This document shows positions 1-64,000 of a DNA stretch of 64,000 nucleotides, piece after piece. Position 1 is the stretch's first letter. Each line of letters begins with the position of its first letter. The position numbers were made by a program, and so were the translations under genes. This DNA is from Thermoanaerobaculum aquaticum. Lineage in GTDB: Bacteria; Acidobacteriota; Thermoanaerobaculia; Thermoanaerobaculales; Thermoanaerobaculaceae. Under the pieces are notes generated by a model, which saw only the letters and a program-made list of their open reading frames with translations, was not told the origin of the DNA and did not search any database. Location: positions 124,001 through 188,000 of the forward strand of contig NZ_JMFG01000002.1 in NCBI RefSeq assembly GCF_000687145.1. The letters are read 5' to 3'.

Positions 1-390
1 GGGGCTTTTGGCCGCGATGCCCGGGGTCAGCTGCTGGCCCAGTCCACCCGCGGTTTGCGCCTTCCCTGGGGCGGCGATGATTTGCTCCGCCGGGCGGTGG
101 AAAGCGGCGAGGTGGTGCGGGGTCCCCATGCCCAGCTGCCGGAGCTGCTGCGGCAGCTTTTGGGTCCGGCGGCCCGGGATGAGGTGGTGGTTTTCCCGGT
201 GCGGGGGGTGCAGCGGGTCATTGCCCTGGTGGTGGCGGACAACGGCGAGCGGGACGCCCCCATTGCCGATTGGGAAATCGTGGAGTTGGCCGCCGAGCAA
301 GCAGGTATGGCCTTTGAAAACGAGCTTTTACGCCGCAAGCTCCTGGAAAAAACCGGGTCAACCCCAAACGCGAAAGACAAGCGCCCCTAA
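1..390 (+). CDS. C-terminal part of a GAF-like domain protein (5' end outside window)
   Basis: The reading frame is open from the first base and stops at 388-390, so only the last 129 residues are seen. The visible part ends with a beta-rich stretch (VVVFPVRGVQRVIALVVADN) followed by a long helix (VELAAEQAGMAFENELLRRK), the usual ending of a GAF sensor domain. No catalytic motif is visible and the ligand is unknown. The last 33 bases overlap the end of pgpA on the opposite strand, so the two genes converge without an intergenic space. A second GAF-like protein lies at 58931-60097. The family call rests on pattern only. Confidence 0.6.
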   Translation, partial: GAFGRDARGQLLAQSTRGLRLPWGGDDLLRRAVESGEVVRGPHAQLPELLRQLLGPAARDEVVVFPVRGVQRVIALVVADNGERDAPIADWEIVELAAEQAGMAFENELLRRKLLEKTGSTPNAKDKRP

Positions 391-819
391 GAGTCCTGCC
401 AGCAAACCCGCCACCAGGTCGTCGGCCACAATCCCCAAACCGCCCGGCAACAGCTCCGCCTGACGCACCGGCGGGGGTTTGAGCACGTCGAAGAGCCGAA
501 AAAGGCCAAAACCCACAACCAGCCACGGAGTCCTAAAGGGCACGCCGGCCCACGCCATGATTTGCAGGGCCCACCACTGCCCCACCACCTCGTCCAGCAC
601 CACGGGGCTGGGGTCCACCTCCCCCCGGCGTACCGCTTCCCGGCCGCAAACCAGCGGGGCCAGGAGGGTGAGGCCCACACCAACGGCGAGCCTTAACCCG
701 GCGTCGGGGAACAGCAAGAACAAACCCAGGCCGACGAGGGAACCCACGGTGGTACCGGGGGCGGGGAGGTGCTCCCCCAAAAACCCCACGGTGGCCAAAA
801 ACCGGAAAAGCCACACCAC
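358..819 (-). CDS. pgpA: Phosphatidylglycerophosphatase A
   Basis: Membrane lipid phosphatase that converts phosphatidylglycerophosphate to phosphatidylglycerol. The family blocks are clear: GTTVGSLVGLGLFLLFP near the N-terminus, DPSPVVLDEVVGQWWAL in the middle, and FRLFDVLKPPPVRQAE followed by GGLGIVADDLVAGL. These supply the conserved acidic residues of the PgpA active site. Length is about 153 residues, normal for the family, with several hydrophobic segments. The frame is open further upstream, but that part lies over mpl codons; the GTG pair at 819/816 just after the mpl stop, with a GGAG before it, is the likely start. It is co-transcribed with mpl and its 3' end overlaps the GAF-like gene on the other strand. 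Confidence 0.93.
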   Translation of the reverse strand: MVWLFRFLATVGFLGEHLPAPGTTVGSLVGLGLFLLFPDAGLRLAVGVGLTLLAPLVCGREAVRRGEVDPSPVVLDEVVGQWWALQIMAWAGVPFRTPWLVVGFGLFRLFDVLKPPPVRQAELLPGGLGIVADDLVAGLLAGLLGALVFRVWG

Positions 820-823
820 CAGC

Positions 824-2218
824 TCAGGCTCCCAGAGCGGCCAGCACCCGGCGGGGGAGGCCACCAAAATCCCCGGAAGACATGGCAATGAAAACGTCCC
901 CCGGCCGCAGCAAGGCCAACACGGTGGGAAGCGGATCGCCCCCGTCTTCCACCACCACCGCGTCCACACCCTTGGCCTTCAGTTGTGCGGCCAGGCGGTG
1001 GCGGTCCATTTGCTCTTCCGGTGGCAGCCGGTGGCGGTGGAAGATGGGCGCCAGCACCACCCCATCGGCCAGGGCGAAGGCTTGCTCGTACAGGGGGAAG
1101 AGCTCGGCGCGGCCGGCGGTGAGGGAGCGGGGTTCAAAGGCGACCACCAGCCGGCGGCCGGGAAAGCGCTCCCGGGCTCCCTCCAGGGTGAGACCCACGG
1201 CGGTGGGGTGGTGGGCAAAGTCGTCAACCACGGTCACACCTCCGGCTTCCCCCACCACCTCCAGCCTTCGGCGCACGCCGGGGAAGGTGGCCAAGGCTCG
1301 CTGCAGGGTTTCGGGGGGGATGCCGGCCAGGCGACTCACCGCCGCCACCGCCAGGAGGTTGGCCAGGTTGTGGCGCCCCACCAGCGGAACTTCCAGCTCC
1401 CACACGTCACCGTCCAGGGCAACCTCGGCCACCAGGTTACCCTGGCGATGGGAAAAGTGCCGGCAGCGCACCTGGGCTTGGGCGCTTTGTCCGTACCACA
1501 GCACCTTTCGGGCGTGGGCCGCCACCTCCCGAGCGCCAGGGTCGTCGGCGTTGGCCACCACCCATCCGTCACCGGTCACCCGCGCCACTCCTGCGCGGAA
1601 AGCGGCCAGAATGGCATCCAGGGAGGGGTAGAGATCGGCGTGGTCATACTCCACGTTGTTGACCACGAAGATGTGGGGGAAGTAGTGCAGAAACTTTGGG
1701 CCCTTGTCGAAAAACGCGGTGTTGTACTCGTCCCCTTCCACCACCGTCCACGGCGAGTGCCCCAGCCGCCAGGGCTTTCCGCCCCGGGGAACACCGCCAA
1801 TGAAGGCGGTAGGGTCAAGGCCGGCGTGGGTGAGCACATGGGCCACCAGAGCTGTTGTGGTGGTTTTCCCGTGGGTGCCGGCCACCACCACGGTTTTCCT
1901 GTTCTGGCAAAAAAGCTCCCCAAAAAGCGCCGCTTGCGAGGTGTAGGGAAGCCCCCGGGCGAGCACGGCTTGAACTTCGGGGTTGGAAATGGGCACGGCG
2001 TTGCCGATGACCACCGCTTTTTCCACCTCAGGGATGTGCGCCGGATCAAAGCCCAAGCGAACCGGAACTGCAAGCTCCGCTAAAAGCTCCGAGGCCGGCG
2101 GGTAGAGCGCCGAATCTACCCCGCACACGCGAAAGCCGCTTTCCGAAAGCAGGCCGGCCAGGGCTGCGGTGGCCATCCCCCCAATGGGCAACAGGTAGTA
2201 GTGGCACGAATCTCGCAT
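824..2218 (-). CDS. mpl: UDP-N-acetylmuramate:L-alanyl-gamma-D-glutamyl-meso-diaminopimelate ligase (Mpl-type Mur ligase)
   Basis: ATP-dependent Mur ligase of 464 residues. It has an N-terminal Rossmann domain, the Mur ligase P-loop GTHGKTTTT at about residue 117, and a C-terminal ligase domain. The segment DEYNTAFFDKGPKFLHYFP is typical of Mpl, which reattaches the recycled tripeptide to UDP-MurNAc, rather than of MurC. This fits a meso-DAP peptidoglycan. The ATG at 2218 gives a normal Mur N-terminus (YYLLPIGGMATAALAGLL); the upstream in-frame part reads through the divergent gene and is ignored. pgpA follows within a few bases. MurC is the alternative, and a housekeeping MurC elsewhere in the genome would support Mpl. 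Confidence 0.85.
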   Translation of the reverse strand: MRDSCHYYLLPIGGMATAALAGLLSESGFRVCGVDSALYPPASELLAELAVPVRLGFDPAHIPEVEKAVVIGNAVPISNPEVQAVLARGLPYTSQAALFGELFCQNRKTVVVAGTHGKTTTTALVAHVLTHAGLDPTAFIGGVPRGGKPWRLGHSPWTVVEGDEYNTAFFDKGPKFLHYFPHIFVVNNVEYDHADLYPSLDAILAAFRAGVARVTGDGWVVANADDPGAREVAAHARKVLWYGQSAQAQVRCRHFSHRQGNLVAEVALDGDVWELEVPLVGRHNLANLLAVAAVSRLAGIPPETLQRALATFPGVRRRLEVVGEAGGVTVVDDFAHHPTAVGLTLEGARERFPGRRLVVAFEPRSLTAGRAELFPLYEQAFALADGVVLAPIFHRHRLPPEEQMDRHRLAAQLKAKGVDAVVVEDGGDPLPTVLALLRPGDVFIAMSSGDFGGLPRRVLAALGA

Positions 2219-2223
2219 AGAAG

Positions 2224-2253
2224 TTGCCCGCGCCGGCGGGCTGGAGTACTCTA
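2224..2253. promoter_or_regulatory. Near-palindromic divergent promoter between mpl and the DUF1573 gene
   Basis: On +, TTGCCC (2224-2229), a 17-base spacer and TACTCT (2247-2252) form a sigma-70-type promoter for the DUF1573 gene. On -, the same bases read TAGAGT (2253-2248) preceded by TGC, an extended -10 for mpl with a poor -35. The shared core CTGGAGTACTCTAG is palindromic except for one base pair, so both -10 elements occupy the same duplex. This is seen by eye; no start site was measured. Confidence 0.5.
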
Positions 2254-2300
2254 GCACCCGCTGGCCGAGAAAGGGCAGCATTGGCCCAAGGAGGATGAAC

Positions 2301-3341
2301 ATGAAGAGGATCTTGGAAGGCGTGTTGATGTTGGCTTGCGTATTGCCGGCCTGGGCGCAGGCCCCAACCCCCGCTGGGTCTGAGGCCAAAGCAGCCTCGG
2401 AAGCCAAGCCGGTGGTCGATTTCCCGGAAAAGATCAAGGATTTCGGGGTGGTGGTGAAGGGCGAGAAGATCCGCGCCACCTTTGAGGTGCGCAACACCGG
2501 CACCGCCCCCCTGGAGATCACCCAGGTACGACCCACCTGTGGCTGCACGGTGGCCGATTTTGACCGCACCGTGCCTCCGGGAGGCAAGGGCAAGATCGTG
2601 GCCGAGGTGGACACCACCGACTTCACCGGCCCCATTTCAAAGGCGGTGCTGGTGTACACCAACGACCCGGCCATGCCCAGCATGACCCTGGTGGTGAAAG
2701 CCGATGTTCAGGCTTTCATTGACGTGGTGCCCCGCAGCTTCGTGCGCTTCAACGTCTTGCAAGGGGAAGCGGCGGAGGAGAAGGTGGTGTTGGTACCGTC
2801 CCAACCGGTGGACTTTAAGGTGCTGGGGGTGGAGACCGGTACGGCTCCTGTGACCGCTTCCTTCCGCAAGCTGGAGGGCTCTGAGCTCATCCAGGGCCGC
2901 AACCAGCCCCAGTGGGAGGTGAGCTTCAAGGTACCCGCCAACGCTCCCGAGGGCCCCTTCAACCAAAAGGTGACGGTGAAGACCACCGCCGAAAAGGCGC
3001 CAAACGTCACGGTAACCCTTACCGGTGTGGTGCGGCCTATCATCCAGGTGGTGCCGCCTACCGTGGATTTGGGAACGGTGCCCAACGACGCTCCGGTGGG
3101 CCGGGCGCTCTTGTTGGTCAACAACCGCCAAAACCACGACCTGCAGATCGCCAACGCCAAGGTGGCCAGCGAGCTGTTTACCGTGGAAGTCACCCCCCTT
3201 CAGCCGGGTCAGAGGTACCAGGTGGCCGTGACCTTGAAGGCCGGGGCGCCCAAGGGCACCCACAAAACCACCCTGGTGGTGGAAACCAACGACCCCAGCA
3301 GGCCGCGGCTGGAAGTGCCGGTGAGCGTGACGGTGCAGTAA
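2301..3341 (+). CDS. Secreted DUF1573 protein with Ig-like repeats
   Basis: Exported protein of 346 residues with a signal peptide (about MKRILEGVLMLACVLPAWAQ). The mature part consists of about three beta-sandwich repeats of roughly 100 residues: residues 40-140 (with FEVRNTGTAPLEI and CGCTVADF), 140-245, and 245-346 (ending LVVETNDPSRPRLEVPVSV). The first repeat matches DUF1573, an ASH/Ig-like domain common in Acidobacteriota and Bacteroidota, with no known enzymatic role. An ATG at 2295 is also in frame, but AAGGAGG (2288-2294) is spaced correctly only for 2301. A strong terminator follows. Function unknown. Confidence 0.85.
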   Translation: MKRILEGVLMLACVLPAWAQAPTPAGSEAKAASEAKPVVDFPEKIKDFGVVVKGEKIRATFEVRNTGTAPLEITQVRPTCGCTVADFDRTVPPGGKGKIVAEVDTTDFTGPISKAVLVYTNDPAMPSMTLVVKADVQAFIDVVPRSFVRFNVLQGEAAEEKVVLVPSQPVDFKVLGVETGTAPVTASFRKLEGSELIQGRNQPQWEVSFKVPANAPEGPFNQKVTVKTTAEKAPNVTVTLTGVVRPIIQVVPPTVDLGTVPNDAPVGRALLLVNNRQNHDLQIANAKVASELFTVEVTPLQPGQRYQVAVTLKAGAPKGTHKTTLVVETNDPSRPRLEVPVSVTVQ

Positions 3342-3357
3342 GCCCCAACCTTCGCAT

Positions 3358-3389
3358 CAAAAAAAGCGCGCCTTGGCGGCGCGCTTTTT
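3358..3389 (+). terminator. Intrinsic terminator of the DUF1573 gene
   Basis: The GC-only stem GCGCGCC (3366-3372) pairs with GGCGCGC (3378-3384), with a five-base loop and a run of five T. It is preceded by seven A, so it may also work on the other strand. The loop contains the -35 of the next promoter. Confidence 0.85.
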
Positions 3390-3401
3390 GTTTGCTAACA
3401 T
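3373..3401 (+). promoter_or_regulatory. Promoter of the cobalamin riboswitch transcript
   Basis: TTGGCG (3373-3378), a 17-base spacer, then TAACAT (3396-3401) with TGC directly before it (extended -10). The predicted start near 3408 falls just before the riboswitch. The -35 lies in the loop of the preceding terminator hairpin. Confidence 0.5.
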
Positions 3402-3410
3402 CGGCCCGCA

Positions 3411-3571
3411 ACCGGGGTGGTTCGAGGGAAGCCGGTGCAAGTCCGGCGCGGCCCCCGCCACTGTAACCGGGGACGGAAGCTCGAAAAGCCACTGGGGCGT
3501 GCGGTGGAAGCTGGCGTCCTGGGAAGGCGAGCTTACCGGGTGATCCGGAGCCAGGAGACCTGCCACCCCAA
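3411..3571 (+). ncRNA. Cobalamin (B12) riboswitch
   Basis: The conserved blocks appear in the right order: GGGAAGCCGGTGCAAGTCC near 3425, CCCCGCCACTGTAACC near 3455, and the B12 box AGCCAGGAGACCTGCC at 3549-3564. The outer helix GGGGTGG (3414-3420) with CCACCCC (3563-3569) closes the element. It lies directly upstream of a TonB receptor whose RBS, GGGAGGTG, starts 10 bases after it. Adenosylcobalamin binding is expected to reduce receptor expression. No clear terminator hairpin follows the box, so control of translation is more likely than attenuation. Confidence 0.95.
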
Positions 3572-3593
3572 AAAAACGCACGGGAGGTGCACG

Positions 3594-5393
3594 ATGAAAG
3601 CCTGGTCTTGTCTCGTCTTAGGTGTTTTCCTTTGTTTGCCCCTGGCGGCGCAGCAACCTACCTTTACCGAAACCGTGGTGGTTACCGCTTCCGGCGAAGA
3701 AGAAAACCTGGAATCGGTGGCCGCGGCGGTCACGGTTTTCGATGAGGGGGAGATCTCCCGGAGCTTGGAGACCTCGCTAGCTGCTCTCCTGCGCCGGAGC
3801 TCCGGGGTTACGCTTTTGCGCTCGGGGCTGGATGGTGGGGTCACCTCGCTTTTCTCCCGGGGGACCAACTCCACCCATACCCTGGTGCTCTTTGAGGGCA
3901 TTCGCCTCAACGACCCTTACTTTGGCGGGTACGACTGGAGCTTGCCCCTCACCGCCGGAGTTGGCAAGTTGGAGCTGGTGCGGGGGCCGTACTCCGCCCT
4001 TTACGGTGCCGACGCCCTGGGTGGGGTGGTGCAGCTCTTTGCCCCGCAAAGAAGCGGGACCTCATGGCAGATTTTGGGGGAAACCGGCAGCGGCGGCTGG
4101 AGCCGGTACCAGGGGGGCGTGAGCGTGGGGAGCCAGTCCTGGGACCTTTCGGTGCAGGCGGTGGAGCGGCAGGGCACCGGCGAGCTGGTTAACGACGACT
4201 TCTGGGGCAAGGCTTTGACCTTTTCCGCCGGCTTCCGCCCCCGGGACGGTGCCCGCGTGGGGGTGCTGGTGCGGGCCAGCCGCAGCCGCACGGAAATCCC
4301 CTTTTCCGGAGCGCAGGCCACCCCGCACCGCTTTACAGCCGCCGAAGAAACGCTGGTGGGGCTGCCCTGGCGCTTCCGCCTTGGTCCCTCCCTGCAGCTG
4401 GAAGGGCACCTGGCCCGGGTGGAGGGGAACCTCACCTTCCGTGACCCCGACGACCCCTGGGGTTACACCGCCGCTGACACCGACAAGGAGAGCTGGCAGG
4501 GGCGGTTGGCCCTGCGCGGCCAGCTTGGGCCCCACCGTTGGCAGCTGGGCGGGGAGTGGCGGCAGGACGAGGTAACGGCCGGCTCCAGCTTCGGCCCCGC
4601 CCTCACCGACCGCAAGCAAACGGTGCGCTCGCTTTTCCTGCAGGATCGCTGGAGCCTGGGCAGGGGCGGCGAGGTGACCGCCGGGCTGCGCTGGGATCGG
4701 GCCGGGGCTTGGGAGGAGCTTTCCCCCCGCGTCACCTGGAGCTTGCCGTGGGCTTCCGGCCGGGTGTGGGTGGCGGCGGGCAAGGGCTTCCGGGCTCCCT
4801 CCCTGGGCGAACTGTACTACCCCTACTCCGGAAACCCCACCCTGCAACCCGAGCGCTCCGAAAGTGTGGAATTAGGGGTAACCCAGATGCTGGGCAACGT
4901 CATGCTCCAGCTGGTTCCCTTTGCCAACCGCATCACCAATTTGGTGGACTTCGACTACACCACCTGGCGCTTTGCCAACATCGCCGAGTCGCGGCAAAAG
5001 GGCGTGGAGCTGAGCCTTGAGCGCCGCCTGCAACATCGCCTTCTGCGCCTTTCCGGCACCTACCTGGAAGCGGAAGACCAAGACGGCTTGCGGCTCTTGC
5101 GTCGCCCCCAGTGGTCTGGATCCTTCACGCTGGGGGAAAACTTTGCCTGGGGCCAAGGCGAGGTCAGCCTGGTGTACGTAGGGAGGCGGCCAGATTTGGA
5201 CCCGGTGAGCTTCGCCCGGGTGCAGCAAGGTGGTTTTTTCACCGCCAACCTCGCCGCCCAGCTCCCGTTGACGGAGCTTTCGGCCCTCACCGTCCGGGTG
5301 GAAAACCTTGCCGACCGTTCCTACCAGGAGGTGCGGGGCTACCCGGCCCCGGGTCGCCGGGTGTTTGTGGGCCTCGCTTTGGGTCGCCAGTAA
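3594..5393 (+). CDS. btuB: BtuB-like TonB-dependent outer membrane receptor (cobalamin uptake)
   Basis: Outer membrane receptor of 599 residues. It has a signal peptide (ending LPLAAQQ), a TonB box (ETVVVTAS at about 24-31), a plug domain to about residue 150 (RGTNSTHTLVLFEGIRLND, VELVRGP-like LELVRGPYSALYGADALGG), and then a beta-barrel. The size is like E. coli BtuB. The B12 riboswitch just upstream makes corrinoid import the likely role; TonB-ExbBD and BtuFCD are not in the window. The ATG at 3594 is preceded by GGAGG. The C-terminus ends in LALGRQ, whereas many barrels end in an aromatic residue. A terminator follows. Confidence 0.9.
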   Translation: MKAWSCLVLGVFLCLPLAAQQPTFTETVVVTASGEEENLESVAAAVTVFDEGEISRSLETSLAALLRRSSGVTLLRSGLDGGVTSLFSRGTNSTHTLVLFEGIRLNDPYFGGYDWSLPLTAGVGKLELVRGPYSALYGADALGGVVQLFAPQRSGTSWQILGETGSGGWSRYQGGVSVGSQSWDLSVQAVERQGTGELVNDDFWGKALTFSAGFRPRDGARVGVLVRASRSRTEIPFSGAQATPHRFTAAEETLVGLPWRFRLGPSLQLEGHLARVEGNLTFRDPDDPWGYTAADTDKESWQGRLALRGQLGPHRWQLGGEWRQDEVTAGSSFGPALTDRKQTVRSLFLQDRWSLGRGGEVTAGLRWDRAGAWEELSPRVTWSLPWASGRVWVAAGKGFRAPSLGELYYPYSGNPTLQPERSESVELGVTQMLGNVMLQLVPFANRITNLVDFDYTTWRFANIAESRQKGVELSLERRLQHRLLRLSGTYLEAEDQDGLRLLRRPQWSGSFTLGENFAWGQGEVSLVYVGRRPDLDPVSFARVQQGGFFTANLAAQLPLTELSALTVRVENLADRSYQEVRGYPAPGRRVFVGLALGRQ

Positions 5394-5417
5394 GCGCAGA
5401 GAAGGCTTAAAAGACCG

Positions 5418-5449
5418 GGGCCTCGGCTCAAGCCGAGGCCCTTTGTTTG
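5418..5449 (+). terminator. Intrinsic terminator of btuB
   Basis: A perfect 11-bp stem, GGGCCTCGGCT (5418-5428) with AGCCGAGGCCC (5431-5441), is closed by a two-base loop and followed by TTTGTTTG. It separates the receptor from the ATP synthase operon. Confidence 0.9.
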
Positions 5450-5475
5450 ACCTTTCTCCAAGGCCTTGCTAAACT
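5447..5475 (+). promoter_or_regulatory. Promoter of the ATP synthase operon
   Basis: TTGACC (5447-5452), a 17-base spacer, TAAACT (5470-5475). The predicted start is near 5482, giving a leader of about 45 bases before the b' gene. The -35 lies in the T-tract of the btuB terminator. Confidence 0.65.
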
Positions 5476-5526
5476 TGCCGGCCGCCGCGGGCATAGGGCG
5501 GCAGTCAAGCGGGTGGAGGCCGCAGC

Positions 5527-5958
5527 GTGAACCTACCGAACGTATCGTTCCTCTTGGTGGTGGCGTGTTTTTGGCTGGCGTTTTGGGTTGTGAACCGCCA
5601 GCTGGTCCGCCCTATCCTCGCCATCCTCGACGAGCGGGAAAAGCGGGTGAACTCTGGCCGGGAGGCTTTTGAACAGGCTAGAGCCGAGCTTGAGCAAGCC
5701 CTGGCCGAGCGGGAACGGGAGCTGGCGCAGGTGGCGGCGGAAGCGCAAAAGGAACGCGCCCGCTTGCGGGCGGAAGGGGAGCAAAAGCGGCGGGAAAAGC
5801 TGGAAGCGGCCCGGGCCGAAGGGCAGAAGCGCTTGGCGCAGTTCCAAGCTGAGCTGGAGCAGGAAACGCAGCGGGCTCGCCAGGAGCTGGCCAAACACAC
5901 GCGGGAGCTGGCGCGGGAGCTGGCCCAGCGGCTGTTGGGGAGGGCGCTGGCGTCATGA
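5527..5958 (+). CDS. F-type ATP synthase subunit b'
   Basis: Peripheral stalk subunit of 143 residues. One N-terminal membrane helix (about VSFLLVVACFWLAFWVV) is followed by RPILAILDEREKRV and a long charged coiled coil rich in E, R, A and Q, the standard build of b/b' subunits. The next gene encodes a second b-type subunit, so this lineage probably uses a b-b' heterodimer. Translation starts at a GTG with GGAGG eight bases upstream. The stop overlaps the next start (ATGA), the first of several tight couplings in the operon. Confidence 0.88.
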   Translation: MNLPNVSFLLVVACFWLAFWVVNRQLVRPILAILDEREKRVNSGREAFEQARAELEQALAERERELAQVAAEAQKERARLRAEGEQKRREKLEAARAEGQKRLAQFQAELEQETQRARQELAKHTRELARELAQRLLGRALAS

Positions 5959-6518
5959 GGGTTTGGTGGGTTGCCGGGGTTTGGCTAACCGCGCAGGCGG
6001 CGGAAGCGGCCGAGGGGGCGGCGGAAACGTTTCTGGGGCTCCCTACGGTCCTTTGGAAAACCGCAAACCTCGTGGTGTTTTTGGGGTTGCTGGCGTGGCT
6101 TTTGGCCCGTCCCCTGTCCCGCTTTTTCCACACCCGTCGGGAGGAAATTGCCCGCGATCTGCGGGAAGCTGAGCGGCTGCGGGCGGAAGCGGCGGCCATG
6201 CAGCAGCAGATGAGCGCCAAGCTTGCTGCCCTGGAAGGGGAAATGGTGGCCCTGCGGGATCGGCTGCGGCGGGAAGGTGAGGCGGAGCGGGACCGTTTGA
6301 TCGCAGAGGGGGAACAAGAGGCCGCCAAGTTCCTGCGGCAGGTGGAGGATGAGGCCACCCGGCGGCTTTTGGCGGCCCGCCAGCAGCTGGCCCGGGAAGC
6401 GGCGGAAGCGGCGGCAGCGGTGGCCTGGGAAATCCTGGGCAAGGAGCTCACCCCCCAAGATCGGGACCGCATCTTTGAAACCACTCTGGCCCGCCTTTCC
6501 CGGGAGGTGCGCGCATGA
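5955..6518 (+). CDS. atpF: F-type ATP synthase subunit b
   Basis: Second peripheral stalk subunit, 187 residues. It has a short N-terminal extension with signal-like character, a membrane helix (TANLVVFLGLLAWLLARPL at about 35-55), then a long coiled coil and a C-terminal region that should bind subunit delta. It overlaps b' by four bases and atpH by four bases. Together with b' it forms the stator that keeps the alpha3beta3 head from turning with the rotor. Confidence 0.92.
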   Translation: MRVWWVAGVWLTAQAAEAAEGAAETFLGLPTVLWKTANLVVFLGLLAWLLARPLSRFFHTRREEIARDLREAERLRAEAAAMQQQMSAKLAALEGEMVALRDRLRREGEAERDRLIAEGEQEAAKFLRQVEDEATRRLLAARQQLAREAAEAAAAVAWEILGKELTPQDRDRIFETTLARLSREVRA

Positions 6519-7078
6519 GCCGGCGTCTGGCCCGTCCCTACGCCCAAGCGCTCTTTTCGGTGGTCAAGCCGGAAGGGGCGGAAGCTCTGAAGGTGGCCAA
6601 CGAAGCTTTGGCCCGGGCAGCAGCGGCCTTCGCCTCGCTGCCGGATCTGGTGCGGGCCTTTGAGGTTCCCACCCTCTCCCGCCGGCAGAAGTCCGAGCTT
6701 TTACACGCGGTGTCCCGGGAGCTGGCGCTTCCCCCCAAGGTCCAACGCCTTCTGGTCGCCATGCAAACCCACTACCGGTTGCGCTACCTGTCGTTGGTGG
6801 CCGAGGAGTTTGGGCTTTTGTGCGACCGCTTCTTCGGCGTAGTGCGGGGCAAGGTGCTGGTGCCCACGGTTCTCCGCCCCGAACAGCTTTCAGCGCTGGA
6901 GCAAGCGCTGGTGCAGGTGGTGGCAAGCCAGGTGGCGCTGGAGCAGGAGGAAAAGCCGGAGCTTTTGGCGGGGTTTGTGGTGCGCCTTGGAAGCCTCGTG
7001 TTTGATGGGTCTTTGAAGCGGCAACTGGAGCTTTTCGTGGAAAAAAGCCTGCCCGGAGGAGGGCGCTATGCAGGTTAA
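6515..7078 (+). CDS. atpH: F-type ATP synthase subunit delta
   Basis: Stator subunit of 187 residues linking the b stalk to the top of the F1 head. The N-terminus [15 protein letters not shown] is the conserved delta/OSCP start, followed by a helical domain and a C-terminal segment ([20 protein letters not shown]) matching the family signature for the b-binding part. It overlaps atpF by four bases and its end runs 11 bases into atpA. Confidence 0.95.
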
Positions 7079-8600
7079 GTTGGGTGAGATTACCGATATC
7101 TTGCGCCGGCACTTGGAAGGGGTGGCTACCTCGGTGGAAATGGCCGAGGTGGGGACGGTGGTGTCGGTGGGTGACGGCATTGCCCGGGTCTTTGGCTTGG
7201 ATCGGGTCATGGCTGGGGAGATGGTCCAGTTCCCCCACGGGGTTTACGGCTTGGCCCTGAACCTGGAAGAAGACTCGGTGGGTTGCGTGTTGCTGGGCGA
7301 GTCCAGCGCCATCAAGGAAGGGGACGAGGTACGGCGCACCGGCAAGATCCTTTCCGTGCCGGTGGGCCCCGCTCTTGTGGGCCGGGTGGTCAACCCCCTG
7401 GGCGAGCCGTTGGACGGCAAGGGACCCATCACCGCCGCCGAGTACTACCCCGTGGAGCGCATTGCTCCCGGTGTGGTGCGCCGGCAGCCGGTGAAGGAGC
7501 CCATGCAAACCGGCATCAAGGCCGTGGACGCCATGATCCCCATTGGCCGCGGGCAACGGGAGCTCATCATTGGCGACCGGCAAACCGGCAAGACCTCTCT
7601 GGCGGTGGACACCATCATCAACCAGAAGGGCAAAGGGGTGATTTGCATTTACGTGGCCATTGGCCAAAAGCGCTCCACCGTGGCCCATGTGGTGAAGACC
7701 CTAGAAGACTACGGGGCCATGGAGCACACCATCGTGGTGGCGGCCACCGCTTCGGAGCCGGCACCCCTGCAGTACCTGGCCCCGTACGCCGGCTGCGCCA
7801 TGGGTGAGTACTTCCTCTACAACGGCCAGCACGCCCTGTGCGTGTACGACGACCTCTCCAAACACGCCGCCGCCTACCGGGAGATTTCGCTTTTGCTGCG
7901 CCGGCCCCCGGGTCGCGAGGCGTACCCCGGCGATGTGTTTTACCTCCACTCGCGGCTCTTGGAGCGGGCCGCCAAGCTGCGGGATGACCTGGGTGGGGGT
8001 TCGCTCACCGCGCTGCCCATCATCGAAACCCAGGCTGGAGACGTTTCCGCTTACATCCCCACCAACGTCATTTCCATTACCGACGGCCAAATCTTCCTGG
8101 AAACCGACCTCTTTTACGCTGGCGTGCGGCCAGCGGTGAACGTGGGCATTTCCGTGTCCCGGGTGGGCGGCAACGCGCAAATCAAGGCCATGAAGAAGGT
8201 GGCCGGTACCCTGCGCCTGGAGCTGGCCCAGTACCGGGAGCTGGCGGCCTTTGCCCAGTTCGGCTCGGACCTGGACAAGGCCACCCAGAGGCAGCTGGCC
8301 CGCGGTGAGCGCCTGGTGGAGCTTTTGAAGCAGGACCTCCACGACACCATGCCGGTGGAGCTGCAGGTGGTTTCGGTGTTTGCGGGAACCCGCGGCTTTT
8401 TGGATGGCCTCAAGGTTTCGGCGGTTCGCCCCTTTGAGCGTTACCTCCACGACTTCGTGAAGCTCCACCACCCGCAGGTTCTGGAAACCATCGTGGCCAC
8501 CGGAAAGCTGGAGGGAGCGGTGGAGGAGGAGCTGCAACAGGCCTGCAAGGACGCGGTGGCGGCGTTCCTGAGGGAGCACCCGGAGGCGGCCCTTGCCTAG
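7068..8600 (+). CDS. atpA: F-type ATP synthase subunit alpha
   Basis: Regulatory nucleotide-binding subunit of F1, 510 residues, close to the usual 500-515. The P-loop GDRQTGKT lies at residues 169-176, and the alpha signature [13 protein letters not shown] follows near residue 360. The N-terminal crown and C-terminal helical domain are complete. The ATG at 7068, after GGAGGAGGG, lies inside the end of atpH. Confidence 0.98.
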
Positions 8601-9456
8601 CCGGCTGGACCTCCGCCGCCGCATTCGCTCGGTGAAGGCCACCGAGCAAATTACCAAGGCCATGAAGATGGTGGCGGCGGCCCGTCTGCGCCGGTGGCAA
8701 AACCGCATCCTGGAGGCAAGGCCCTACGCCGAAGAGCTCTCCCTGGTGCTCCGCCGGGTGGCGGCCAAGGTTTCCGAGCGGAAGCACCCCCTGCTGCAGG
8801 TGCGCCCGGAAAACCGCGTGGCGCTGGTGGTGGTCACCGGCGACAAGGGGCTCTGCGGCGCCTTTAACGCCAACGTCTTGCGGGAGGTGGCCGCCATTCT
8901 CGAAAGCAAGCGTTTCCCGGAGGTGGAGATCACCCTGGTGGGGCGCAAAGGAGCCGAGTACTTCCGCCACAAGGGCATCCCTCTGGCCTCTGTGCACCTG
9001 GACCTCATGGGGCGGCTCACCCCGGAAGGGGCCTACGCCCTGGCCCGGGAGCTGCGGGGCAAGTTTGAGTCAGGGCAGGTGGACGCGGTGTACGTGGTGT
9101 ACAACCACTTCAAGAGCCTGATCCAGCAGCAGGTGAAGGTGGAGAAGCTCTTGCCCATTGAGCGGGAGCAGCTGGGCGACGGGGATGGCGAGGTGCCCAT
9201 GCTGTTTGAGCCCACCCCGCAAGCCATCCTCCACGCGCTCTTGCCCCGTAATGTGGAGTTCCAGGTGTGGCGCATGCTTTTGGACTCGGTGGCGGCGGAG
9301 CACGCCGCGCGCATGGTGGCCATGGATTCGGCGTCCAAGAACGCCGCGGAAATGATTGACCGCTTGACCCTCACCTACAACCGGGTGCGGCAAGCAACCA
9401 TTACCAAAGAGCTTATTGAAATCGTGTCCGGTGCAGCAGCACTGGGCGGGCGGTAG
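8593..9456 (+). CDS. atpG: F-type ATP synthase subunit gamma
   Basis: Central rotor shaft, 287 residues. The N-terminal helix ([26 protein letters not shown]) and C-terminal helix ([29 protein letters not shown]) are the conserved coiled coil that turns inside the alpha3beta3 head. Translation must start at a TTG eight bases inside the end of atpA; no ATG or GTG gives a complete N-terminus. This suggests translational coupling to atpA. Confidence 0.96.
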
Positions 9457-10908
<1,452 letters not shown>

Positions 10909-11310
10909 ATGGCGGAAAAGCTGCACCTAAAGGTGGTCACCCCAACCCGCGTGGTGGTGGACGAGCTGGTGGACGAGGTGCAGCTCCCCGGGATGCTGGG
11001 GGTTTTGGGCATTCTTCCAGGACACGCCCCGCTTTTGGCTTCCCTTTCCATCGGTGAGCTTTCCTACCGCAAGGGGGTGCGGGACTACTTCCTGGCCATC
11101 CAGTGGGGTTTTGCCGAGGTGAGCGGCGAAGCGGTGACGGTGCTGGCGGAAGTCGCGGAAAAACCCGAGGAAATTGACGTGGAAGCCGCCAAGAAGGCCC
11201 GTCGGGAAGCGGAAGAAGCGCTGCGCTTGGCCCCTCCCGAGGAGTTTGCCCACCACAAGACGGTGTTGGATGCCGCAGTCACACGGCTGGCGGTAGCCGC
11301 GCGCCGCTAG
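10909..11310 (+). CDS. atpC: F-type ATP synthase subunit epsilon
   Basis: Rotor subunit of 133 residues that couples gamma to the c-ring and can inhibit ATP hydrolysis. The N-terminal beta-sandwich (LHLKVVTPTRVVVDE, GMLGVLGILPGHAPLLASL) and the C-terminal helical hairpin (KKARREAEEALRL onwards) are both present. It starts directly after the atpD stop. It is the last recognised ATP synthase gene; no a or c subunit is found here. Confidence 0.96.
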   Translation: MAEKLHLKVVTPTRVVVDELVDEVQLPGMLGVLGILPGHAPLLASLSIGELSYRKGVRDYFLAIQWGFAEVSGEAVTVLAEVAEKPEEIDVEAAKKARREAEEALRLAPPEEFAHHKTVLDAAVTRLAVAARR

Positions 11311-11336
11311 CGTTTTTGGGCGCGGCGGAGGTGCCG

Positions 11337-11702
11337 GTGGAAGGCCCGTGGAGCTTTGAGGTTTTCTGGCGCTGGTTGGTCGGTCATCCCAACTGCATCT
11401 TGCGGGCCGGAACCCCAGAGGTGGCGGTGTACGACGATGAGGACCTGCACTGGCACTTTGCCGAGGACCCGCAGGAAGGGATGTACCTGGTGCAGGTGCT
11501 CCGGGGTAAGCGACCGGTGGCTGAAATCTGGGTGACCCCGGAGCAGGTGAGCTACGTCCAGGGCACCACCGGCGAAAACGAGGAGGAGTTCGTCTTTGAG
11601 CTCATCTCGGAAACGGAAAGGGAGCGGTTTGCCGCGTACGTGTTTGTTCTGAGCCACGGCTTCGCTCCCCACGACGATGCCACCCGCCTGCGCATCCACT
11701 GA
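11337..11702 (+). CDS. Conserved hypothetical protein between atpC and bshC
   Basis: About 121 residues, acidic, without signal peptide or membrane helix. It contains WHFAEDPQEGMYLVQVLRGK and VTPEQVSYVQGTTGENEEEF, which I do not recognise. The start is uncertain: TTG 11316, GTG 11331 and GTG 11337 are in frame. GGCGGAGG is best spaced for 11337. It follows atpC by about 26 bases and its last codons overlap the start of bshC, so it is probably translated in one transcript with both. Whether it serves the ATP synthase or bacillithiol synthesis cannot be told. Confidence 0.65.
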   Translation: MEGPWSFEVFWRWLVGHPNCILRAGTPEVAVYDDEDLHWHFAEDPQEGMYLVQVLRGKRPVAEIWVTPEQVSYVQGTTGENEEEFVFELISETERERFAAYVFVLSHGFAPHDDATRLRIH

Positions 11703-13233
11703 GCCCTGGGTCACCGTTCCCTTAAACCGCTGGGAGCCCCCCCACCCGGTCACCGCCGCGCTTCTAGCGGGCCAGCTCACCACCCCCAAACCAGAAACCG
11801 AAAAGGCTTTGCCCCGCTCTCCGGAGCTGGCCTCGGCCTTGGCCCAGCTCAACCGCCGCTGGGGCAACCCGGTGGACGAAGAGCTGAAATCTTGGCTTTC
11901 CGGGGCTTCGGTGGTGGTGGCGGGGCAGCAGCCGGGGCTTTGGGGTGGACCGCTTTTGAGCCTGGTGAAAGCCTGCGCGGTGGCGGCGGAGGTGGCCCGC
12001 TTGCGGGAGGCCGGCCAGCCGGCGGTGGGCTTTTTTTGGTTGGAAACCCGGGACGACGACCTGCCGGAAATGGGCTGGGGTCGGGTGGTGGTGGGCGGCC
12101 AGCTTCTGGAAGCCCGGGAGAGCTGGACCCGGGGGGAGGCCTGCGGCTTTGCCGCCGTGCTTTCCCCGCTTTCTTCGGAGCGGCTACAGGAGATCCCCCA
12201 AGATGCGCTTCCCCCTGGCGGCCTTGAGGCTTTCACCGTGGCCCGGGAGTGCTTTGCCCCGGGGCAGCGCCTGGGGGAGGCCTGCGGCCTCTTTTTTGCC
12301 CGCCTTTTGCGGGGCCTGGGGCTCGTGCTTGTGGATGCCAGCTTGCCGGAGCTTGCCCAGGCGTCCGCCTGGGCGGCCCAGAAAATCCTGGAAAAGCTCG
12401 AAGAGGCCTGGGGTTGCCTGGAGCACCGCGCCCGGGAGCTTGCCGGCCAAGGGCTTCCCCTTCCCCTGCGGCTGCGCCAGGACCTTTTGCCCTTTTTCCG
12501 GCTGGAGCAGGGTCGGCGCCGAAGGCTTGCGGCAAAAAGCGCTTTCCGGCGGCTTTCGGAGCTGGCCCATCACCCCGAAGGGCTCGCCCCCAACGTTTGG
12601 CTCCGCCCGCTTTTGCAGGACGCCGCCCTGGGCACCACCACCGCCATCCTCGGAAGCTCCGAGCTGGCCTACCACTGGCAAGCCCAGGACCTCTGGGAGC
12701 TTGCGGGCGTTCCCCAACCGCGCTGGCAGCTGCGTCCGCATATCACGGTGGTGGGTCCGGCGGAACGCCGGTGGGCGGAAAAGCTTGGGGTTGCCCCTGA
12801 GGAGCTGCTTTCCCCTCGCTTGCCCCGGAGGCTCTTACGGGCTTCCGGGCTGGTGAGGGATTGGGAGCGGCTTACCCACAAGTGGCTAGCCGACCTCCAG
12901 CGCTTTGCCGAAAAAGCGCGCGCCGAGCAGCCGAACCTCACCGGCGATTTGGAGGCCACGCAGAAGAAGCTCATGGGAAGCTTCTCCTGGCTGGCCCACC
13001 GTCTGGAAACCCGAGCGGAGGAAAGGCTCCAACTGGAGCACCAGCGGTTTTTCCGCCTGCGCCAGTCCCTGCGGCCTGCGGGTCACCCGCAAGAACGCGC
13101 CCTTTCGGTACTTTCCCCGCTGCTTGCTTTGGGTATGGACTTCCCGATCAGGCTGGTAGAGGCCCTCAAGGCCCTGCCCCCGGACCCCAGCCCCATGCAC
13201 CTTTTGTTTTGGAACCCCGGTGGCCCCTGGTGA
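11677..13233 (+). CDS. bshC: Bacillithiol synthase BshC (putative cysteine-adding enzyme)
   Basis: Protein of 518 residues, near the family norm of about 540. The family mark VVVAGQQPGLWGGPLLSLVKA lies at about residues 77-97 and is followed by the Rossmann-like core. A long coiled coil (about 400-460, EKARAEQPNLTGDLEATQKK) precedes the C-terminal end, as in known BshC. In the pathway BshC adds cysteine to GlcN-malate to give bacillithiol. The ATG at 11677 overlaps the upstream hypothetical gene. bshB and bshA follow after a short interruption by a cytochrome gene on the other strand, which strengthens the call. Confidence 0.9.
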   Translation: MPPACASTEPWVTVPLNRWEPPHPVTAALLAGQLTTPKPETEKALPRSPELASALAQLNRRWGNPVDEELKSWLSGASVVVAGQQPGLWGGPLLSLVKACAVAAEVARLREAGQPAVGFFWLETRDDDLPEMGWGRVVVGGQLLEARESWTRGEACGFAAVLSPLSSERLQEIPQDALPPGGLEAFTVARECFAPGQRLGEACGLFFARLLRGLGLVLVDASLPELAQASAWAAQKILEKLEEAWGCLEHRARELAGQGLPLPLRLRQDLLPFFRLEQGRRRRLAAKSAFRRLSELAHHPEGLAPNVWLRPLLQDAALGTTTAILGSSELAYHWQAQDLWELAGVPQPRWQLRPHITVVGPAERRWAEKLGVAPEELLSPRLPRRLLRASGLVRDWERLTHKWLADLQRFAEKARAEQPNLTGDLEATQKKLMGSFSWLAHRLETRAEERLQLEHQRFFRLRQSLRPAGHPQERALSVLSPLLALGMDFPIRLVEALKALPPDPSPMHLLFWNPGGPW

Positions 13234-13311
13234 TTGCCGGACGGGAGGCCGTCACGGGCGCGCTGGTTGCCGGAAAGCTTTCACAAGACAGCGAAAAAGC
13301 AGACAAACCCG

Positions 13312-13758
13312 TCAGGGAAGCTCCACCGCTTGCCTTTTCTCCCGGTGGTCGTGCTTAAAGGCTCCCCACTCCACGGCTTTGTGGTGGTCCTGTCCGTCGT
13401 GGCAGCGGTTGCACATCCCCGGGGCGGGCAAAACCAAACCGGCAGCCACCGACTTTTCCCGGTGCATCATCACCGGAATGGGCCAGTACTGCGATCCCGG
13501 TCCGTGGCAGGCCTCGCACTGCACGCCTTCCAGCGAGCCGTCGGGGGTGGTGGCGTGACAAGAAAGGCAGCTGGCCGCAAACCCCGGCGCTCCTTTTGCA
13601 GTTTTGGTGGCCTCGGCATGGGCCGATTGGCTCCAGGTTTCAAACTCCGGGCGATGGCAGGGCTTGCACTTTTCCACCCCCACAAACGTTGGCCCTTGCG
13701 CCGCCATAGCCGCTGCCAGGAGTGACGAAACTACAAAGCAGAAGGCGATTCGTCTCAT
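13312..13758 (-). CDS. Secreted tetrahaem cytochrome c
   Basis: A 148-residue precursor with a signal peptide (MRRIAFCFVVSSLLAAAMAAQG) and four haem-binding CxxCH motifs: CKPCH, CLSCH, CEACH and CNRCH. About one haem per 30 residues is typical of small multihaem cytochromes of the c554/NapC-NrfB type of arrangement. Distal His ligands can be supplied by the many other His residues (SAHAEAT, MMHREKS, DHHKAVE). It should carry electrons in the periplasm; the partner is unknown. It lies alone on - between bshC and bshB, convergent with bshC and divergent from bshB. Confidence 0.9.
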   Translation of the reverse strand: MRRIAFCFVVSSLLAAAMAAQGPTFVGVEKCKPCHRPEFETWSQSAHAEATKTAKGAPGFAASCLSCHATTPDGSLEGVQCEACHGPGSQYWPIPVMMHREKSVAAGLVLPAPGMCNRCHDGQDHHKAVEWGAFKHDHREKRQAVELP

Positions 13759-13835
13759 GAGTGCGAAGTTTACACCATCCCGGCCGATCTTGCTTGCCCA
13801 GAAGAGCAACAGCGGGTGTCTGCTAGTCTTTCCCG

Positions 13836-14570
13836 GTGGTGGAAGGACACGCGGAGCTGGTGGTTTTTGCCGCCCACCCGGACGATGCGGAGCTGGCCTG
13901 CGCCGGGACGCTGGCGGCTTTTGTCCACGGCGGGGGTAGAGCAGCCATCGTGGATTTGACCGCCGGTGAGCGAGCCTCCCGGGGCACCGTGGAACTGCGC
14001 CGCCAGGAGGCGGAAGCCGCCGCCCGGGTTTTGGGGGCTTCGCGCCTTTGTCTGGAGCTCCCGGACGCGGGCCTTTCGGGCAGCTCGGGTGAGCAAAGGG
14101 CAGCAGTGGTGAAAACTTTGCGTGCCCTCAAACCCGCCTTCGTGCTTTTGCCCCACCCCCACGACCCCCACCCCGACCACCGGGAGGCCAGCGTGTTGGT
14201 GCAAGCTGCCGCTTTTCTGGCGGGGGTGCGGGGGTTTCTTCCCGAGCTTGGGGAGCCCCACCGGACCCAGCTTCTCCTGGCCTACCCCGGCCCGCGGCAG
14301 GCGGGGGAGCCCACGCTGGTGGTGGAGGTTACCGCCCACTACCCGCAAAAGCGGAAAGCGCTGGCTTGCTACCGCTCGCAGTTTGCTCCCGGGGAAGGAC
14401 ACCCCACGCAGCTAGCCAGCGGGTTTTTCCTGGAGGCCATGGAAGGGCGGGATCGGGCCTTTGGCAACCTCATCGGTGTGCCTTGGGCTGAGGGCTTTTT
14501 TGCCCTGGGCCCGCTTTCCGGCAAGGCTCTAGGTGCTTTTCTGAAGGGAGTGCTATGCGCATCGGCGTGA
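13836..14570 (+). CDS. bshB: GlcNAc-malate deacetylase of bacillithiol synthesis (BshB type)
   Basis: Zinc-dependent LmbE/PIG-L family deacetylase of 244 residues. The metal-binding motif AHPDDAE lies at residues 12-18 and the second histidine block is HPHDPHPDHR near residue 110. It should remove the acetyl group from GlcNAc-malate to give GlcN-malate. Its 3' end overlaps bshA by 16 bases and bshC is close, so the substrate assignment is well supported by context. Translation begins at GTG 13836 (or the adjacent GTG 13839) without an SD; a TGCTAGTCT extended -10 ends seven bases before it, hinting at a leaderless mRNA. Confidence 0.9.
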   Translation: MVEGHAELVVFAAHPDDAELACAGTLAAFVHGGGRAAIVDLTAGERASRGTVELRRQEAEAAARVLGASRLCLELPDAGLSGSSGEQRAAVVKTLRALKPAFVLLPHPHDPHPDHREASVLVQAAAFLAGVRGFLPELGEPHRTQLLLAYPGPRQAGEPTLVVEVTAHYPQKRKALACYRSQFAPGEGHPTQLASGFFLEAMEGRDRAFGNLIGVPWAEGFFALGPLSGKALGAFLKGVLCASA

Positions 14571-15673
14571 CCTGTTACCCCACCGTGGGTGGCTCCGGGG
14601 TGGTGGCCACCGAGCTGGGTTTGGCCATGGCCCGCCGCGGCCATCAGGTGCACTTCATCTGCTACGCCCTGCCTTACCGGCTGGGACGGGTGCCAGCGGG
14701 GGTGACGTTCCATGAGGTGACCTTCCCTTCCTACCCGCTTTTCCAGCACCCCCCTTACTCTCTGGCTTTAGCCTCCCACATGGCAGATGTGGCAGCCCAC
14801 CACGGTTTGGAGCTGCTGCACGTGCACTACGCCATCCCCCACGCAGTTTCCGCGCTTTTGGCCAAGGAAATCATGGGGGGCGGACCCAAGCTGGTGGTCA
14901 CCTTGCACGGGACCGACATTACCGTGGTTGGCGCCGATCCGGCCTTTTTGCCGGTGGTGCGGTGGGCTTTGGACAAGGCCGATGCGGTGACCGCAGTTTC
15001 CCAAGCCCTGGCCCAGGAAACCCGAGAGGTCATCGGCACCCGCAGGGAAATTCAGGTCATCCCCAATTTCGTGGACCTCTCCCGCTGCGATCCCAGCTTG
15101 CAGGCTGCCTACCGAAGGCGCCTTTCCCCCGACGGCGCGCCGGTTTTGGTGCACGCCTCCAACTTCCGACCGGTCAAGAGGGTTCTGGATGTGGTGGAGG
15201 TCTTCCGCAGGGTGCATGAAAAGCTCCCCTGCCACCTGGCGATGATTGGCGATGGTCCCGATCGCCCTGCCGCCGAGCGGGCGGTGCGCGAAGCGGGGCT
15301 GGCCCCCTGGGTGGACTTTTTGGGCAACGTTTCGCCGGTGGAGGGTGCCCTGGGCGCCGGCGATGTGTTCTTGCTCCCCTCCGAACAGGAGTCCTTCGGT
15401 TTGGCTGCCCTGGAGGCCATGGCCTGCGGCGTGCCGGTGGTGGCCACCGGGGTGGGGGGGCTTCCCGAGCTGGTTACCCCCGGAAGCGGCGGCTTCCTGT
15501 TCCCGGTGGGTGACGTGGAGGGCATGGCGGCCCAGGTCACCGCGCTTTTGCAAGACCCCCAGGAGCTACTTAAACAAAAGCGGTTGGCGCGGGAAAGGGC
15601 GGAGCAGTTTTCCCAGGAAAAGGTGGTGGACGCCTACGAGGCACTTTACCGGCAGCTCCTCTCTTTGCCTTGA
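14555..15673 (+). CDS. bshA: N-acetyl-alpha-D-glucosaminyl L-malate synthase BshA (GT4)
   Basis: GT-B glycosyltransferase of 372 residues. The N-terminus RIGVTCYPTVGGSGVVATELG is the BshA/GT4 acceptor-domain start, HVHYAIPHAVSALLAKEIM is typical of BshA, and the donor domain carries the EX7E-like motif SEQESFGLAALEAMACGVPVV. It links UDP-GlcNAc to L-malate, the first committed step of bacillithiol synthesis. It has an RBS (GAAGGGAG) and overlaps bshB. The three biosynthetic enzymes therefore lie within 4 kb. Confidence 0.93.
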   Translation: MRIGVTCYPTVGGSGVVATELGLAMARRGHQVHFICYALPYRLGRVPAGVTFHEVTFPSYPLFQHPPYSLALASHMADVAAHHGLELLHVHYAIPHAVSALLAKEIMGGGPKLVVTLHGTDITVVGADPAFLPVVRWALDKADAVTAVSQALAQETREVIGTRREIQVIPNFVDLSRCDPSLQAAYRRRLSPDGAPVLVHASNFRPVKRVLDVVEVFRRVHEKLPCHLAMIGDGPDRPAAERAVREAGLAPWVDFLGNVSPVEGALGAGDVFLLPSEQESFGLAALEAMACGVPVVATGVGGLPELVTPGSGGFLFPVGDVEGMAAQVTALLQDPQELLKQKRLARERAEQFSQEKVVDAYEALYRQLLSLP

Positions 15674-15738
15674 CTTTCGTTAACTAGAGGTGGAGACTAA
15701 ATCCAGCCACAAGGGTATGCCCCTGGCAAGGAGGGAAT

Positions 15739-16197
15739 ATGGCGAGCGTTCCGCAAACTGCGCCCAGCAAGGCTGATTTGGGAAAAAGATTCATTGCCGC
15801 CATCATTGACGGCATCCTGGCGGCCGGTGTGAGCTTCATCCCCATCGTCGGTGGGATCATCGGTGGGCTTTACATCTTGCTTCGCGATGGCTTGGAGTTG
15901 GATTTCATGGACCGGAGGTCCATCGGCAAGAAGCTCATCAAGCTGCGGCCGGTACGGTTGGATGGCCAGCCCATGGATCCCGTGACCTCGGCCAAGCGGA
16001 ACCTGCCGCTGGCGGTGGGCGCCGTTGGCACGATCTTTTGGATTATCCCCTTCTTGGGTTGGATCGTGGCCATTCTTTTTGGGCTGGTGGGTCTGGTGAT
16101 TGGAATCATCGAGCTGGTGCTGGTCCTTACCGACGCCGAAGGCCGACGCATGGGCGACAAGCTGGCGGGGACCAAGGTCATCGAGGTGGCGGAATAA
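15739..16197 (+). CDS. RDD family membrane protein
   Basis: Integral membrane protein of 152 residues. It has an RDD-like start (LGKRFIAAIIDGILAAGVSF, where R and D are the family residues), hydrophobic segments at about 20-50, 93-110 and 110-135, and a C-terminal MGDKLAGTKVIEV that is common in RDD proteins. Family members are small membrane proteins of mostly unknown or transport-related function. A good RBS (AAGGAGGG) precedes the ATG and a strong terminator follows. No partner gene is visible. Confidence 0.85.
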   Translation: MASVPQTAPSKADLGKRFIAAIIDGILAAGVSFIPIVGGIIGGLYILLRDGLELDFMDRRSIGKKLIKLRPVRLDGQPMDPVTSAKRNLPLAVGAVGTIFWIIPFLGWIVAILFGLVGLVIGIIELVLVLTDAEGRRMGDKLAGTKVIEVAE

Positions 16198-16227
16198 AAA
16201 AGCGGGCCAGCTGGCCCGCTTTTTTTC
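16195..16227. terminator. Bidirectional terminator between the RDD gene and the secreted-protein gene
   Basis: The palindrome AGCGGGCCAG/CTGGCCCGCT (16201-16220) is flanked by six A on the left and seven T on the right, so each strand has a stem plus T-run. It serves the two convergent genes that end on either side. Confidence 0.9.
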
Positions 16228-16243
16228 CGTTGCCCTCGCGCCT

Positions 16244-17428
16244 TTACGGCGAAACCCAACCAGCTCGCCAAGCCTGGGTCAGGCCGGTGCAGTTGGTCCA
16301 ACCGGGAGCGGCGAACGTCACGTTTCCCTGCACCAAACCGCTGGCGGTGCCGTTGCTGGCCACTTGGCCGGTCACCGACCACACCACCGTGAGGACCTTC
16401 GTGCTGTTGTCGTTGTAGTCTTGGGTGAAAGCGAGAGAAAAGGCGCCGTTGCTGTCGAGCTCAACTGCCGTGGTATTAGGCCCAAAGTCCAGCGTGTAGG
16501 GAACACCGCCGCAATCCACCAGGCCGTTGGCGTAAAAGCCGCTCACCCCTTGGGAGACCAAAGAAAACCTTAATCCGCCGGTAGTCGTTCCGGTCTCCAG
16601 AAAAGCCCCAGCAAAAAGCCCTTGGCCGCGATCCACAAGCGCTGGGGTGCGCATTTCAATGGTGGAGGGATCGTTGCTGCCGTTGTCCAGGCGGGAGCCA
16701 AAAACCAACACCCTGCCGCTGCCGGAAACCACGGTAAAGCGCAAGCGGCGGTTGTTTCCGCCGCCACCCAGCTCGTTGAGGATGCTGCCCTTTTGCACCA
16801 CCGCGTAAGGCTTGACGGTGTACGTCCTGCTGTTGAGCACGGTGCCGTTACCGTCCACCACCTCCACCCGCAGCGAGCACTCGTTGCCGGTGACCTCCAC
16901 CCAACCCACGTTGGTGCGGAAGCTGGAGCTTTCTTCGGCACCCGGAAGATCGGTGGTTTGGTTGGCACCAATAGCCGCGGTGCTGGGCAACCCGGCAAAG
17001 AACTGACCGGTACTGCCGGTCTTGTTGCCCTCGTTGGTGACGATGGTAAGGCCCGCGGAGTAAATCCTGGAGGTGACCAGCACTTCCCGGTCGGCAACGA
17101 TCCGCAAGGCCCCAAAGGCGCTGTCCTTCCCAAAAAGCTCCTTGATGATGTCCACGAACTCCCGGGTTTCTCCCGGATTCACCGTGATCCTCCGGGATTC
17201 CGGTGGCCAGCTGTTGCCTTGCTCCGAGCGGGGAAGGAAATAAATGTCAACAGTAGCTGCGGCGCTTCCCAAGGGCAGAGAGATCCACACATCGGTGCGC
17301 CACTGGGAACCAAACTGCCCAGGGCCATGCCCCACCGAGGGGATCCAAACATCGGTGCCAGGGCTCACACCCCAAGCCACTGCCGCTGCTGCAACCGCCA
17401 AAAAAAACCCTACGATTCGCTTTCCCAT
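16244..17428 (-). CDS. Secreted protein of unknown function
   Basis: A 394-residue protein with a clear signal peptide (MGKRIVGFFLAVAAAAVAWG) and a mature part rich in beta strands, Gly, Thr and Asn. The N-terminal half contains GSQWRTDVWISLPLG and NPGETREFVDIIKELFG; the C-terminal part has two Cys-containing segments (VDCGGVPYTLDF and WTNCTGLTQAW) that could form a disulphide. I recognise no family; the look is of an extracellular beta-sandwich protein. The ATG at 17428 is preceded by GGAGG; upstream in-frame ATGs lack one. It has its own promoter and a shared terminator. Confidence 0.75.
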   Translation of the reverse strand: MGKRIVGFFLAVAAAAVAWGVSPGTDVWIPSVGHGPGQFGSQWRTDVWISLPLGSAAATVDIYFLPRSEQGNSWPPESRRITVNPGETREFVDIIKELFGKDSAFGALRIVADREVLVTSRIYSAGLTIVTNEGNKTGSTGQFFAGLPSTAAIGANQTTDLPGAEESSSFRTNVGWVEVTGNECSLRVEVVDGNGTVLNSRTYTVKPYAVVQKGSILNELGGGGNNRRLRFTVVSGSGRVLVFGSRLDNGSNDPSTIEMRTPALVDRGQGLFAGAFLETGTTTGGLRFSLVSQGVSGFYANGLVDCGGVPYTLDFGPNTTAVELDSNGAFSLAFTQDYNDNSTKVLTVVWSVTGQVASNGTASGLVQGNVTFAAPGWTNCTGLTQAWRAGWVSP

Positions 17429-17456
17429 GGATGCCTCCGTCTCTTCTAACAGACGC

Positions 17457-17486
17457 ATATTACGAGCGAAGGTGGACAGGCTGCAA
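17457..17486 (-). promoter_or_regulatory. Promoter of the secreted-protein gene
   Basis: Read on -, TTGCAG (17486-17481), an 18-base spacer, TAATAT (17462-17457). The expected leader is about 20 bases and contains the GGAGG of the gene. Confidence 0.55.
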
Positions 17487-17590
17487 GTGACGGGGCTCAC
17501 GGCTGCAAGAGCTCACGCCGCTTCCCCAGGGCTATGGCCAAGACCCAAGCACGCAAGGCTTTGTTTTTTTTGCGGGTGAGGAAAGAGGGT

Positions 17591-17675
17591 TGGTGCCGAA
17601 GGCCGGACTCGAACCGGCACGGCTTGCGCCACACGCCCCTCAAACGTGCGCGTCTACCAGTTCCGCCACTTCGGC
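17591..17675 (-). tRNA. tRNA-Leu (anticodon GAG)
   Basis: A class II tRNA with acceptor stem GCCGAAG/CTTCGGC, discriminator A and an encoded CCA. The D-arm is GGCGGAACTGGTAGACGC, the anticodon loop is TTGAGGG with anticodon GAG, there is a long variable arm, and the T-arm has GGTTCGAGTCC. It lies 16 bases after secG on the same strand, as the GAG tRNA-Leu does in E. coli, and is probably processed from the gap-pgk-tpiA-secG transcript. Confidence 0.96.
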
Positions 17676-17691
17676 ACGCTGGGCAGGCATC

Positions 17692-18012
17692 TTACTTGCT
17701 CGGCTCGGGCGCTGCAGGGGCGGGGGTGGTTTGAGCGGCCGGTGCCTTGCCGCCCGCAAGCTCCTTCACCACCGACCGGCCTCGCTGCCCGGAAAGCACC
17801 GCCAAGCCAATGCACAAAGCCACGAAAAGCACAAACGACCCGGTGGTGAGCTTGTGAAGGAGGGTTGTGGAGCCGCGGGGACCAAAGGCTACCTGCGAGC
17901 CGGCACCACCGAAGGCCGCCGCCACATCGGAGCCCTTGCCCTGCTGCAGCAACACCACAAGGATCAGAAAGAGACAAACCACCACGTAAAGGATCAGTAG
18001 CAGCGTGTACAC
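17692..18012 (-). CDS. secG: Preprotein translocase subunit SecG
   Basis: Small subunit of the SecYEG channel, 106 residues. Two membrane helices (YTLLLILYVVVCLFLILVVLL and SFVLFVALCIGLAVL) flank the family segment QQGKGSDVAAAFGG, and an Ala/Pro-rich tail follows. The start is GTG 18012, four bases after the tpiA stop, with GGGGTGAG as RBS; the longer frame overlaps tpiA. It is the last protein gene of the glycolytic operon, an arrangement (tpiA-secG-tRNA-Leu) seen in several phyla. Confidence 0.94.
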   Translation of the reverse strand: MYTLLLILYVVVCLFLILVVLLQQGKGSDVAAAFGGAGSQVAFGPRGSTTLLHKLTTGSFVLFVALCIGLAVLSGQRGRSVVKELAGGKAPAAQTTPAPAAPEPSK

Positions 18013-18016
18013 AAGC

Positions 18017-18754
18017 TCACCCCTTTGCCCCGGCCACCGGGGCAGCTTGAATAATAGCGAAAAAGGAACCGGCGTCAAGGCTGGCGCCGCCCACCAACGC
18101 CCCGGCCACCCCTGGGGTGGCCAGGAGCTCCCCGGCGTTTTGCGGCTTCACGCTGCCCCCGTAAAGCACCGGCACCGCTTGGCCCGTGAGCTCCTGCAAA
18201 CGCTCATGTATAAAAGCGTGGGCTTCGGCCACCTGGGCTGGGGTGGCGTTGTGACCGGTGCCAATGGCCCACACCGGTTCGTAGGCAATCACCAGCTTTT
18301 GGGGGTCAAGGCCCGCCAGCACCGCGGTTTGCCTTTGCAAAACCGAAAGCGTTTCGCCACCCTCCCGCTCGGCCAGCGTTTCACCCACGCAAAAGATCAC
18401 CGAAAGCCCCGCTTCCTGGGCGGCCTTGGCCCGGGCCAGAGCGGTGTCGTCGGTTTCTCCAAAGAGCTTGCGCCGCTCGGAGTGGGCGATGATGACCCAG
18501 CTCACCCCCATTTCCGCCAAAAGGTTCGGGGAAACCTCACCGGTAAAAGCCCCTTCCCGCGCCCAGTGGCAGTTTTGCGCCCCCACCGCAAGCTCCGAAC
18601 CGGCGCAGAGCATCACCGCTTGCGGCAAAAGCGGAAACGGCGGGCACAAAACCACCTGGTGGGCGCAGCCCTCCAGCTGGGGGAGGAGCTCCTCGCAGTA
18701 AGCCGCAAGCTGGGAGGGTGAGCCGTACATCTTCCAGTTGGCCGCCAACAGCAC
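18017..18754 (-). CDS. tpiA: Triosephosphate isomerase
   Basis: Interconverts dihydroxyacetone phosphate and glyceraldehyde 3-phosphate. The 245-residue TIM barrel shows the N-terminal AANWKM with catalytic Lys, the catalytic His in VIIAHSERR, the catalytic Glu in VIAYEPVWAIGTG, and the phosphate-gripping loops VLYGGSVKP and GALVGGASL. The start is GTG 18754, which overlaps the end of pgk; the GGAGG at the end of pgk serves as RBS. An upstream ATG at 18775 is less likely. Confidence 0.97.
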   Translation of the reverse strand: MLLAANWKMYGSPSQLAAYCEELLPQLEGCAHQVVLCPPFPLLPQAVMLCAGSELAVGAQNCHWAREGAFTGEVSPNLLAEMGVSWVIIAHSERRKLFGETDDTALARAKAAQEAGLSVIFCVGETLAEREGGETLSVLQRQTAVLAGLDPQKLVIAYEPVWAIGTGHNATPAQVAEAHAFIHERLQELTGQAVPVLYGGSVKPQNAGELLATPGVAGALVGGASLDAGSFFAIIQAAPVAGAKG

Positions 18755-18755
18755 C

Positions 18756-19928
18756 TTAAGCCTCCAGTGCGGCAACGCCAGGGAGCGTGGCCCCCGCCAA
18801 GTACTCCAGGGACGCTCCGCCGCCGGTGGAAACGTGGGAAATGCGCGCAGCTACCCCGGCCAGCTGCACCGCTTCCACGCTTTCGCCGCCACCCACCACG
18901 GTAAACGCCTGGCTTTCCCCTAAAGCCCGGGCAATGGCCAGGGTGCCAGCGGCAAAAGCGGGCTTTTCGAAAACCCCCGCCGGGCCGTTCCAAAAGACCG
19001 TGCCCTTGCCAACCTTGGAAGCAATGAGCTTTACGGTTTGCGGACCCACGTCCAGAATCATGGCGTTTGCCGGGACCGTACTGACGGGCACCACCTGCCC
19101 TTCTGCTGCCTCGAGGTTTTCTGCCACTACCACATCCACCGGCAGCACCACCTGGGTACCCCGGGCGTGGGCTTGCTCCAGAATTTGGCGGGCGAGCTCC
19201 ACAAGATCCGGCTCCACCAGCGAGCGGCCCACGGACACGCCTTGCGCCAGCAGGAAGGTGTTGGCCAAACCGCCCACCAAGCACAGCACGTCGGCCTTTT
19301 GGGAAAGCGCCTGGAGGGTTTCCAGCTTGCCGGAGATCTTGGCCCCTCCGGCTATCACCACCAGCGGCCTTTGGGGGTTGTCTTTCACCTTTGAAAGCGC
19401 GGCAAGCTCGGCAAGCATCAAGGGCCCCGCGGCTTTTTCCGCAAAGAACTGAGCTACCCCGGCGGTGGAGGCGTGGGCGCGATGGGCGGCACCAAAGGCG
19501 TCGTTGACGTACACGTCCGCCAACGAAGCTAAAGCCCTGGCAAACTCCGGATCGTTGGCTTCCTCCCGGGGGTCAAAGCGCAGGTTTTCCAAGAGCACCA
19601 CCTGCCCGGGCTTGGCCTCCCCCACCGCGGCCTTGGCCTTCTCCCCCACCACATCCTCCACAAAAAGCACCGGGCAGCCGCTCCGCTCGGCCAAAACTGG
19701 GGCCACCGGCGCCAGGGAGTACCTGGGCTCGGGTTTGCCCTTGGGGCGACCCAAATGGGAGCAGGCCACCACCACCGCCCCGCGCTCCGCCAACGCCCGC
19801 ACCGTAGGGGCAGCGGCGCGGATGCGGGTGTCGTCGGCCACCTGGCCGTCTTTGAGGGGCACGTTGAGATCCAGCCGCAACAACACCCGGCGGCCGGAAA
19901 CCGCAAGCTCGTCCATGGTGCGGGGCAT
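18756..19928 (-). CDS. pgk: Phosphoglycerate kinase
   Basis: Transfers phosphate between 1,3-bisphosphoglycerate and ADP. The 390-residue protein has the N-terminal RVLLRLDLNVPLKDGQVADDTRI signature, LENLRFDPREEANDPEFA, VYVNDAFGAAHRAHAS, the nucleotide-binding GGAKISGKL, and the C-terminal TVVGGGESVEAV. The start is ATG 19928, two bases after the gap stop with GGGGGT upstream; another ATG four codons on is possible. It sits between gap and tpiA in one operon. Confidence 0.97.
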   Translation of the reverse strand: MPRTMDELAVSGRRVLLRLDLNVPLKDGQVADDTRIRAAAPTVRALAERGAVVVACSHLGRPKGKPEPRYSLAPVAPVLAERSGCPVLFVEDVVGEKAKAAVGEAKPGQVVLLENLRFDPREEANDPEFARALASLADVYVNDAFGAAHRAHASTAGVAQFFAEKAAGPLMLAELAALSKVKDNPQRPLVVIAGGAKISGKLETLQALSQKADVLCLVGGLANTFLLAQGVSVGRSLVEPDLVELARQILEQAHARGTQVVLPVDVVVAENLEAAEGQVVPVSTVPANAMILDVGPQTVKLIASKVGKGTVFWNGPAGVFEKPAFAAGTLAIARALGESQAFTVVGGGESVEAVQLAGVAARISHVSTGGGASLEYLAGATLPGVAALEA

Positions 19929-19930
19929 CG

Positions 19931-20932
19931 TTACCCCCGGGCGAACAGCTTGGCCACGTCCACGCAACGGGCGGCGTAGGCCCACTCGTTGTCGTACCAG
20001 GCGAGGACCTTGCCCATGCGGTCACCCACGGTGAGACAGGCCGGGGCATCCACGGTGGCCGATACCGTGCTCCCCCGGAAGTCAATGGACACCAGCTCCT
20101 CCTCACAAACCGCCAGCACCCCCGAAAGCGGCCCCGCTGCAGCTTTCCGGAAGGCGTCCAGCATGGCTTCGCGGGTGAACGGCTTTTCTGCCAAAAACGT
20201 GAAGTCCACCAGCGAAACGTCGTGGGTTGGGACCCGCACCGCCAGGCCGTCCAGCTTGCCCTTGAGCTCGGGGAAAACCTCGGCCATGGCCCGGGCGGCA
20301 CCGGTGGAGGTGGGGATCATGGAAACCCCGGCGGCTCTCGCCCGGCGTAAATCGCTGTGGGGCAGATCCAAGAGGCGTTGGTCGTTGGTCATGGCGTGCA
20401 CGGTGTTGAGCAAACCGTGGACGATGCCGAAGCTCTCGTGGAGCACCTTCACCACCGGAGCAAGGCAGTTGGTGGTGCAGGAGCCGTTGGAAACGATGCG
20501 GTGGCGGGAAGGATCCAGGAGGTGGTGGTTGACGCCGTACACCAGCGTGACATCCGCCCCTTTGGCCGGCGCGGTAATCAGCACCCAGCGCGCTCCCGCT
20601 TGCAGGTGCGCCTGGGCTTGCTCGGCCTTGGTGAAGCGGCCGGAAGCCTCCAGCACCAGATCCACCCCCAGCTCCTGCCAGGGGAGCTTGCTGGGATCCG
20701 GTTGCGCCAGCACCCGCAGGGGTTTGCCATCCACCAGGATGCAGTCGCCATCCACCTCCACCTGGCTCGCGAACGTACCGTGCACCGAATCGTACTTGAG
20801 AAGGTGCGCCAGGGTTTTGGCATCGGTAAGGTCGTTAGTGGCCACAAACTCCAGCTCCGGGAGCTGGAAAGCCTGCCGGTAGATCAGCCGTCCGATCCTG
20901 CCGAAACCGTTAATTGCCACTTTTAGGGCCAT
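19931..20932 (-). CDS. gap: Glyceraldehyde-3-phosphate dehydrogenase
   Basis: NAD-linked oxidative phosphorylation of glyceraldehyde 3-phosphate. The 333-residue protein has the N-terminal Rossmann motif KVAINGFGRIGRL, the active-site signature SNGSCTTNCLAP with catalytic Cys, the His-containing TVHAMTNDQ, and the C-terminal WYDNEWAYAAR. It is the first gene of the gap-pgk-tpiA-secG-tRNA-Leu operon. The ATG at 20932 has GGGGGGAG upstream; a TACAAT at 20960-20955 may be its -10, but no convincing -35 is seen. Confidence 0.98.
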   Translation of the reverse strand: MALKVAINGFGRIGRLIYRQAFQLPELEFVATNDLTDAKTLAHLLKYDSVHGTFASQVEVDGDCILVDGKPLRVLAQPDPSKLPWQELGVDLVLEASGRFTKAEQAQAHLQAGARWVLITAPAKGADVTLVYGVNHHLLDPSRHRIVSNGSCTTNCLAPVVKVLHESFGIVHGLLNTVHAMTNDQRLLDLPHSDLRRARAAGVSMIPTSTGAARAMAEVFPELKGKLDGLAVRVPTHDVSLVDFTFLAEKPFTREAMLDAFRKAAAGPLSGVLAVCEEELVSIDFRGSTVSATVDAPACLTVGDRMGKVLAWYDNEWAYAARCVDVAKLFARG

Positions 20933-20987
20933 GAGCTCCCCCCTTTCTGCCGGCATTGTACCCAAAAGCCCAGGCCGGTACGGTACC

Positions 20988-22022
20988 ATGGCGGCCATGG
21001 GTGCGCTCACCACCCGCGTGGCGGCCTTGCGATGGGACGGAAAGCTTTTCGTCCTGGATCAGCGTTTGCTCCCTTGGGAGGAGCGCTGGGTGGAGGTGAG
21101 CTCGGCGGAACAGGCGGTGGAGCTGATTCGCGGCTTGGCGGTGCGGGGGGCACCGGTCATTGGGCTGGTGGCCGCTTACGCCTTGGCTCTGGAAGCGCAC
21201 AAAAACCCCGACCTTTCCTACCTGGAAGCCCAGGGCCAAGCCTTAGCCCAGGCCCGACCCACCGCCGTGAACTTGCCCCACGCGGTGTCGTTGCTGTTGC
21301 AAGTGGCGCGGGAAACCCCCGAGCCAGAGCGCGCAAAAGCGCTTGCCGCCGCCGCGGAAGCCCTCCATCGCGCCGATGCTGAGGCCTGTCTGCGCATGGC
21401 TCAGCTTGGGGCGGCCTTTCTTTCGGGGCCTTCCCTTTCGGTGCTGACCCACTGCAACGCCGGCGCTTTAGCCACCGGCGGGGTGGGCACGGCCCTGGGG
21501 GTGGTGCGGGCGTTGCACGCCTCCGGCCGCCTTCACAGGCTTTACGCGTGCGAGGCCAGGCCGGTACTGCAGGGGGCACGCTTGACCGCCTGGGAAGCGG
21601 TTCAAGATGGCCTGCCCGTGACGCTGCTGGCGGATGGGGCGGCGGGCAGCTTGCTGGCTTCCGGTGCCGTTCACGCCGTGGTGGTGGGGGCCGATCGCAT
21701 TGCCGCCGATGGTTCGGTGGCCAACAAGGTGGGCACCTACCCCTTGGCGGTGCTGGCCCAGCGCCACCGTGTGCCCTTCCTGGTGGTGGCACCCACCACC
21801 ACCTTTGATCTTGCCTGTCCCTCAGGGGCGGCTATTCCCATTGAAAGCCGGCCTGCCGCAGAGGTAAGGGAGTGTGCGGGAAGGGCGGTGACGGCGGAAG
21901 GTGTGGGGGTGTTCAACCCCGCCTTTGACGTAACACCTCCCGAGCTGGTCACAGCCATCGTTTGCGAGCGGGGGGTCATTGCCCCGGTTACCGGCGAAAA
22001 CCTGCAGAGGGTTCTGGCATGA
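20988..22022 (+). CDS. mtnA: S-methyl-5-thioribose-1-phosphate isomerase
   Basis: Methionine salvage enzyme converting methylthioribose 1-phosphate to methylthioribulose 1-phosphate. About 344 residues, normal length. Family blocks are RGAPVIGLVAAYALAL, the catalytic Cys in LTHCNAGALATGG, EARPVLQGARLTAWE, and the catalytic Asp region GADRIAADGSVANKVGTY. The start is ATG 20988 or 20997; neither has a clear RBS. It overlaps tsaD by four bases (ATGA). The other mtn genes are not nearby. The related ribose-1,5-bisphosphate isomerase is a less likely alternative. Confidence 0.9.
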   Translation: MAAMGALTTRVAALRWDGKLFVLDQRLLPWEERWVEVSSAEQAVELIRGLAVRGAPVIGLVAAYALALEAHKNPDLSYLEAQGQALAQARPTAVNLPHAVSLLLQVARETPEPERAKALAAAAEALHRADAEACLRMAQLGAAFLSGPSLSVLTHCNAGALATGGVGTALGVVRALHASGRLHRLYACEARPVLQGARLTAWEAVQDGLPVTLLADGAAGSLLASGAVHAVVVGADRIAADGSVANKVGTYPLAVLAQRHRVPFLVVAPTTTFDLACPSGAAIPIESRPAAEVRECAGRAVTAEGVGVFNPAFDVTPPELVTAIVCERGVIAPVTGENLQRVLA

Positions 22023-23110
22023 AGACGCTGGCCATCGAAACCTCCTGCGACGAAACGTCGGTGGCGGTTTTGGGCCCCCAGGGGGAGGTGCTGGCCAACC
22101 TGGTTTCCTCCCAGGTGGCGGTGCACGCCCCGTACCTGGGTGTGGTACCGGAGCTGGCTGCTCGCCACCACGTGGAGGTGCTCCCCCGGCTCATGGGCGC
22201 TCTGGAGCAGCAGGGGCTGTTGGGGGATCTGGAGCTGGTGGCGGTGACTCAAGGACCGGGGCTCATTGGCTCCCTGCTGGTGGGCACCTGCTACGCCTCC
22301 GCTTTTGCGTACGCCCGGAACCTGCCGCTTTCTGCGGTGGATCACCTGGAGGGGCATTTGGTTTCGCCCTTCATGAACCTTGAAGGGCGGCCCGCCGAGG
22401 CCATACCCGACGGGGCTTTGACGCTGGTGGTTTCCGGCGGGCACTCCAGCTATTTCCTGTTTTCCCAAGGTAGAGGCGTTCCCCTCAACCGTACCCGGGA
22501 CGATGCGGCGGGGGAGGTTTTTGACAAGGTGGCGGCAGCTTTGGGCTTGGGTTACCCGGGGGGGCCGGTGGTGGACCGCTTAGCGGAAAACGGCGACCCT
22601 TCCGCCTTCCGCTTCTCCCCACCCCGCATCAAGGATCCCCACGGAGAGCTGGATTTTTCCTTTTCTGGCTTGAAAAGCGCCGTGATCCGCAAGGCGCAGG
22701 AGCTGGGCCTTGCCCCCCTTTCGGACCCCCAAAACCCTCCCCGGGAAGCCCTGGACCTTTTGGCTTCCTTCCGGGCCGCGGTGGTGAGCTGGCTTCTCGC
22801 CCCGCTGGAGGTTTTCTGCCAGCGCTATCAGCCCCCGGTGGTGGCGGCGGCAGGGGGAGTGGCGGCGAACCGGCTTTTGCGTTCCGAGCTGCAACGGTGG
22901 GGGGAGGCAAGCGGGGTGCGCGTCCGCATCCCACCCCTGGCCCTCACCACCGACAATGCCGCTATGATTGGCAGGGCCGGCCAGCTGCGGGCGGCCGCGG
23001 GTCTTCTCGCGGATCCCTTGGGCTTGGAGCCCTACGCCCGGGTGAGCTGGAAAGGGAGCGGTGAGCGGGGAACCGGCAAGCGCGTGTTCCCGCCGTTGGC
23101 GACGGTGTAA
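22019..23110 (+). CDS. tsaD: tRNA N6-threonylcarbamoyladenosine transferase TsaD
   Basis: Catalytic subunit that places threonylcarbamoyl on A37 of ANN-decoding tRNAs. The 363-residue protein has the ASKHA start LAIETSCDETSVAVL, the iron-binding ELAARHHVEVLP, TQGPGLIGSLLVG, VVSGGHSSYF, and RDDAAGEVFDKVA. Length is slightly above the usual 335-345 because of a short C-terminal tail. Its start overlaps the mtnA stop. TsaB, TsaC and TsaE are elsewhere. Confidence 0.96.
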   Translation: MKTLAIETSCDETSVAVLGPQGEVLANLVSSQVAVHAPYLGVVPELAARHHVEVLPRLMGALEQQGLLGDLELVAVTQGPGLIGSLLVGTCYASAFAYARNLPLSAVDHLEGHLVSPFMNLEGRPAEAIPDGALTLVVSGGHSSYFLFSQGRGVPLNRTRDDAAGEVFDKVAAALGLGYPGGPVVDRLAENGDPSAFRFSPPRIKDPHGELDFSFSGLKSAVIRKAQELGLAPLSDPQNPPREALDLLASFRAAVVSWLLAPLEVFCQRYQPPVVAAAGGVAANRLLRSELQRWGEASGVRVRIPPLALTTDNAAMIGRAGQLRAAAGLLADPLGLEPYARVSWKGSGERGTGKRVFPPLATV

Positions 23111-23143
23111 ACACCCCTTTTTTCGGGAACAAGGAGCAGCAGC

Positions 23144-24940
23144 ATGCCTCAGGATTTGATACGCAACTTTTGCATCATTGCCCACATTGACCACGGGAAG
23201 TCCACGCTGGCGGACAGGCTTTTAGAGCTCACCGGCGCCCTTTCCGCGCGGGAGATGATGGAGCAGGTGCTGGATTCCATGGACCTGGAGCGGGAGCGGG
23301 GAATTACCATCAAAGCCCACACCGTCACCTTGAGCTACCGGGCCCAGGACGGGAAAACCTACACCCTCAACCTCATTGACACCCCCGGTCACGTGGACTT
23401 TTCCTACGAGGTGTCGCGCTCCCTGGCGGCGTGCGAAGGGGCTTTGCTGGTGGTGGATGCGGCGCAAGGGGTGGAAGCGCAAACCCTGGCCAACGCCTAT
23501 CTGGCTGCCGAGCAGGGCCTGGAGCTTGTTCCCGTGCTCAACAAGGTGGACCTGCCGCAAGCCGAACCCGAGCGGGTGCGGGAGCAAATCGAGCAGGTGA
23601 TTGGCATCGAAGCCGACGAGGCGCTGCTCATTTCCGCAAAGACGGGCCTCGGGGTTCCCGCGGTGCTGGAAGCCATCGTGTCCCGCATCCCCCCTCCCCG
23701 GGGCAACCCCCAAGCGCCCCTGCGGGCCCTCATCTTTGACGCCGCCTACGACCCCTACCGCGGGGTTCGCTGCCTGGTGCGTGTGGTGGACGGTGAGCTC
23801 AAGGTGGGGCAAAAGATCCGCCTGGCCTCTTCGGGGCTGGAAGCCGAGGTGGAAGGCTTGGGCATCCTCACCCCCCGCCCGGTGCCCAAAGAGACCCTGG
23901 CCACCGGCGAGGTGGGCTACCTCTTTGCCGGGCTGAAGGAGCTGCGGCAAGTCCGGGTGGGGGATACGGTTTTGGATGCCGCAAACCCTGCCCCGGCCCT
24001 TCCCGGTTTTCGGGAGATCAAGCCCATGGTGTTTGCGGGGCTTTACCCCGTGGACTCCGGGGACTACCCGTTGCTGCGGGACGCCCTGGAAAAGCTCTCC
24101 CTCAACGATGCTGCCTTCACCTTCACCCCGGACAACTCCCAGGCGCTAGGTTTTGGCTTCCGCTGCGGTTTTTTGGGCCTTCTGCACATGGAAATCGTGC
24201 AGGAACGCCTGGAGCGGGAGTTTGGGGTGGAGCTCATCACCACCGCCCCCAACGTGGCCTACCGCGTGCTCACCACCGCCGGCGAAGTGGTGGAGGTGGA
24301 AAACCCGGCACAACTGCCACCTCCGGGGAACATCGAGGCCATCGAGGAACCCATCATCCTGGCCACGATCTTCACCCCCGAGGCCCATCTGGGCGCCATC
24401 CTCAAGCTCTGCGAGGAACGCCGGGGGGAGCAGGTGAAGCTGGAGTTTTTGGGTGGAGGGCGGGTGCTGGTGGAATACCGTCTGCCGCTGGCCGAGGTGG
24501 TTTTGGACTTTTACGACAAGCTCAAGTCCTGCTCCCGGGGTTACGCGTCCTTCGACTACCAGCTGGCCGGCTACCGTCAGGGGGATTTGGTTAAGCTGGA
24601 CATCCTAGTGAACGGAGAGCCGGTGGACGCCCTGGCCACCATCGTGCACCGGTCGCAGGCGTACCAAAAGGGCAGGGCGCTGGCGGAAAAGCTTAAGGAA
24701 ATGATCCCCCGCCAGCTCTTCGAGGTGGTGATCCAAGCGGCCATTGGCTCGCGGGTGATTGCCCGGGAGGTGGTAAAGCCCTTGCGCAAGAACGTGCTGG
24801 CCAAGTGCTACGGTGGCGACATCACCCGCAAGCGCAAGCTCCTGGAGCGCCAAAAGGAAGGCAAAAAGCGCATGAAGCGCCTGGGCCGGGTGGACATCCC
24901 CCAGGAAGCGTTTCTGGCGGTTCTCAAAGTGGAGTCCTGA
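23144..24940 (+). CDS. lepA: Elongation factor 4 (LepA)
   Basis: Ribosome-bound GTPase of 598 residues, the normal length. G1 is [10 protein letters not shown]2/G3 are [13 protein letters not shown] and DTPGHVDF, G4 is NKVDLP, followed by EF-G-like domains II, III and V and the LepA-specific C-terminal domain ([18 protein letters not shown] near residue 560). An AGGAG lies seven bases before the ATG. It is followed by lepB, the classic lepA-lepB order. Confidence 0.98.
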
Positions 24941-24983
24941 AGCTCTGCTACCATACCTTGCCCGCAAGGGCGGAGGCGCAAGG

Positions 24984-25679
24984 GTGAAGAAACACGGGGT
25001 TTTCCGCGAGTACTACGAGGCCATCCTGGTGGCGGTGGCCTTTACGCTTTTTGCCCGCACCTTTGTGGTGCAGGCCTTCAAGATCCCCTCCGGATCCATG
25101 GAGGACAACCTGCTCATTGGCGACCACCTGTTCGTCAACAAGTTCATTTACGCGCCGCACTGGGACACCCCTTTGCACCGCTTGCTCCCTTACCGGGACG
25201 TGCAACGGGGGGACGTGGTGGTCTTCAAGTTCCCCCAGGATCCCCAGCGGGACTTCATCAAGAGGGCGGTGGCCGTGGGTGGTGATCGGGTGGAAATCCG
25301 CGCCAAAAGGCTCTACATCAACGGCCAGCCGGAAAACAACCCCCGGGCGGTTTTCAAAGACCCCGCCATTTTGCCCCCCTCTCCCTACCTCCCCGACGAC
25401 CGCCGGTTCCGTGACTTTTACGGCCCCTACGAGGTTCCGCAGGGTCACGTCTTTTGCATGGGGGACAACCGGGATAACTCCTACGACTCTCGCTTTTGGG
25501 GCTCGGTGCCCCGCAGCTACTTCAAGGGTCGGGCGTTCATGATTTACTGGTCCTACGCGGCTGAACCCCATCAGGTGGTGTCCGGAAGCTTTGGCGAAGG
25601 GCTTCGCAACCTCGCCAACGTGGTGGTGCATTTCTTCACCCGCACCCGCTGGGAGCGCACCTTCATGCTCATCCGCTAG
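24984..25679 (+). CDS. lepB: Signal peptidase I
   Basis: Membrane serine protease that removes signal peptides from exported proteins. 231 residues with one N-terminal membrane helix (about 13-30), catalytic Ser38 in FKIPSGSMEDNLL, catalytic Lys93 in DFIKRAVAVGGD, and the box MGDNRDNSYDSRFWG. Translation starts at GTG with GGAGG eight bases upstream. It lies directly downstream of lepA. Confidence 0.97.
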   Translation: MKKHGVFREYYEAILVAVAFTLFARTFVVQAFKIPSGSMEDNLLIGDHLFVNKFIYAPHWDTPLHRLLPYRDVQRGDVVVFKFPQDPQRDFIKRAVAVGGDRVEIRAKRLYINGQPENNPRAVFKDPAILPPSPYLPDDRRFRDFYGPYEVPQGHVFCMGDNRDNSYDSRFWGSVPRSYFKGRAFMIYWSYAAEPHQVVSGSFGEGLRNLANVVVHFFTRTRWERTFMLIR

Positions 25680-25700
25680 AATTGGGTTCAGGAGGTCACT

Positions 25701-26066
25701 ATGCGGTTGCGCTCGCAGGCAGGTCGGGGCATGGTTGGTTGCCTTTTTGGAGTGGCCATCATGGCCTTTGCCATCGTGACCGGAATCCGGGTCATTCCGG
25801 TGAAAACCAAGGTCATGGAGCTGAAGCGGTTTGCGGAAACGCAAGCGGAGCAGGCCTCGCTTCCCCAGCACACCGATGAGTACATCGTGGACCAAATCTT
25901 CAACAAAGCCCGGTCGCTTCGCTTGCCGCTGAACAAGGAGGCCATCCGCGTTCGCCGGGACATGGGTACCTGTTACGTGGATTACAACTTCACGGTGCCC
26001 CTCAATATCCCGCTTTACAAGTACGACTGGAAAGTGGAAGAGCACATCGAAAGACCGCTGTTCTAA
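25701..26066 (+). CDS. Small membrane-anchored protein, possibly DUF4845-like
   Basis: A 121-residue protein with one N-terminal membrane helix (about GCLFGVAIMAFAIVTGIRVI) and an extracytoplasmic part containing DEYIVDQIFNKARSLRLPL and CYVDYNFTVPLNIPLYKYDW. The layout, a single helix plus a small alpha-beta domain next to lepB, resembles DUF4845 proteins, but I cannot confirm the family. It follows lepB by 21 bases and has an RBS (AGGAGG). It ends just before a hairpin terminator. Confidence 0.65.
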   Translation: MRLRSQAGRGMVGCLFGVAIMAFAIVTGIRVIPVKTKVMELKRFAETQAEQASLPQHTDEYIVDQIFNKARSLRLPLNKEAIRVRRDMGTCYVDYNFTVPLNIPLYKYDWKVEEHIERPLF

Positions 26067-26071
26067 CGGCC

Positions 26072-26096
26072 TTCGCGCCTGGGCTTCAGGCGCGAA
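26072..26096. terminator. Hairpin between convergent genes (likely terminator)
   Basis: TTCGCGCCTG pairs with CAGGCGCGAA across a five-base loop, a perfect 10-bp stem in the gap between two convergent genes. There is no T-run on either side, so termination is inferred from position and stem strength. Confidence 0.5.
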
Positions 26097-26120
26097 CGGG
26101 GGCTTTGCCGCCTTACAACG

Positions 26121-26270
26121 CTACGGCGTAATTACCACCGGCTCTTCGTCGGGCCGGCGCTTCTTCTTTTCGGTGGTTACCAGCACTTTCCACATGCAGT
26201 AACCGGTGAGGCCAGCAATAAAGCCCCAGGCCGAAATCAAAAACAGCCATCCAGCCCACGTGAGCGTCAT
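26121..26270 (-). CDS. 49-residue single-helix membrane protein, putative small subunit of the NSS transporter
   Basis: A short protein with one membrane helix (about WAGWLFLISAWGFIAGLTGYC), then a basic stretch TTEKKKRRPDEEP. Its ATG overlaps the stop of the NSS transporter by four bases, so the two are translationally coupled. Bacterial NSS transporters of the MetP type have a small helix protein (MetS) encoded right after them; this gene matches in size, topology and position. The role as an accessory subunit is inferred. Confidence 0.65.
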   Translation of the reverse strand: MTLTWAGWLFLISAWGFIAGLTGYCMWKVLVTTEKKKRRPDEEPVVITP

Positions 26271-27859
26271 ACCAATCCCTCCTGACGGTGGCGCCGCCGC
26301 CAAATCACACCCACCAACACCGCAAACAGCACAAAGGTTCCCAGCATCAACAGCCTTGCCGCTAACACGTAGGGGATATCTTCGGGGGGATAGGGGGCAT
26401 CTTGCGCCGGCTGCTTGGCAAAAAGCAAAATGGGCACGGCATCCTGCCAGGTCCAGGCAATAAGCATGAGCAGCAGGTACACCGGGGTTACGTACTTGAT
26501 GATGAACTTGAACGCCCGCGGTACCTTAATGTCAGCTCCACGGGTGATTTCCTTCCACCCGTTGTCAATGCCAAAGGCCCACGCAAAAATCAACACCTCA
26601 ATTAAGGCAAAAATGACCAAGCCAAAGGTTCCGGCCCAGAAGTCCATTTCGTCCAAAAAACCGTGCTTGAGGAAAAACACACAAGCCAAACCACCAATGG
26701 CCATCAGCGAGCCGGTGAAAAACATGGCCTTTTTCCTCGACCAGCGAAACTCATCCTGCATAAACGCCATGACCGGCTGGGCCAGGGCCACCGACGAGGT
26801 AATTCCGGCAAAGAAAAGCAAAGCAAACCACAATGTTCCGTAAAGCGGACCAAGCGCTCCCATTTTTTGGAAAATGATGGGCATGGCCTGGAACCCCAAA
26901 TCGAAGGAGCCCTCCCGGGCAATTTGCTGGGTTTCCGCCAAACCGAAAAAGGCCACGGCCACGGGGATGGCAATGGAGCCGCCGAGGATGACCTCGGCAA
27001 ACTCGTTGGTGGCGGACGTTGAAAGCCCGGTGAGGGCAATGTCATCGTTGCGTTTCACGTAGGAAGCGTAGGTTTGGATGGAGCCGGTGCCAATGGAAAG
27101 CGTAAAGAAGATTTGCCCGGCTGCCGCTAGCCAAACCGTGGGGTTTTTCAGCATGGAAAAGTCCGGGTTCCAAATGTAGGCAAAACCGGCAGCCACCGAG
27201 TTTTCGGGATGGCTGGGATCAGGCGTTCCCAAGGTAATGACCCGGATCACCAACACCAGGGCAAAGAGGAAAAGCGCGGGCAGGGCAATCTTGGCCAAGC
27301 GCTCGATGCCTTTGGCCACGCCGTGGGAGAGCACGAAAAGGTTAAGGCCCAAGGTCACGCAGTAAAAGAGCAAGGCCACGCCAATGCCGGAAAAGTACTG
27401 AGCGCCCTGGGAAAGGTCCGCTTTGCCCTGAAACTCCGCAAGGAAGCGGCTCATTTCCGCAAAGGTGTCCACGCCCCAGTAGTGCTTGATCGCTGAAAAA
27501 CAAGCGTAGGCGAGGGTCCAGCCCTCCACGTAGGTGTAGTACATCACGAACGAAAGGGGGATGGCGATGCCCAAAGCGCCCAGGTACTTGGCCAGCGGGT
27601 GACGCCACATGCGGGCAAACATGCCAGGCGTTGTGCCGTGACCGTGGGCTCCCCCAAAGCGGCCGATGGCCCATTCCACCCACATGAGCGGGATGCCCAA
27701 AAGCAGGAGCGCCACAAAGTACGGAATCATGAAGGCGCCGCCGCCGTTGAGGGCGGCCTGCCGTGGGAAGCGGAGGAAGTTGCCCAGGCCTACGGCGTTA
27801 CCGGCCATGGCCAGGATCAGGCCAATGCGCGATCCCCAGTTCTCCCTGCTTTGGCTCAT
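26267..27859 (-). CDS. Sodium-dependent transporter of the NSS (SLC6/LeuT) family
   Basis: Polytopic membrane protein of 530 residues with about 12 helices. The first helix carries the NSS signature GLILAMAGNAVGLGNFLRFP, which forms the sodium and substrate site, and GTGSIQTYASYVKRNDDIALTG matches the second conserved block. Substrates of this family are amino acids and related compounds; the small partner downstream suggests a MetPS-like importer. ATG 27859 is preceded by GGGGGA. The gene has its own promoter and is divergent from an APC permease. Confidence 0.92.
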   Translation of the reverse strand: MSQSRENWGSRIGLILAMAGNAVGLGNFLRFPRQAALNGGGAFMIPYFVALLLLGIPLMWVEWAIGRFGGAHGHGTTPGMFARMWRHPLAKYLGALGIAIPLSFVMYYTYVEGWTLAYACFSAIKHYWGVDTFAEMSRFLAEFQGKADLSQGAQYFSGIGVALLFYCVTLGLNLFVLSHGVAKGIERLAKIALPALFLFALVLVIRVITLGTPDPSHPENSVAAGFAYIWNPDFSMLKNPTVWLAAAGQIFFTLSIGTGSIQTYASYVKRNDDIALTGLSTSATNEFAEVILGGSIAIPVAVAFFGLAETQQIAREGSFDLGFQAMPIIFQKMGALGPLYGTLWFALLFFAGITSSVALAQPVMAFMQDEFRWSRKKAMFFTGSLMAIGGLACVFFLKHGFLDEMDFWAGTFGLVIFALIEVLIFAWAFGIDNGWKEITRGADIKVPRAFKFIIKYVTPVYLLLMLIAWTWQDAVPILLFAKQPAQDAPYPPEDIPYVLAARLLMLGTFVLFAVLVGVIWRRRHRQEGLV

Positions 27860-27888
27860 ATGTCCCCCCAAGCGCCCAAAACACCGAA

Positions 27889-27917
27889 AGCTTATGGAGC
27901 GCCCCCACGCTTGTCAA
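27889..27917 (-). promoter_or_regulatory. Promoter of the NSS transporter operon
   Basis: Read on -, consensus TTGACA (27917-27912), a 17-base spacer, TAAGCT (27894-27889). The leader is about 20-25 bases and contains the RBS. Confidence 0.6.
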
Positions 27918-27933
27918 ACGCAGGGCGAGCGGC

Positions 27934-27962
27934 TTGTGTCGTGGCGGTGAAGCGGGTACCCT
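27934..27962 (+). promoter_or_regulatory. Possible promoter of the APC permease gene
   Basis: TTGTGT (27934-27939), 17 bases, TACCCT (27957-27962). The expected start site is within a base or two of the ATG at 27971, so the mRNA would be leaderless or nearly so. No SD is seen. Confidence 0.4.
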
Positions 27963-27970
27963 TCAGGGCC

Positions 27971-29455
27971 ATGTTCGGAGCGTGGAAGGCCCTGTTTGCC
28001 ACGAAACCGCTGTCGGAGTTGCAGGCTGAGTACAGTACCTCGCAGCTCAAACGCGTGCTGTCGGTGTGGGACCTCATTGGGCTCGGTATCGGCGCCATCA
28101 TTGGTGCTGGCATCTTCGCCACCGTGGGCACCGCCGCCGCCGGCGATGCTGCCCGGCCGGGGGCGGGCCCTGGGATCATCCTCTCCTTTGTGCTGACCGC
28201 TGCTGTGTGCGGCCTGGCGGCGTTGTGCTACGCGGAAATGGCGGCCATGGTGCCCATTGCCGGCTCCGCCTACACCTACGCCTACGCCACGCTGGGGGAG
28301 ATCTTCGCCTGGATCATTGGCTGGGACCTCATCATCGAGTACGCCGTGGGAAACGTGGCGGTGGCCATTTCCTGGTCGGGGTATTTTTGCGAACTTTTGC
28401 GGGGGCTTGGCATCACCGTCCCCGCTTGGGCTTCCACCGATTTGCGCACGGCTCTAGCCTCTCCGGAAATCCTGGCCGCCGCTCCCAGGGTTTTGGGGAT
28501 CCCCATCGTGGTGAACCTGCCGGCCATGGGCATCGTGCTGCTGCTCACCTGGGTTTTGGTGCGGGGGATCCGCGAGTCCAGCCGCACCAACGCGGTGATG
28601 GTGCTCATCAAGCTGGCGGTGTTGGCCTTTTTCGTGGTGGTGGGGCTTTTTTACGTGCAGCCGGAAAACTACAAACCGTTCCTGCCCAACGGCTGGCATG
28701 GGGTGTGGGCGGGGGCAGCCATCGTGTTTTTTGCTTACATCGGTTTTGACGCGGTTTCCACGGCCGCCGAGGAGTGCCGCAACCCCGCCCGCGACTTACC
28801 CCGGGGGATCATCGGCTCGCTTGTTATTTCCACGCTCATTTACGTGGCGGTGGCGGCGGTGGTTACCGGCATGGTGCCGTGGACGGAGCTGGCCACCGCT
28901 GAGCCCCTCACCGTGGCCATGAACCGCTACAACTTGGGATGGGCAGCCGGGCTCGTGGCCGTAGGTTCGGTGGCGGCCCACACCGCAGTGCTTTTGGTGT
29001 TCCAGCTGGGGCAGCCCCGCATCTTTTACGCCATGGCCCGGGATGGCTTGCTCCCGCAGGCCTTTGCCCGGGTGCATCCCAAGTACCGCACCCCGTATGT
29101 CACCACCATCCTTACCGGCGTGGTGGTGGCGGGCTTTGCCGGCTTTGCCAACATTGAGGAAATGGTGGACCTCACCAACATCGGCACGCTCTTCGCTTTT
29201 GCTTTGGTTTCCGCTGGGGTCATTGTGCTGCGCTTCACCAACCCGCAAGCCCCCCGTCCCTTCCGGGTGCCCCTTTCTCCGTGGCTGCCCTTGCTGTCGG
29301 TGGTGGCCTGTCTTGGCCTGGCCCTGGGTTTGCCCCGCATTACCTGGCTGCGGTTTTTAGCCTGGCTGGCTTTGGGGCTGGTGGTTTACGTGGTGTACGG
29401 GCGCCGTTTTTCCCAGCTGCGGAAGGCCAACAGCAGCTCTCAAAATAGCGTGTAG
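27971..29455 (+). CDS. Amino acid permease of the APC superfamily (cationic amino acid transporter type)
   Basis: Polytopic protein of 494 residues with about 12-14 helices. The first helix has IGLGIGAIIGAGIFATVG, the APC/CAT signature. Later blocks AAIVFFAYIGFDAVSTAAEECRNPARDLPRGI and FYAMARDGLLP are typical of the CAT/YfnA group. It should import amino acids by proton symport or exchange; the substrate is not readable from sequence. The frame is open upstream across the divergent gene, but ATG 27971 gives a normal cytoplasmic N-terminus. Its last 16 bases overlap the end of the peptidase gene on -. Confidence 0.9.
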   Translation: MFGAWKALFATKPLSELQAEYSTSQLKRVLSVWDLIGLGIGAIIGAGIFATVGTAAAGDAARPGAGPGIILSFVLTAAVCGLAALCYAEMAAMVPIAGSAYTYAYATLGEIFAWIIGWDLIIEYAVGNVAVAISWSGYFCELLRGLGITVPAWASTDLRTALASPEILAAAPRVLGIPIVVNLPAMGIVLLLTWVLVRGIRESSRTNAVMVLIKLAVLAFFVVVGLFYVQPENYKPFLPNGWHGVWAGAAIVFFAYIGFDAVSTAAEECRNPARDLPRGIIGSLVISTLIYVAVAAVVTGMVPWTELATAEPLTVAMNRYNLGWAAGLVAVGSVAAHTAVLLVFQLGQPRIFYAMARDGLLPQAFARVHPKYRTPYVTTILTGVVVAGFAGFANIEEMVDLTNIGTLFAFALVSAGVIVLRFTNPQAPRPFRVPLSPWLPLLSVVACLGLALGLPRITWLRFLAWLALGLVVYVVYGRRFSQLRKANSSSQNSV

Positions 29456-30522
29456 TTGCCGTTGCGCATGACGAGGAGGCGTTCGCTGCCGCGCAGGACG
29501 TGCGCTTCGGCCACGGTGACGGGGTTGCCCTGGGCGTACACCAGGTCCTGATGGACCACGGTTTGCGGGGAAAGGAAGGCCGCCACACCCACGCTGCCCC
29601 CCAGGTGGTCGGATCGCCCGTAGGCCCAGTGGAAGCCGGCTTTTTCGTCCTCCAGCACGTTGCCCGTCACCGCTGCATTGGGGTTGCAGCCAAAGGCCAC
29701 CTCGGCCACGTTGGTGCGGGCGGGATCGGCGGCAAAAACCTGGCGAAAGCGGGAAGCCACGGATCCCTCGCCGCGCACCTCGACAATGCGGTTGCCCTTC
29801 ACCACGAAAACCACCAGCTCCCCCGCTTCCGCCCAGGGGATTTCCCCTTCCGTTTGCGAGGGCTGGCCTGGCTTTTCGCCTTCGTAAGGCACGATAAAGG
29901 TTTCCCCCGAGGGGAGGTTGATAATGCGGTCGCCTTCTTTGTTCCGCGGCAAAAACCCGTCATCCACCTCTGGTTTTCGGAAGCGCAAATCGAAAAAGCA
30001 AGAATGTCCAGTGGAAAACACCACTTCGAGGCCAGACGCCCCGCACATTGCCTCAAAAAGCAGCCTGCAACGCCGGGCCACCTCCCGGTAGTCAGCGGCC
30101 AGCGCCGTGTGCACCATGCGCCGCTCTACCCCGGGCAGTGAGGCAGCCCGGAAGTCCTGCTTTTTCTTGGTGAAAGCGTCAAGAGGGGCGGTGGCCGAGT
30201 ACTCGGTGAGGAACACCGCCAGGGTAGAACCCAGGAGAACCTCCTCCAGCTTGACGGGCTTGTCCCCCATTTGGCCAAGCTCCGGCAGCGGGGCCCCGTT
30301 GGCCCCGGTGGCGGGGAAGGCAAGCAGCGGGTTGGTGGCAAACCCCAGCTGTGCCCCGAGCTGGAGGAAAGCTTGGCGCCACTCCTCGGCCCAGGCCCGG
30401 CGGTCGGCCCAGGAGGGGTGGTCCTCCTCCGGCTTGCGGGGCACATCGCAGGCCACGGTGACCACCTCACCGCGTTCGGGTGCAAAAACGTCTCTTAAAA
30501 GCTTGACAAGGTCGAAGGCCAT
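29440..30522 (-). CDS. M29-like aminopeptidase family protein
   Basis: A 360-residue cytoplasmic protein. The C-terminal half shows the aminopeptidase T (AmpS/M29) pattern: AEVAFGCNPNAAV, a conserved EDEKAGFHWAYGRSDHLGG, and HQDLVYA, which contribute Glu, His and Asp metal ligands in that family. The N-terminal half is more divergent, and the ligand set is not fully standard, so a role as a metallopeptidase is likely but not certain. ATG 30522 has a good AGGAGG. It follows truA by 37 bases on the same strand. Confidence 0.7.
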   Translation of the reverse strand: MAFDLVKLLRDVFAPERGEVVTVACDVPRKPEEDHPSWADRRAWAEEWRQAFLQLGAQLGFATNPLLAFPATGANGAPLPELGQMGDKPVKLEEVLLGSTLAVFLTEYSATAPLDAFTKKKQDFRAASLPGVERRMVHTALAADYREVARRCRLLFEAMCGASGLEVVFSTGHSCFFDLRFRKPEVDDGFLPRNKEGDRIINLPSGETFIVPYEGEKPGQPSQTEGEIPWAEAGELVVFVVKGNRIVEVRGEGSVASRFRQVFAADPARTNVAEVAFGCNPNAAVTGNVLEDEKAGFHWAYGRSDHLGGSVGVAAFLSPQTVVHQDLVYAQGNPVTVAEAHVLRGSERLLVMRNGNYTLF

Positions 30523-30559
30523 GGCTTTGCCTCCTGGCCAAGGTTACCAGGGCTCTGGT

Positions 30560-31345
30560 TTACTCCCAAGCTGGCACCCCCACCGGCTCAAGCGGGGGAA
30601 GCACGAACGGCTCCCCAGGGTAACGCACCGCCTCCAGGAAGAGACCCGCCGCGGGGGCCGCCAGGGGTGGCAGGGGCTTTTGCCCAGCCAACAGCTCGGG
30701 GATGGCCTCGGGGGGCAGCTCCCCACGACCCACGCTCACCAACACCGCCACCATGCGGCGCATTTGGTTCCACAGGAAGTGGCTGGCAATCACCCGGATG
30801 AGCACCACCGGACCCTTGGGCACCACCAGCACCTCTTCCACCTCCACGAGGGTGCTTTTTTGCTCCTTGCTCCTCCTGGTGAAGGCAGCAAAATCGTGCC
30901 TTCCCACGAAAGACTGGCCAGCTCTGGCCATGGCCTCCACATCCAGCGGCCTCCCCACCCACCAGGTGGTGCGCTTGCCAAAGGCCGAACGCCTTAACGC
31001 CAGCTGATAGCGGTAAGCCCTTCCGGTGGCATCGTGGCGGGCGTGGAAGCTAGGGGCAGCCAACCGCAAATCGCGCACCGCCACGTCGGCGGGCAGCATC
31101 GCCTCCAACTGCCGGAGGACCTTGGCCACCGAAAGGGTCTTGCGGGTGCGGAAGGAGGCTACCTGCCCTAAAGCGTGGACGCCGGCATCGGTGCGACCTG
31201 CCCCGTAAAGGGCAAGTTCCTCCTCGCCGGTGATCTCCCGCAGGGCGTCCAAAAGCACCCCCTGCACCGTGCGCCCTTGGGGGAGGAGCTGCCAACCCGC
31301 AAACTTTGTGCCGTCGTACTCAACCAGGAGCCGGTAGGTGGGCAT
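30560..31345 (-). CDS. truA: tRNA pseudouridine(38-40) synthase TruA
   Basis: Converts uridines 38-40 in the anticodon arm of many tRNAs to pseudouridine. The 261-residue protein has the start YRLLVEYDGTKFAGWQ, the catalytic motif GAGRTDAGVHA with the active Asp, the middle block FHARHDATGRAYRYQL, and the C-terminal SHFLWNQMRRMV. The ATG lies only seven bases after the 3' end of tRNA-Glu on the same strand, with no SD, so the mRNA 5' end is probably made by tRNA processing. Confidence 0.97.
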   Translation of the reverse strand: MPTYRLLVEYDGTKFAGWQLLPQGRTVQGVLLDALREITGEEELALYGAGRTDAGVHALGQVASFRTRKTLSVAKVLRQLEAMLPADVAVRDLRLAAPSFHARHDATGRAYRYQLALRRSAFGKRTTWWVGRPLDVEAMARAGQSFVGRHDFAAFTRRSKEQKSTLVEVEEVLVVPKGPVVLIRVIASHFLWNQMRRMVAVLVSVGRGELPPEAIPELLAGQKPLPPLAAPAAGLFLEAVRYPGEPFVLPPLEPVGVPAWE

Positions 31346-31352
31346 GAAGTGT

Positions 31353-31427
31353 TGGCGGCCCGTAGGGGAATCGAACCCCTGTTTCCGGCGTGAGAGGCCG
31401 GCGTCCTAACCTCTAGACGAACGGGCC
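31353..31427 (-). tRNA. tRNA-Glu (anticodon CTC)
   Basis: Acceptor stem GGCCCGT/ACGGGCC, discriminator G and an encoded CCA. The anticodon stem CCGGC/GCCGG encloses the loop CTCTCAC with anticodon CTC; the T-arm is CAGGGGTTCGATTCCCCT. It is 75 bases long and immediately upstream of truA. Confidence 0.97.
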
Positions 31428-31490
31428 CGCCGCAAGCAGAAACCCTAGCAGAAAAGCGCGCAGCTGTAAACCCCGCCGGCGTTCCCGCTG

Positions 31491-32780
31491 TTAGCTTTTA
31501 CCCCAGGCCCAGCGCCAAAGCTGCTTAGCCGTGGGCCGGGCGCCGTAGCTGAGGATCCCCACCCGGTACACGGCAGCGGCCAAACGCACCACTACGGCAG
31601 TGGTGGCCACCAAAAGCGCAAAGCACAGGATCACCTGCCAGGTGGGCGGGAACTGCAGCACCATACGGAGGAAGAACAGCATCGGGGCAAAAAAGGGAAC
31701 CAGCGACACCACCACGGAAATTGGGGAATCCGGGTTGTTCATGATGGGCACCATGAACAAGAAGGGCACGCCCATCACCCATCCGGCGGCGTTTTGCACC
31801 TGCTGGGCTTCCTCTTCGCTGTTAAAAGCCGCACCGAGGGCGGCGTACAGCGACCCGTAGAGGAAGTAGCCCAACACGAAAAAGGCCACAAACGAAAGCA
31901 TGAGCACCGGATTTGTGAGGATGCTGGCGGCTCCCGCCACTCCGCTGGCAGCAGAAAAGCCCATGACGTTAGCGGCCAACAGCAACCACAGGGCGTACTG
32001 GGTAAGTCCTACGAAGCCAACCCCGAAGATCTTCCCGAACATGAGCTCCAACGGCGAGAGGTTGGCAACGATGACCTCCACGATGCGGGAGCTTTTTTCC
32101 TCCAGCACCCCCCGCATGACGATCATCCCGTACATCACGGCGGTAAAAAACATCACAAACACCAGCACGTAACCCACCGCAAAGGCAGAAGCCACGCTTT
32201 CCCGGCTTTCCTCCCCGCCCTTGCTCACCTTCACGGGCAGCAGGTCAACGCCAGCAAGGGCGATCTTGGCCACCTCCGGGGCCACACCCGCCTGGGTGAG
32301 CTTTTTCTCCCGAACCGCTTGGGCTAAGGCCCGTTCCACCGTGACCAGGAGCTGAATGGCGGAAACGTTGGTGGAGAGGTACTCCACCTTGACTTCTTCA
32401 GCGCCGGTGGGAAGTGCATCAGGGACCACCACCACGGCTGCGAAGCGCTTGTCCAGCACCGCCGCCTTGAGCTTTTCCCTTTGCCCCTCGCGATCGGGCT
32501 GCGGCTCGATGCGCTCCACGGTCACCACCAGCTTGCCGGCTCCCTCCCGGTGGGGACGGTCGGCCAGGGCCTTCTCGATGCGGTGGAAGAGGTCCTGGTC
32601 GGCGGTGAGGACCCCCACGTGGTAGGTGCCCGAAGACCGGGTCAAAAGAAAAGCCGGACCCAGGCTGAAGGCCAAGAGCAACGCCGGAACCGCCAGGGTG
32701 GAAATCCAAAACGCCTTGGTTTTAACCCGCACCAGGTACTCCCGGCGGGCCACGATCAACGCCTTACGCCACCGAAACAT
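31491..32780 (-). CDS. ABC transporter permease, NatB/ABC-2 type
   Basis: Membrane component of 429 residues. One N-terminal helix (FWISTLAVPALLLAFSLGPAFLL) is followed by an extracytoplasmic domain of about 150 residues, then about five helices containing EEKSSRIVEVIVANLSPLELMFGKI, the typical ABC-2/NatB motif. It pairs with the ATPase gene just upstream, overlapping it by 17 bases. Relatives export sodium, drugs or other compounds; the substrate here is unknown. An upstream ATG at 32816 would lie deeper in the ATPase gene and is less likely. Confidence 0.87.
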   Translation of the reverse strand: MFRWRKALIVARREYLVRVKTKAFWISTLAVPALLLAFSLGPAFLLTRSSGTYHVGVLTADQDLFHRIEKALADRPHREGAGKLVVTVERIEPQPDREGQREKLKAAVLDKRFAAVVVVPDALPTGAEEVKVEYLSTNVSAIQLLVTVERALAQAVREKKLTQAGVAPEVAKIALAGVDLLPVKVSKGGEESRESVASAFAVGYVLVFVMFFTAVMYGMIVMRGVLEEKSSRIVEVIVANLSPLELMFGKIFGVGFVGLTQYALWLLLAANVMGFSAASGVAGAASILTNPVLMLSFVAFFVLGYFLYGSLYAALGAAFNSEEEAQQVQNAAGWVMGVPFLFMVPIMNNPDSPISVVVSLVPFFAPMLFFLRMVLQFPPTWQVILCFALLVATTAVVVRLAAAVYRVGILSYGARPTAKQLWRWAWGKS

Positions 32781-33675
32781 GGTCCTCCTCCACGGCTCGC
32801 AGGAAGATCTCCTCAAGGGTTGGCTGGTAGTGCTCCACTGCTGCTACCTGGCAGCGGTTGGCCACCTCCCGCACCACCTGCGGGGCTTGCAGCGTACCGT
32901 CCAGATGCAGAAGGTAAAACCCGTTGCGTTTTTCCACTTGATTGACGCCGGGCAGGTTTTCCGGGGGTGGGGCACCATCGGCGGTGGCCAGCTTCAGCTG
33001 GGGCTTGGCGTAGCGCTTGCGAACTTCCTCCGCTGTCCCGGCAAACAACGCCCGCCCCCGGTTGATCAAGCAATAGTGGGTACACAGCTCCTCGGCCTGG
33101 GGGAGCACGTGGGTGGAAAACAGCACGGTAACACCGCCTTTGGCCATCTGCAGGATTTCGTCTTTGAACTGCCGGGTGGCAATGGGGTCCAGGCCGGTAA
33201 AGGGCTCGTCGAGAATTACCAGAGGGGGATCGTGAATCACCGCTGCGGCGAACTGCACCTTTTGCTGCATGCCTTTGGAAAGCGCCTCCACTTTGGCGCT
33301 GGCTTTATCGGCAAGGCCCAGGCGCTCAAGCCAGTTCCTGGCCCGCTTTCGGGCTTCGTCCCGGGATAGCCCGCGCACCTCGCCCAAAAACGCCAGGTGC
33401 TCCAGCACCTGCATCTTGCGGTAAAGCCCGCGTTCCTCCGGGAGGTAGCCAATGCGCTCCCGCTTGAGGTCGTCCACCGCTTCCCCGTCCAGGAGGATGG
33501 TGCCGGCGTCGGGCAGCACGATGCGCATGATCATGCGGATGGTGGTGGTCTTCCCCGCGCCGTTTGGGCCCAAAAGCCCGTAAATGCTGCCCTGGGGCAC
33601 CAAAAACGACAGCTCCCGAACCGCCTGCACCGCTCCGAACGCTTTGCTTACCTTGTCCAGCTGCAACTGAGCCAT
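32764..33675 (-). CDS. ABC transporter ATP-binding protein, NatA type
   Basis: A 303-residue ATPase. Walker A is GPNGAGKTTT (about 36-45), the signature is LSKGMQQKVQ, Walker B is LVILDEPFTGLDP, and the H-loop is in FSTHVLPQAE. A C-terminal extension of about 80 residues follows, as in NatA/DrrA proteins. It acts with the adjacent permease as an exporter. GGAGG lies nine bases upstream of the ATG, and TATAGT at 33699-33694 may be the -10 of the operon, without a good -35. Confidence 0.92.
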   Translation of the reverse strand: MAQLQLDKVSKAFGAVQAVRELSFLVPQGSIYGLLGPNGAGKTTTIRMIMRIVLPDAGTILLDGEAVDDLKRERIGYLPEERGLYRKMQVLEHLAFLGEVRGLSRDEARKRARNWLERLGLADKASAKVEALSKGMQQKVQFAAAVIHDPPLVILDEPFTGLDPIATRQFKDEILQMAKGGVTVLFSTHVLPQAEELCTHYCLINRGRALFAGTAEEVRKRYAKPQLKLATADGAPPPENLPGVNQVEKRNGFYLLHLDGTLQAPQVVREVANRCQVAAVEHYQPTLEEIFLRAVEEDHVSVA

Positions 33676-33797
33676 TCGCGAGGCCTCCTGGGCACTATAC
33701 GATACCGCTTACCCCAGGGTTCTCGCACGTGGGGACTGGCCAAAACTAGCGTTTCTGGAGCCTTCGTGGCCTAACCGAGCCCGGGTAGCCCGGCCCC

Positions 33798-33828
33798 TTG
33801 CCTTGGGCGTCATCCCTTGAGCTATAAT
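33798..33828 (+). promoter_or_regulatory. Probable promoter of tRNA-Arg
   Basis: A perfect TATAAT at 33823-33828 ends 15 bases before the tRNA. The best -35 is TTGCCT (33798-33803) with a long 19-base spacer. The rest of the 168-base space between the ABC operon and the tRNA shows only a small CCGGG-TAG-CCCGG hairpin. Confidence 0.5.
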
Positions 33829-33843
33829 CCTTCTGGCGCAGGC

Positions 33844-33920
33844 GCGCCGATAGCTCAATTGGATAGAGCATCTGACTACGGATCAGAAGGTTCGGGGTTC
33901 GAGTCCCTGTCGGCGCGCCA
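33844..33920 (+). tRNA. tRNA-Arg (anticodon ACG)
   Basis: Acceptor stem GCGCCGA/TCGGCGC, discriminator G and an encoded CCA. D-arm AGCTCAATTGGATAGAGC, anticodon stem TCTGA/TCAGA with loop CTACGGA and anticodon ACG (A34 is expected to be edited to inosine by TadA, encoded 1.4 kb away). T-arm GGGGTTCGAGTCCCT. 77 bases. Confidence 0.98.
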
Positions 33921-35303
33921 CCTGATTTTCGGCGGTCGGCCGCTTTTCTCCACGGACACAGCAAGGCCCAAATCCCCGAGCTCGGAGAGCCGGTAGTAAG
34001 GCTCGTAGGCATCGGCCAGCAGCACCGGGCGGCCCTGCTCAAGGACTTCCTTGATGCGTTGGGCGAGGCATTGGGCGGGCTTGGCACTGCGCACGCAGTT
34101 GTCCACCACGGTGGGCTCCACGGTGATATCGGGGCGAAGCTTCCGGGTTTCTTGCATCAGCTTCAACACCGCGCCGGGGTTGAAATCGGCCAGGATCACG
34201 GCGTTGGGCGGAGCGGTGGAAAAAAGCTCCAGGGCGTAATGGTGGGCACTCCGATCGCTGGCCTTGACCGGGTTTAAAAAATAAGTCGCGTTGTTGCGGT
34301 AGGGCAGCGGCCGCAGGTAAAGGCCGGCCAGGTTCCAGTGGGTCAGAGCCCAAGGAACGCCCAGGTAGAGCGCCATTTGCGTGAGCAGTTGAAGCCCTGC
34401 TGCTGCTTTTGTCAGGGACGGGGGGCGCCACAGAAGCAGGCCCAGCAGCAGGAAACCCACCATGAGGTGGAGGCGGAAAGGGGCGTAAAGGGCAAGGAAA
34501 AGCGCCAGCACGGCCAGACGCCAGAGGGCGGGACGCCTGCCGGGGGAAGCCTGCCACCAGGCCCAGAGGCCCAAGGGCCCCAAGTTCCAAAGCAAGAGGG
34601 CCACCAGAAGGGCCAACCCCAAGAGAAAGCGGGAAGGCGAAAGAAAGCTCGCCACGTGCCAGGCCAGGCTGGGAAGCCCTGCGGAGCTGTGACCGGTGAG
34701 GGGATCCCTTCCGGGGTTAAAGAAAAGCCCAAGCCACACGGGGCTTGAGCCCACGATAAAACCCGTGGCCCGCTGGCCCAAACCGGTACGGGTCGCCAAC
34801 GCCGGTGCCGTGAGAAACAGCGTTAGACCGTGGGTGGCCGCTGCCCACCCAGCCAAGAGGCCGGCAAGGAACCCCTTTTTTTTGTGCCCGGCCACCAGGC
34901 AAGCAAGCGTCAATGCCGAAGCCAGGGTGTAGGTTTCGGTGGAAGCGGCGGCCCACCAGAGGCTGTGGGCCACGCCCCAAACCACAGCAGCCCCCCGCAC
35001 CACCTGCGGGGGTTTTTCCTGCAGCAGCAGGAGCTTGACCAGGAAAGCCACCGACAGCGCTCCGGCCAGGGCCGAAAACCAGTGGCAGGCGAGGATGGGG
35101 TCTTGTGGCACCAGCTGCAGCCAGAGCCAGGCCAAAACCGTCCAGCCCGGGTGGTCGCCGGGGTTCAAGGAGGGGAAGTAGCCATGAAGGGCGTAAAGCG
35201 TGAGCTTGCTGGCGTCAGCCCATTGCGGGGTGCGGGCTGCGGTCAGGAGGTACAGAGCCCCGAAACCCATGCCCCACAGTGCGGGTCGCGGCCGCCCAAG
35301 CAT
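33876..35303 (-). CDS. Large membrane protein, DUF2723/glycosyltransferase-like
   Basis: A 475-residue polytopic protein with about 10-11 helices. The N-terminus has LYLLTAARTPQWADASKLTLYALHG followed by NPGDHPGWTVLAWLW, resembling DUF2723 proteins, a GT-C-like group thought to glycosylate or mannosylate membrane targets. The C-terminal 110 residues are soluble (PPNAVILADFNPGAVLKLM). The last codons (about from DRDSNPEPSDP) are the antisense of tRNA-Arg and the stop lies in the tRNA anticodon loop, so the natural C-terminus is at the tRNA border or runs into it. Family assignment is tentative. Confidence 0.7.
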   Translation of the reverse strand: MLGRPRPALWGMGFGALYLLTAARTPQWADASKLTLYALHGYFPSLNPGDHPGWTVLAWLWLQLVPQDPILACHWFSALAGALSVAFLVKLLLLQEKPPQVVRGAAVVWGVAHSLWWAAASTETYTLASALTLACLVAGHKKKGFLAGLLAGWAAATHGLTLFLTAPALATRTGLGQRATGFIVGSSPVWLGLFFNPGRDPLTGHSSAGLPSLAWHVASFLSPSRFLLGLALLVALLLWNLGPLGLWAWWQASPGRRPALWRLAVLALFLALYAPFRLHLMVGFLLLGLLLWRPPSLTKAAAGLQLLTQMALYLGVPWALTHWNLAGLYLRPLPYRNNATYFLNPVKASDRSAHHYALELFSTAPPNAVILADFNPGAVLKLMQETRKLRPDITVEPTVVDNCVRSAKPAQCLAQRIKEVLEQGRPVLLADAYEPYYRLSELGDLGLAVSVEKSGRPPKIRWRADRDSNPEPSDP

Positions 35304-35322
35304 GTCTCATGCTAGCAGGCCC

Positions 35323-35328
35323 TACAAT
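35323..35328 (+). promoter_or_regulatory. Possible -10 element of tadA (leaderless start)
   Basis: TACAAT ends seven bases before the GTG at 35335, so transcription would begin at or next to the start codon. No -35 is evident. A small perfect palindrome AGCATG-TCT-CATGCT lies at 35299-35313, where a -35 or an operator would be. Confidence 0.35.
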
Positions 35329-35334
35329 GGAGCG

Positions 35335-35829
35335 GTGCCGGCGGAAACGACGCCCCAGTGGGTGTTCAGCGAAGATGACCGCTCTTTTATGCGCCAGGCA
35401 TTAGCCCAAGCGGAGGAAGCGGCGGCGGGCGGCGATGTGCCCATTGGGGCGGTGGTGGTGGATGCCACGGGGAACGTTGTAGCCGCGGCGGGGAACCGCC
35501 GGGAGCGGGACCAGGACCCCACCGCCCACGCGGAGCTTTTGGCCCTGCGGGAGGCGGCGCGACGGCTTGGCTCCTGGCGGCTTTTGGGTTGCCGTTTGTA
35601 CGTCACGGTGGAGCCCTGCCCCATGTGCGCGGCGGCGTGCGTGCTGGCGCGCCTGGCGCAGGTGGTTTACGGAGCTCCCGACCCCAAGCTAGGCTTTGTG
35701 GGTTCACTGGCCAACCTTTTGGAGGACCCCCGTCTCAACCACAAGGTTGCCTGGCGGGCGGGGCTTTTGGCCGATGAGGCCTCGGCTTTGCTCTCCCGGT
35801 TCTTTGCAAACCAGCGGAGTAGGCGCTAG
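35335..35829 (+). CDS. tadA: tRNA-specific adenosine deaminase TadA
   Basis: Edits A34 of tRNA-Arg(ACG) to inosine. About 164 residues, the usual length. The zinc site is clear: HAELLAL with His and catalytic Glu, and PCPMCAAAC with two Cys; GAVVVD and GAPDPKLGFVGSLANL are also typical. The start is uncertain: GTG 35335 gives the normal length, while ATG 35302 would add 11 residues and overlap the divergent gene. Its presumed substrate, tRNA-Arg(ACG), lies nearby. Confidence 0.93.
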   Translation: MPAETTPQWVFSEDDRSFMRQALAQAEEAAAGGDVPIGAVVVDATGNVVAAAGNRRERDQDPTAHAELLALREAARRLGSWRLLGCRLYVTVEPCPMCAAACVLARLAQVVYGAPDPKLGFVGSLANLLEDPRLNHKVAWRAGLLADEASALLSRFFANQRSRR

Positions 35830-35858
35830 ACTTTACCCTCGCCCATGGGGCGACGGCG

Positions 35859-35951
<93 letters not shown>

Positions 35952-35994
35952 GGATGGTGTTTGAAAGGACCGTGTGTGGTTGAAGGCAACGTGC

Positions 35995-36164
<170 letters not shown>

Positions 36165-36270
36165 GACCGCGCGGGTGGTTGGGGTGTGGGGCGCGACGCG
36201 GGCTGCAGGGCAGCGGAGCGTGGTTTGAGAGTGCAGGCGAAGGGGGGCGTGGCAGAGCGGCGTTCCCGCC
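36165..36270. other. Spacer between the two repeat copies, no gene
   Basis: About 106 bases, strongly G-rich on +, with no supported ORF. Only its last part (from 36242) is recognisable, as the 5' half of the tRNA-Ser-like remnant. Confidence 0.6.
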
Positions 36271-36288
36271 ATCCCGCCCTCTCCGCCA
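36242..36288 (+). pseudogene. Truncated tRNA-Ser-like remnant
   Basis: GGGGGGCGTGGCAGAGCGG looks like the acceptor 5' strand and D-arm of a tRNA-Ser, and is followed after only a few bases by ATCCCGCCCTCTCCGCCA, the 3' end of tRNA-Ser with CCA. The outer G-run can pair with CCTCTCC except at the last pair. The anticodon arm, variable arm and T-loop are missing, so it cannot be a working tRNA. Confidence 0.5.
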
Positions 36289-36368
36289 GTTTTTTCTTTG
36301 CCTCGAGTTTTTGCTTGAGCCTTCTGGCGGAGGGGGCGGGTGAGACCCGCGGTGCTGCCAGAGGGTTC
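36271..36368 (+). repeat. 98-bp direct repeat, copy 2
   Basis: Perfect copy of 36067-36164, offset by 204 bases. The left part is the 3' end of a tRNA-Ser, here attached to the truncated remnant. After 36368 the two copies diverge at once. Identity without a single change suggests recent duplication or continuing gene conversion. Confidence 0.95.
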
Positions 36369-36422
36369 CGCCAGAGTGGGTGGGACGTTTCACGGTTGAA
36401 ACAAAAAGGGTGTCGTGGGCAG

Positions 36423-36530
36423 GGAGGAACTCGGGTCCCGCGCGACGGTGTTTCCCGAACCTCGTCAGGCCCGGAAGGGAGCAGCGATAAGGGAAGGCCA
36501 CCGGGCGCCGCGGTCCCCCCGGGTTCCTCC
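36423..36530 (+). ncRNA. ffs: Small SRP RNA (4.5S type)
   Basis: The core GTCAGGCCCGGAAGGGAGCA (near 36463) is the SRP helix 8 with its GGAA tetraloop and asymmetric loop, the Ffh binding site. The ends GGAGGAACTCGGG and CCCGGGTTCCTCC pair almost perfectly, closing a hairpin RNA of about 108 bases without an Alu domain. It lies 38 bases before dnaX, matching the order SRP RNA-dnaX-ybaB-recR known from Bacillus. The exact ends are estimated from the pairing. Confidence 0.93.
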
Positions 36531-36568
36531 GTGCTCGCGATTGCCGAAAAGAGCCAGAGGGGCCGCTG

Positions 36569-38086
36569 GTGAGCGCCTATCAGGTTCTGGCCCGTCGCTA
36601 CCGACCGCAAACCTTTGAGGATTTGGTGGGTCAGGAAACGGTGGTGCGCACCCTGCGCAACGCCCTGGCCACCGGCAAGGTTTCCCATGCCTACGTGTTT
36701 TCGGGCCTGCGGGGTGTGGGGAAGACCACGGCGGCCAGGATTCTCGCCAAGGCCCTTAACTGCGAGCGCGGTCCCACCCCGGACCCCTGTGGCCAGTGCG
36801 TGCCGTGCCGGGAAATTGCCGAAGGCACCTCCATGGACGTGCTGGAAATTGATGCCGCTTCCAACCGCGGCATTGATAACGTGCGGGAGCTGCGGGAGGT
36901 GGCGCGAATCCTGCCGGTGCGCGATCGCTACCGGGTTTTTATCTTGGACGAGGCCCACCAGCTCACCGGTGAGGCCTTTAACGCCTTGCTCAAGATCCTG
37001 GAGGAGCCGCCGCCCCACGTGGTGTTCATTTTGGCCTCCACAGAAAAGCACAAGTTCCCCCCCACGATCCTTTCCCGCTGCCAGCAGTTGGACTTCCGCC
37101 CGTTGCCCACGGAAACCATCGCCCAAAGGCTGAAGGAAGTGGCCGCGCGGGAGAAGTTCGCCCTCGAGGACGCCGCCGCGCACCTCATTGCCCGCGCCGC
37201 CCAGGGCAGCCTGCGGGATGGCCTTTCGATCCTGGACCAAGTGCGTTCCTTTGTGGGCGAAGCCGCCGTGGATGCTGCGGCGGTGAGTCAGGTCCTGGGT
37301 TTGCCCCCCCTGGAGTTCCTGGTGGAGCTCTGGCAGGCGCTGGCTTCCGGCAACCCGGGGCGAGCGCTGGAGCTGGTGGCCCAGCGGGAGGCCCAGGGGG
37401 GCGACCCCCTTTTGCTGTACCAGGAGCTTTTGGAGCTGTTGCGCAGCTTGGTGCTGGTGGCGGCCAACCGCGAAGCCCCGCTGCCCTACCCGCCGCCTTT
37501 TCGTGAGGCTTTGGCTGATTCCGCCGCTCAGGTGGGGCTTGCCTCCCTGCTGCGGATCCTGAGCCTGGCCATTTCCGGGCGGGAGCTGGTGAGCGCGGCT
37601 CCAAGCCCCGGGTTAGGGGTGATGGTGGCCGTGGGCAAGCTGGCGCTTTGGCCGCGGCTGGTGCGCGTGGAGGCGCTCTTGGCCGGAAACCAAGCGGTGG
37701 CCCCAAGTGCAAGTCCGGCCGGTTTTTCCGAAGGGTCGTTGCCCCTGGGGGCTTCACCTCTGGAGGGGTTTTTGGACCAGGTGGGTCACAAGCTGGGGGT
37801 GGCGCTGGCTGCCAGGTTGCGGAGCTTCTGCGAGCTTTCGCTGGGGGAGGGGGAGCTGTTGATTCGCCTGCGCTCGGGGGGGCCCAACGCCACCGCCAAG
37901 GCGCTGCAGGAGGCGCTTGCCAGCCTGGAAAGCCTGGCCCGGGAGCTGGACCTGGCCCAGAAGGTGCGGTTGGTGGTCACCGAGGCCGAGCCGTCGCTGG
38001 AGCAAAAGGTGGCTGCCGATCCCCGGGTGCAGGCGGTGCTTGAGGTTTTTGGCGGCAAGATCACCAAGGTGGAGGAACAGTCGTGA
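36569..38086 (+). CDS. dnaX: DNA polymerase III subunit gamma/tau
   Basis: Clamp loader ATPase of 505 residues. The N-terminus LARRYRPQTFEDLVGQ, P-loop GLRGVGKT (46-53), zinc site CERGPTPDPCGQCVPC, Walker B VFILDEAHQL, and the sensor region STEKHKFPPTILSRCQQ are present. The C-terminal part is short and not strongly tau-like. Translation begins at GTG 36569. I saw no slippery heptamer followed by an early stop, so no separate gamma product is proposed. It is first in dnaX-ybaB-recR. Confidence 0.96.
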   Translation: MSAYQVLARRYRPQTFEDLVGQETVVRTLRNALATGKVSHAYVFSGLRGVGKTTAARILAKALNCERGPTPDPCGQCVPCREIAEGTSMDVLEIDAASNRGIDNVRELREVARILPVRDRYRVFILDEAHQLTGEAFNALLKILEEPPPHVVFILASTEKHKFPPTILSRCQQLDFRPLPTETIAQRLKEVAAREKFALEDAAAHLIARAAQGSLRDGLSILDQVRSFVGEAAVDAAAVSQVLGLPPLEFLVELWQALASGNPGRALELVAQREAQGGDPLLLYQELLELLRSLVLVAANREAPLPYPPPFREALADSAAQVGLASLLRILSLAISGRELVSAAPSPGLGVMVAVGKLALWPRLVRVEALLAGNQAVAPSASPAGFSEGSLPLGASPLEGFLDQVGHKLGVALAARLRSFCELSLGEGELLIRLRSGGPNATAKALQEALASLESLARELDLAQKVRLVVTEAEPSLEQKVAADPRVQAVLEVFGGKITKVEEQS

Positions 38087-38373
38087 AGATTCAAGAGCTC
38101 TTAAGGCAAGCGCAAAAGGCCCAGGAATCCCTGCAGCAGCAGCTCTCCCAGCTGGAAGTGGAGGGGCGGGCGGGAGGCGGTTTGGTGGTGGTGAGGCTCA
38201 ACGGCCTCAAAGAGCTCAAAGGCGTGAGCTTTGAGCCCAGCGCTTTGACCGAGGCCGACGCCGAGCTCTTGGCGGAAATGGTGAAGGTGGCCTGGGAGGA
38301 AGCGGCACGGGAGGCCGACGCTAAGGCCAAGGGCTTGCTGGCCAGCATGGGTTTGCCGGGAGGGCTTTTTTAG
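38083..38373 (+). CDS. ybaB: YbaB/EbfC family nucleoid-associated protein
   Basis: A 96-residue DNA-binding protein. Helical N-terminus (KIQELLRQAQKAQESLQQQLSQLEVEG), the central beta part (GGLVVVRLNGLKELKGVSFEP) and a C-terminal helix with KAKGLLASMGLPGGLF agree with the family, which forms tweezer-like dimers on DNA. Its GTG overlaps the dnaX stop by four bases, and recR follows at once. Confidence 0.95.
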   Translation: MKIQELLRQAQKAQESLQQQLSQLEVEGRAGGGLVVVRLNGLKELKGVSFEPSALTEADAELLAEMVKVAWEEAAREADAKAKGLLASMGLPGGLF

Positions 38374-38970
38374 GTGGATTTGCGTCCACCCAGCGTGCGG
38401 GCCTTGATGGAGGAACTGCAAAAGCTCCCCGGGGTAGGTCCGCGCTCGGCGGTGCGCATGGCCCAGTACCTGCTCAAAGAGCGGGAGGAAGCCTTAAGGC
38501 TTTCCCAAACGCTGGTGCAAGCCCATGAGCGCGTGGGCTTTTGCTCCACCTGCTTCCTTTTGGCCGAGGGCAGCTGCCCGGTGTGCGACGATCCCGGGCG
38601 GGATCGCACGGTGATTTGCGTGGTGGAAGAACCGGTGAACGCCTGGGCCATCGAAGCCACCGGCGAGTTTAAAGGGTTGTACCACGTGCTTCTGGGAACC
38701 CTTGACCCTCTGCGGGGCATTGGCCCCGAAGAGCTCACGGTGGCAAAGCTTGTGGACCGGGTGGCTGCCGGGGGTGTGCAGGAGGTCATCCTGGCCACCA
38801 ACCTCACGGTGGAAGGGGAAGCCACCGCTCATTTTTTGGTGCAGCTTTTGCGGCCCAAAGGCGTGAAAACCTCCCGCATTGCCTTTGGCTTGCCAGCGGG
38901 AGGGGAAATCTCGTACGCTGATACCGTCACCTTGGCTCGTGCCCTGGTGGCGCGCCGGGGGATGGAATGA
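38374..38970 (+). CDS. recR: Recombination mediator protein RecR
   Basis: Part of RecFOR, which loads RecA on gapped DNA. The 198-residue protein has the HhH-like KLPGVGPRSAVRMAQYLL, the zinc finger CSTCFLLAEGSCPVC, the Toprim domain starting VICVVEEPVNAWAIE, and the C-terminal RIAFGLPAGGEISYADTVTL. GTG start directly after the ybaB stop. Confidence 0.97.
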   Translation: MDLRPPSVRALMEELQKLPGVGPRSAVRMAQYLLKEREEALRLSQTLVQAHERVGFCSTCFLLAEGSCPVCDDPGRDRTVICVVEEPVNAWAIEATGEFKGLYHVLLGTLDPLRGIGPEELTVAKLVDRVAAGGVQEVILATNLTVEGEATAHFLVQLLRPKGVKTSRIAFGLPAGGEISYADTVTLARALVARRGME

Positions 38971-38985
38971 GGCTTGGTGTCGGGG

Positions 38986-38991
38986 TATACT
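38986..38991 (+). promoter_or_regulatory. Possible -10 element of mglB-mglA
   Basis: TATACT lies 28 bases before the mglB ATG, in the short space after recR. No good -35 is seen at 17 bases, so support is moderate. Confidence 0.35.
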
Positions 38992-39019
38992 GCAACTGGC
39001 GGCGCGGAGGGCAGAGGTA

Positions 39020-39514
39020 ATGAGCATGCTGGGGCCCAATTTGGTGATGTACGAGGAGGAGTTCGAGCGGATTAACAGCATCCTCTCGCGGCTATGGGTA
39101 GACGCTAACGCCAAGATCGTTTTCTTGGTTGACAAGAACGGCCAGCAAATTGCCGCTAAGGGCGATCTGGAAAAGGTGGACACCACGTCGTTGGCTTCGC
39201 TCACCGCCGGCAACGTGGCGGCTACCGATGGCTTGGCGAGGCTCATTGGCGAGAAGGAGTTTTCCATCCTGTTTCACGAGGGGGAGCGGGACAACATCCA
39301 CATCTCCATCGTGGCGCAGCGCTTGATCCTGGTGGTGATCTTTGACGAGCGGTCGTCGCTGGGTTTGGTGCGGCTGCGGGTGCGGAAAGCGGCGCAAGAG
39401 CTGGAGGAAGTGCTCAACGCCATGGCTAACAAAGCGGCGCAGCAAGGGCAGGCGCCGGTTTCTCCCTTTGCCGAAATTACCGACGAAGACATTGACAACC
39501 TGTTCTCCGAATGA
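39020..39514 (+). CDS. mglB: MglB-like Roadblock/LC7 protein
   Basis: A 164-residue cytoplasmic protein with a Roadblock/LC7 fold: [75 protein letters not shown]. In Myxococcus and Thermus MglB is the GAP of the Ras-like GTPase MglA and marks one cell pole. The MglA gene overlaps it by four bases, which makes the assignment firm. ATG 39020 or 39026 could be used. The C-terminal tail is acidic ([12 protein letters not shown]). Confidence 0.9.
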
Positions 39515-40095
39515 GCTTCATCAACTACGCTTCCCGGGAAATTAACTGCAAGATCGTGTACTACGGGCCAGGTCTGGGCGGCAAGACCACCAACTTGCAG
39601 TACATTTACGAAAAGACCAACCCCCAGGCCAAAGGGCAGCTCATTTCCCTGGCCACCGAAACCGATCGTACGTTGTTTTTTGATTTTCTCCCCTTGGATT
39701 TGGGGACGGTACGGGGCTTCCGTACGCGCTTTCACCTGTACACGGTGCCCGGTCAGGTGTTTTACGATGCCTCCCGGAAGCTCATCCTCAAGGGTGTGGA
39801 CGGGGTGGTGTTCGTGGCCGACTCGCAAGAGGCCCGCATGGACGCCAACCTGGAATCCCTGGAAAACCTCAAGGTGAATTTGCGGGAGAACGGCTTCGAC
39901 CTCATGACCATCCCTTACGTTTTGCAGTTCAACAAGCGCGATTTGCCTTCAGCGGTGCCTTACGACGAGATGTACCGCCTGTTGAACGTCAAGGGCGAAC
40001 CCACCTTTGAGGCGGTGGCCACCCAAGGGACCGGCGTCTTCGAGACCCTGAAAGCGGTGGCCAAGCTGGTGCTTCAGGAGCTTTCCAAGAAGTAA
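39511..40095 (+). CDS. mglA: MglA-like Ras superfamily GTPase
   Basis: A 194-residue GTPase. The P-loop [10 protein letters not shown] lies at 19-28; [20 protein letters not shown] and [18 protein letters not shown] cover the switch regions. The second motif reads TVPGQ instead of the usual DTPGQ, as in MglA proteins. The base-recognition motif is NKRDLP. MglA sets front-back polarity and controls motility machinery in Myxococcus; the role here is inferred from the mglB partner. It is followed by yvcK. Confidence 0.93.
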
Positions 40096-40143
40096 GAGCT
40101 GTCCTTTTTGTATACTCCCCCCGTGACGGCTGGAGAGGTGAGC

Positions 40144-41076
40144 ATGGTGGCCCTGGGGGGTGGTACGGGTCTGGCAACCCTCCTTAAGGGTGCCAAGACC
40201 TTGCCCCTCGCTTCGCTCACGGCGGTGGTGACGGTCACCGACGATGGCGGCTCTTCCGGTCGCCTGCGCCAGGAGTTTGGGGTGCCGGCCCCGGGGGACG
40301 TGCGCAACTGCCTGGTGGCGCTGGCCGAAGACGAGGAGCTTTTAACCCGGCTTTTTGCCTTTCGCTTTCCGGGGGAAGGCCCCACCGGAGGCCATTCCCT
40401 GGGCAACCTGTTCATGATTGCCCTCACCCACCTCACCGGGGATTTTTCGCAAGCGGTGCGGCTGGCCGGGGAGGTGCTGCGGGTGCGGGGCATGGTGCTT
40501 CCCACCACGCACGCCAACGTTCACCTGGTGGGGGAATCCGCCGATGGCCGCATGGTGGTGGGGGAAACCGCCATTTCCACCTCCGGCCCTCCCCGCCGGG
40601 TGGCGCTTTCGCCCGCGGATGCTCCCGCCCTTCCCGAGGTGTTGGCAGCCCTGCGGCAGGCCCAGCTGGTGGTTTTGGGACCGGGTTCGCTTTTTACCAG
40701 CATCATCCCCAACCTCTTGGTGCGGGGGGTGGTGCAGGCGCTGGCCGAAAGCCGGGCGCTCAAGGTGTACGTGGCCAACCTCGTGACCCAACCCGGCGAA
40801 ACCACGGGGTTTTCCCTGGGCGATCACCTCCAGGCTTTGAAAACCTACGCACCCTCCCTCCAGGTGGATGTGGTGCTGGCCAACAGCGAGCCTTTGCCTC
40901 CGGAGGTGGCTGCCCGCTACCGGGCGGCGGGGGCTGAGCCGGTGGCTTTGGAAGGGGTTTCCGGGGTTAGAGTGGAGGCGCGGAAGCTTTTGAAGGTCAC
41001 GCCCGAGGGCACGGTGCGCCACGACCCGAAGCGTCTGGCGCAAGCCCTCTGGGAGCTGTGGGAGGCACGGGCTTGA
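40144..41076 (+). CDS. yvcK: YvcK/CofD-family gluconeogenesis factor
   Basis: A protein of about 310 residues of the UPF0052/YvcK group, which binds UDP-sugars and affects cell shape and carbon flux in Bacillus. Seen are VALGGGTGLATLLKGAK at the start, TVTDDGGSSGRLRQEFGVPAPGDVRNCLVAL, LGNLFMIALTHLTGDFSQAV and VLGPGSLFTSIIPNLLV. ATG 40144 has GGAGAGG upstream. GTG 40123 is also in frame and lies seven bases after TATACT (40111-40116), which would make a leaderless product seven residues longer. It overlaps glmU. Confidence 0.92.
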   Translation: MVALGGGTGLATLLKGAKTLPLASLTAVVTVTDDGGSSGRLRQEFGVPAPGDVRNCLVALAEDEELLTRLFAFRFPGEGPTGGHSLGNLFMIALTHLTGDFSQAVRLAGEVLRVRGMVLPTTHANVHLVGESADGRMVVGETAISTSGPPRRVALSPADAPALPEVLAALRQAQLVVLGPGSLFTSIIPNLLVRGVVQALAESRALKVYVANLVTQPGETTGFSLGDHLQALKTYAPSLQVDVVLANSEPLPPEVAARYRAAGAEPVALEGVSGVRVEARKLLKVTPEGTVRHDPKRLAQALWELWEARA

Positions 41077-42026
41077 AGCTGGGCGCGGTGGTTCTGGCGG
41101 CGGGGCAGGGCAAGCGCCTCAAAACCGGGCTGGCCAAGGTGCTCCACCCCGCCCACGGCCGGCCCCTTTTGCAGTGGGTGCTGGAAGCGGTGGCCCCGCT
41201 TGCCCCGGCCAAGACCGTGGTGGTGGTGGGGCACCGTAGGGAGCAGGTGGAGGCGTTCCTTTCCGGGCAAAAGGTGGAGATAGTGGTGCAGGATCCTCCG
41301 GCCGGCACCGGCGATGCCGTGCGGGTAGCGCTGCCGGCCCTGGCAGGGTGCGAGCTGGCCTTGGTCCTCCCCGGGGATGCCCCGCTTTTGCAGAGCGAGA
41401 GCTTGCGCCGGCTGGTGGCCGCGTTCCAGCATGAAAAAGCAGCTTGCGCCTTGCTTTCGGCGGTGCTGGACGAGGGCGGGCCATACGGCCGCATTGTGCG
41501 CCGGGATGGAGAGGTAATGGCCATCGTAGAGGCGCGGGACGCCACTCCGGAGCAGCTAGCCATCCGCGAGGTGAACGCCGGGGTTTACGTGTTTAATGTG
41601 GCCAAAATCCGCCCCTTGCTTTTGGAGCTCACACCCACCAACAGCCAGGGGGAGTACTACCTCACCGATGTGGTGGCGGGGCTGGTGGCCCGGGGTGAAA
41701 AGGTGGTGGCCATGAGCTTGCAGGACCCCGAAGAAATGCTGGGGGTCAACACCCGGGGGGAGCTTGCCGAAGTGGGCAAAAAGCTCAACGCCCGGGTGGT
41801 GCGCTTTTGGCAGGAAAACGGGGTGACCGTCTTTGACCCCGAGACCACCTGGATCGAGGTGGGTTGCGAAATCGGTCGGGACACCGTTCTGGAACCCGGG
41901 GTGCACCTGCGCGGACAGTGCCGGCTGGGCGAACGGTGCCGGGTGGGTGCCCATAGCGTTCTGGAGGATGTGCAGCTGGCTCCGGGCACGCAGGTGGCGC
42001 CCTTGACGTATATGAGGGGGAGCTAG
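41073..42026 (+). CDS. glmU: GlmU-like N-acetylglucosamine-1-phosphate uridyltransferase lacking the acetyltransferase domain
   Basis: Nucleotidyltransferase of 317 residues. The N-terminal domain (about 1-225) has VVLAAGQGKRLKTGLAKVLHP, DPPAGTGDAVRVALPAL, VLPGDAPLL, GGPYGRIVR and INAGVYVF-like VNAGVYVFN, all GlmU pyrophosphorylase marks, so UDP-GlcNAc formation is expected. Only about 70 residues of left-handed beta-helix follow (GCEIGRDTVLEPGVHLRG onwards). Bifunctional GlmU is about 450 residues; the acetyl-CoA site and catalytic His of the C-terminal domain are absent. glmS begins three bases later, so nothing is hidden by a frameshift. Start at TTG 41073 with GGAGG seven bases upstream. 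Confidence 0.85.
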   Translation: MKLGAVVLAAGQGKRLKTGLAKVLHPAHGRPLLQWVLEAVAPLAPAKTVVVVGHRREQVEAFLSGQKVEIVVQDPPAGTGDAVRVALPALAGCELALVLPGDAPLLQSESLRRLVAAFQHEKAACALLSAVLDEGGPYGRIVRRDGEVMAIVEARDATPEQLAIREVNAGVYVFNVAKIRPLLLELTPTNSQGEYYLTDVVAGLVARGEKVVAMSLQDPEEMLGVNTRGELAEVGKKLNARVVRFWQENGVTVFDPETTWIEVGCEIGRDTVLEPGVHLRGQCRLGERCRVGAHSVLEDVQLAPGTQVAPLTYMRGS

Positions 42027-42028
42027 GC

Positions 42029-43837
<1,809 letters not shown>

Positions 43838-43876
43838 CCCCTCCCCGGGTACAATGCCCGCCTACGGGAGGAAGGC

Positions 43877-46006
43877 GTGCGTTTCTTGGAGGACTTGGAT
43901 CCCGAGCAGAGGGAAGCCGTCACCTATGGGGAAGGGCCGCTTTTGGTGGTGGCGGGGGCCGGCTCCGGCAAAACCCGGGTGCTGACGTACCGTATTGCCT
44001 GGCTTTTGGCCTCGGGGCGAGCCCAACCCCACAACGTTTTGGCCGTGACCTTCACCAACAAAGCAGCCAGGGAAATGGCCGAGCGGGTGGAAAAGCTGCT
44101 GCACGGTCCCCTGCGCGGTGGGTTTGTGGGCACCTTCCACCGCTTTGCCTTGACGCTTTTGCGCCAGTACCCGGAAAAGGTGGGGCTTCCCCCGCGTTTT
44201 GCCATTGCCGATGAGGACGAGCAGCGGCGCCTGGTGGAGCAGGTGCTCAAGGAGCTGGGGATCCCCTCCACTCAGCTTTCCCCCCGGGCGGCCCGGGCGG
44301 CCATTTCTCGCTGGAAGAACGGGTCGTCCTCGGCGGTTTCCGCCTCGGAGCTGGTGTCCGCGGTGGTGGAGCGCTACCAAGAGCGGCTGCAGGCCGCAGG
44401 AGCGGTGGACTTTGACGACATGCTGGTGCTGGCGGTGAAGCTCCTGGCCGAGGATGCGGGCTTGCGACAGATTCTGCGCCAGCGCTTCACCTACCTCCTG
44501 GTGGACGAGTTTCAGGACACCAACCCCGTGCAAATGGAGCTTTTATGGCACCTGGCCGGGCCCAGGCCCAACCTCACCGCCGTGGGCGACGAGGACCAGA
44601 GCATTTACCGCTTCCGCGGCGCGGAGTTAGAGCACATCTTGCGCTTTGAGCACACCTACCCCGGGGCCAAGGTGCTCACCTTGGGCAACAACTACCGCTC
44701 GGCGGAGCCCATCCTCAAAGCGGCGGCGGCGGTCATTGCCCACAACACCCGCCGCCGGCCCAAGCTGCTGCGTTCCTGCTCCGGCGACGGGGAGCCGGTG
44801 CGGGTCCTGGCTGCTGCCGATGAAAGCGACGAGGCGGGTCTGGTGGTGGCGGATATCCGCCGGGAAAGGGCGGCGGGACGCACGTCCATTGCCGTCCTTT
44901 TCCGCATCAACGCGCTATCCCGGCCGCTGGAAGCGGAGCTGGTGCGCTGGGGGGTTCCCTACCGCGTGGTAGGGGGCGTGCGCTTTTGGGACCGGGCGGA
45001 GGTGCGGGACGCCCTGGCGTACCTGCGGCTTTTGGCCAACCCCGACGACGAACTGGCTTTCCTGCGGGTGGTGAACGTCCCCGCCCGGGGCCTGGGGGCG
45101 GTGACCCTGGAGCGCTTGCGGCAAGCCGCTCAGATCTGGGGGTGCTCCCTTTGTGAAGCCTCCCGGCGCCTTCCGGAAACCTTGACCCCCCGAGCCCGGG
45201 AAGCCTTAGCGCGGTTTTGGGAGCTGCTGGACTCCCTCCGCCAGCAGGCCGGTGGCTCGTTGCGGGAGCTGGTGGCGGCGCTTTTGGAGCAATCGGGGCT
45301 GGCCGCCCAGTACGACACCCGCGAAGAGGAGGATCGGGCGCGCCTTGCCAACCTCGACCAGCTGGTTAACGCCGCCGCCGAAGCTGAGCAGCGCGGTCTT
45401 ACGCTGCCTTCGTTTTTGGACGAGGTGGCGCTGCTTTCCGAAGCCGATGCCGAAACCGCCCCCCAGTCGGTGCTGCTTTCCACGCTCCATGCCGCCAAGG
45501 GCCTGGAGTTTGACGTGGTGTACCTGGTGGGCTTGGAGGAGGGGCTGTTGCCGCTCATGCGGGGGGAGGAGCCGGAGCTTGCCGACGAGGAGGAAGAACG
45601 CCGCCTTTTGTACGTGGGGATGACCCGGGCCCGCAAGAAGCTGGTGCTCACCTGGGCCCGCAGCCGCCGTCTTCACGGGGAAACCCGCACCACCCGACCT
45701 TCCCGTTTCCTCGCCGAGCTGCCGCCCGAGGTGCGTCGGGAAGGGTTAACCTCGCCCTCGCCCTTACCGCACTGGGAGCCCAAACCTCTGGTGCGGCCCC
45801 GCCAGGAAGCCCCCGCCCCAGAGGCGAGGAACGGCTTTCGCCCGGGGATGAAGGTGGAGCACCCCACCTTTGGCCGCGGCGTGGTGCTGCAGGTGCAAGC
45901 TTCTGGAGCACAAACCCGGGTGGTGGTGTTCTTCGACCGGGCTGGCAAGAAGACCCTTTTGCCCAGCGTCGCCCCGCTCAAGGTGCTTTCAGCGCCCCGG
46001 GGGTAA
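43877..46006 (+). CDS. pcrA: UvrD/PcrA-type superfamily 1 DNA helicase
   Basis: A 709-residue 3'-5' helicase. Motif I is VVAGAGSGKTRVL (about 25-37), motif Ia is AVTFTNKAAREM, motif II is LLVDEFQDTN, motif III is AVGDEDQSIYRFRGA, motif IV-V is STLHAAKGLEFDVVYLVGLEEGLLP and motif VI is RRLLYVGMTRARKKL. The C-terminus (VEHPTFGRGVVLQVQ onwards) is the Tudor-like domain of PcrA, which binds RNA polymerase in relatives. GTG start with GGGAGGAAG; TACAAT at 43850-43855 may be a -10. Confidence 0.95.
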   Translation: MRFLEDLDPEQREAVTYGEGPLLVVAGAGSGKTRVLTYRIAWLLASGRAQPHNVLAVTFTNKAAREMAERVEKLLHGPLRGGFVGTFHRFALTLLRQYPEKVGLPPRFAIADEDEQRRLVEQVLKELGIPSTQLSPRAARAAISRWKNGSSSAVSASELVSAVVERYQERLQAAGAVDFDDMLVLAVKLLAEDAGLRQILRQRFTYLLVDEFQDTNPVQMELLWHLAGPRPNLTAVGDEDQSIYRFRGAELEHILRFEHTYPGAKVLTLGNNYRSAEPILKAAAAVIAHNTRRRPKLLRSCSGDGEPVRVLAAADESDEAGLVVADIRRERAAGRTSIAVLFRINALSRPLEAELVRWGVPYRVVGGVRFWDRAEVRDALAYLRLLANPDDELAFLRVVNVPARGLGAVTLERLRQAAQIWGCSLCEASRRLPETLTPRAREALARFWELLDSLRQQAGGSLRELVAALLEQSGLAAQYDTREEEDRARLANLDQLVNAAAEAEQRGLTLPSFLDEVALLSEADAETAPQSVLLSTLHAAKGLEFDVVYLVGLEEGLLPLMRGEEPELADEEEERRLLYVGMTRARKKLVLTWARSRRLHGETRTTRPSRFLAELPPEVRREGLTSPSPLPHWEPKPLVRPRQEAPAPEARNGFRPGMKVEHPTFGRGVVLQVQASGAQTRVVVFFDRAGKKTLLPSVAPLKVLSAPRG

Positions 46007-46017
46007 ACTTGCCAAGC

Positions 46018-48042
46018 ATGAGGGTCAGGCTTTTCCTGCTTTTCGGACTGGCATCGCCGCTCTGGGGGCTGGAGGTGGCGGTGCGGGAGGCCATCAACCC
46101 CGGGCTGGGCCGCCCCCCCGCGGAGGTGGTGCGCTCCACACCGGCCGCCTCCTTCAGGGGTCTGCTTTCCGCTTGCGCTGCCGAGGACTTCCGGCGGGCC
46201 GCGCACTTTTTGGACCTTTCGGAGATCCCCAAAGAGCAGCAAGCAATTCTCGGTCCGGAGGTGGCCGAGAAGCTGTGCCGCGTTCTTTCAAGGCTTTCCG
46301 CCCGGGCACAGGCGGTCAGCTCGGAAAGCCCGGAAGGACCCTTGGAAGGCGGAGTTCCGGCCAACACCGTGGTGGCCTTGCGTTTTTCCCGCTCGGGGAT
46401 TTCCGGGGAGGTTTGGTTGCGCCGCACCCGCGACGCCAGCACCGGCGAGGTCGCGTGGCTTTTGACGCGGAGAACGGTATCTTCGGCACCCTTTTGGTAC
46501 CGGGTGCTGGTGGAGGGGAAAAAACCCACCGCGCAGGCCCAGCTCAACCCCGGCCTGCCGCCAGCTTCTGACCTTTCCCAGACAAGCCCCCGGGAAACGC
46601 TGGAGGGCTTTCTGGAAGCGGCAGCCCAGGGCAACTTCCAGCAGGCTGCTCACTACCTGGACCTTTCGGCCTTTTCCGAAAGCGAACAAGCGGTGCAGGG
46701 ACCGCTTTTGGCCCGCCGTTTGTACCTGGTGAGCGTGCGCCGCCACCCCTTCCAGCCGGAAAAAGTGAGCAACGATCCGGCGGGTGTTCCGGAGGTGGGC
46801 TTGCCCGAGGACCGGGAGCGGGTGGGCACGCTGGAGGTGCGCGGCCGCCAGGTGGATTTGCTTTTGGCCGACCGCTACGACCCGGGGGTGGGTCACCGCT
46901 GGGTTTTTGCCCAGGAAACCGTGGCGGAAATCCCCAGCCTCTACCGCCGACACGGCTTCGGTTGGGTGGGGGACCATTTACCCCCGATCTTTTTTGCCGT
47001 TTCCTTTGCCGGCCTGGCCCTGTGGCAGTGGCTTTCCCTGCTGCTCCTGCTTTTCCTGGGCTTTTGGGTGTCCCGGCGCCTGGGGCACCTCTTGGCGCTT
47101 TTCTCCCGCCGCCTGGCCGCCCGCACCGGGGTGAGCTGGGATGACGCTCTGGCCGAGGCGCTGGATGGTCCCGCCGGGCTCTGGCTTTGGAGCTTGCTGC
47201 TGTGGGCGGGTGGGAGCTGGTTGGGCCTCATGACCACCGACGTGGCCAAAGCGCTGGTGAAGCTTTTGGCGATTTTAGCCACCACCTGGTTTTTCTTAAG
47301 GCTTTTGGACCGCCTTTCTTCCCAGTGGTCCTCCCAGGCCCAAGAAAAGCACAGCCTGGTCTTTGGCTTTATCCCCATTTTCAAACGCATCGGCCGCATC
47401 TTGCTGGTGACCTTTGGCCTCTTGGCCGGCCTTCACGTTACCGGGGTGCCGGTCACCACCGCCCTGGCCGGTTTGGGCATTGGCGGCGTGGCCGTGGCCT
47501 TTGCCGCCCAGAAGACCCTGGAGAACATCTTTGCCGCGGTGGCCATTGCGGCCGACCGCCCCTTTTCCCTGGGGGACACGGTGCGTATTGGCTCCCTGGT
47601 GGGTACGGTGGAGGACCTGGGATTGCGCTCCACCCGCATCCGCACCTTTGAGCGCACGGTGGTGACGGTGCCCAACAGCACCGTGGTGGGCAGCGAGGTG
47701 GTGAACCTCTCGGCCCGGGACCGCATGCTTTACAACCCCACCCTGAGCCTGGTGTACGACACCAGGCCGGAAAAGCTGCGGCGCATCCTGAAGGCCATCC
47801 GGGAGCTTCTGGCAACTCACCCCCGGGTGGTGCAGGAGGGCGCCCGCTGCCGCTTCCGTGGTTTTGGGGAGTCGGCGCTTTTGGTGGAGGTGTACTGCCA
47901 CTTGGACACCCAGGAATGGGAGGAATACCTGGCTTTAGCGGAAGAGCTCAACTTTGCCCTGGCCGAAATCGTGGAACGGGAGGGCTCGGCCTTTGCCTTC
48001 CCCACCAGAACTGTGGTCCTGGCCGGTGGCGGGACCCACTGA
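46018..48042 (+). CDS. MscS-family mechanosensitive channel with duplicated extracytoplasmic domain
   Basis: A 674-residue membrane protein with a signal peptide (MRVRLFLLFGLASPLWG). Residues about 41-165 and 190-315 are two copies of one domain: ASFRGLLSACAAEDFRRAAH against TLEGFLEAAAQGNFQQAAH, and WLLTRRTVSSAPFWYR against WVFAQETVAEIPSLYR. Then come about four helices and the MscS core with the pore helix ALAGLGIGGVAVAFAAQKTLEN and the beta domain SLGDTVRIGSLVGTVEDLGLRSTRIRT. It should release solutes under osmotic shock. The start is ATG 46018; TTG 46009 is possible. It converges with hutI, 13 bases away. Confidence 0.92.
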   Translation: MRVRLFLLFGLASPLWGLEVAVREAINPGLGRPPAEVVRSTPAASFRGLLSACAAEDFRRAAHFLDLSEIPKEQQAILGPEVAEKLCRVLSRLSARAQAVSSESPEGPLEGGVPANTVVALRFSRSGISGEVWLRRTRDASTGEVAWLLTRRTVSSAPFWYRVLVEGKKPTAQAQLNPGLPPASDLSQTSPRETLEGFLEAAAQGNFQQAAHYLDLSAFSESEQAVQGPLLARRLYLVSVRRHPFQPEKVSNDPAGVPEVGLPEDRERVGTLEVRGRQVDLLLADRYDPGVGHRWVFAQETVAEIPSLYRRHGFGWVGDHLPPIFFAVSFAGLALWQWLSLLLLLFLGFWVSRRLGHLLALFSRRLAARTGVSWDDALAEALDGPAGLWLWSLLLWAGGSWLGLMTTDVAKALVKLLAILATTWFFLRLLDRLSSQWSSQAQEKHSLVFGFIPIFKRIGRILLVTFGLLAGLHVTGVPVTTALAGLGIGGVAVAFAAQKTLENIFAAVAIAADRPFSLGDTVRIGSLVGTVEDLGLRSTRIRTFERTVVTVPNSTVVGSEVVNLSARDRMLYNPTLSLVYDTRPEKLRRILKAIRELLATHPRVVQEGARCRFRGFGESALLVEVYCHLDTQEWEEYLALAEELNFALAEIVEREGSAFAFPTRTVVLAGGGTH

Positions 48043-48055
48043 AGTGGCAGTGCGG

Positions 48056-49312
48056 TTAAGCCGCCAGCGCCCCGTCTCGCACCACCACCCGGCCCTTTTT
48101 CACCACATGGCGCACCAGGTTGACGCCAAAGTGGTACACGAGGTGCTTGGGGTTTGGGGCGTCCAAAACCACGAGATCCGCTTGCTTGCCCACCTCCAGG
48201 CTGCCTAGCCGGTGGGCCAGGCCTAGGGCGGCGGCGGCGTTGAGGGTGGCGGCCACCAGGGCTTCTTCCGAGGACATGCCGGCGCCGAGACAGGCCAGCT
48301 GCATGATGGTGGCCATGGACTCGGTGTGGGAAGAGCCGGGGTTGCAGTCGGTGGCTAAAGCGACCGGCACGCCAGCGGCCATGAGGTCCCGCACGGGAGC
48401 GTAGCGGTCGCGCAGGAAAAACGAAACCCCCGGCAACACCACCGCCACCACCCCTGCCTGGGCCAGGGCGCGAATGCCCTGTGGCGAAACGTGGAGCAGG
48501 TGAGACGCGGACAGGGCGCCCAGCTCGGCGGCCAGCTCCGCTCCCCCCAGCGGGAAGAGCTCGTCAGCGTGCAGGTGGATGCGCCACCCGTAGGCTTTTG
48601 CCGGAGCCAGAAGCCTGCGGGTTTGCTCGGGGGAAAAGACCCCGTTTTCGCAAAAGACATCCACCCCTTGGGCCAGGCCCTCGGCGGCAATGGCCGGGTA
48701 AATCTCCTGCAGGATGAGCTCCACGTAGCCCTCGGGGTTGTGGCGCCACTCTGGTGGCACCTCGTGGGCGGGCATGGCGGTGGGGATAATCTCCACCGGC
48801 TGCAGCTGCGCTGCCCTTTGCAAGACCCGCAGCTGCTTGAGCTCGCCCTCGGTGTTAAGCCCGTACCCGGATTTGGCCTCGGTGGTGGTGGTGCCATGGA
48901 GCAACTGCCGCGAGAGCCTCCGCAGCGTGAGGCGTAAGAGTTCCTCTTCGCTGGCTTGCCTTGTGGCAGCCACGGTCTTCACGATGCCGCCGCCGGAGGC
49001 GGCAATTTGGGCGTAGGTTTCACCGGCCAGCCTCCGGTCAAACTCGTCTTCCCGGTAGCCGGCAAAGGGCAAGTGGGTGTGGGGGTCCACAAAGCCGGGG
49101 ACCACGCAGCCGCCTTGCGCGTCCAGCACCTCCTGGGGAGGGGGGAAAAGGCGGTCGTGCTCCTCGAGAGATCCCACGAAGGCGATGGTTTCCCCTTGGC
49201 AGCGCACCACCGCTTGGGGGAAAACAGCCACCCGGCTTTGGGCGGCACCGCAGGCCGGCCCCTGGCCCAGGGGTGTGGCCACCTGGGAGGCGTTGACGAC
49301 CAAAAGGCTCAC
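48056..49312 (-). CDS. hutI: Imidazolonepropionase
   Basis: Histidine degradation enzyme that opens imidazolone propionate to formiminoglutamate. The 418-residue amidohydrolase has the metal-binding FVDPHTHLPFAG, EAKSGYGLNTEGELK, the metal His in HLHADELFP, and the catalytic Asp in ALATDCNPGSSHTESM. It starts at GTG 49312, overlapping the divIVA stop by four bases. hutH, hutU and the later steps are not here; the enzyme sits alone behind divIVA. Confidence 0.95.
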   Translation of the reverse strand: MSLLVVNASQVATPLGQGPACGAAQSRVAVFPQAVVRCQGETIAFVGSLEEHDRLFPPPQEVLDAQGGCVVPGFVDPHTHLPFAGYREDEFDRRLAGETYAQIAASGGGIVKTVAATRQASEEELLRLTLRRLSRQLLHGTTTTEAKSGYGLNTEGELKQLRVLQRAAQLQPVEIIPTAMPAHEVPPEWRHNPEGYVELILQEIYPAIAAEGLAQGVDVFCENGVFSPEQTRRLLAPAKAYGWRIHLHADELFPLGGAELAAELGALSASHLLHVSPQGIRALAQAGVVAVVLPGVSFFLRDRYAPVRDLMAAGVPVALATDCNPGSSHTESMATIMQLACLGAGMSSEEALVAATLNAAAALGLAHRLGSLEVGKQADLVVLDAPNPKHLVYHFGVNLVRHVVKKGRVVVRDGALAA

Positions 49313-49833
49313 GGCTGGGGTTTGGGCTCGCGGACCCGGGGCCGCAGCACCGCCAGGCTGGAAGCCTCGTTTTCCCGCTTTTCCGCGGCTTCGTCGTCCT
49401 TGGCAAGCCCCAGCAGGAGCTCGGCCAGCCGCTTGAGATCGGCCCGGGCCGAACGCCTCTGGCTTTTCAGCTGGGCAATGACGGTTTCCACCGCTTCCGC
49501 GCGCTGGCGGGCTTCCTCCACCAGCCGATCGGCCAGGGCTTGCGCTTCGGTGATGATCCTTTGGGCTTCCGCTTCCGCCTTGGCCACGGTGGCTTCCGCG
49601 GTTTTTTGCGCGGCAATGAGTGCCTCGTTGAGCGCCTCGCTTTGCGACCGGTACTCCTCCAGCTGCCGGGAGAGCATCTCCACCTGGGCCCGCAGCTCCC
49701 CCCGCAGCTTGGCCTCTTCCTCCACCTGCTCGGCAAGCCCGCGCAGGAACTCCCGCACGGCGTCCGGGTCGTAGCCCCGCAGCTTGCTGGGGAAGGAGGC
49801 CCCTTGAATCTCCAACGGTGTGAGCCGGTGCAT
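49309..49833 (-). CDS. divIVA: DivIVA domain protein
   Basis: A 174-residue coiled-coil protein. The N-terminal LTPLEIQGASFPSKLRGYDPDAVREFL is the DivIVA membrane-binding domain, followed by a long coiled coil (about 40-145) and a basic, Pro-ending tail. Such proteins gather at negatively curved membranes, such as poles and division sites. The start is ATG 49833, with GGGAGG upstream; ATG 49854 has none. It lies 57 bases after yggS, a linkage also seen in Gram-positive division clusters. Confidence 0.88.
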   Translation of the reverse strand: MHRLTPLEIQGASFPSKLRGYDPDAVREFLRGLAEQVEEEAKLRGELRAQVEMLSRQLEEYRSQSEALNEALIAAQKTAEATVAKAEAEAQRIITEAQALADRLVEEARQRAEAVETVIAQLKSQRRSARADLKRLAELLLGLAKDDEAAEKRENEASSLAVLRPRVREPKPQP

Positions 49834-49890
49834 GTGGTTAACCTCCCTAATCATCTTGAGCTTACCACGGCCGCAAAAAAGTGACGCCGC

Positions 49891-50577
49891 TTACCGGCGT
49901 TCCCCAAAGAGCGCTCGCCCCAGCCGCACCCAGGTGGCCCCCTCTTCCACCGCCACCCAGAAGTCTTCGGACATGCCCATGGAAAGCTGCAGGGGCGGCA
50001 GCTGAAAAGCCGCCTCCAGCTGCCGGGCCACCTCCCGCAAGCGCCGGAAGTGGGGGCGGGAGCGTTCGGGGTCGGGGTGGTAAGGTGGCACCGTCAAAAG
50101 CCCCAGAAGCTGCAGGTGCGGGCAATGGGAAAGCAGGAAGCTCACAAGGGGCGGGAGCTCTTCTTCCAACACGCCGCTCTTTTGCGGCTCCCGCCCCACG
50201 TTGACCTCCACCATCACCGGCATGACCTTGGCCCGGTTTGCTAAGAGCTTTTCCAGGGTTTCGGCCAAAGGCACGCGGTCCACGGTGGCGATGAGGTCAA
50301 AGAGCTCGATGGCTTTTTTGGCCTTGTTTCGTTGCAGCGGGCCCACCAGGTGCCAGAAAGCGGGGAGGCGCACCGCCGGCCTTTTTTCGGCTGCTTCCTG
50401 CACGCGGTTTTCGCCAATGGCGTCCACGCCGGCGGCAATGGCTTCCTCCACCACCTGGGCGGGGTGGGTCTTGGTGACCGCCAGGATCTTTACCTCTTGG
50501 GGGTTTCGACCAGCTTTCTGGCAGGCCTGGGCGATCCTCTCCCGCACCGCGGCCAGGTTGGCAGCCACCGTGCTCAT
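49891..50577 (-). CDS. yggS: YggS family PLP homeostasis protein
   Basis: A 228-residue PLP-binding TIM-barrel protein. The PLP lysine is in KILAVTKTHPAQVV, followed by IGENRVQEAAEK, FWHLVGPLQRNKAKK, VMVEVNVGREPQKSGV, LQLSMGMSEDFWVAVEEGATWVRLG. The family has no known catalysis but controls vitamin B6 and amino acid pools. ATG 50577 overlaps the rnhA stop by four bases. Confidence 0.95.
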   Translation of the reverse strand: MSTVAANLAAVRERIAQACQKAGRNPQEVKILAVTKTHPAQVVEEAIAAGVDAIGENRVQEAAEKRPAVRLPAFWHLVGPLQRNKAKKAIELFDLIATVDRVPLAETLEKLLANRAKVMPVMVEVNVGREPQKSGVLEEELPPLVSFLLSHCPHLQLLGLLTVPPYHPDPERSRPHFRRLREVARQLEAAFQLPPLQLSMGMSEDFWVAVEEGATWVRLGRALFGERR

Positions 50578-51002
50578 GGGACTAGCGGCGAAGGCAAGGT
50601 GGAGCGCTTGTGGGCAATGGCTTCGGCCACCAGGCGGTCGGCGCGGGTGTTTTGCTCCCGCGGCACGGCGCGGATGTCCACCCGGGAAAACCGGGCCAGA
50701 GCCTTTTGCGCTTGCTCCCACAGGGGCTTGAGGTGAGGCGCCCGCACTTTGTAGCTTCCGGTGAGCTGGCGGGCCAAAAGCTCGGAGTCGGTTTGGATGG
50801 CCACCTCCTGGGCTTGAAGCTCCAAAAGCCTTCGAAGGGCTGCCAACAGCGCTGCGTACTCGGCCACGTTGTTGGTGGCGTGCCCCAAGTACACGGTGTG
50901 CTCTTCCCGCTGGCCGTCGGGGTGGATGATGACCACACCGGCCCCCGCCTCGCCGGGGTTGCCCCAGGCGCCACCGTCAATTTCCACGCGGAAAAAGCTC
51001 AT
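50574..51002 (-). CDS. rnhA: Ribonuclease HI-like protein
   Basis: A 142-residue RNase H fold with the acidic catalytic residues in place: Asp in VEIDGGAWGNPG, Glu in NNVAEYAALLAAL, Asp in IQTDSELLARQL and the last Asp in NTRADRLVAEA. It resembles the HI-like group that lacks the basic handle. It should cut RNA in RNA-DNA hybrids. It overlaps the zinc-ribbon gene and yggS by four bases each. Confidence 0.9.
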   Translation of the reverse strand: MSFFRVEIDGGAWGNPGEAGAGVVIIHPDGQREEHTVYLGHATNNVAEYAALLAALRRLLELQAQEVAIQTDSELLARQLTGSYKVRAPHLKPLWEQAQKALARFSRVDIRAVPREQNTRADRLVAEAIAHKRSTLPSPLVP

Positions 51003-51736
51003 GGTTCAAAGACCAAGGGCTGAACGGTTTCCGGATCGTACAGGAGCCGCCGGCAGGAGTCGCAGTAGGCCAGCTCGGCCGCCGACTTCACCACCTGCAC
51101 CAGGTGCGGGCGCAGCTGGGCGTGGCAGGCGGAGCAGGAGTCGCCGTCCATGGGCACCACGGCCGTGGGTTTGCGGCTGTTCCACAGCTTCTTGAACTCC
51201 TCCCAGCTGGCGTTGCCCATGAGCTTTTGGGTTTCCCGCAAACGCGCTTCAATGCGCGCCAGGTCCTGCTCGGCTTTTTGTTTTTGCACGGCAAAGGCGG
51301 CTTCCAGCTGTTCCCGGGCCTGGCGCTCCTCGTCCGATTCTTGGGACAAGCTGGCCACGTCCTTTTCCAGGGCTTCCAGCTGTTGCCAGAGGGCCAGGAG
51401 CTTTTCCTCCCGGGTTTTGAGCTCAGCCTCCACGTGGTCCAGCTCGGAAACCACCGCTTGCAGCTGACGCATGTTGGTGACCATGCTCTTTTGCTTGCGG
51501 AAGTGCTCCCGCTCTTTGTGCAGGGAGTCCACCTCTTGCTGCAGGGCGACCTGTTCGGCTTTTACTCTGGCCAACTCTTCCTTTTTAGCTTCCAGGAGCC
51601 TGCGCCTTTCGGCAAAACGGGCCTGGTGGCTGGCGAGCTCCTCCGGTGGGTTTTCCAAAAGAAAGCGGGCTTGGCGCCGTTGCTCGAGAAGGGTTTGCAG
51701 GGTCACAAAGTACTGCAGCTTCAGGCGCGTATCCAA
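50999..51736 (-). CDS. Coiled-coil protein with C4 zinc ribbon (CT398 type)
   Basis: A protein of 245 residues consisting of a long N-terminal coiled coil (about 10-175, rich in E, Q, L, R) and a C-terminal zinc ribbon CSACHAQLRP...YCDSCRRLLYDP with two CxxC pairs 20 residues apart. This is the COG1579/CT398 group, of uncertain function, often next to rnhA. The likely start is TTG 51736, six bases after GGGAGG; ATG 51751 is in frame but would place the codon two bases from the end of the upstream tRNA with no RBS. Confidence 0.85.
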   Translation of the reverse strand: MDTRLKLQYFVTLQTLLEQRRQARFLLENPPEELASHQARFAERRRLLEAKKEELARVKAEQVALQQEVDSLHKEREHFRKQKSMVTNMRQLQAVVSELDHVEAELKTREEKLLALWQQLEALEKDVASLSQESDEERQAREQLEAAFAVQKQKAEQDLARIEARLRETQKLMGNASWEEFKKLWNSRKPTAVVPMDGDSCSACHAQLRPHLVQVVKSAAELAYCDSCRRLLYDPETVQPLVFEP

Positions 51737-51752
51737 AGCGTTTCCTCCCATG

Positions 51753-51828
51753 TGGTGGGTCCACCAGGATTCGAACCTGGGACCTACCGGTTATGAGCCG
51801 GCAGCTCTGACCGCTGAGCTATGGACCC
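51753..51828 (-). tRNA. tRNA with CAT anticodon (tRNA-Ile2 or elongator tRNA-Met)
   Basis: Acceptor stem GGGTCCA/TGGACCC, discriminator A and an encoded CCA. D-arm AGCTCAGCGGTCAGAGCT, anticodon stem GCCGG/CCGGT with loop CTCATAA (CAT), T-arm CCCAGGTTCGAATCCTGG. It is not an initiator, because the anticodon stem lacks the GGG/CCC pairs. The overall sequence resembles TilS-modified tRNA-Ile2, but elongator Met cannot be excluded by eye. Confidence 0.93.
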
Positions 51829-51925
51829 CTCTCGCCCATGTCCTCTGCCCGCAGCCGGTGCCACCACTGCTGCCGCTTCCCTGTAGAGAGCACAGACCGA
51901 CTGGGGCCGGGCGTCCCCAGGGCGA

Positions 51926-51954
51926 ATTGTACGCCGGCAGCCGAAACCCCACAA
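51926..51954 (-). promoter_or_regulatory. Promoter of the CAT tRNA and the zinc-ribbon operon
   Basis: Read on -, TTGTGG (51954-51949), a 17-base spacer, TACAAT (51931-51926). The start near 51919 would give a 90-base precursor before the tRNA. It lies between the rpoD stop and the tRNA and may be the only promoter for the tRNA-rnhA-yggS-divIVA-hutI string. Confidence 0.6.
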
Positions 51955-51971
51955 GGTACGGGGCGCTGACG

Positions 51972-53678
<1,707 letters not shown>

Positions 53679-53688
53679 CTTTCCCTCC

Positions 53689-55404
53689 TCAATGAGGGTC
53701 GCCGGCTTGGCGCATAAGGGCCTGCATCTCGGCCAAAGCTCGAGCCAGCGCTTCCCTGTTTTGTTCTGCCTGGGCCCGCCGGATTTCCTGGCTTAAGGCG
53801 GCGAGCTGTCTTTTCCTCTGTCGTTCCCAAAGTTCCCTCAGAATTCTCTCGAGCCCCTCCTCACTGGTGGGAGGAGCCTCATACTCAAGCGCGGCTACCA
53901 GACGCCGCGCCTCACGTTCATTAATGTGGGTGCTGAGGGCAGAAATTTCAAGGGGTGTCCCGGAAACCTCCAAACTTTGCAAAAACTCCATCACCTGCCG
54001 GCATAGCGGATGCTGCAGCTCCTCCACGGGGATACGGTTCAAAAGCTGGGGGCGTCGCTCCAGTGGGGTGTCCAGCAAAAGCCCCCGCAGGAGCGCCAGC
54101 TCCCCCGGGGGGATGCGGGGCTCCTCTCCGGCCTGGGTGGTTTTGGGGACGGTGAAGGGTGCCACCTGGTCCACCGGAACCCCCGCCCCGCGGGCCAGCT
54201 CCTCCATGAGGACGTAGCGCCGCACCGGGTTGGGGCAGCTCTCGATGATCTCCAAGGCCTTGGGCAGAAGCTTTCGACGGGCGGCCAGGGAGTCACCGGC
54301 CTGCTGCAAGAGGAACTCAGCGGGACCTAAAGCTTGAGCCAAAAGCTGAGAAAAGGCCTTTGGGCCTTGTTGGCGGATGAAGAGGTCGGGGTCACTGGCC
54401 TCGGGCAGCACCACCACCCGCACCTCCAGGTCGGCGGCCAGCAGCACCCCCAAGGCCGCTTGGGTAGCGCGGCGGCCGGCGGCATCCCCGTCGTAGCAAA
54501 GAAACACCCGCTGTACCCGCCGGCTCAAATCCCGCACGTGGTGGTCGGAAAGGGCGGTGCCCAGGGTGGCTACGGTGTGGGGAAAGCCGGCGAGCTGGAG
54601 GGAAAGGCAGTCGAAGTAACCTTCCACCAGGATGACCTCGCCTGCTTGGGCCATGGCCTGGGCGGCTTTGGGTCCCCCAAAGAGCACGGTGGACTTGGAA
54701 AACACCGGGGTTTCTGGGGAGTTGAGGTACTTGGGCTGGGCCTCCCCCAGAGCCCTGCCACCAAAAGCCAAAAGCTCACCCCGGAAGTTGCGGATGGGAA
54801 TCGTGACCCGGTCGCGGAAGCGGTCCCACAGGCGGCCCTGCTCCCCTTGCACCACCAACCCGGCGGCCTTCAGCACCTGCTCGGAAAAGCCCTGGCGCTG
54901 GAGGTGCTCCAAAAGCTCCCGCCAGCCGGGAGGGGCAAAGCCCAAGCCCAGCTCCTGGGCTTGCACCAACGGGATGCCCCGGCTTTCCAAAAAAGCCCGC
55001 GGCCGATCGTGGGAAACCCGGGAGAGGAAAAACGCCTGCGCGGCTTCTAAAGCTCGGTTGATTTGCTGGGCCAGATCGTCCCGCCGTCTCCGCTCGGCGG
55101 TGGCTGCCGGCAGCGGCACCCCAAACCGCTTGGCCAAAAGCTCCACCGCTTCGGGAAACGACAGGTGCTGGGTTTCCATCACGAAGTCAAAGACGCTGCC
55201 GCCCTTGCGACAGCCAAAGCAGTAAAAGGTGCCCTTTTCCGGGGAAACGTAAAAGGAAGGCGTGCGCTCGCCGTGGAACGGACAAAGCCCCACGAAGTCC
55301 TTTCCGGCCTTGCGCAGGCTCACCTGCTCGCCCACCACCGCCACGATGTCGGCAGCTTGCCGTACCTGCTCCAAAACCTCGCGAGAGAGGTCGTAAAGCG
55401 CCAT
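53689..55404 (-). CDS. dnaG: DNA primase DnaG
   Basis: Makes RNA primers for replication. The 571-residue protein has the CHC2 zinc finger [11 protein letters not shown]...[10 protein letters not shown] (about 41-66), the RNA polymerase domain with EARGIPL-like [20 protein letters not shown], the Toprim block [18 protein letters not shown] and [12 protein letters not shown], and a C-terminal helical domain for helicase binding. It starts three bases after the mutS2 stop and is followed by rpoD. Confidence 0.97.
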
Positions 55405-55407
55405 GGC

Positions 55408-57738
55408 CTAGGACCCCAGCTCCACTTCCGTCACCCCGGTTCCCCCCCGGTACTGGGGGGGATGGGCGTAGGAAACCACGGCGGGGTGCCCTTTCAGCAC
55501 CTCCCACACCATCCGCCGCAAGGTGCCGCTGCCGTGGCCGTGGACGATGCGCACCTGCCGCGCTCCCGCCAAAAAAGCGGCATCCAGGAACTTTTCCAAC
55601 CGCGCCCGGGCCTCCTCCCGATCCAAACCCAAAAGCGAAAGCTCCTGACCGCCGGGAGCGGCCTCGACGGTGAGCTGGGTTTGGGCCTTTGAGGGGGAAA
55701 CCGGTCGGCAAGACGAGCTTTCCACCCAAACCCTTTTGCCGGCAATGGCCACCTCCAGCCTCGGCCCCAAAACCCGCAACACCCTCCCTTCCCCCGGAAA
55801 TCCCTGGACCTCCACCGCCGTTCCCGGCTCCCAAGCTTCTTCCTGGGGGCTTTCGGTAGGTTCGGGAAGCGAAAGGGCCAGAGCTTGGGAGCGCAGGGCG
55901 GCGAGCTTGCGGCGGCCGGGGAGCTGGCCTTCCCGTTTTGCCGCTTCCAGCTCCGCCATGACCTTCTGCCATTGCTCCTGGGCGTGCTGTCGCAGCTTGC
56001 TGAGCTCCCCTTGCAGGGACTGACGGAGCCGCTGTCTTTCCTCGGCCAGAGCTTGTGCTTGCGCTTGCAGCTCCTTCTGGGCTTGTTGTAGCTCAAGCTC
56101 CTGCACAGCCAGGCGGCGTTGGGCTTCCTGGAGGTTTTCGATTTCCGCTTGCAGCTTCGCCAGGTAGCGGTCCAGGGAAACGTAAGCCCCGGAAAGCAGC
56201 GCTTCGGCCCGCTGCAGCAAGGTTTCCGGCAGCCCACACGCCCGGGCCAGGGCCAACCCCCGGGAGCGCCCGGGGTTTCCCAAGGTGAGGCGGTAGGTGG
56301 GGCGCCGGCTTTGCTCGTCGAAGCCCATGGCGGCGTTGGCTGCGCCGGGGAGGTTGTCCACGTGCACCGCCAAGCCCAGAAGGTGGGAGGTGGCCAGCGT
56401 CCACCACCGGCGGGAGGCCAGCTCCTCCAGGAGCGCCGCCCCCAGCGCTTGCCCCTCTTCCGGGTCGGTGCCGGAGCCCAGCTCGTCGTAGAGCACCAGC
56501 GGGGAAGGGTCGGTGCGGGCGAGCAGCGAGGCGGTGGCGGTCATGGCTGCCTGGAAGGTGGAGAGCTCGGCCAGCACGTTTTGCTCGTCGCCGATGTGGC
56601 AAAAGACCCCGGAAACCTCGGGAAGCTTTGTGCCCTCTTCCGCCAGCACCGGGATGCCCGCCGCCACCATCAGCACCAGAAGGCCGATGGTCTTCAAAGC
56701 CACGGTTTTGCCCCCGGCGTTGGGGCCGGAAATGAGCACCACCCGCACCTCCGGCGGAAACTCCAGGGTGGTGGGCACCACCGGCTGGCGGTTGCCGGCT
56801 TCCCCCAGCACCTTTTCGCGCAGGGGGGCAAGCTCGTGGTCCAAGAGCGGGTGGCGGGCTTCCACCACCCGGAAAACCTCCCCTTCCCCTGGGGGCAGGA
56901 GGCGAGCTTGGGCATGCTGGCCGAACAGCACCCGGGCTTGAAAGGCGTCCAGGGTGGCCAGCACCTGGCCGGCCGCCAGAAGCTGCTGACGGCGGGAAAG
57001 GAAGGCCGCCCGCAGTTCCCCCAAAATCCGCTCCTCTTCCTCACGAATTTGCGCTTGCGCCTGGGCCAAAGCGTTGTTGAGCTCCACCAGGGAAAAGGGC
57101 TCCACAAATAGGGTGGCGCCGCTCCCTGAGGCGTCCAGAACCAAGCCCTGAACCTTTCCCCTTTCCGTTGCGGGGATGGGGAAGCAGTAGCGGTCCCGCC
57201 GGAGCGTGAAAGGACCTGAAGCAAACGGCATCTGCCGGGCGAGGCTGTCCAGCTCCTGCTGCAGGGTTTGCCGAAGGCGCTCGCGGTTGCGGCGGGCTTG
57301 GGCCAAGGCTGGGGAGGCGGCATCCAGGATGTGCCCTTCCTCATCCAAACGCGCCTGGCACCAGGCCAAAAACCCCGAAAGGTTGGGAAGCTCAGCCACC
57401 AGCTCGCCCAAAAAAGGCCCGGGGGAGCTGGCGAGAACCGCTTGCCGCACCTCTTCCACCGTGCGCACCAGCGCCACCAGCTCTAAAAGCTCCTGAGGGC
57501 TCCAGCCCCCTTCCGGGGCTTGCAAGAGCGAAAGCCCCTCAAGGGAGGAAAGCGGCAGCGTCCCAGAGCGTGCCAGAAGCTGAGCCATGTCCCGGGCCAG
57601 GCCGTAGGCACGAAAAGCCCCCGGCCCAAAGGCGGGGGCTGTGTTGAGTACAAGATCACGGCCGGCGCCGGTGCGGGCGAAGGATGCCACCAGCTGCAGC
57701 ACCTGCTGCCACTCCAGCGCTGCCAGAGCTTGGTGCAT
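55408..57738 (-). CDS. mutS2: Endonuclease MutS2
   Basis: A 776-residue MutS paralogue without the mismatch-recognition domain. The ATPase has GPNAGGKTVALKTIGLLVLM (Walker A), DELGSGTDPEEGQALGAAL (Walker B) and a following coiled coil; the C-terminal Smr nuclease domain carries VRIVHGHGSGTLRRMVWEVL. MutS2 suppresses recombination or acts on stalled ribosomes in other bacteria. It sits between rpsU and dnaG, six bases after rpsU. Confidence 0.96.
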   Translation of the reverse strand: MHQALAALEWQQVLQLVASFARTGAGRDLVLNTAPAFGPGAFRAYGLARDMAQLLARSGTLPLSSLEGLSLLQAPEGGWSPQELLELVALVRTVEEVRQAVLASSPGPFLGELVAELPNLSGFLAWCQARLDEEGHILDAASPALAQARRNRERLRQTLQQELDSLARQMPFASGPFTLRRDRYCFPIPATERGKVQGLVLDASGSGATLFVEPFSLVELNNALAQAQAQIREEEERILGELRAAFLSRRQQLLAAGQVLATLDAFQARVLFGQHAQARLLPPGEGEVFRVVEARHPLLDHELAPLREKVLGEAGNRQPVVPTTLEFPPEVRVVLISGPNAGGKTVALKTIGLLVLMVAAGIPVLAEEGTKLPEVSGVFCHIGDEQNVLAELSTFQAAMTATASLLARTDPSPLVLYDELGSGTDPEEGQALGAALLEELASRRWWTLATSHLLGLAVHVDNLPGAANAAMGFDEQSRRPTYRLTLGNPGRSRGLALARACGLPETLLQRAEALLSGAYVSLDRYLAKLQAEIENLQEAQRRLAVQELELQQAQKELQAQAQALAEERQRLRQSLQGELSKLRQHAQEQWQKVMAELEAAKREGQLPGRRKLAALRSQALALSLPEPTESPQEEAWEPGTAVEVQGFPGEGRVLRVLGPRLEVAIAGKRVWVESSSCRPVSPSKAQTQLTVEAAPGGQELSLLGLDREEARARLEKFLDAAFLAGARQVRIVHGHGSGTLRRMVWEVLKGHPAVVSYAHPPQYRGGTGVTEVELGS

Positions 57739-57743
57739 AGGGC

Positions 57744-57956
57744 TTACAGGAGGCCGGCTTTCCTCTGTTGGGCAAGCTTGCGCAAAAGCTTCTTGCGCGC
57801 CTGGATGAGCTTGCGCTTACGCCGCTCCGAGGGTTTTTCGTAGTGTTGGCGCTTTTTGATTTCCGAGAGGATGCCGGCTTTTTCACACTTGCGCTTGAAA
57901 CGGCGCAGAGCCTGCTCAAACGACTCGTTCTCGCGCACGTGAACGACCGTAGGCAT
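57744..57956 (-). CDS. rpsU: 30S ribosomal protein S21
   Basis: A 70-residue basic protein with the S21 pattern [33 protein letters not shown] and [15 protein letters not shown] 57956 gives the family start MPTV; the longer frame runs into the promoter. It heads the rpsU-mutS2-dnaG-rpoD operon. A GCTGC-TCCG-GCAGC hairpin (57988-58001) lies in the leader and could affect expression. Confidence 0.96.
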
Positions 57957-58014
57957 AAAAACCGTCACCCCCTCTCCGCGCCTGAGTGCTGCCGGAGCAG
58001 CCGCGCGAACGTTA

Positions 58015-58043
58015 AGTCTACCGGATCTGCCGACCGCCGTCAA
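58015..58043 (-). promoter_or_regulatory. Promoter of rpsU-mutS2-dnaG-rpoD
   Basis: Read on -, TTGACG (58043-58038), a 17-base spacer, TAGACT (58020-58015). The start near 58008 gives a leader of about 50 bases containing a small hairpin. Confidence 0.65.
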
Positions 58044-58051
58044 CGAGAGGG

Positions 58052-58810
58052 TTACTTGCCGGCTTTCCAGTCCTTGCTGTAGAGCTTGCCCTTGTCGTCG
58101 AAGAAGAACGAAGCGATGTCCCCGCTTTCGCTGCGGAACAACCAGATCGTCACCTTCTTGCCCTTAACCTCCTGCTCGCGGATGTTGAGGGCCAAAGGCG
58201 TGCCGGTGATGGCTTTGACCTGTTCGGCAGTCATGCCCTTTTGCACTTGGTCAAAGCGCTCCTTGGTGATGAAGCGGAACTTGCGGGCTTCTTCCAAGAG
58301 GCTCTTCAGCTCGGCAGGAACCGGCGCGGAAACCCCTTCGAAGTAGCTCTGCGCGGTTTCCAAAAGCTCCACCGCCTTGCGGTAGTCGCCCGCTTCGTTC
58401 ATGAAGTCCTTGGCGTTGAGGATGGTGTCTTCGGCGTAAATCTTGAGCCCTTCCAGGGTCTCTGGAGCCTGGGGAGCGTCGTTGAGAGCAGTGTTGAGGA
58501 AGCTGGCCAGCTCGTTTTGGTCGTCGGTGAAAACCTTATCCAGCTCCTTGGAGGCTTGCTTGATTTCCTCCTCCAGGGCCTGTTTCCGCTGGCTTTCCAC
58601 GGCGTCCAGTTTGGGCTTGGCCTTGAGGCTCGCCAGCTCGTTGCGGAGCTCCCTGAGCTTTTGCGCCTTTTCCAGGTGTTGCGCATGCAGCGCCTTAACC
58701 TTGGCAAGTTGCTCCCCGAGGTTAACCTTGGCGGTTTGCTCTTCCTTCTTGCCCCCGCATGCCCCCAAAGCTATGACGGTTAAAGCCACCAGAACGGTTG
58801 GGACCCGCAT
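58052..58810 (-). CDS. Lipoprotein with coiled coil and C-terminal SmpA-like segment
   Basis: A 252-residue lipoprotein: signal [20 protein letters not shown] with lipobox cysteine at about residue 18. The middle (30-110) is a charged coiled coil. The C-terminal part ([23 protein letters not shown], then [27 protein letters not shown]) resembles the BamE/SmpA fold, where GMTxxqV starts the domain. Its function is unknown. A strong RBS (GGAGGAG) and its own promoter lie upstream. Confidence 0.75.
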
Positions 58811-58836
58811 GGGATCTCCTCCTTCCTCTCGTGAAA

Positions 58837-58865
58837 AAAGTAGCAAACTACGCCACCCAACGCAA
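58837..58865 (-). promoter_or_regulatory. Promoter of the lipoprotein gene
   Basis: Read on -, TTGCGT (58865-58860), 17 bases, TACTTT (58842-58837) with TGC just before it. Only eight bases separate its -35 from the -35 of the divergent promoter, so the two probably compete or are co-regulated. Confidence 0.5.
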
Positions 58866-58873
58866 GCGCTTTC

Positions 58874-58902
58874 TTGACACTTACGCCCCTGCAGCCAATA
58901 AT
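58874..58902 (+). promoter_or_regulatory. Promoter of the GAF-like/transglycosylase/yjbQ operon
   Basis: Consensus TTGACA (58874-58879), a 17-base spacer, AATAAT (58897-58902). The leader is about 22 bases and contains GGAGG before the ATG at 58931. Confidence 0.7.
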
Positions 58903-58930
58903 GCGAGAGGCACATGGCCAGGAGGTTCCC

Positions 58931-60097
58931 ATGACCGATAAAGAGGCACTTTTAGCTCACCTACAGCAGGTGCGCGAAGCGGCGCTGGAGCTTTTGCGGG
59001 CCAAGTTGGACACGGTGGCCCGGGAAGTGCAAGAGGCGGCCAGCCGAATTGTGGCCGATGTGGATTTGGTGTTGCCCAGCGATCCCGAGGTCCTGTTTCC
59101 GCTTTCCTCGGTGCAGGATTTTGTACGGGAGCCCGAGCCCCAAGCCACCCTCGAGCTTTCGGCGGTGCGGGAGCTGGACGCGGGGCGGGCCCAATCGGAG
59201 GTGCTGCAGGGCCTCTTGCGGGCCCTGGAGCCTTACGCCGGTGGTCGGGCCATCCTGGTGTTCCGCGATGGCAAGGTCATGGGCTGGAGCGGGGCCGGCT
59301 TTGATCCGGAGGCCGTTCGCCGCTGGCAGGGAGCTGTAGAAACGTCCCCGGCCTTTGCCAAGGCGGCGGCGGGCCAGCCGGTTCTGGTGCGGGCCGAGGA
59401 TGATCCCCTCTTGCGGGAGTTCTTGCGCAACCCCGGCGCTTCCGTGCTGCTCCTGCCCATGTCGCTGCGGGGCAAGGTGGTAGGGGCCCTGCTGGCGGAA
59501 GAGGGGGAGCGGGGCCTGGCCGTGGAGTGGGTGCAGCTGTACACCTACCTGGTGGGCTTGCAGCTGGAGACCCTCGCCGTACGGCCCACGGCGCCTACCC
59601 CGGCGTTGGCGCCGGTGGAGGACCTGCGGCCCACTCAGGTACCGGCGGCGGAGCCAAGCTTTGGCTTTGAAGAACCGACTTCGGCCCCGGAGTGGGCAGA
59701 GGAAGCCCCCGAACCCCAGCCGGAAGCACCTCCACCCCCGGTGCCCACACCCGAGCCGGCTCCATCGGTGGCGACGGAGACGGACCTTTCGGCCACCCAG
59801 CGGCTGGAGGTGGCGCCGGTGACCCCTCCCCGCTCGCCGGAAGAGGAACGCAAGCACGAGGAGGCCCGTCGCTTTGCCCGGCTTTTGGTTTCCGAAATCC
59901 GGCTTTACAACGAGCAGGCGGTGCAGGAGGGAAAGGCCAACCGCGACATTTACGCCCGCTTGAAGGAGGACATTGACCGCTCCCGGGAAATGTACGAGCA
60001 GCGAATCCCGCCGGAGGTGCGGGCGGTTTCCGACTACTTTTACGAGGAGCTGGTGCGCACCTTAGCTGATGGCGATCCGGACGCGCTGGGCCTGTAG
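58931..60097 (+). CDS. GAF-like sensor protein with Pro-rich linker and conserved C-terminal helix domain
   Basis: A 388-residue soluble protein. The N-terminal 40 residues are helical, residues about 85-230 look like a GAF domain (GGRAILVFRDGKVMGWSGAGF, VLLLPMSLRGKVVGALLAEEG), residues 240-305 form a Pro/Ala/Glu-rich linker, and the last 80 residues are highly charged helices (EARRFARLLVSEIRLYNEQAV, RSREMYEQRIPPEV). I do not recognise an enzymatic domain. It may be a regulatory adaptor. It overlaps the transglycosylase gene by 29 bases. Confidence 0.75.
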   Translation: MTDKEALLAHLQQVREAALELLRAKLDTVAREVQEAASRIVADVDLVLPSDPEVLFPLSSVQDFVREPEPQATLELSAVRELDAGRAQSEVLQGLLRALEPYAGGRAILVFRDGKVMGWSGAGFDPEAVRRWQGAVETSPAFAKAAAGQPVLVRAEDDPLLREFLRNPGASVLLLPMSLRGKVVGALLAEEGERGLAVEWVQLYTYLVGLQLETLAVRPTAPTPALAPVEDLRPTQVPAAEPSFGFEEPTSAPEWAEEAPEPQPEAPPPPVPTPEPAPSVATETDLSATQRLEVAPVTPPRSPEEERKHEEARRFARLLVSEIRLYNEQAVQEGKANRDIYARLKEDIDRSREMYEQRIPPEVRAVSDYFYEELVRTLADGDPDALGL

Positions 60098-62054
60098 GCT
60101 CGGGCTCTGGGCCCTGCTTGGCCTCTTCGCCTGCGCCAAAAAGCCCCCGGTTCCGACCCTCACCGCCGCCCTCACGACGCCAGGAGGAGCGGCAGAAAAG
60201 GCTAAGGCGTGCCTGAAGGTGGCGGTTTCGGGGCCGCCGGAGGAACGGCGGGAGGCGGCGCTGCTGTGGGGCCTGTACGCCTGCGATGCGGGCTCACCTG
60301 CCTCGGCGCTGCGGGCCTTTTCGCTGGCCCAGCCCACCGGTGGGCCTGGGGCAGTGGCCGCCCGGCGGCTGGAGGAAGCCGCCAGGCGTGCTCCCTCGGC
60401 GGCGCTGGTGGCGCAGCTGCAAAACGCCTCCTGGCTTCCCATCGAAGGCCGGGAGCGGGTGCTGCTGGCTGCCGGAGAGGCCCTGGGGCGGCGGGGGCAA
60501 ATCGGAGAAGCCAGGCGCCTATTGCCGCCGCCCGAAGCGTTTTCCCCGGCCAACCGCTCCCGGGCCCGGGCCCTTTACGCCCAGCTTTGGCCTGAAGAAA
60601 GCGACCGTCAGCAAAAGGAGCTGCTCCTGGAAGCCCCCCGGGACTTCCCGCAGGCTTTCCCCCAGGCGGATTGGGAAAAGCTGGCAAAAGGGTTTGCTGC
60701 CAGCCAGTGGGCGAGGGTGGCCGAGGGGTTTTTGGCGGCCGGGGATGCCCCTTCCGCGTTAAAGGCAGCTTCCCGGGTGGGGGCTGCGGCGGTGGCGGCC
60801 AAGGCGGCGCTGGTCCTGCGGCGCTCCGGGGAAGCCCAGCGGTGGGCGGAGAGACTGCCGGCCAGTTCGGCCGAGCGCTACCTGCTTTTGGCGCAGGCCT
60901 TGCGGCAGCAGGCCTGGCGGGCGGAGGGGCAGGAGCGGTTAGCGTGGTTTTCCCGGGTGGCGGGCGCGGCCCGGGAGGCGGAAAAGCGCGCCACCGGCGG
61001 GGAGCGGGCCGAGGCCCAGCTGCTGCTGGCCGAGGCGCTTTTGGAGCAAGGGCGGTGGGGGGAGGTGCCCGGGTTGCTGAAGGCCAGTGCGGCCTTCAAG
61101 CCCGCCCGTTGGGAGTGGGTGGCCCGGCGGGCACTTATGGCCTTTGCCCAGCGGGGAACCGTGCTTCCGCTGCCCCCGGAGGCGGTGGGCCCGCGGCTTT
61201 CGCGGCTTTCGGCGTTCTGGAGCGGGTGGCTGGAGCTCCGGCGGAAAAACCCGGAACCCCTGCGCCAGCTGGCAGCTTCCGGCCACCCTGACCTTCCCGC
61301 CCAGTGGGCAGCTCGGCTTTCCCGCGCCACCGTGAGCTGGAAGGCGGCGCAAGATCCCCCGTCCGCGCTCCAACCCCCACCCTGGGCCACCTGGTGGCTG
61401 CGGGCCGGGCGGGTGGCCGATGTGGTTTTGGGTTGGCGGGCCGAGCTGGAAGAAGCCCGGGTGACCGGCCCGGCTTGGCTGGGGCTGGTGCGGTTGGGGG
61501 AATTCCCGCCGCAGGACGCCATCCCCCTTTTGGTGCGGGCGGAGCCCCGGCTTTTTACCGGGCCGTGGTCGGGGCTTTCCCGGGAGCTTTTGGTCCAGTA
61601 CCTGCCGCTGCCGTTCCGTCCCGAGCTGGAGGCCGCCGCGCAAGCCCACGGCGTGCCGCCGTGGATACTGGCGGGCCTCGTACGGCAGGAATCGGCGTTT
61701 AACCCCCGGGCTCGCTCGGCGAAAGGCGCGGTGGGGTTGGCGCAGCTTTTGCCGGAAACCGCCGGGCTTCCGGCAAGAGCTCTGGAGGATCCGCAAACCA
61801 ACCTGAACGCCGGCGCTGCGTTTTTAGCTAAGCTTCGGCAGCGCTTTGGCTCCTGGGAGGCGGCGCTGGCGGCCTACAACGCCGGAGAAAGCCGGGTTTG
61901 GCCGGCCTGGGAGCGGGCGGGACGCCAGGGCGGGCCCTTTTTTGTGGAAAGCTTGGAGCTTCCCGAAACCTGGGACTACGTGCACCGGGTGATGCTTTTG
62001 GCCCAGGGCTATCGCGCCCTGTACTGGCCCGAAGCTGCCGCGGAAGGGCCTTGA
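60069..62054 (+). CDS. slt: Soluble lytic murein transglycosylase-like lipoprotein
   Basis: Cleaves peptidoglycan glycan strands in the periplasm. The 661-residue protein begins with a lipoprotein signal (WALLGLFAC), continues with a long alpha-helical superhelix rich in Ala, Leu and Arg (about 40-490), and ends with the SLT catalytic domain: LAGLVRQESAFNPRARS with the catalytic Glu, GAVGLAQLLPETAG, NLNAGAAFLAKLRQRFG, AALAAYNAGESRV. The overall plan matches Slt70. It overlaps the GAF-like gene and is followed by yjbQ. Confidence 0.92.
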   Translation: MAIRTRWACRLGLWALLGLFACAKKPPVPTLTAALTTPGGAAEKAKACLKVAVSGPPEERREAALLWGLYACDAGSPASALRAFSLAQPTGGPGAVAARRLEEAARRAPSAALVAQLQNASWLPIEGRERVLLAAGEALGRRGQIGEARRLLPPPEAFSPANRSRARALYAQLWPEESDRQQKELLLEAPRDFPQAFPQADWEKLAKGFAASQWARVAEGFLAAGDAPSALKAASRVGAAAVAAKAALVLRRSGEAQRWAERLPASSAERYLLLAQALRQQAWRAEGQERLAWFSRVAGAAREAEKRATGGERAEAQLLLAEALLEQGRWGEVPGLLKASAAFKPARWEWVARRALMAFAQRGTVLPLPPEAVGPRLSRLSAFWSGWLELRRKNPEPLRQLAASGHPDLPAQWAARLSRATVSWKAAQDPPSALQPPPWATWWLRAGRVADVVLGWRAELEEARVTGPAWLGLVRLGEFPPQDAIPLLVRAEPRLFTGPWSGLSRELLVQYLPLPFRPELEAAAQAHGVPPWILAGLVRQESAFNPRARSAKGAVGLAQLLPETAGLPARALEDPQTNLNAGAAFLAKLRQRFGSWEAALAAYNAGESRVWPAWERAGRQGGPFFVESLELPETWDYVHRVMLLAQGYRALYWPEAAAEGP

Positions 62055-62062
62055 GGTGGCTT

Positions 62063-62455
62063 ATGGACAAGATCCACCTGCAAACCAGAAGGCGACGGGA
62101 GCTTTTGGACATCACCGCCTTTGTGGCCCAAGCGGTGGCCGCCTCATCCGTGGAAGAAGGGGTTTGCCACATTTTTGTGCCCCACACCACCGCCGCTGTG
62201 CTCATCAACGAAGGGGCTGACCCGGCGGTGGGGGAGGACATTTTAAGCTCGCTGGCCGCCATGCTGCCCAAGATTCCGTTTAAGCATGTGGAGGGCAACG
62301 CCGACGCCCACGTGCTGGCAAGCCTGGTGGGGTCTTCGGTGACGGTGCCCATCAGCGAAGGCGAGCTCAAGCTGGGCACCTGGCAGGCCATCTTTTTCCT
62401 GGAGCTGGACGGCCCCCGCCGGCGGGAGGTGTGGGTGACCTCGTTGCGGCTTTAA
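62063..62455 (+). CDS. yjbQ: YjbQ/UPF0047 family protein (secondary thiamine-phosphate synthase type)
   Basis: A 130-residue protein of the YjbQ family. The conserved block CHIFVPHTTAAVLINEGADPAVGEDIL and HVEGNADAHVLASLVGSSVTVPI are clear, ending with GTWQAIFFLELDGPRRREVWV. Members have weak thiamine-phosphate synthase activity in E. coli, but the natural role is not settled. ATG 62063 is eight bases after the slt stop with a GAGGTGG. Confidence 0.93.
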   Translation: MDKIHLQTRRRRELLDITAFVAQAVAASSVEEGVCHIFVPHTTAAVLINEGADPAVGEDILSSLAAMLPKIPFKHVEGNADAHVLASLVGSSVTVPISEGELKLGTWQAIFFLELDGPRRREVWVTSLRL

Positions 62456-62508
62456 GGTTCCGCCTGCAGGTCACCGACTTTTTCCCAGGGCAAGAAATTG
62501 TGGCCGTC

Positions 62509-63627
62509 TTACAGACCGAGCTGAGTCACGGCCTCGGTGTAAAGGCTTTCCAAGCGCTGGCCGCGGACGGTGGTGGAAAAGCCCGCCACCACACGGCTTC
62601 TGGCAGCCTGGCCAAGACGCAACGCCAGCTCCCTATCGGCAAGCAGGCGCACAATGGCGGCGGCCAGGGAGGCCACGTCCCGCGGCGGGATGAGGAGGCC
62701 GCACTCCCCGTCTTTCACCAGCTCGCCGTTGCCGCCCACGGCGGTGGCCACTACGGCTTTTTCCAACGCCATGGCCTCACGGATGGTGCCGGTGATGCCG
62801 GTGCCGGCCCAGGAGGGGTCCACAACCACCTGGCAAGCCGCCAGCACCTCGGGCATGTCGGTGCGAGCCAGGGTGGCATGCACCCCGCGGGTCAAGCCCA
62901 GGCTTCGGGCGTACTGCAGCACGGCCTCTTTCTGGGTTTCCGAAGAGCAGCCCACCAGCACCAGCTCGGCAGTGGGCACTTTACGGCGCACCTCCACGAA
63001 CGCCGCCAGAAGCTCCCGCCACCCCTTCCAGTCGCGAATGCCCACGTGGCCCACCAACGGCACTTCGGGGCTTAGCCCCAGCTCCTGGCGAAAACGGAAC
63101 GGGTCTACCCGCTGGGGGTCAAACCGGTCGGTGTCCACACCGGCGTAAACCGTGACCACCTTGTGGGCGGGAAGGCCGGTGGAGCTTAGGACTACCTGAC
63201 GGATGGCGTCGCACACCGCCACCACCTTGGTCACCCTTGGGGAGCGGTACTTCCAACGGGAAAAAAAGCCCACCGGGAAAGACACCCCACGGTTCACGAA
63301 CAGCGCGTAGCGCGCCCCCATGAAGGTGGCGGCCAAAGCCACCGCATGGGCAATGCCCTTGTGCACGTGCACCACCTGCAGGTGCATTTCCTGGGCCAGG
63401 TGGGCAAAGGCCCGGGCGGAAAGCCAGTCCAGCTCGTGGCGCAGCGGCAGAGGGTGGTAGTGCACGGCGGTGTTGGTGAGCTCGGCGGCCAGGCGGGGAT
63501 CGGGACGGGTGACCACCACCACCTGGTGGCCCCGGCGGGAAAGCTCCCGGGCCGCCTCCAGCATTTGCCGCACCGAGCCGGTGGCCAGGGAGGTTTTCTC
63601 CAAAACCTGAGCAATGCGCAAGCTCAT
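62509..63627 (-). CDS. GT4 family glycosyltransferase
   Basis: A 372-residue GT-B enzyme. N-terminus RIAQVLEKTSLATGSVRQMLEAAREL, nucleotide-sugar domain with VPLVGHVGIRDWKGWRELLAAF, and the EX7E-like motif GTGITGTIREAMALEKAVVATAVGGNGEL. It should transfer a sugar from a nucleotide sugar to a lipid or cell-surface acceptor; the substrates are unknown. ATG 63627 is used; the ATG at 63663 lies in a low-complexity stretch without RBS. There is no clear operon partner. Confidence 0.88.
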   Translation of the reverse strand: MSLRIAQVLEKTSLATGSVRQMLEAARELSRRGHQVVVVTRPDPRLAAELTNTAVHYHPLPLRHELDWLSARAFAHLAQEMHLQVVHVHKGIAHAVALAATFMGARYALFVNRGVSFPVGFFSRWKYRSPRVTKVVAVCDAIRQVVLSSTGLPAHKVVTVYAGVDTDRFDPQRVDPFRFRQELGLSPEVPLVGHVGIRDWKGWRELLAAFVEVRRKVPTAELVLVGCSSETQKEAVLQYARSLGLTRGVHATLARTDMPEVLAACQVVVDPSWAGTGITGTIREAMALEKAVVATAVGGNGELVKDGECGLLIPPRDVASLAAAIVRLLADRELALRLGQAARSRVVAGFSTTVRGQRLESLYTEAVTQLGL

Positions 63628-63670
63628 AGGGAAAAGCGGGGGCGGCGCCCGCCGCCCCCGCATGGAACGC

Positions 63671-64000
63671 CTACATTACCGCCGTGGGCGGCGCCGGCTC
63701 ATCAGCAGCGCCGGCTTTGCCCAGGGGTACGACAATGAGGTAAGCGGCAATGGCCAAGGCAAAGAGCAAAGCAAGGATGCCGGGGGCATGCCAACCGGGG
63801 ATCCACTCAGCAAGGCTGTAAAAAGCCTTGTCCCGGAAGAACACCACGGCGGCCACCACCAAGCCCATGAGCGCCTCGCCGGCAATTAAGCCAGAGGCGG
63901 CCAGCACCCCGGCGTTTTCCACCCGCGCCTTTTGCGCGTCGTTGTAACCCCGCTTGGCAACCATCTTGTCCACAATGGCGCGGATGACTCCGCCCACAAA
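63671..64000 (-). CDS. OPT family oligopeptide transporter, C-terminal part (5' end outside window)
   Basis: The frame is open to the last base of the window, so only the final 109 residues are seen. The motif ENAGVLAASGLIAGEALMGLVVAAVVFF and the preceding GGVIRAIVDKM are typical of the last helices of OPT transporters, which import oligopeptides or metal chelates. Two to three helices are visible, and the C-terminus is short. Confidence 0.85.
   Translation of the reverse strand, partial: FVGGVIRAIVDKMVAKRGYNDAQKARVENAGVLAASGLIAGEALMGLVVAAVVFFRDKAFYSLAEWIPGWHAPGILALLFALAIAAYLIVVPLGKAGAADEPAPPTAVM

Follow-up and report, generated by a model that had tools for sequence, protein, structure and literature searches.

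A GlmU without its acetyltransferase domain in Thermoanaerobaculum aquaticum and a standalone beta-helix protein as candidate for the missing step

Results

The glmU locus

The stretch of 64,000 nucleotides of the Thermoanaerobaculum aquaticum genome analysed here (the window) holds a shortened glmU gene between glmR/yvcK and glmS (Table 1). Its product has 317 residues when read from a TTG codon (a GTG at 41058 is a possible alternative start) to a TAG stop codon. The preliminary description of this DNA had called it a GlmU without acetyltransferase domain but with an intact uridylyltransferase half, and coverage of the family model, alignment with the E. coli enzyme and invariant residues all confirm this. 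Like bifunctional GlmU of E. coli and S. aureus, the short GlmU has the uridylyltransferase domain and the start of the beta-helix. However, coverage of the NCBIfam model glmU (TIGR01173) stops at 312–316 of 452 positions; residues 5–314 correspond to model positions 3–312, and the score of 305.5 bits is below the curated cut-off of 366.85. Alignment with E. coli GlmU (chains 1hv9 and 1fwy) covers residues 7–315, so that the protein ends before R333, at about residue 315–318 in E. coli numbering. The acetyltransferase beta-helix with R333, K351, H363, Y366 and N377 is absent. What is left of the helix amounts to about 3.7 coils, in which Pfam recognizes a single hexapeptide stretch (residues 264–297).

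Table 1. Features of the glmU locus and the standalone candidate protein
Feature	Position	Strand	Remarks
glmR/yvcK (CofD-like)	40108..41076	+	overlaps glmU by 4 bases
short glmU	41073..42026	+	uridylyltransferase domain and 3–4 LbH coils, without acetyltransferase active site
beta-helix stub of short GlmU	41820..42026	+	residues ~250–317
glmS, glutamine--fructose-6-phosphate aminotransferase	42029..43837	+	ATG start at 42029
P0002, standalone beta-helix protein	G000:C8:73874-74563		230 aa; other contig, outside the window

The uridylyltransferase residues R15, K22, Q73, D102, N168 and N226 are kept and invariant in five aligned short GlmUs. Three of them (K22, Q73 and D102) fit, at an offset of 3, the H. 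influenzae GlmU residues K25, Q76 and D105 that are named in an excerpt of PMC10128056. Close to the C-terminus, V308 and P310-L311-T312 are conserved in all five aligned sequences. Because of this conservation, and because 16 genomes of the same order end their GlmU alike, the early end is not a sequencing error. It had also been claimed that glmS begins three bases after the glmU stop and that no other frame holds the missing half. Both statements hold: the stop codon ends at 42026 and the ATG of glmS lies at 42029, and since the repeat of the stub itself is the sole match of the hexapeptide model PF00132 on this contig, the lost half is not encoded in another frame here. In a plasmid search, the annotation under the match was glmS or none in the best 20 of 258 records.

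In length and domain content, the short GlmU almost equals E. coli GlmU Tr331 (PDB 1fwy/1fxj, a 331-residue chain), which we take to be an engineered truncation that kept uridylyltransferase activity. In contrast to Tr331, it is natural, ends about 15 residues earlier and appears to have evolved across a whole order together with a partner protein.

Upstream of the glm genes, between recR and glmR (38879-40095), the window encodes a small protein, which we presume to be roadblock/MglB-like, together with a GTPase that matches the Arf family (25.2 bits). This pair is kept beside glmR or glmS in related genera.

Distribution of GlmU forms in the order and class

The T. aquaticum genome assembly (2.66 Mb, 68 contigs) is 95.8% complete. 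A full bifunctional GlmU elsewhere in it, which according to the preliminary description would make the short form a paralogue with another role, was found neither by the GlmU search nor by the PF00132 search and is improbable at this level of completeness; the next match to GlmU is an RmlA-like frame of 372 residues (E 2.6e-8).

Coverage of the glmU model was read in 147 genomes of the class, 37 from the order, including T. aquaticum itself, and 110 others. The order sample consists of two families, f1 (n=17) and f2 (n=20). GlmU is without the acetyltransferase part in 25 of these 37 genomes, which shows that the short GlmU is no assembly accident. Sixteen of them have a stub as in T. aquaticum (12/17 in f1 and 4/20 in f2; model end 306–327), and nine, all in f2, have the nucleotidyltransferase domain only (9/20; model end 236–248). 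Ten further order genomes (G023, G031, G084, G103, G109, G039, G063, G088, G094 and G107) are without a clear GlmU, i.e. without a match to the GlmU of the window at E 1e-20, and five of these ten are less than 90% complete; at a looser limit, nine of them give weak GlmU-like matches, the best at 5.8e-13 (G039). In the remaining two, GlmU is cut by a contig end (G051) or full length (G096). Outside the order, 95 of 110 class genomes encode a full GlmU, and the other 15 have it cut, divided between contigs or in an unusual form, or have none.

A tree of 41 nucleotidyltransferase domains groups the 12 short forms of f1 in one clade (99/98) and 13 forms of f2 in another (100/99). The full GlmU of G096 is placed apart from both on a long branch. 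Beyond the order, a genome of 2.0 Mb encodes a nucleotidyltransferase-only GlmU before glmS (G001:C40:36386-37087).

In principle, the short GlmU could be a paralogue with a different substrate, with the full GlmU hidden in the roughly 4% of the genome that is unassembled. The incomplete assembly in 68 contigs leaves room for this, and so does one order genome (G098), where a fragment of a GlmU C-terminus lies at the edge of a contig and is 50–60% identical to 14 GlmUs of other families; this fragment may stem from contamination (4%) or belong to a second GlmU. However, 25 of the 37 order genomes are without the acetyltransferase part and a single one has a full GlmU, and the glmR-glmU-glmS operon is the setting that one would expect. 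We consider the paralogue explanation highly improbable.

A UDPGP-type uridylyltransferase (PF01704) is encoded in 19/20 genomes of f2 and is absent from 14 control genomes. As a reason for the loss of GlmU, such a UAP-type enzyme was rejected: with 19/20 genomes in f2 and 0/17 in f1, its presence does not follow the state of GlmU.

A standalone beta-helix protein with acetyltransferase residues

The preliminary description had suggested looking for a separate hexapeptide acetyltransferase in the genome, and this led to one candidate, P0002. With candidates defined by PF00132 alone, the genome gave 26 matches, spread over nine proteins, one of which is the short GlmU. Inspection of the other eight sequences left P0002 as the only one that fits as the acetyltransferase; the remaining seven, judged by sequence reading, have other roles (LpxA, LpxD, gamma-carbonic-anhydrase-like, CysE, maa/DapH-like, a GMPP-PMM fusion and RmlA-long) and were set aside.

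P0002 matches best the C-terminal part of the archaeal GlmU model Arch_glmU (TIGR03992; 151 bits, positions 236–392) and second best alt_bact_glmU (TIGR03991; 117 bits), where the match is confined to the beta-helix part, positions 199–354 of 394. It is no archaeal-type GlmU in itself, having no fused nucleotidyltransferase domain and scoring 151 bits versus a cut-off of 292. Its best solved relative is the acetyltransferase part of ST0452 of Sulfolobus (9e-28 and 1.6e-27), with which it shares 54 of 150 residues without a gap, followed by GlmUs. The E. coli-numbered residues R333, E349, K351, H363, Y366, N377 and N386 correspond to R95, E111, K113, H125, Y128, N139 and N148 of P0002. For all but the equivalents of E349 and H363, the roles are those that we presume for the E. 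coli enzyme. For S. aureus GlmU, E348 and H362 are described as key catalytic residues in an excerpt of PMC11947611, and we take them as the equivalents of E349 and H363.

R95, E111, K113, H125, Y128 and N148 are invariant in 35/35 aligned relatives, which comprise 30 of 33 order matches and 5 of 27 strong matches from outside. The same six residues are invariant in all 19 sequences of a second set of named loci, at least 8 of which look like genomes of the first set. N139 is replaced by serine in one genome (G097). Judged by these residues, P0002 has the R, E, K, H, Y and N of the active site of an LbH-type glucosamine-1-phosphate (GlcN-1-P) acetyltransferase. A left-handed beta-helix fold like that of ST0452 and the GlmU C-terminus is predicted for a homologue that is 66% identical to P0002 (L142; pLDDT 83.6, pTM 0.84, 19-row alignment). 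When this model was compared with the PDB using Foldseek, ST0452 accounted for the top seven matches (TM 0.57–0.66 by query), followed by GlmUs.

P0002 thus resembles the archaeal ST0452-type GlmU (PDB 2ggo, 5z09, 5z0a) in the C-terminal beta-helix, the H/Y/N residues and the predicted fold of its homologue. It differs in that it has no nucleotidyltransferase domain, would pair with a bacterial-type GlmU and does not conserve K337 and K340 of ST0452, presumably functionally important residues that are replaced by G154 and T157.

Co-occurrence of P0002 and short GlmU

Relatives of P0002 at E <1e-69 occur in 33 of the 37 order genomes, or 34 if G003 is counted, where the first ~42 residues of a relative are found at a contig end. 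The other three (G080, G101 and G107; 92, 79 and 66% complete) gave weak hexapeptide matches only. Outside the order, a relative at E <1e-40 was detected in 27 of 110 class genomes. P0002 accompanies a GlmU without acetyltransferase part in 23/25 order genomes (G003 included), compared with 20/95 outside genomes with full GlmU. The corresponding Fisher p of 7e-11 is inflated by shared descent, as the co-occurrence is mostly that of one clade. The two order genomes with short GlmU and no clear P0002 (G080 and G101) are fragmented assemblies. P0002 was also not found in the genome outside the order with a nucleotidyltransferase-only GlmU (G001), and it occurs together with the full GlmU in G096. 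That P0002 coexists with full GlmU speaks against a strict one-for-one rule and suggests redundancy as the initial state. Given its presence in 20/95 outside genomes whose GlmU is full, P0002 can have, or once had, another function.

Gene neighborhoods of P0002 and its relatives

The gene of P0002 is not near the glm genes in T. aquaticum. A gene for a SpoIIE-type phosphatase adjoins it in 14 of 15 order loci inspected, and of 5 loci from outside the order, 4 have it convergent with the P0002-type gene; in T. aquaticum itself, the two genes overlap by one base (L122:8098-10067, G000:C8). A model in which acetyltransferase activity was handed over to P0002 does not explain this constant neighbor.

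A wider survey covered 80 named loci from 592 confirmed relatives, among the matches listed. In about 60 of these 80, a nucleotidyltransferase runs into the match, so that they are probably fused archaeal-type GlmUs, and about 20 look standalone. In two loci (L159 and L154), the standalone gene directly adjoins a GlmM-type gene or overlaps with it. In Halobacterium (L191), a stretch of 7 kb holds the standalone gene together with glmS, a nucleotidyltransferase and a GlmM-type gene (30% identity). A Patescibacteria contig (L177) carries a GlmU-like nucleotidyltransferase domain 5 kb from the standalone gene. In Schekmanbacteria (L149:4771-8684), an archaeal-type GlmU is followed by glmS and a standalone beta-helix protein with intact motif, and the fused GlmU has a degenerate GRLSF in place of the ST0452 motif PHLSY. 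This is apparently an independent hand-over of the acetyltransferase.

Discussion

The preliminary description had left two alternatives: another protein acetylates GlcN-1-P, or the substrate differs. With glmS, a glmM-type mutase gene (433.7 bits, just under the model cut-off of 447.55) and P0002 all present in the genome, the first is favored. Based on the truncation and its breadth, the retained uridylyltransferase residues, the residue match of P0002 and the co-occurrence, GlcN-1-P acetylation has in our opinion probably moved to P0002, an archaeal-type enzyme apart from a monofunctional short GlmU. GlmS and GlmM would provide GlcN-1-P as usual, P0002 would convert it with acetyl-CoA to GlcNAc-1-P, and the short GlmU would act as a working monofunctional GlcNAc-1-P uridylyltransferase and turn this into UDP-GlcNAc. 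The beta-helix stub probably still serves to keep the enzyme trimeric. P0002 resembles the C-terminal domain of archaeal ST0452-type GlmUs more than it resembles the lost bacterial domain. As other families of the class have P0002 beside a full GlmU, it is likely that redundancy existed first and that the acetyltransferase half of GlmU then eroded in the ancestor of the order. Consumers of UDP-GlcNAc are encoded nearby: at 11677-15673, the window holds bshC-like, bshB1 and bshA genes for bacillithiol synthesis. The earlier remark that bacillithiol also depends on UDP-GlcNAc via BshA thus stands, with BshA (501.5 bits) and BshB1 (219.1 bits) over their cut-offs and the BshC-like protein at 181.8 bits, where the cut-off is 265.8.

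Alternatively, P0002 could serve another sugar pathway, acting for example on GalN-1-P or an envelope sugar, with GlcN-1-P acetylated by an unrecognised enzyme or GlcNAc obtained by salvage. The P0002-like proteins beside full GlmU outside the order and the usual SpoIIE-type phosphatase neighbor would agree with this. On the other hand, none of the remaining PF00132 proteins is a suitable candidate judged by its sequence, the retention of GlmS and the GlmM-type mutase points to de novo synthesis, and relatives in other phyla have GlmM-type or GlmS neighbors. We regard a different pathway for P0002 as unlikely.

A eukaryote-like route, in which a GNAT like GNA1 acetylates GlcN-6-P, the GlmM-type mutase yields GlcNAc-1-P and the short GlmU uridylylates it, seems quite unlikely as well. 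The short GlmU could function in both routes, and seven GNAT-family proteins of the genome score over the Pfam cut-off. However, none of these seven PF00583 matches stands out as GNA1-related among the six scanned against NCBIfam and the three compared with the PDB: one is a RimI over cut-off and the rest of the six are weakly RimI-like, resistance-type or without match, and the three PDB searches gave putative D-Ala, N-terminal and generic acetyltransferases as best matches. The structure 3fb3, which we take to be trypanosome GNA1, was a weak match (E 0.009, rank 39 of 40). The GNAT search used PF00583 alone, so that a GNA1-like protein could hide under other GNAT models. In addition, the mutase present scores as GlmM.

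The protein encoded directly upstream of the short glmU belongs to the same family as Listeria GlmR/YvcK. According to an excerpt of PMC10128056, Listeria GlmR forms UDP-GlcNAc from GlcNAc-1-P and UTP, showed no acetyltransferase activity and is accessory alongside GlmU. D45 and D46 of the protein encoded here are the presumed counterparts of D40 and D41 of Listeria GlmR, and the stretch NLVTQPGET is present. GlmR occurs in 8/37 order genomes (in G019 as a fragment only), including both sampled genomes of genus g4. In one of these (G031), glmR is directly followed by glmS without glmU in between; in G023 (g3) and G103 (g6), where both glmR and glmU are missing at this place, a GTPase gene is directly followed by glmS. 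It is conceivable, and we put this forward only tentatively, that GlmU was dismantled stepwise: the acetyltransferase would have been handed to the archaeal-type enzyme, the stub then lost in nine f2 genomes, and in g4 the gene would have gone altogether, leaving GlmR as main or only maker of UDP-GlcNAc; g3 and g6 would need a further uridylyltransferase. In loci L281, L308 and L309, the glmU gap lies between conserved GTPase and glmS genes, and g3 and g6 are also without glmR. The four genomes G023, G031, G084 and G103 (g3–g6, no clear GlmU) moreover encode a GlmS-like protein that is 37–38% identical to GlmS of the window (L300–L303); three of these genomes have the usual GlmS as well.

A GlmU without C-terminus has also been noted in Chlorobaculum limnaeum. 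In an excerpt of PMC7725333, its acetyltransferase domain is noted as absent, as in the short GlmU described here, and the species is counted there with the free-living organisms that have no UDP-GlcNAc pathway; the excerpt names no replacement protein. In the open-access literature, no title or abstract was found on a standalone glucosamine-1-phosphate acetyltransferase that partners a short GlmU, and the literature search gave no characterised member of the standalone beta-helix family.

UDP-GlcNAc is a building block of the cell wall that is made via GlmU, an essential enzyme that combines two steps in one protein and is regarded as a drug target. An entire order in which these steps are divided illustrates how a bifunctional enzyme is dismantled. 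The findings presented here suggest a function for a standalone beta-helix family that is found in several bacterial phyla and archaea. Genomes that are scored as lacking the UDP-GlcNAc pathway for a short GlmU, such as C. limnaeum in the excerpt of PMC7725333, may use another acetyltransferase instead.
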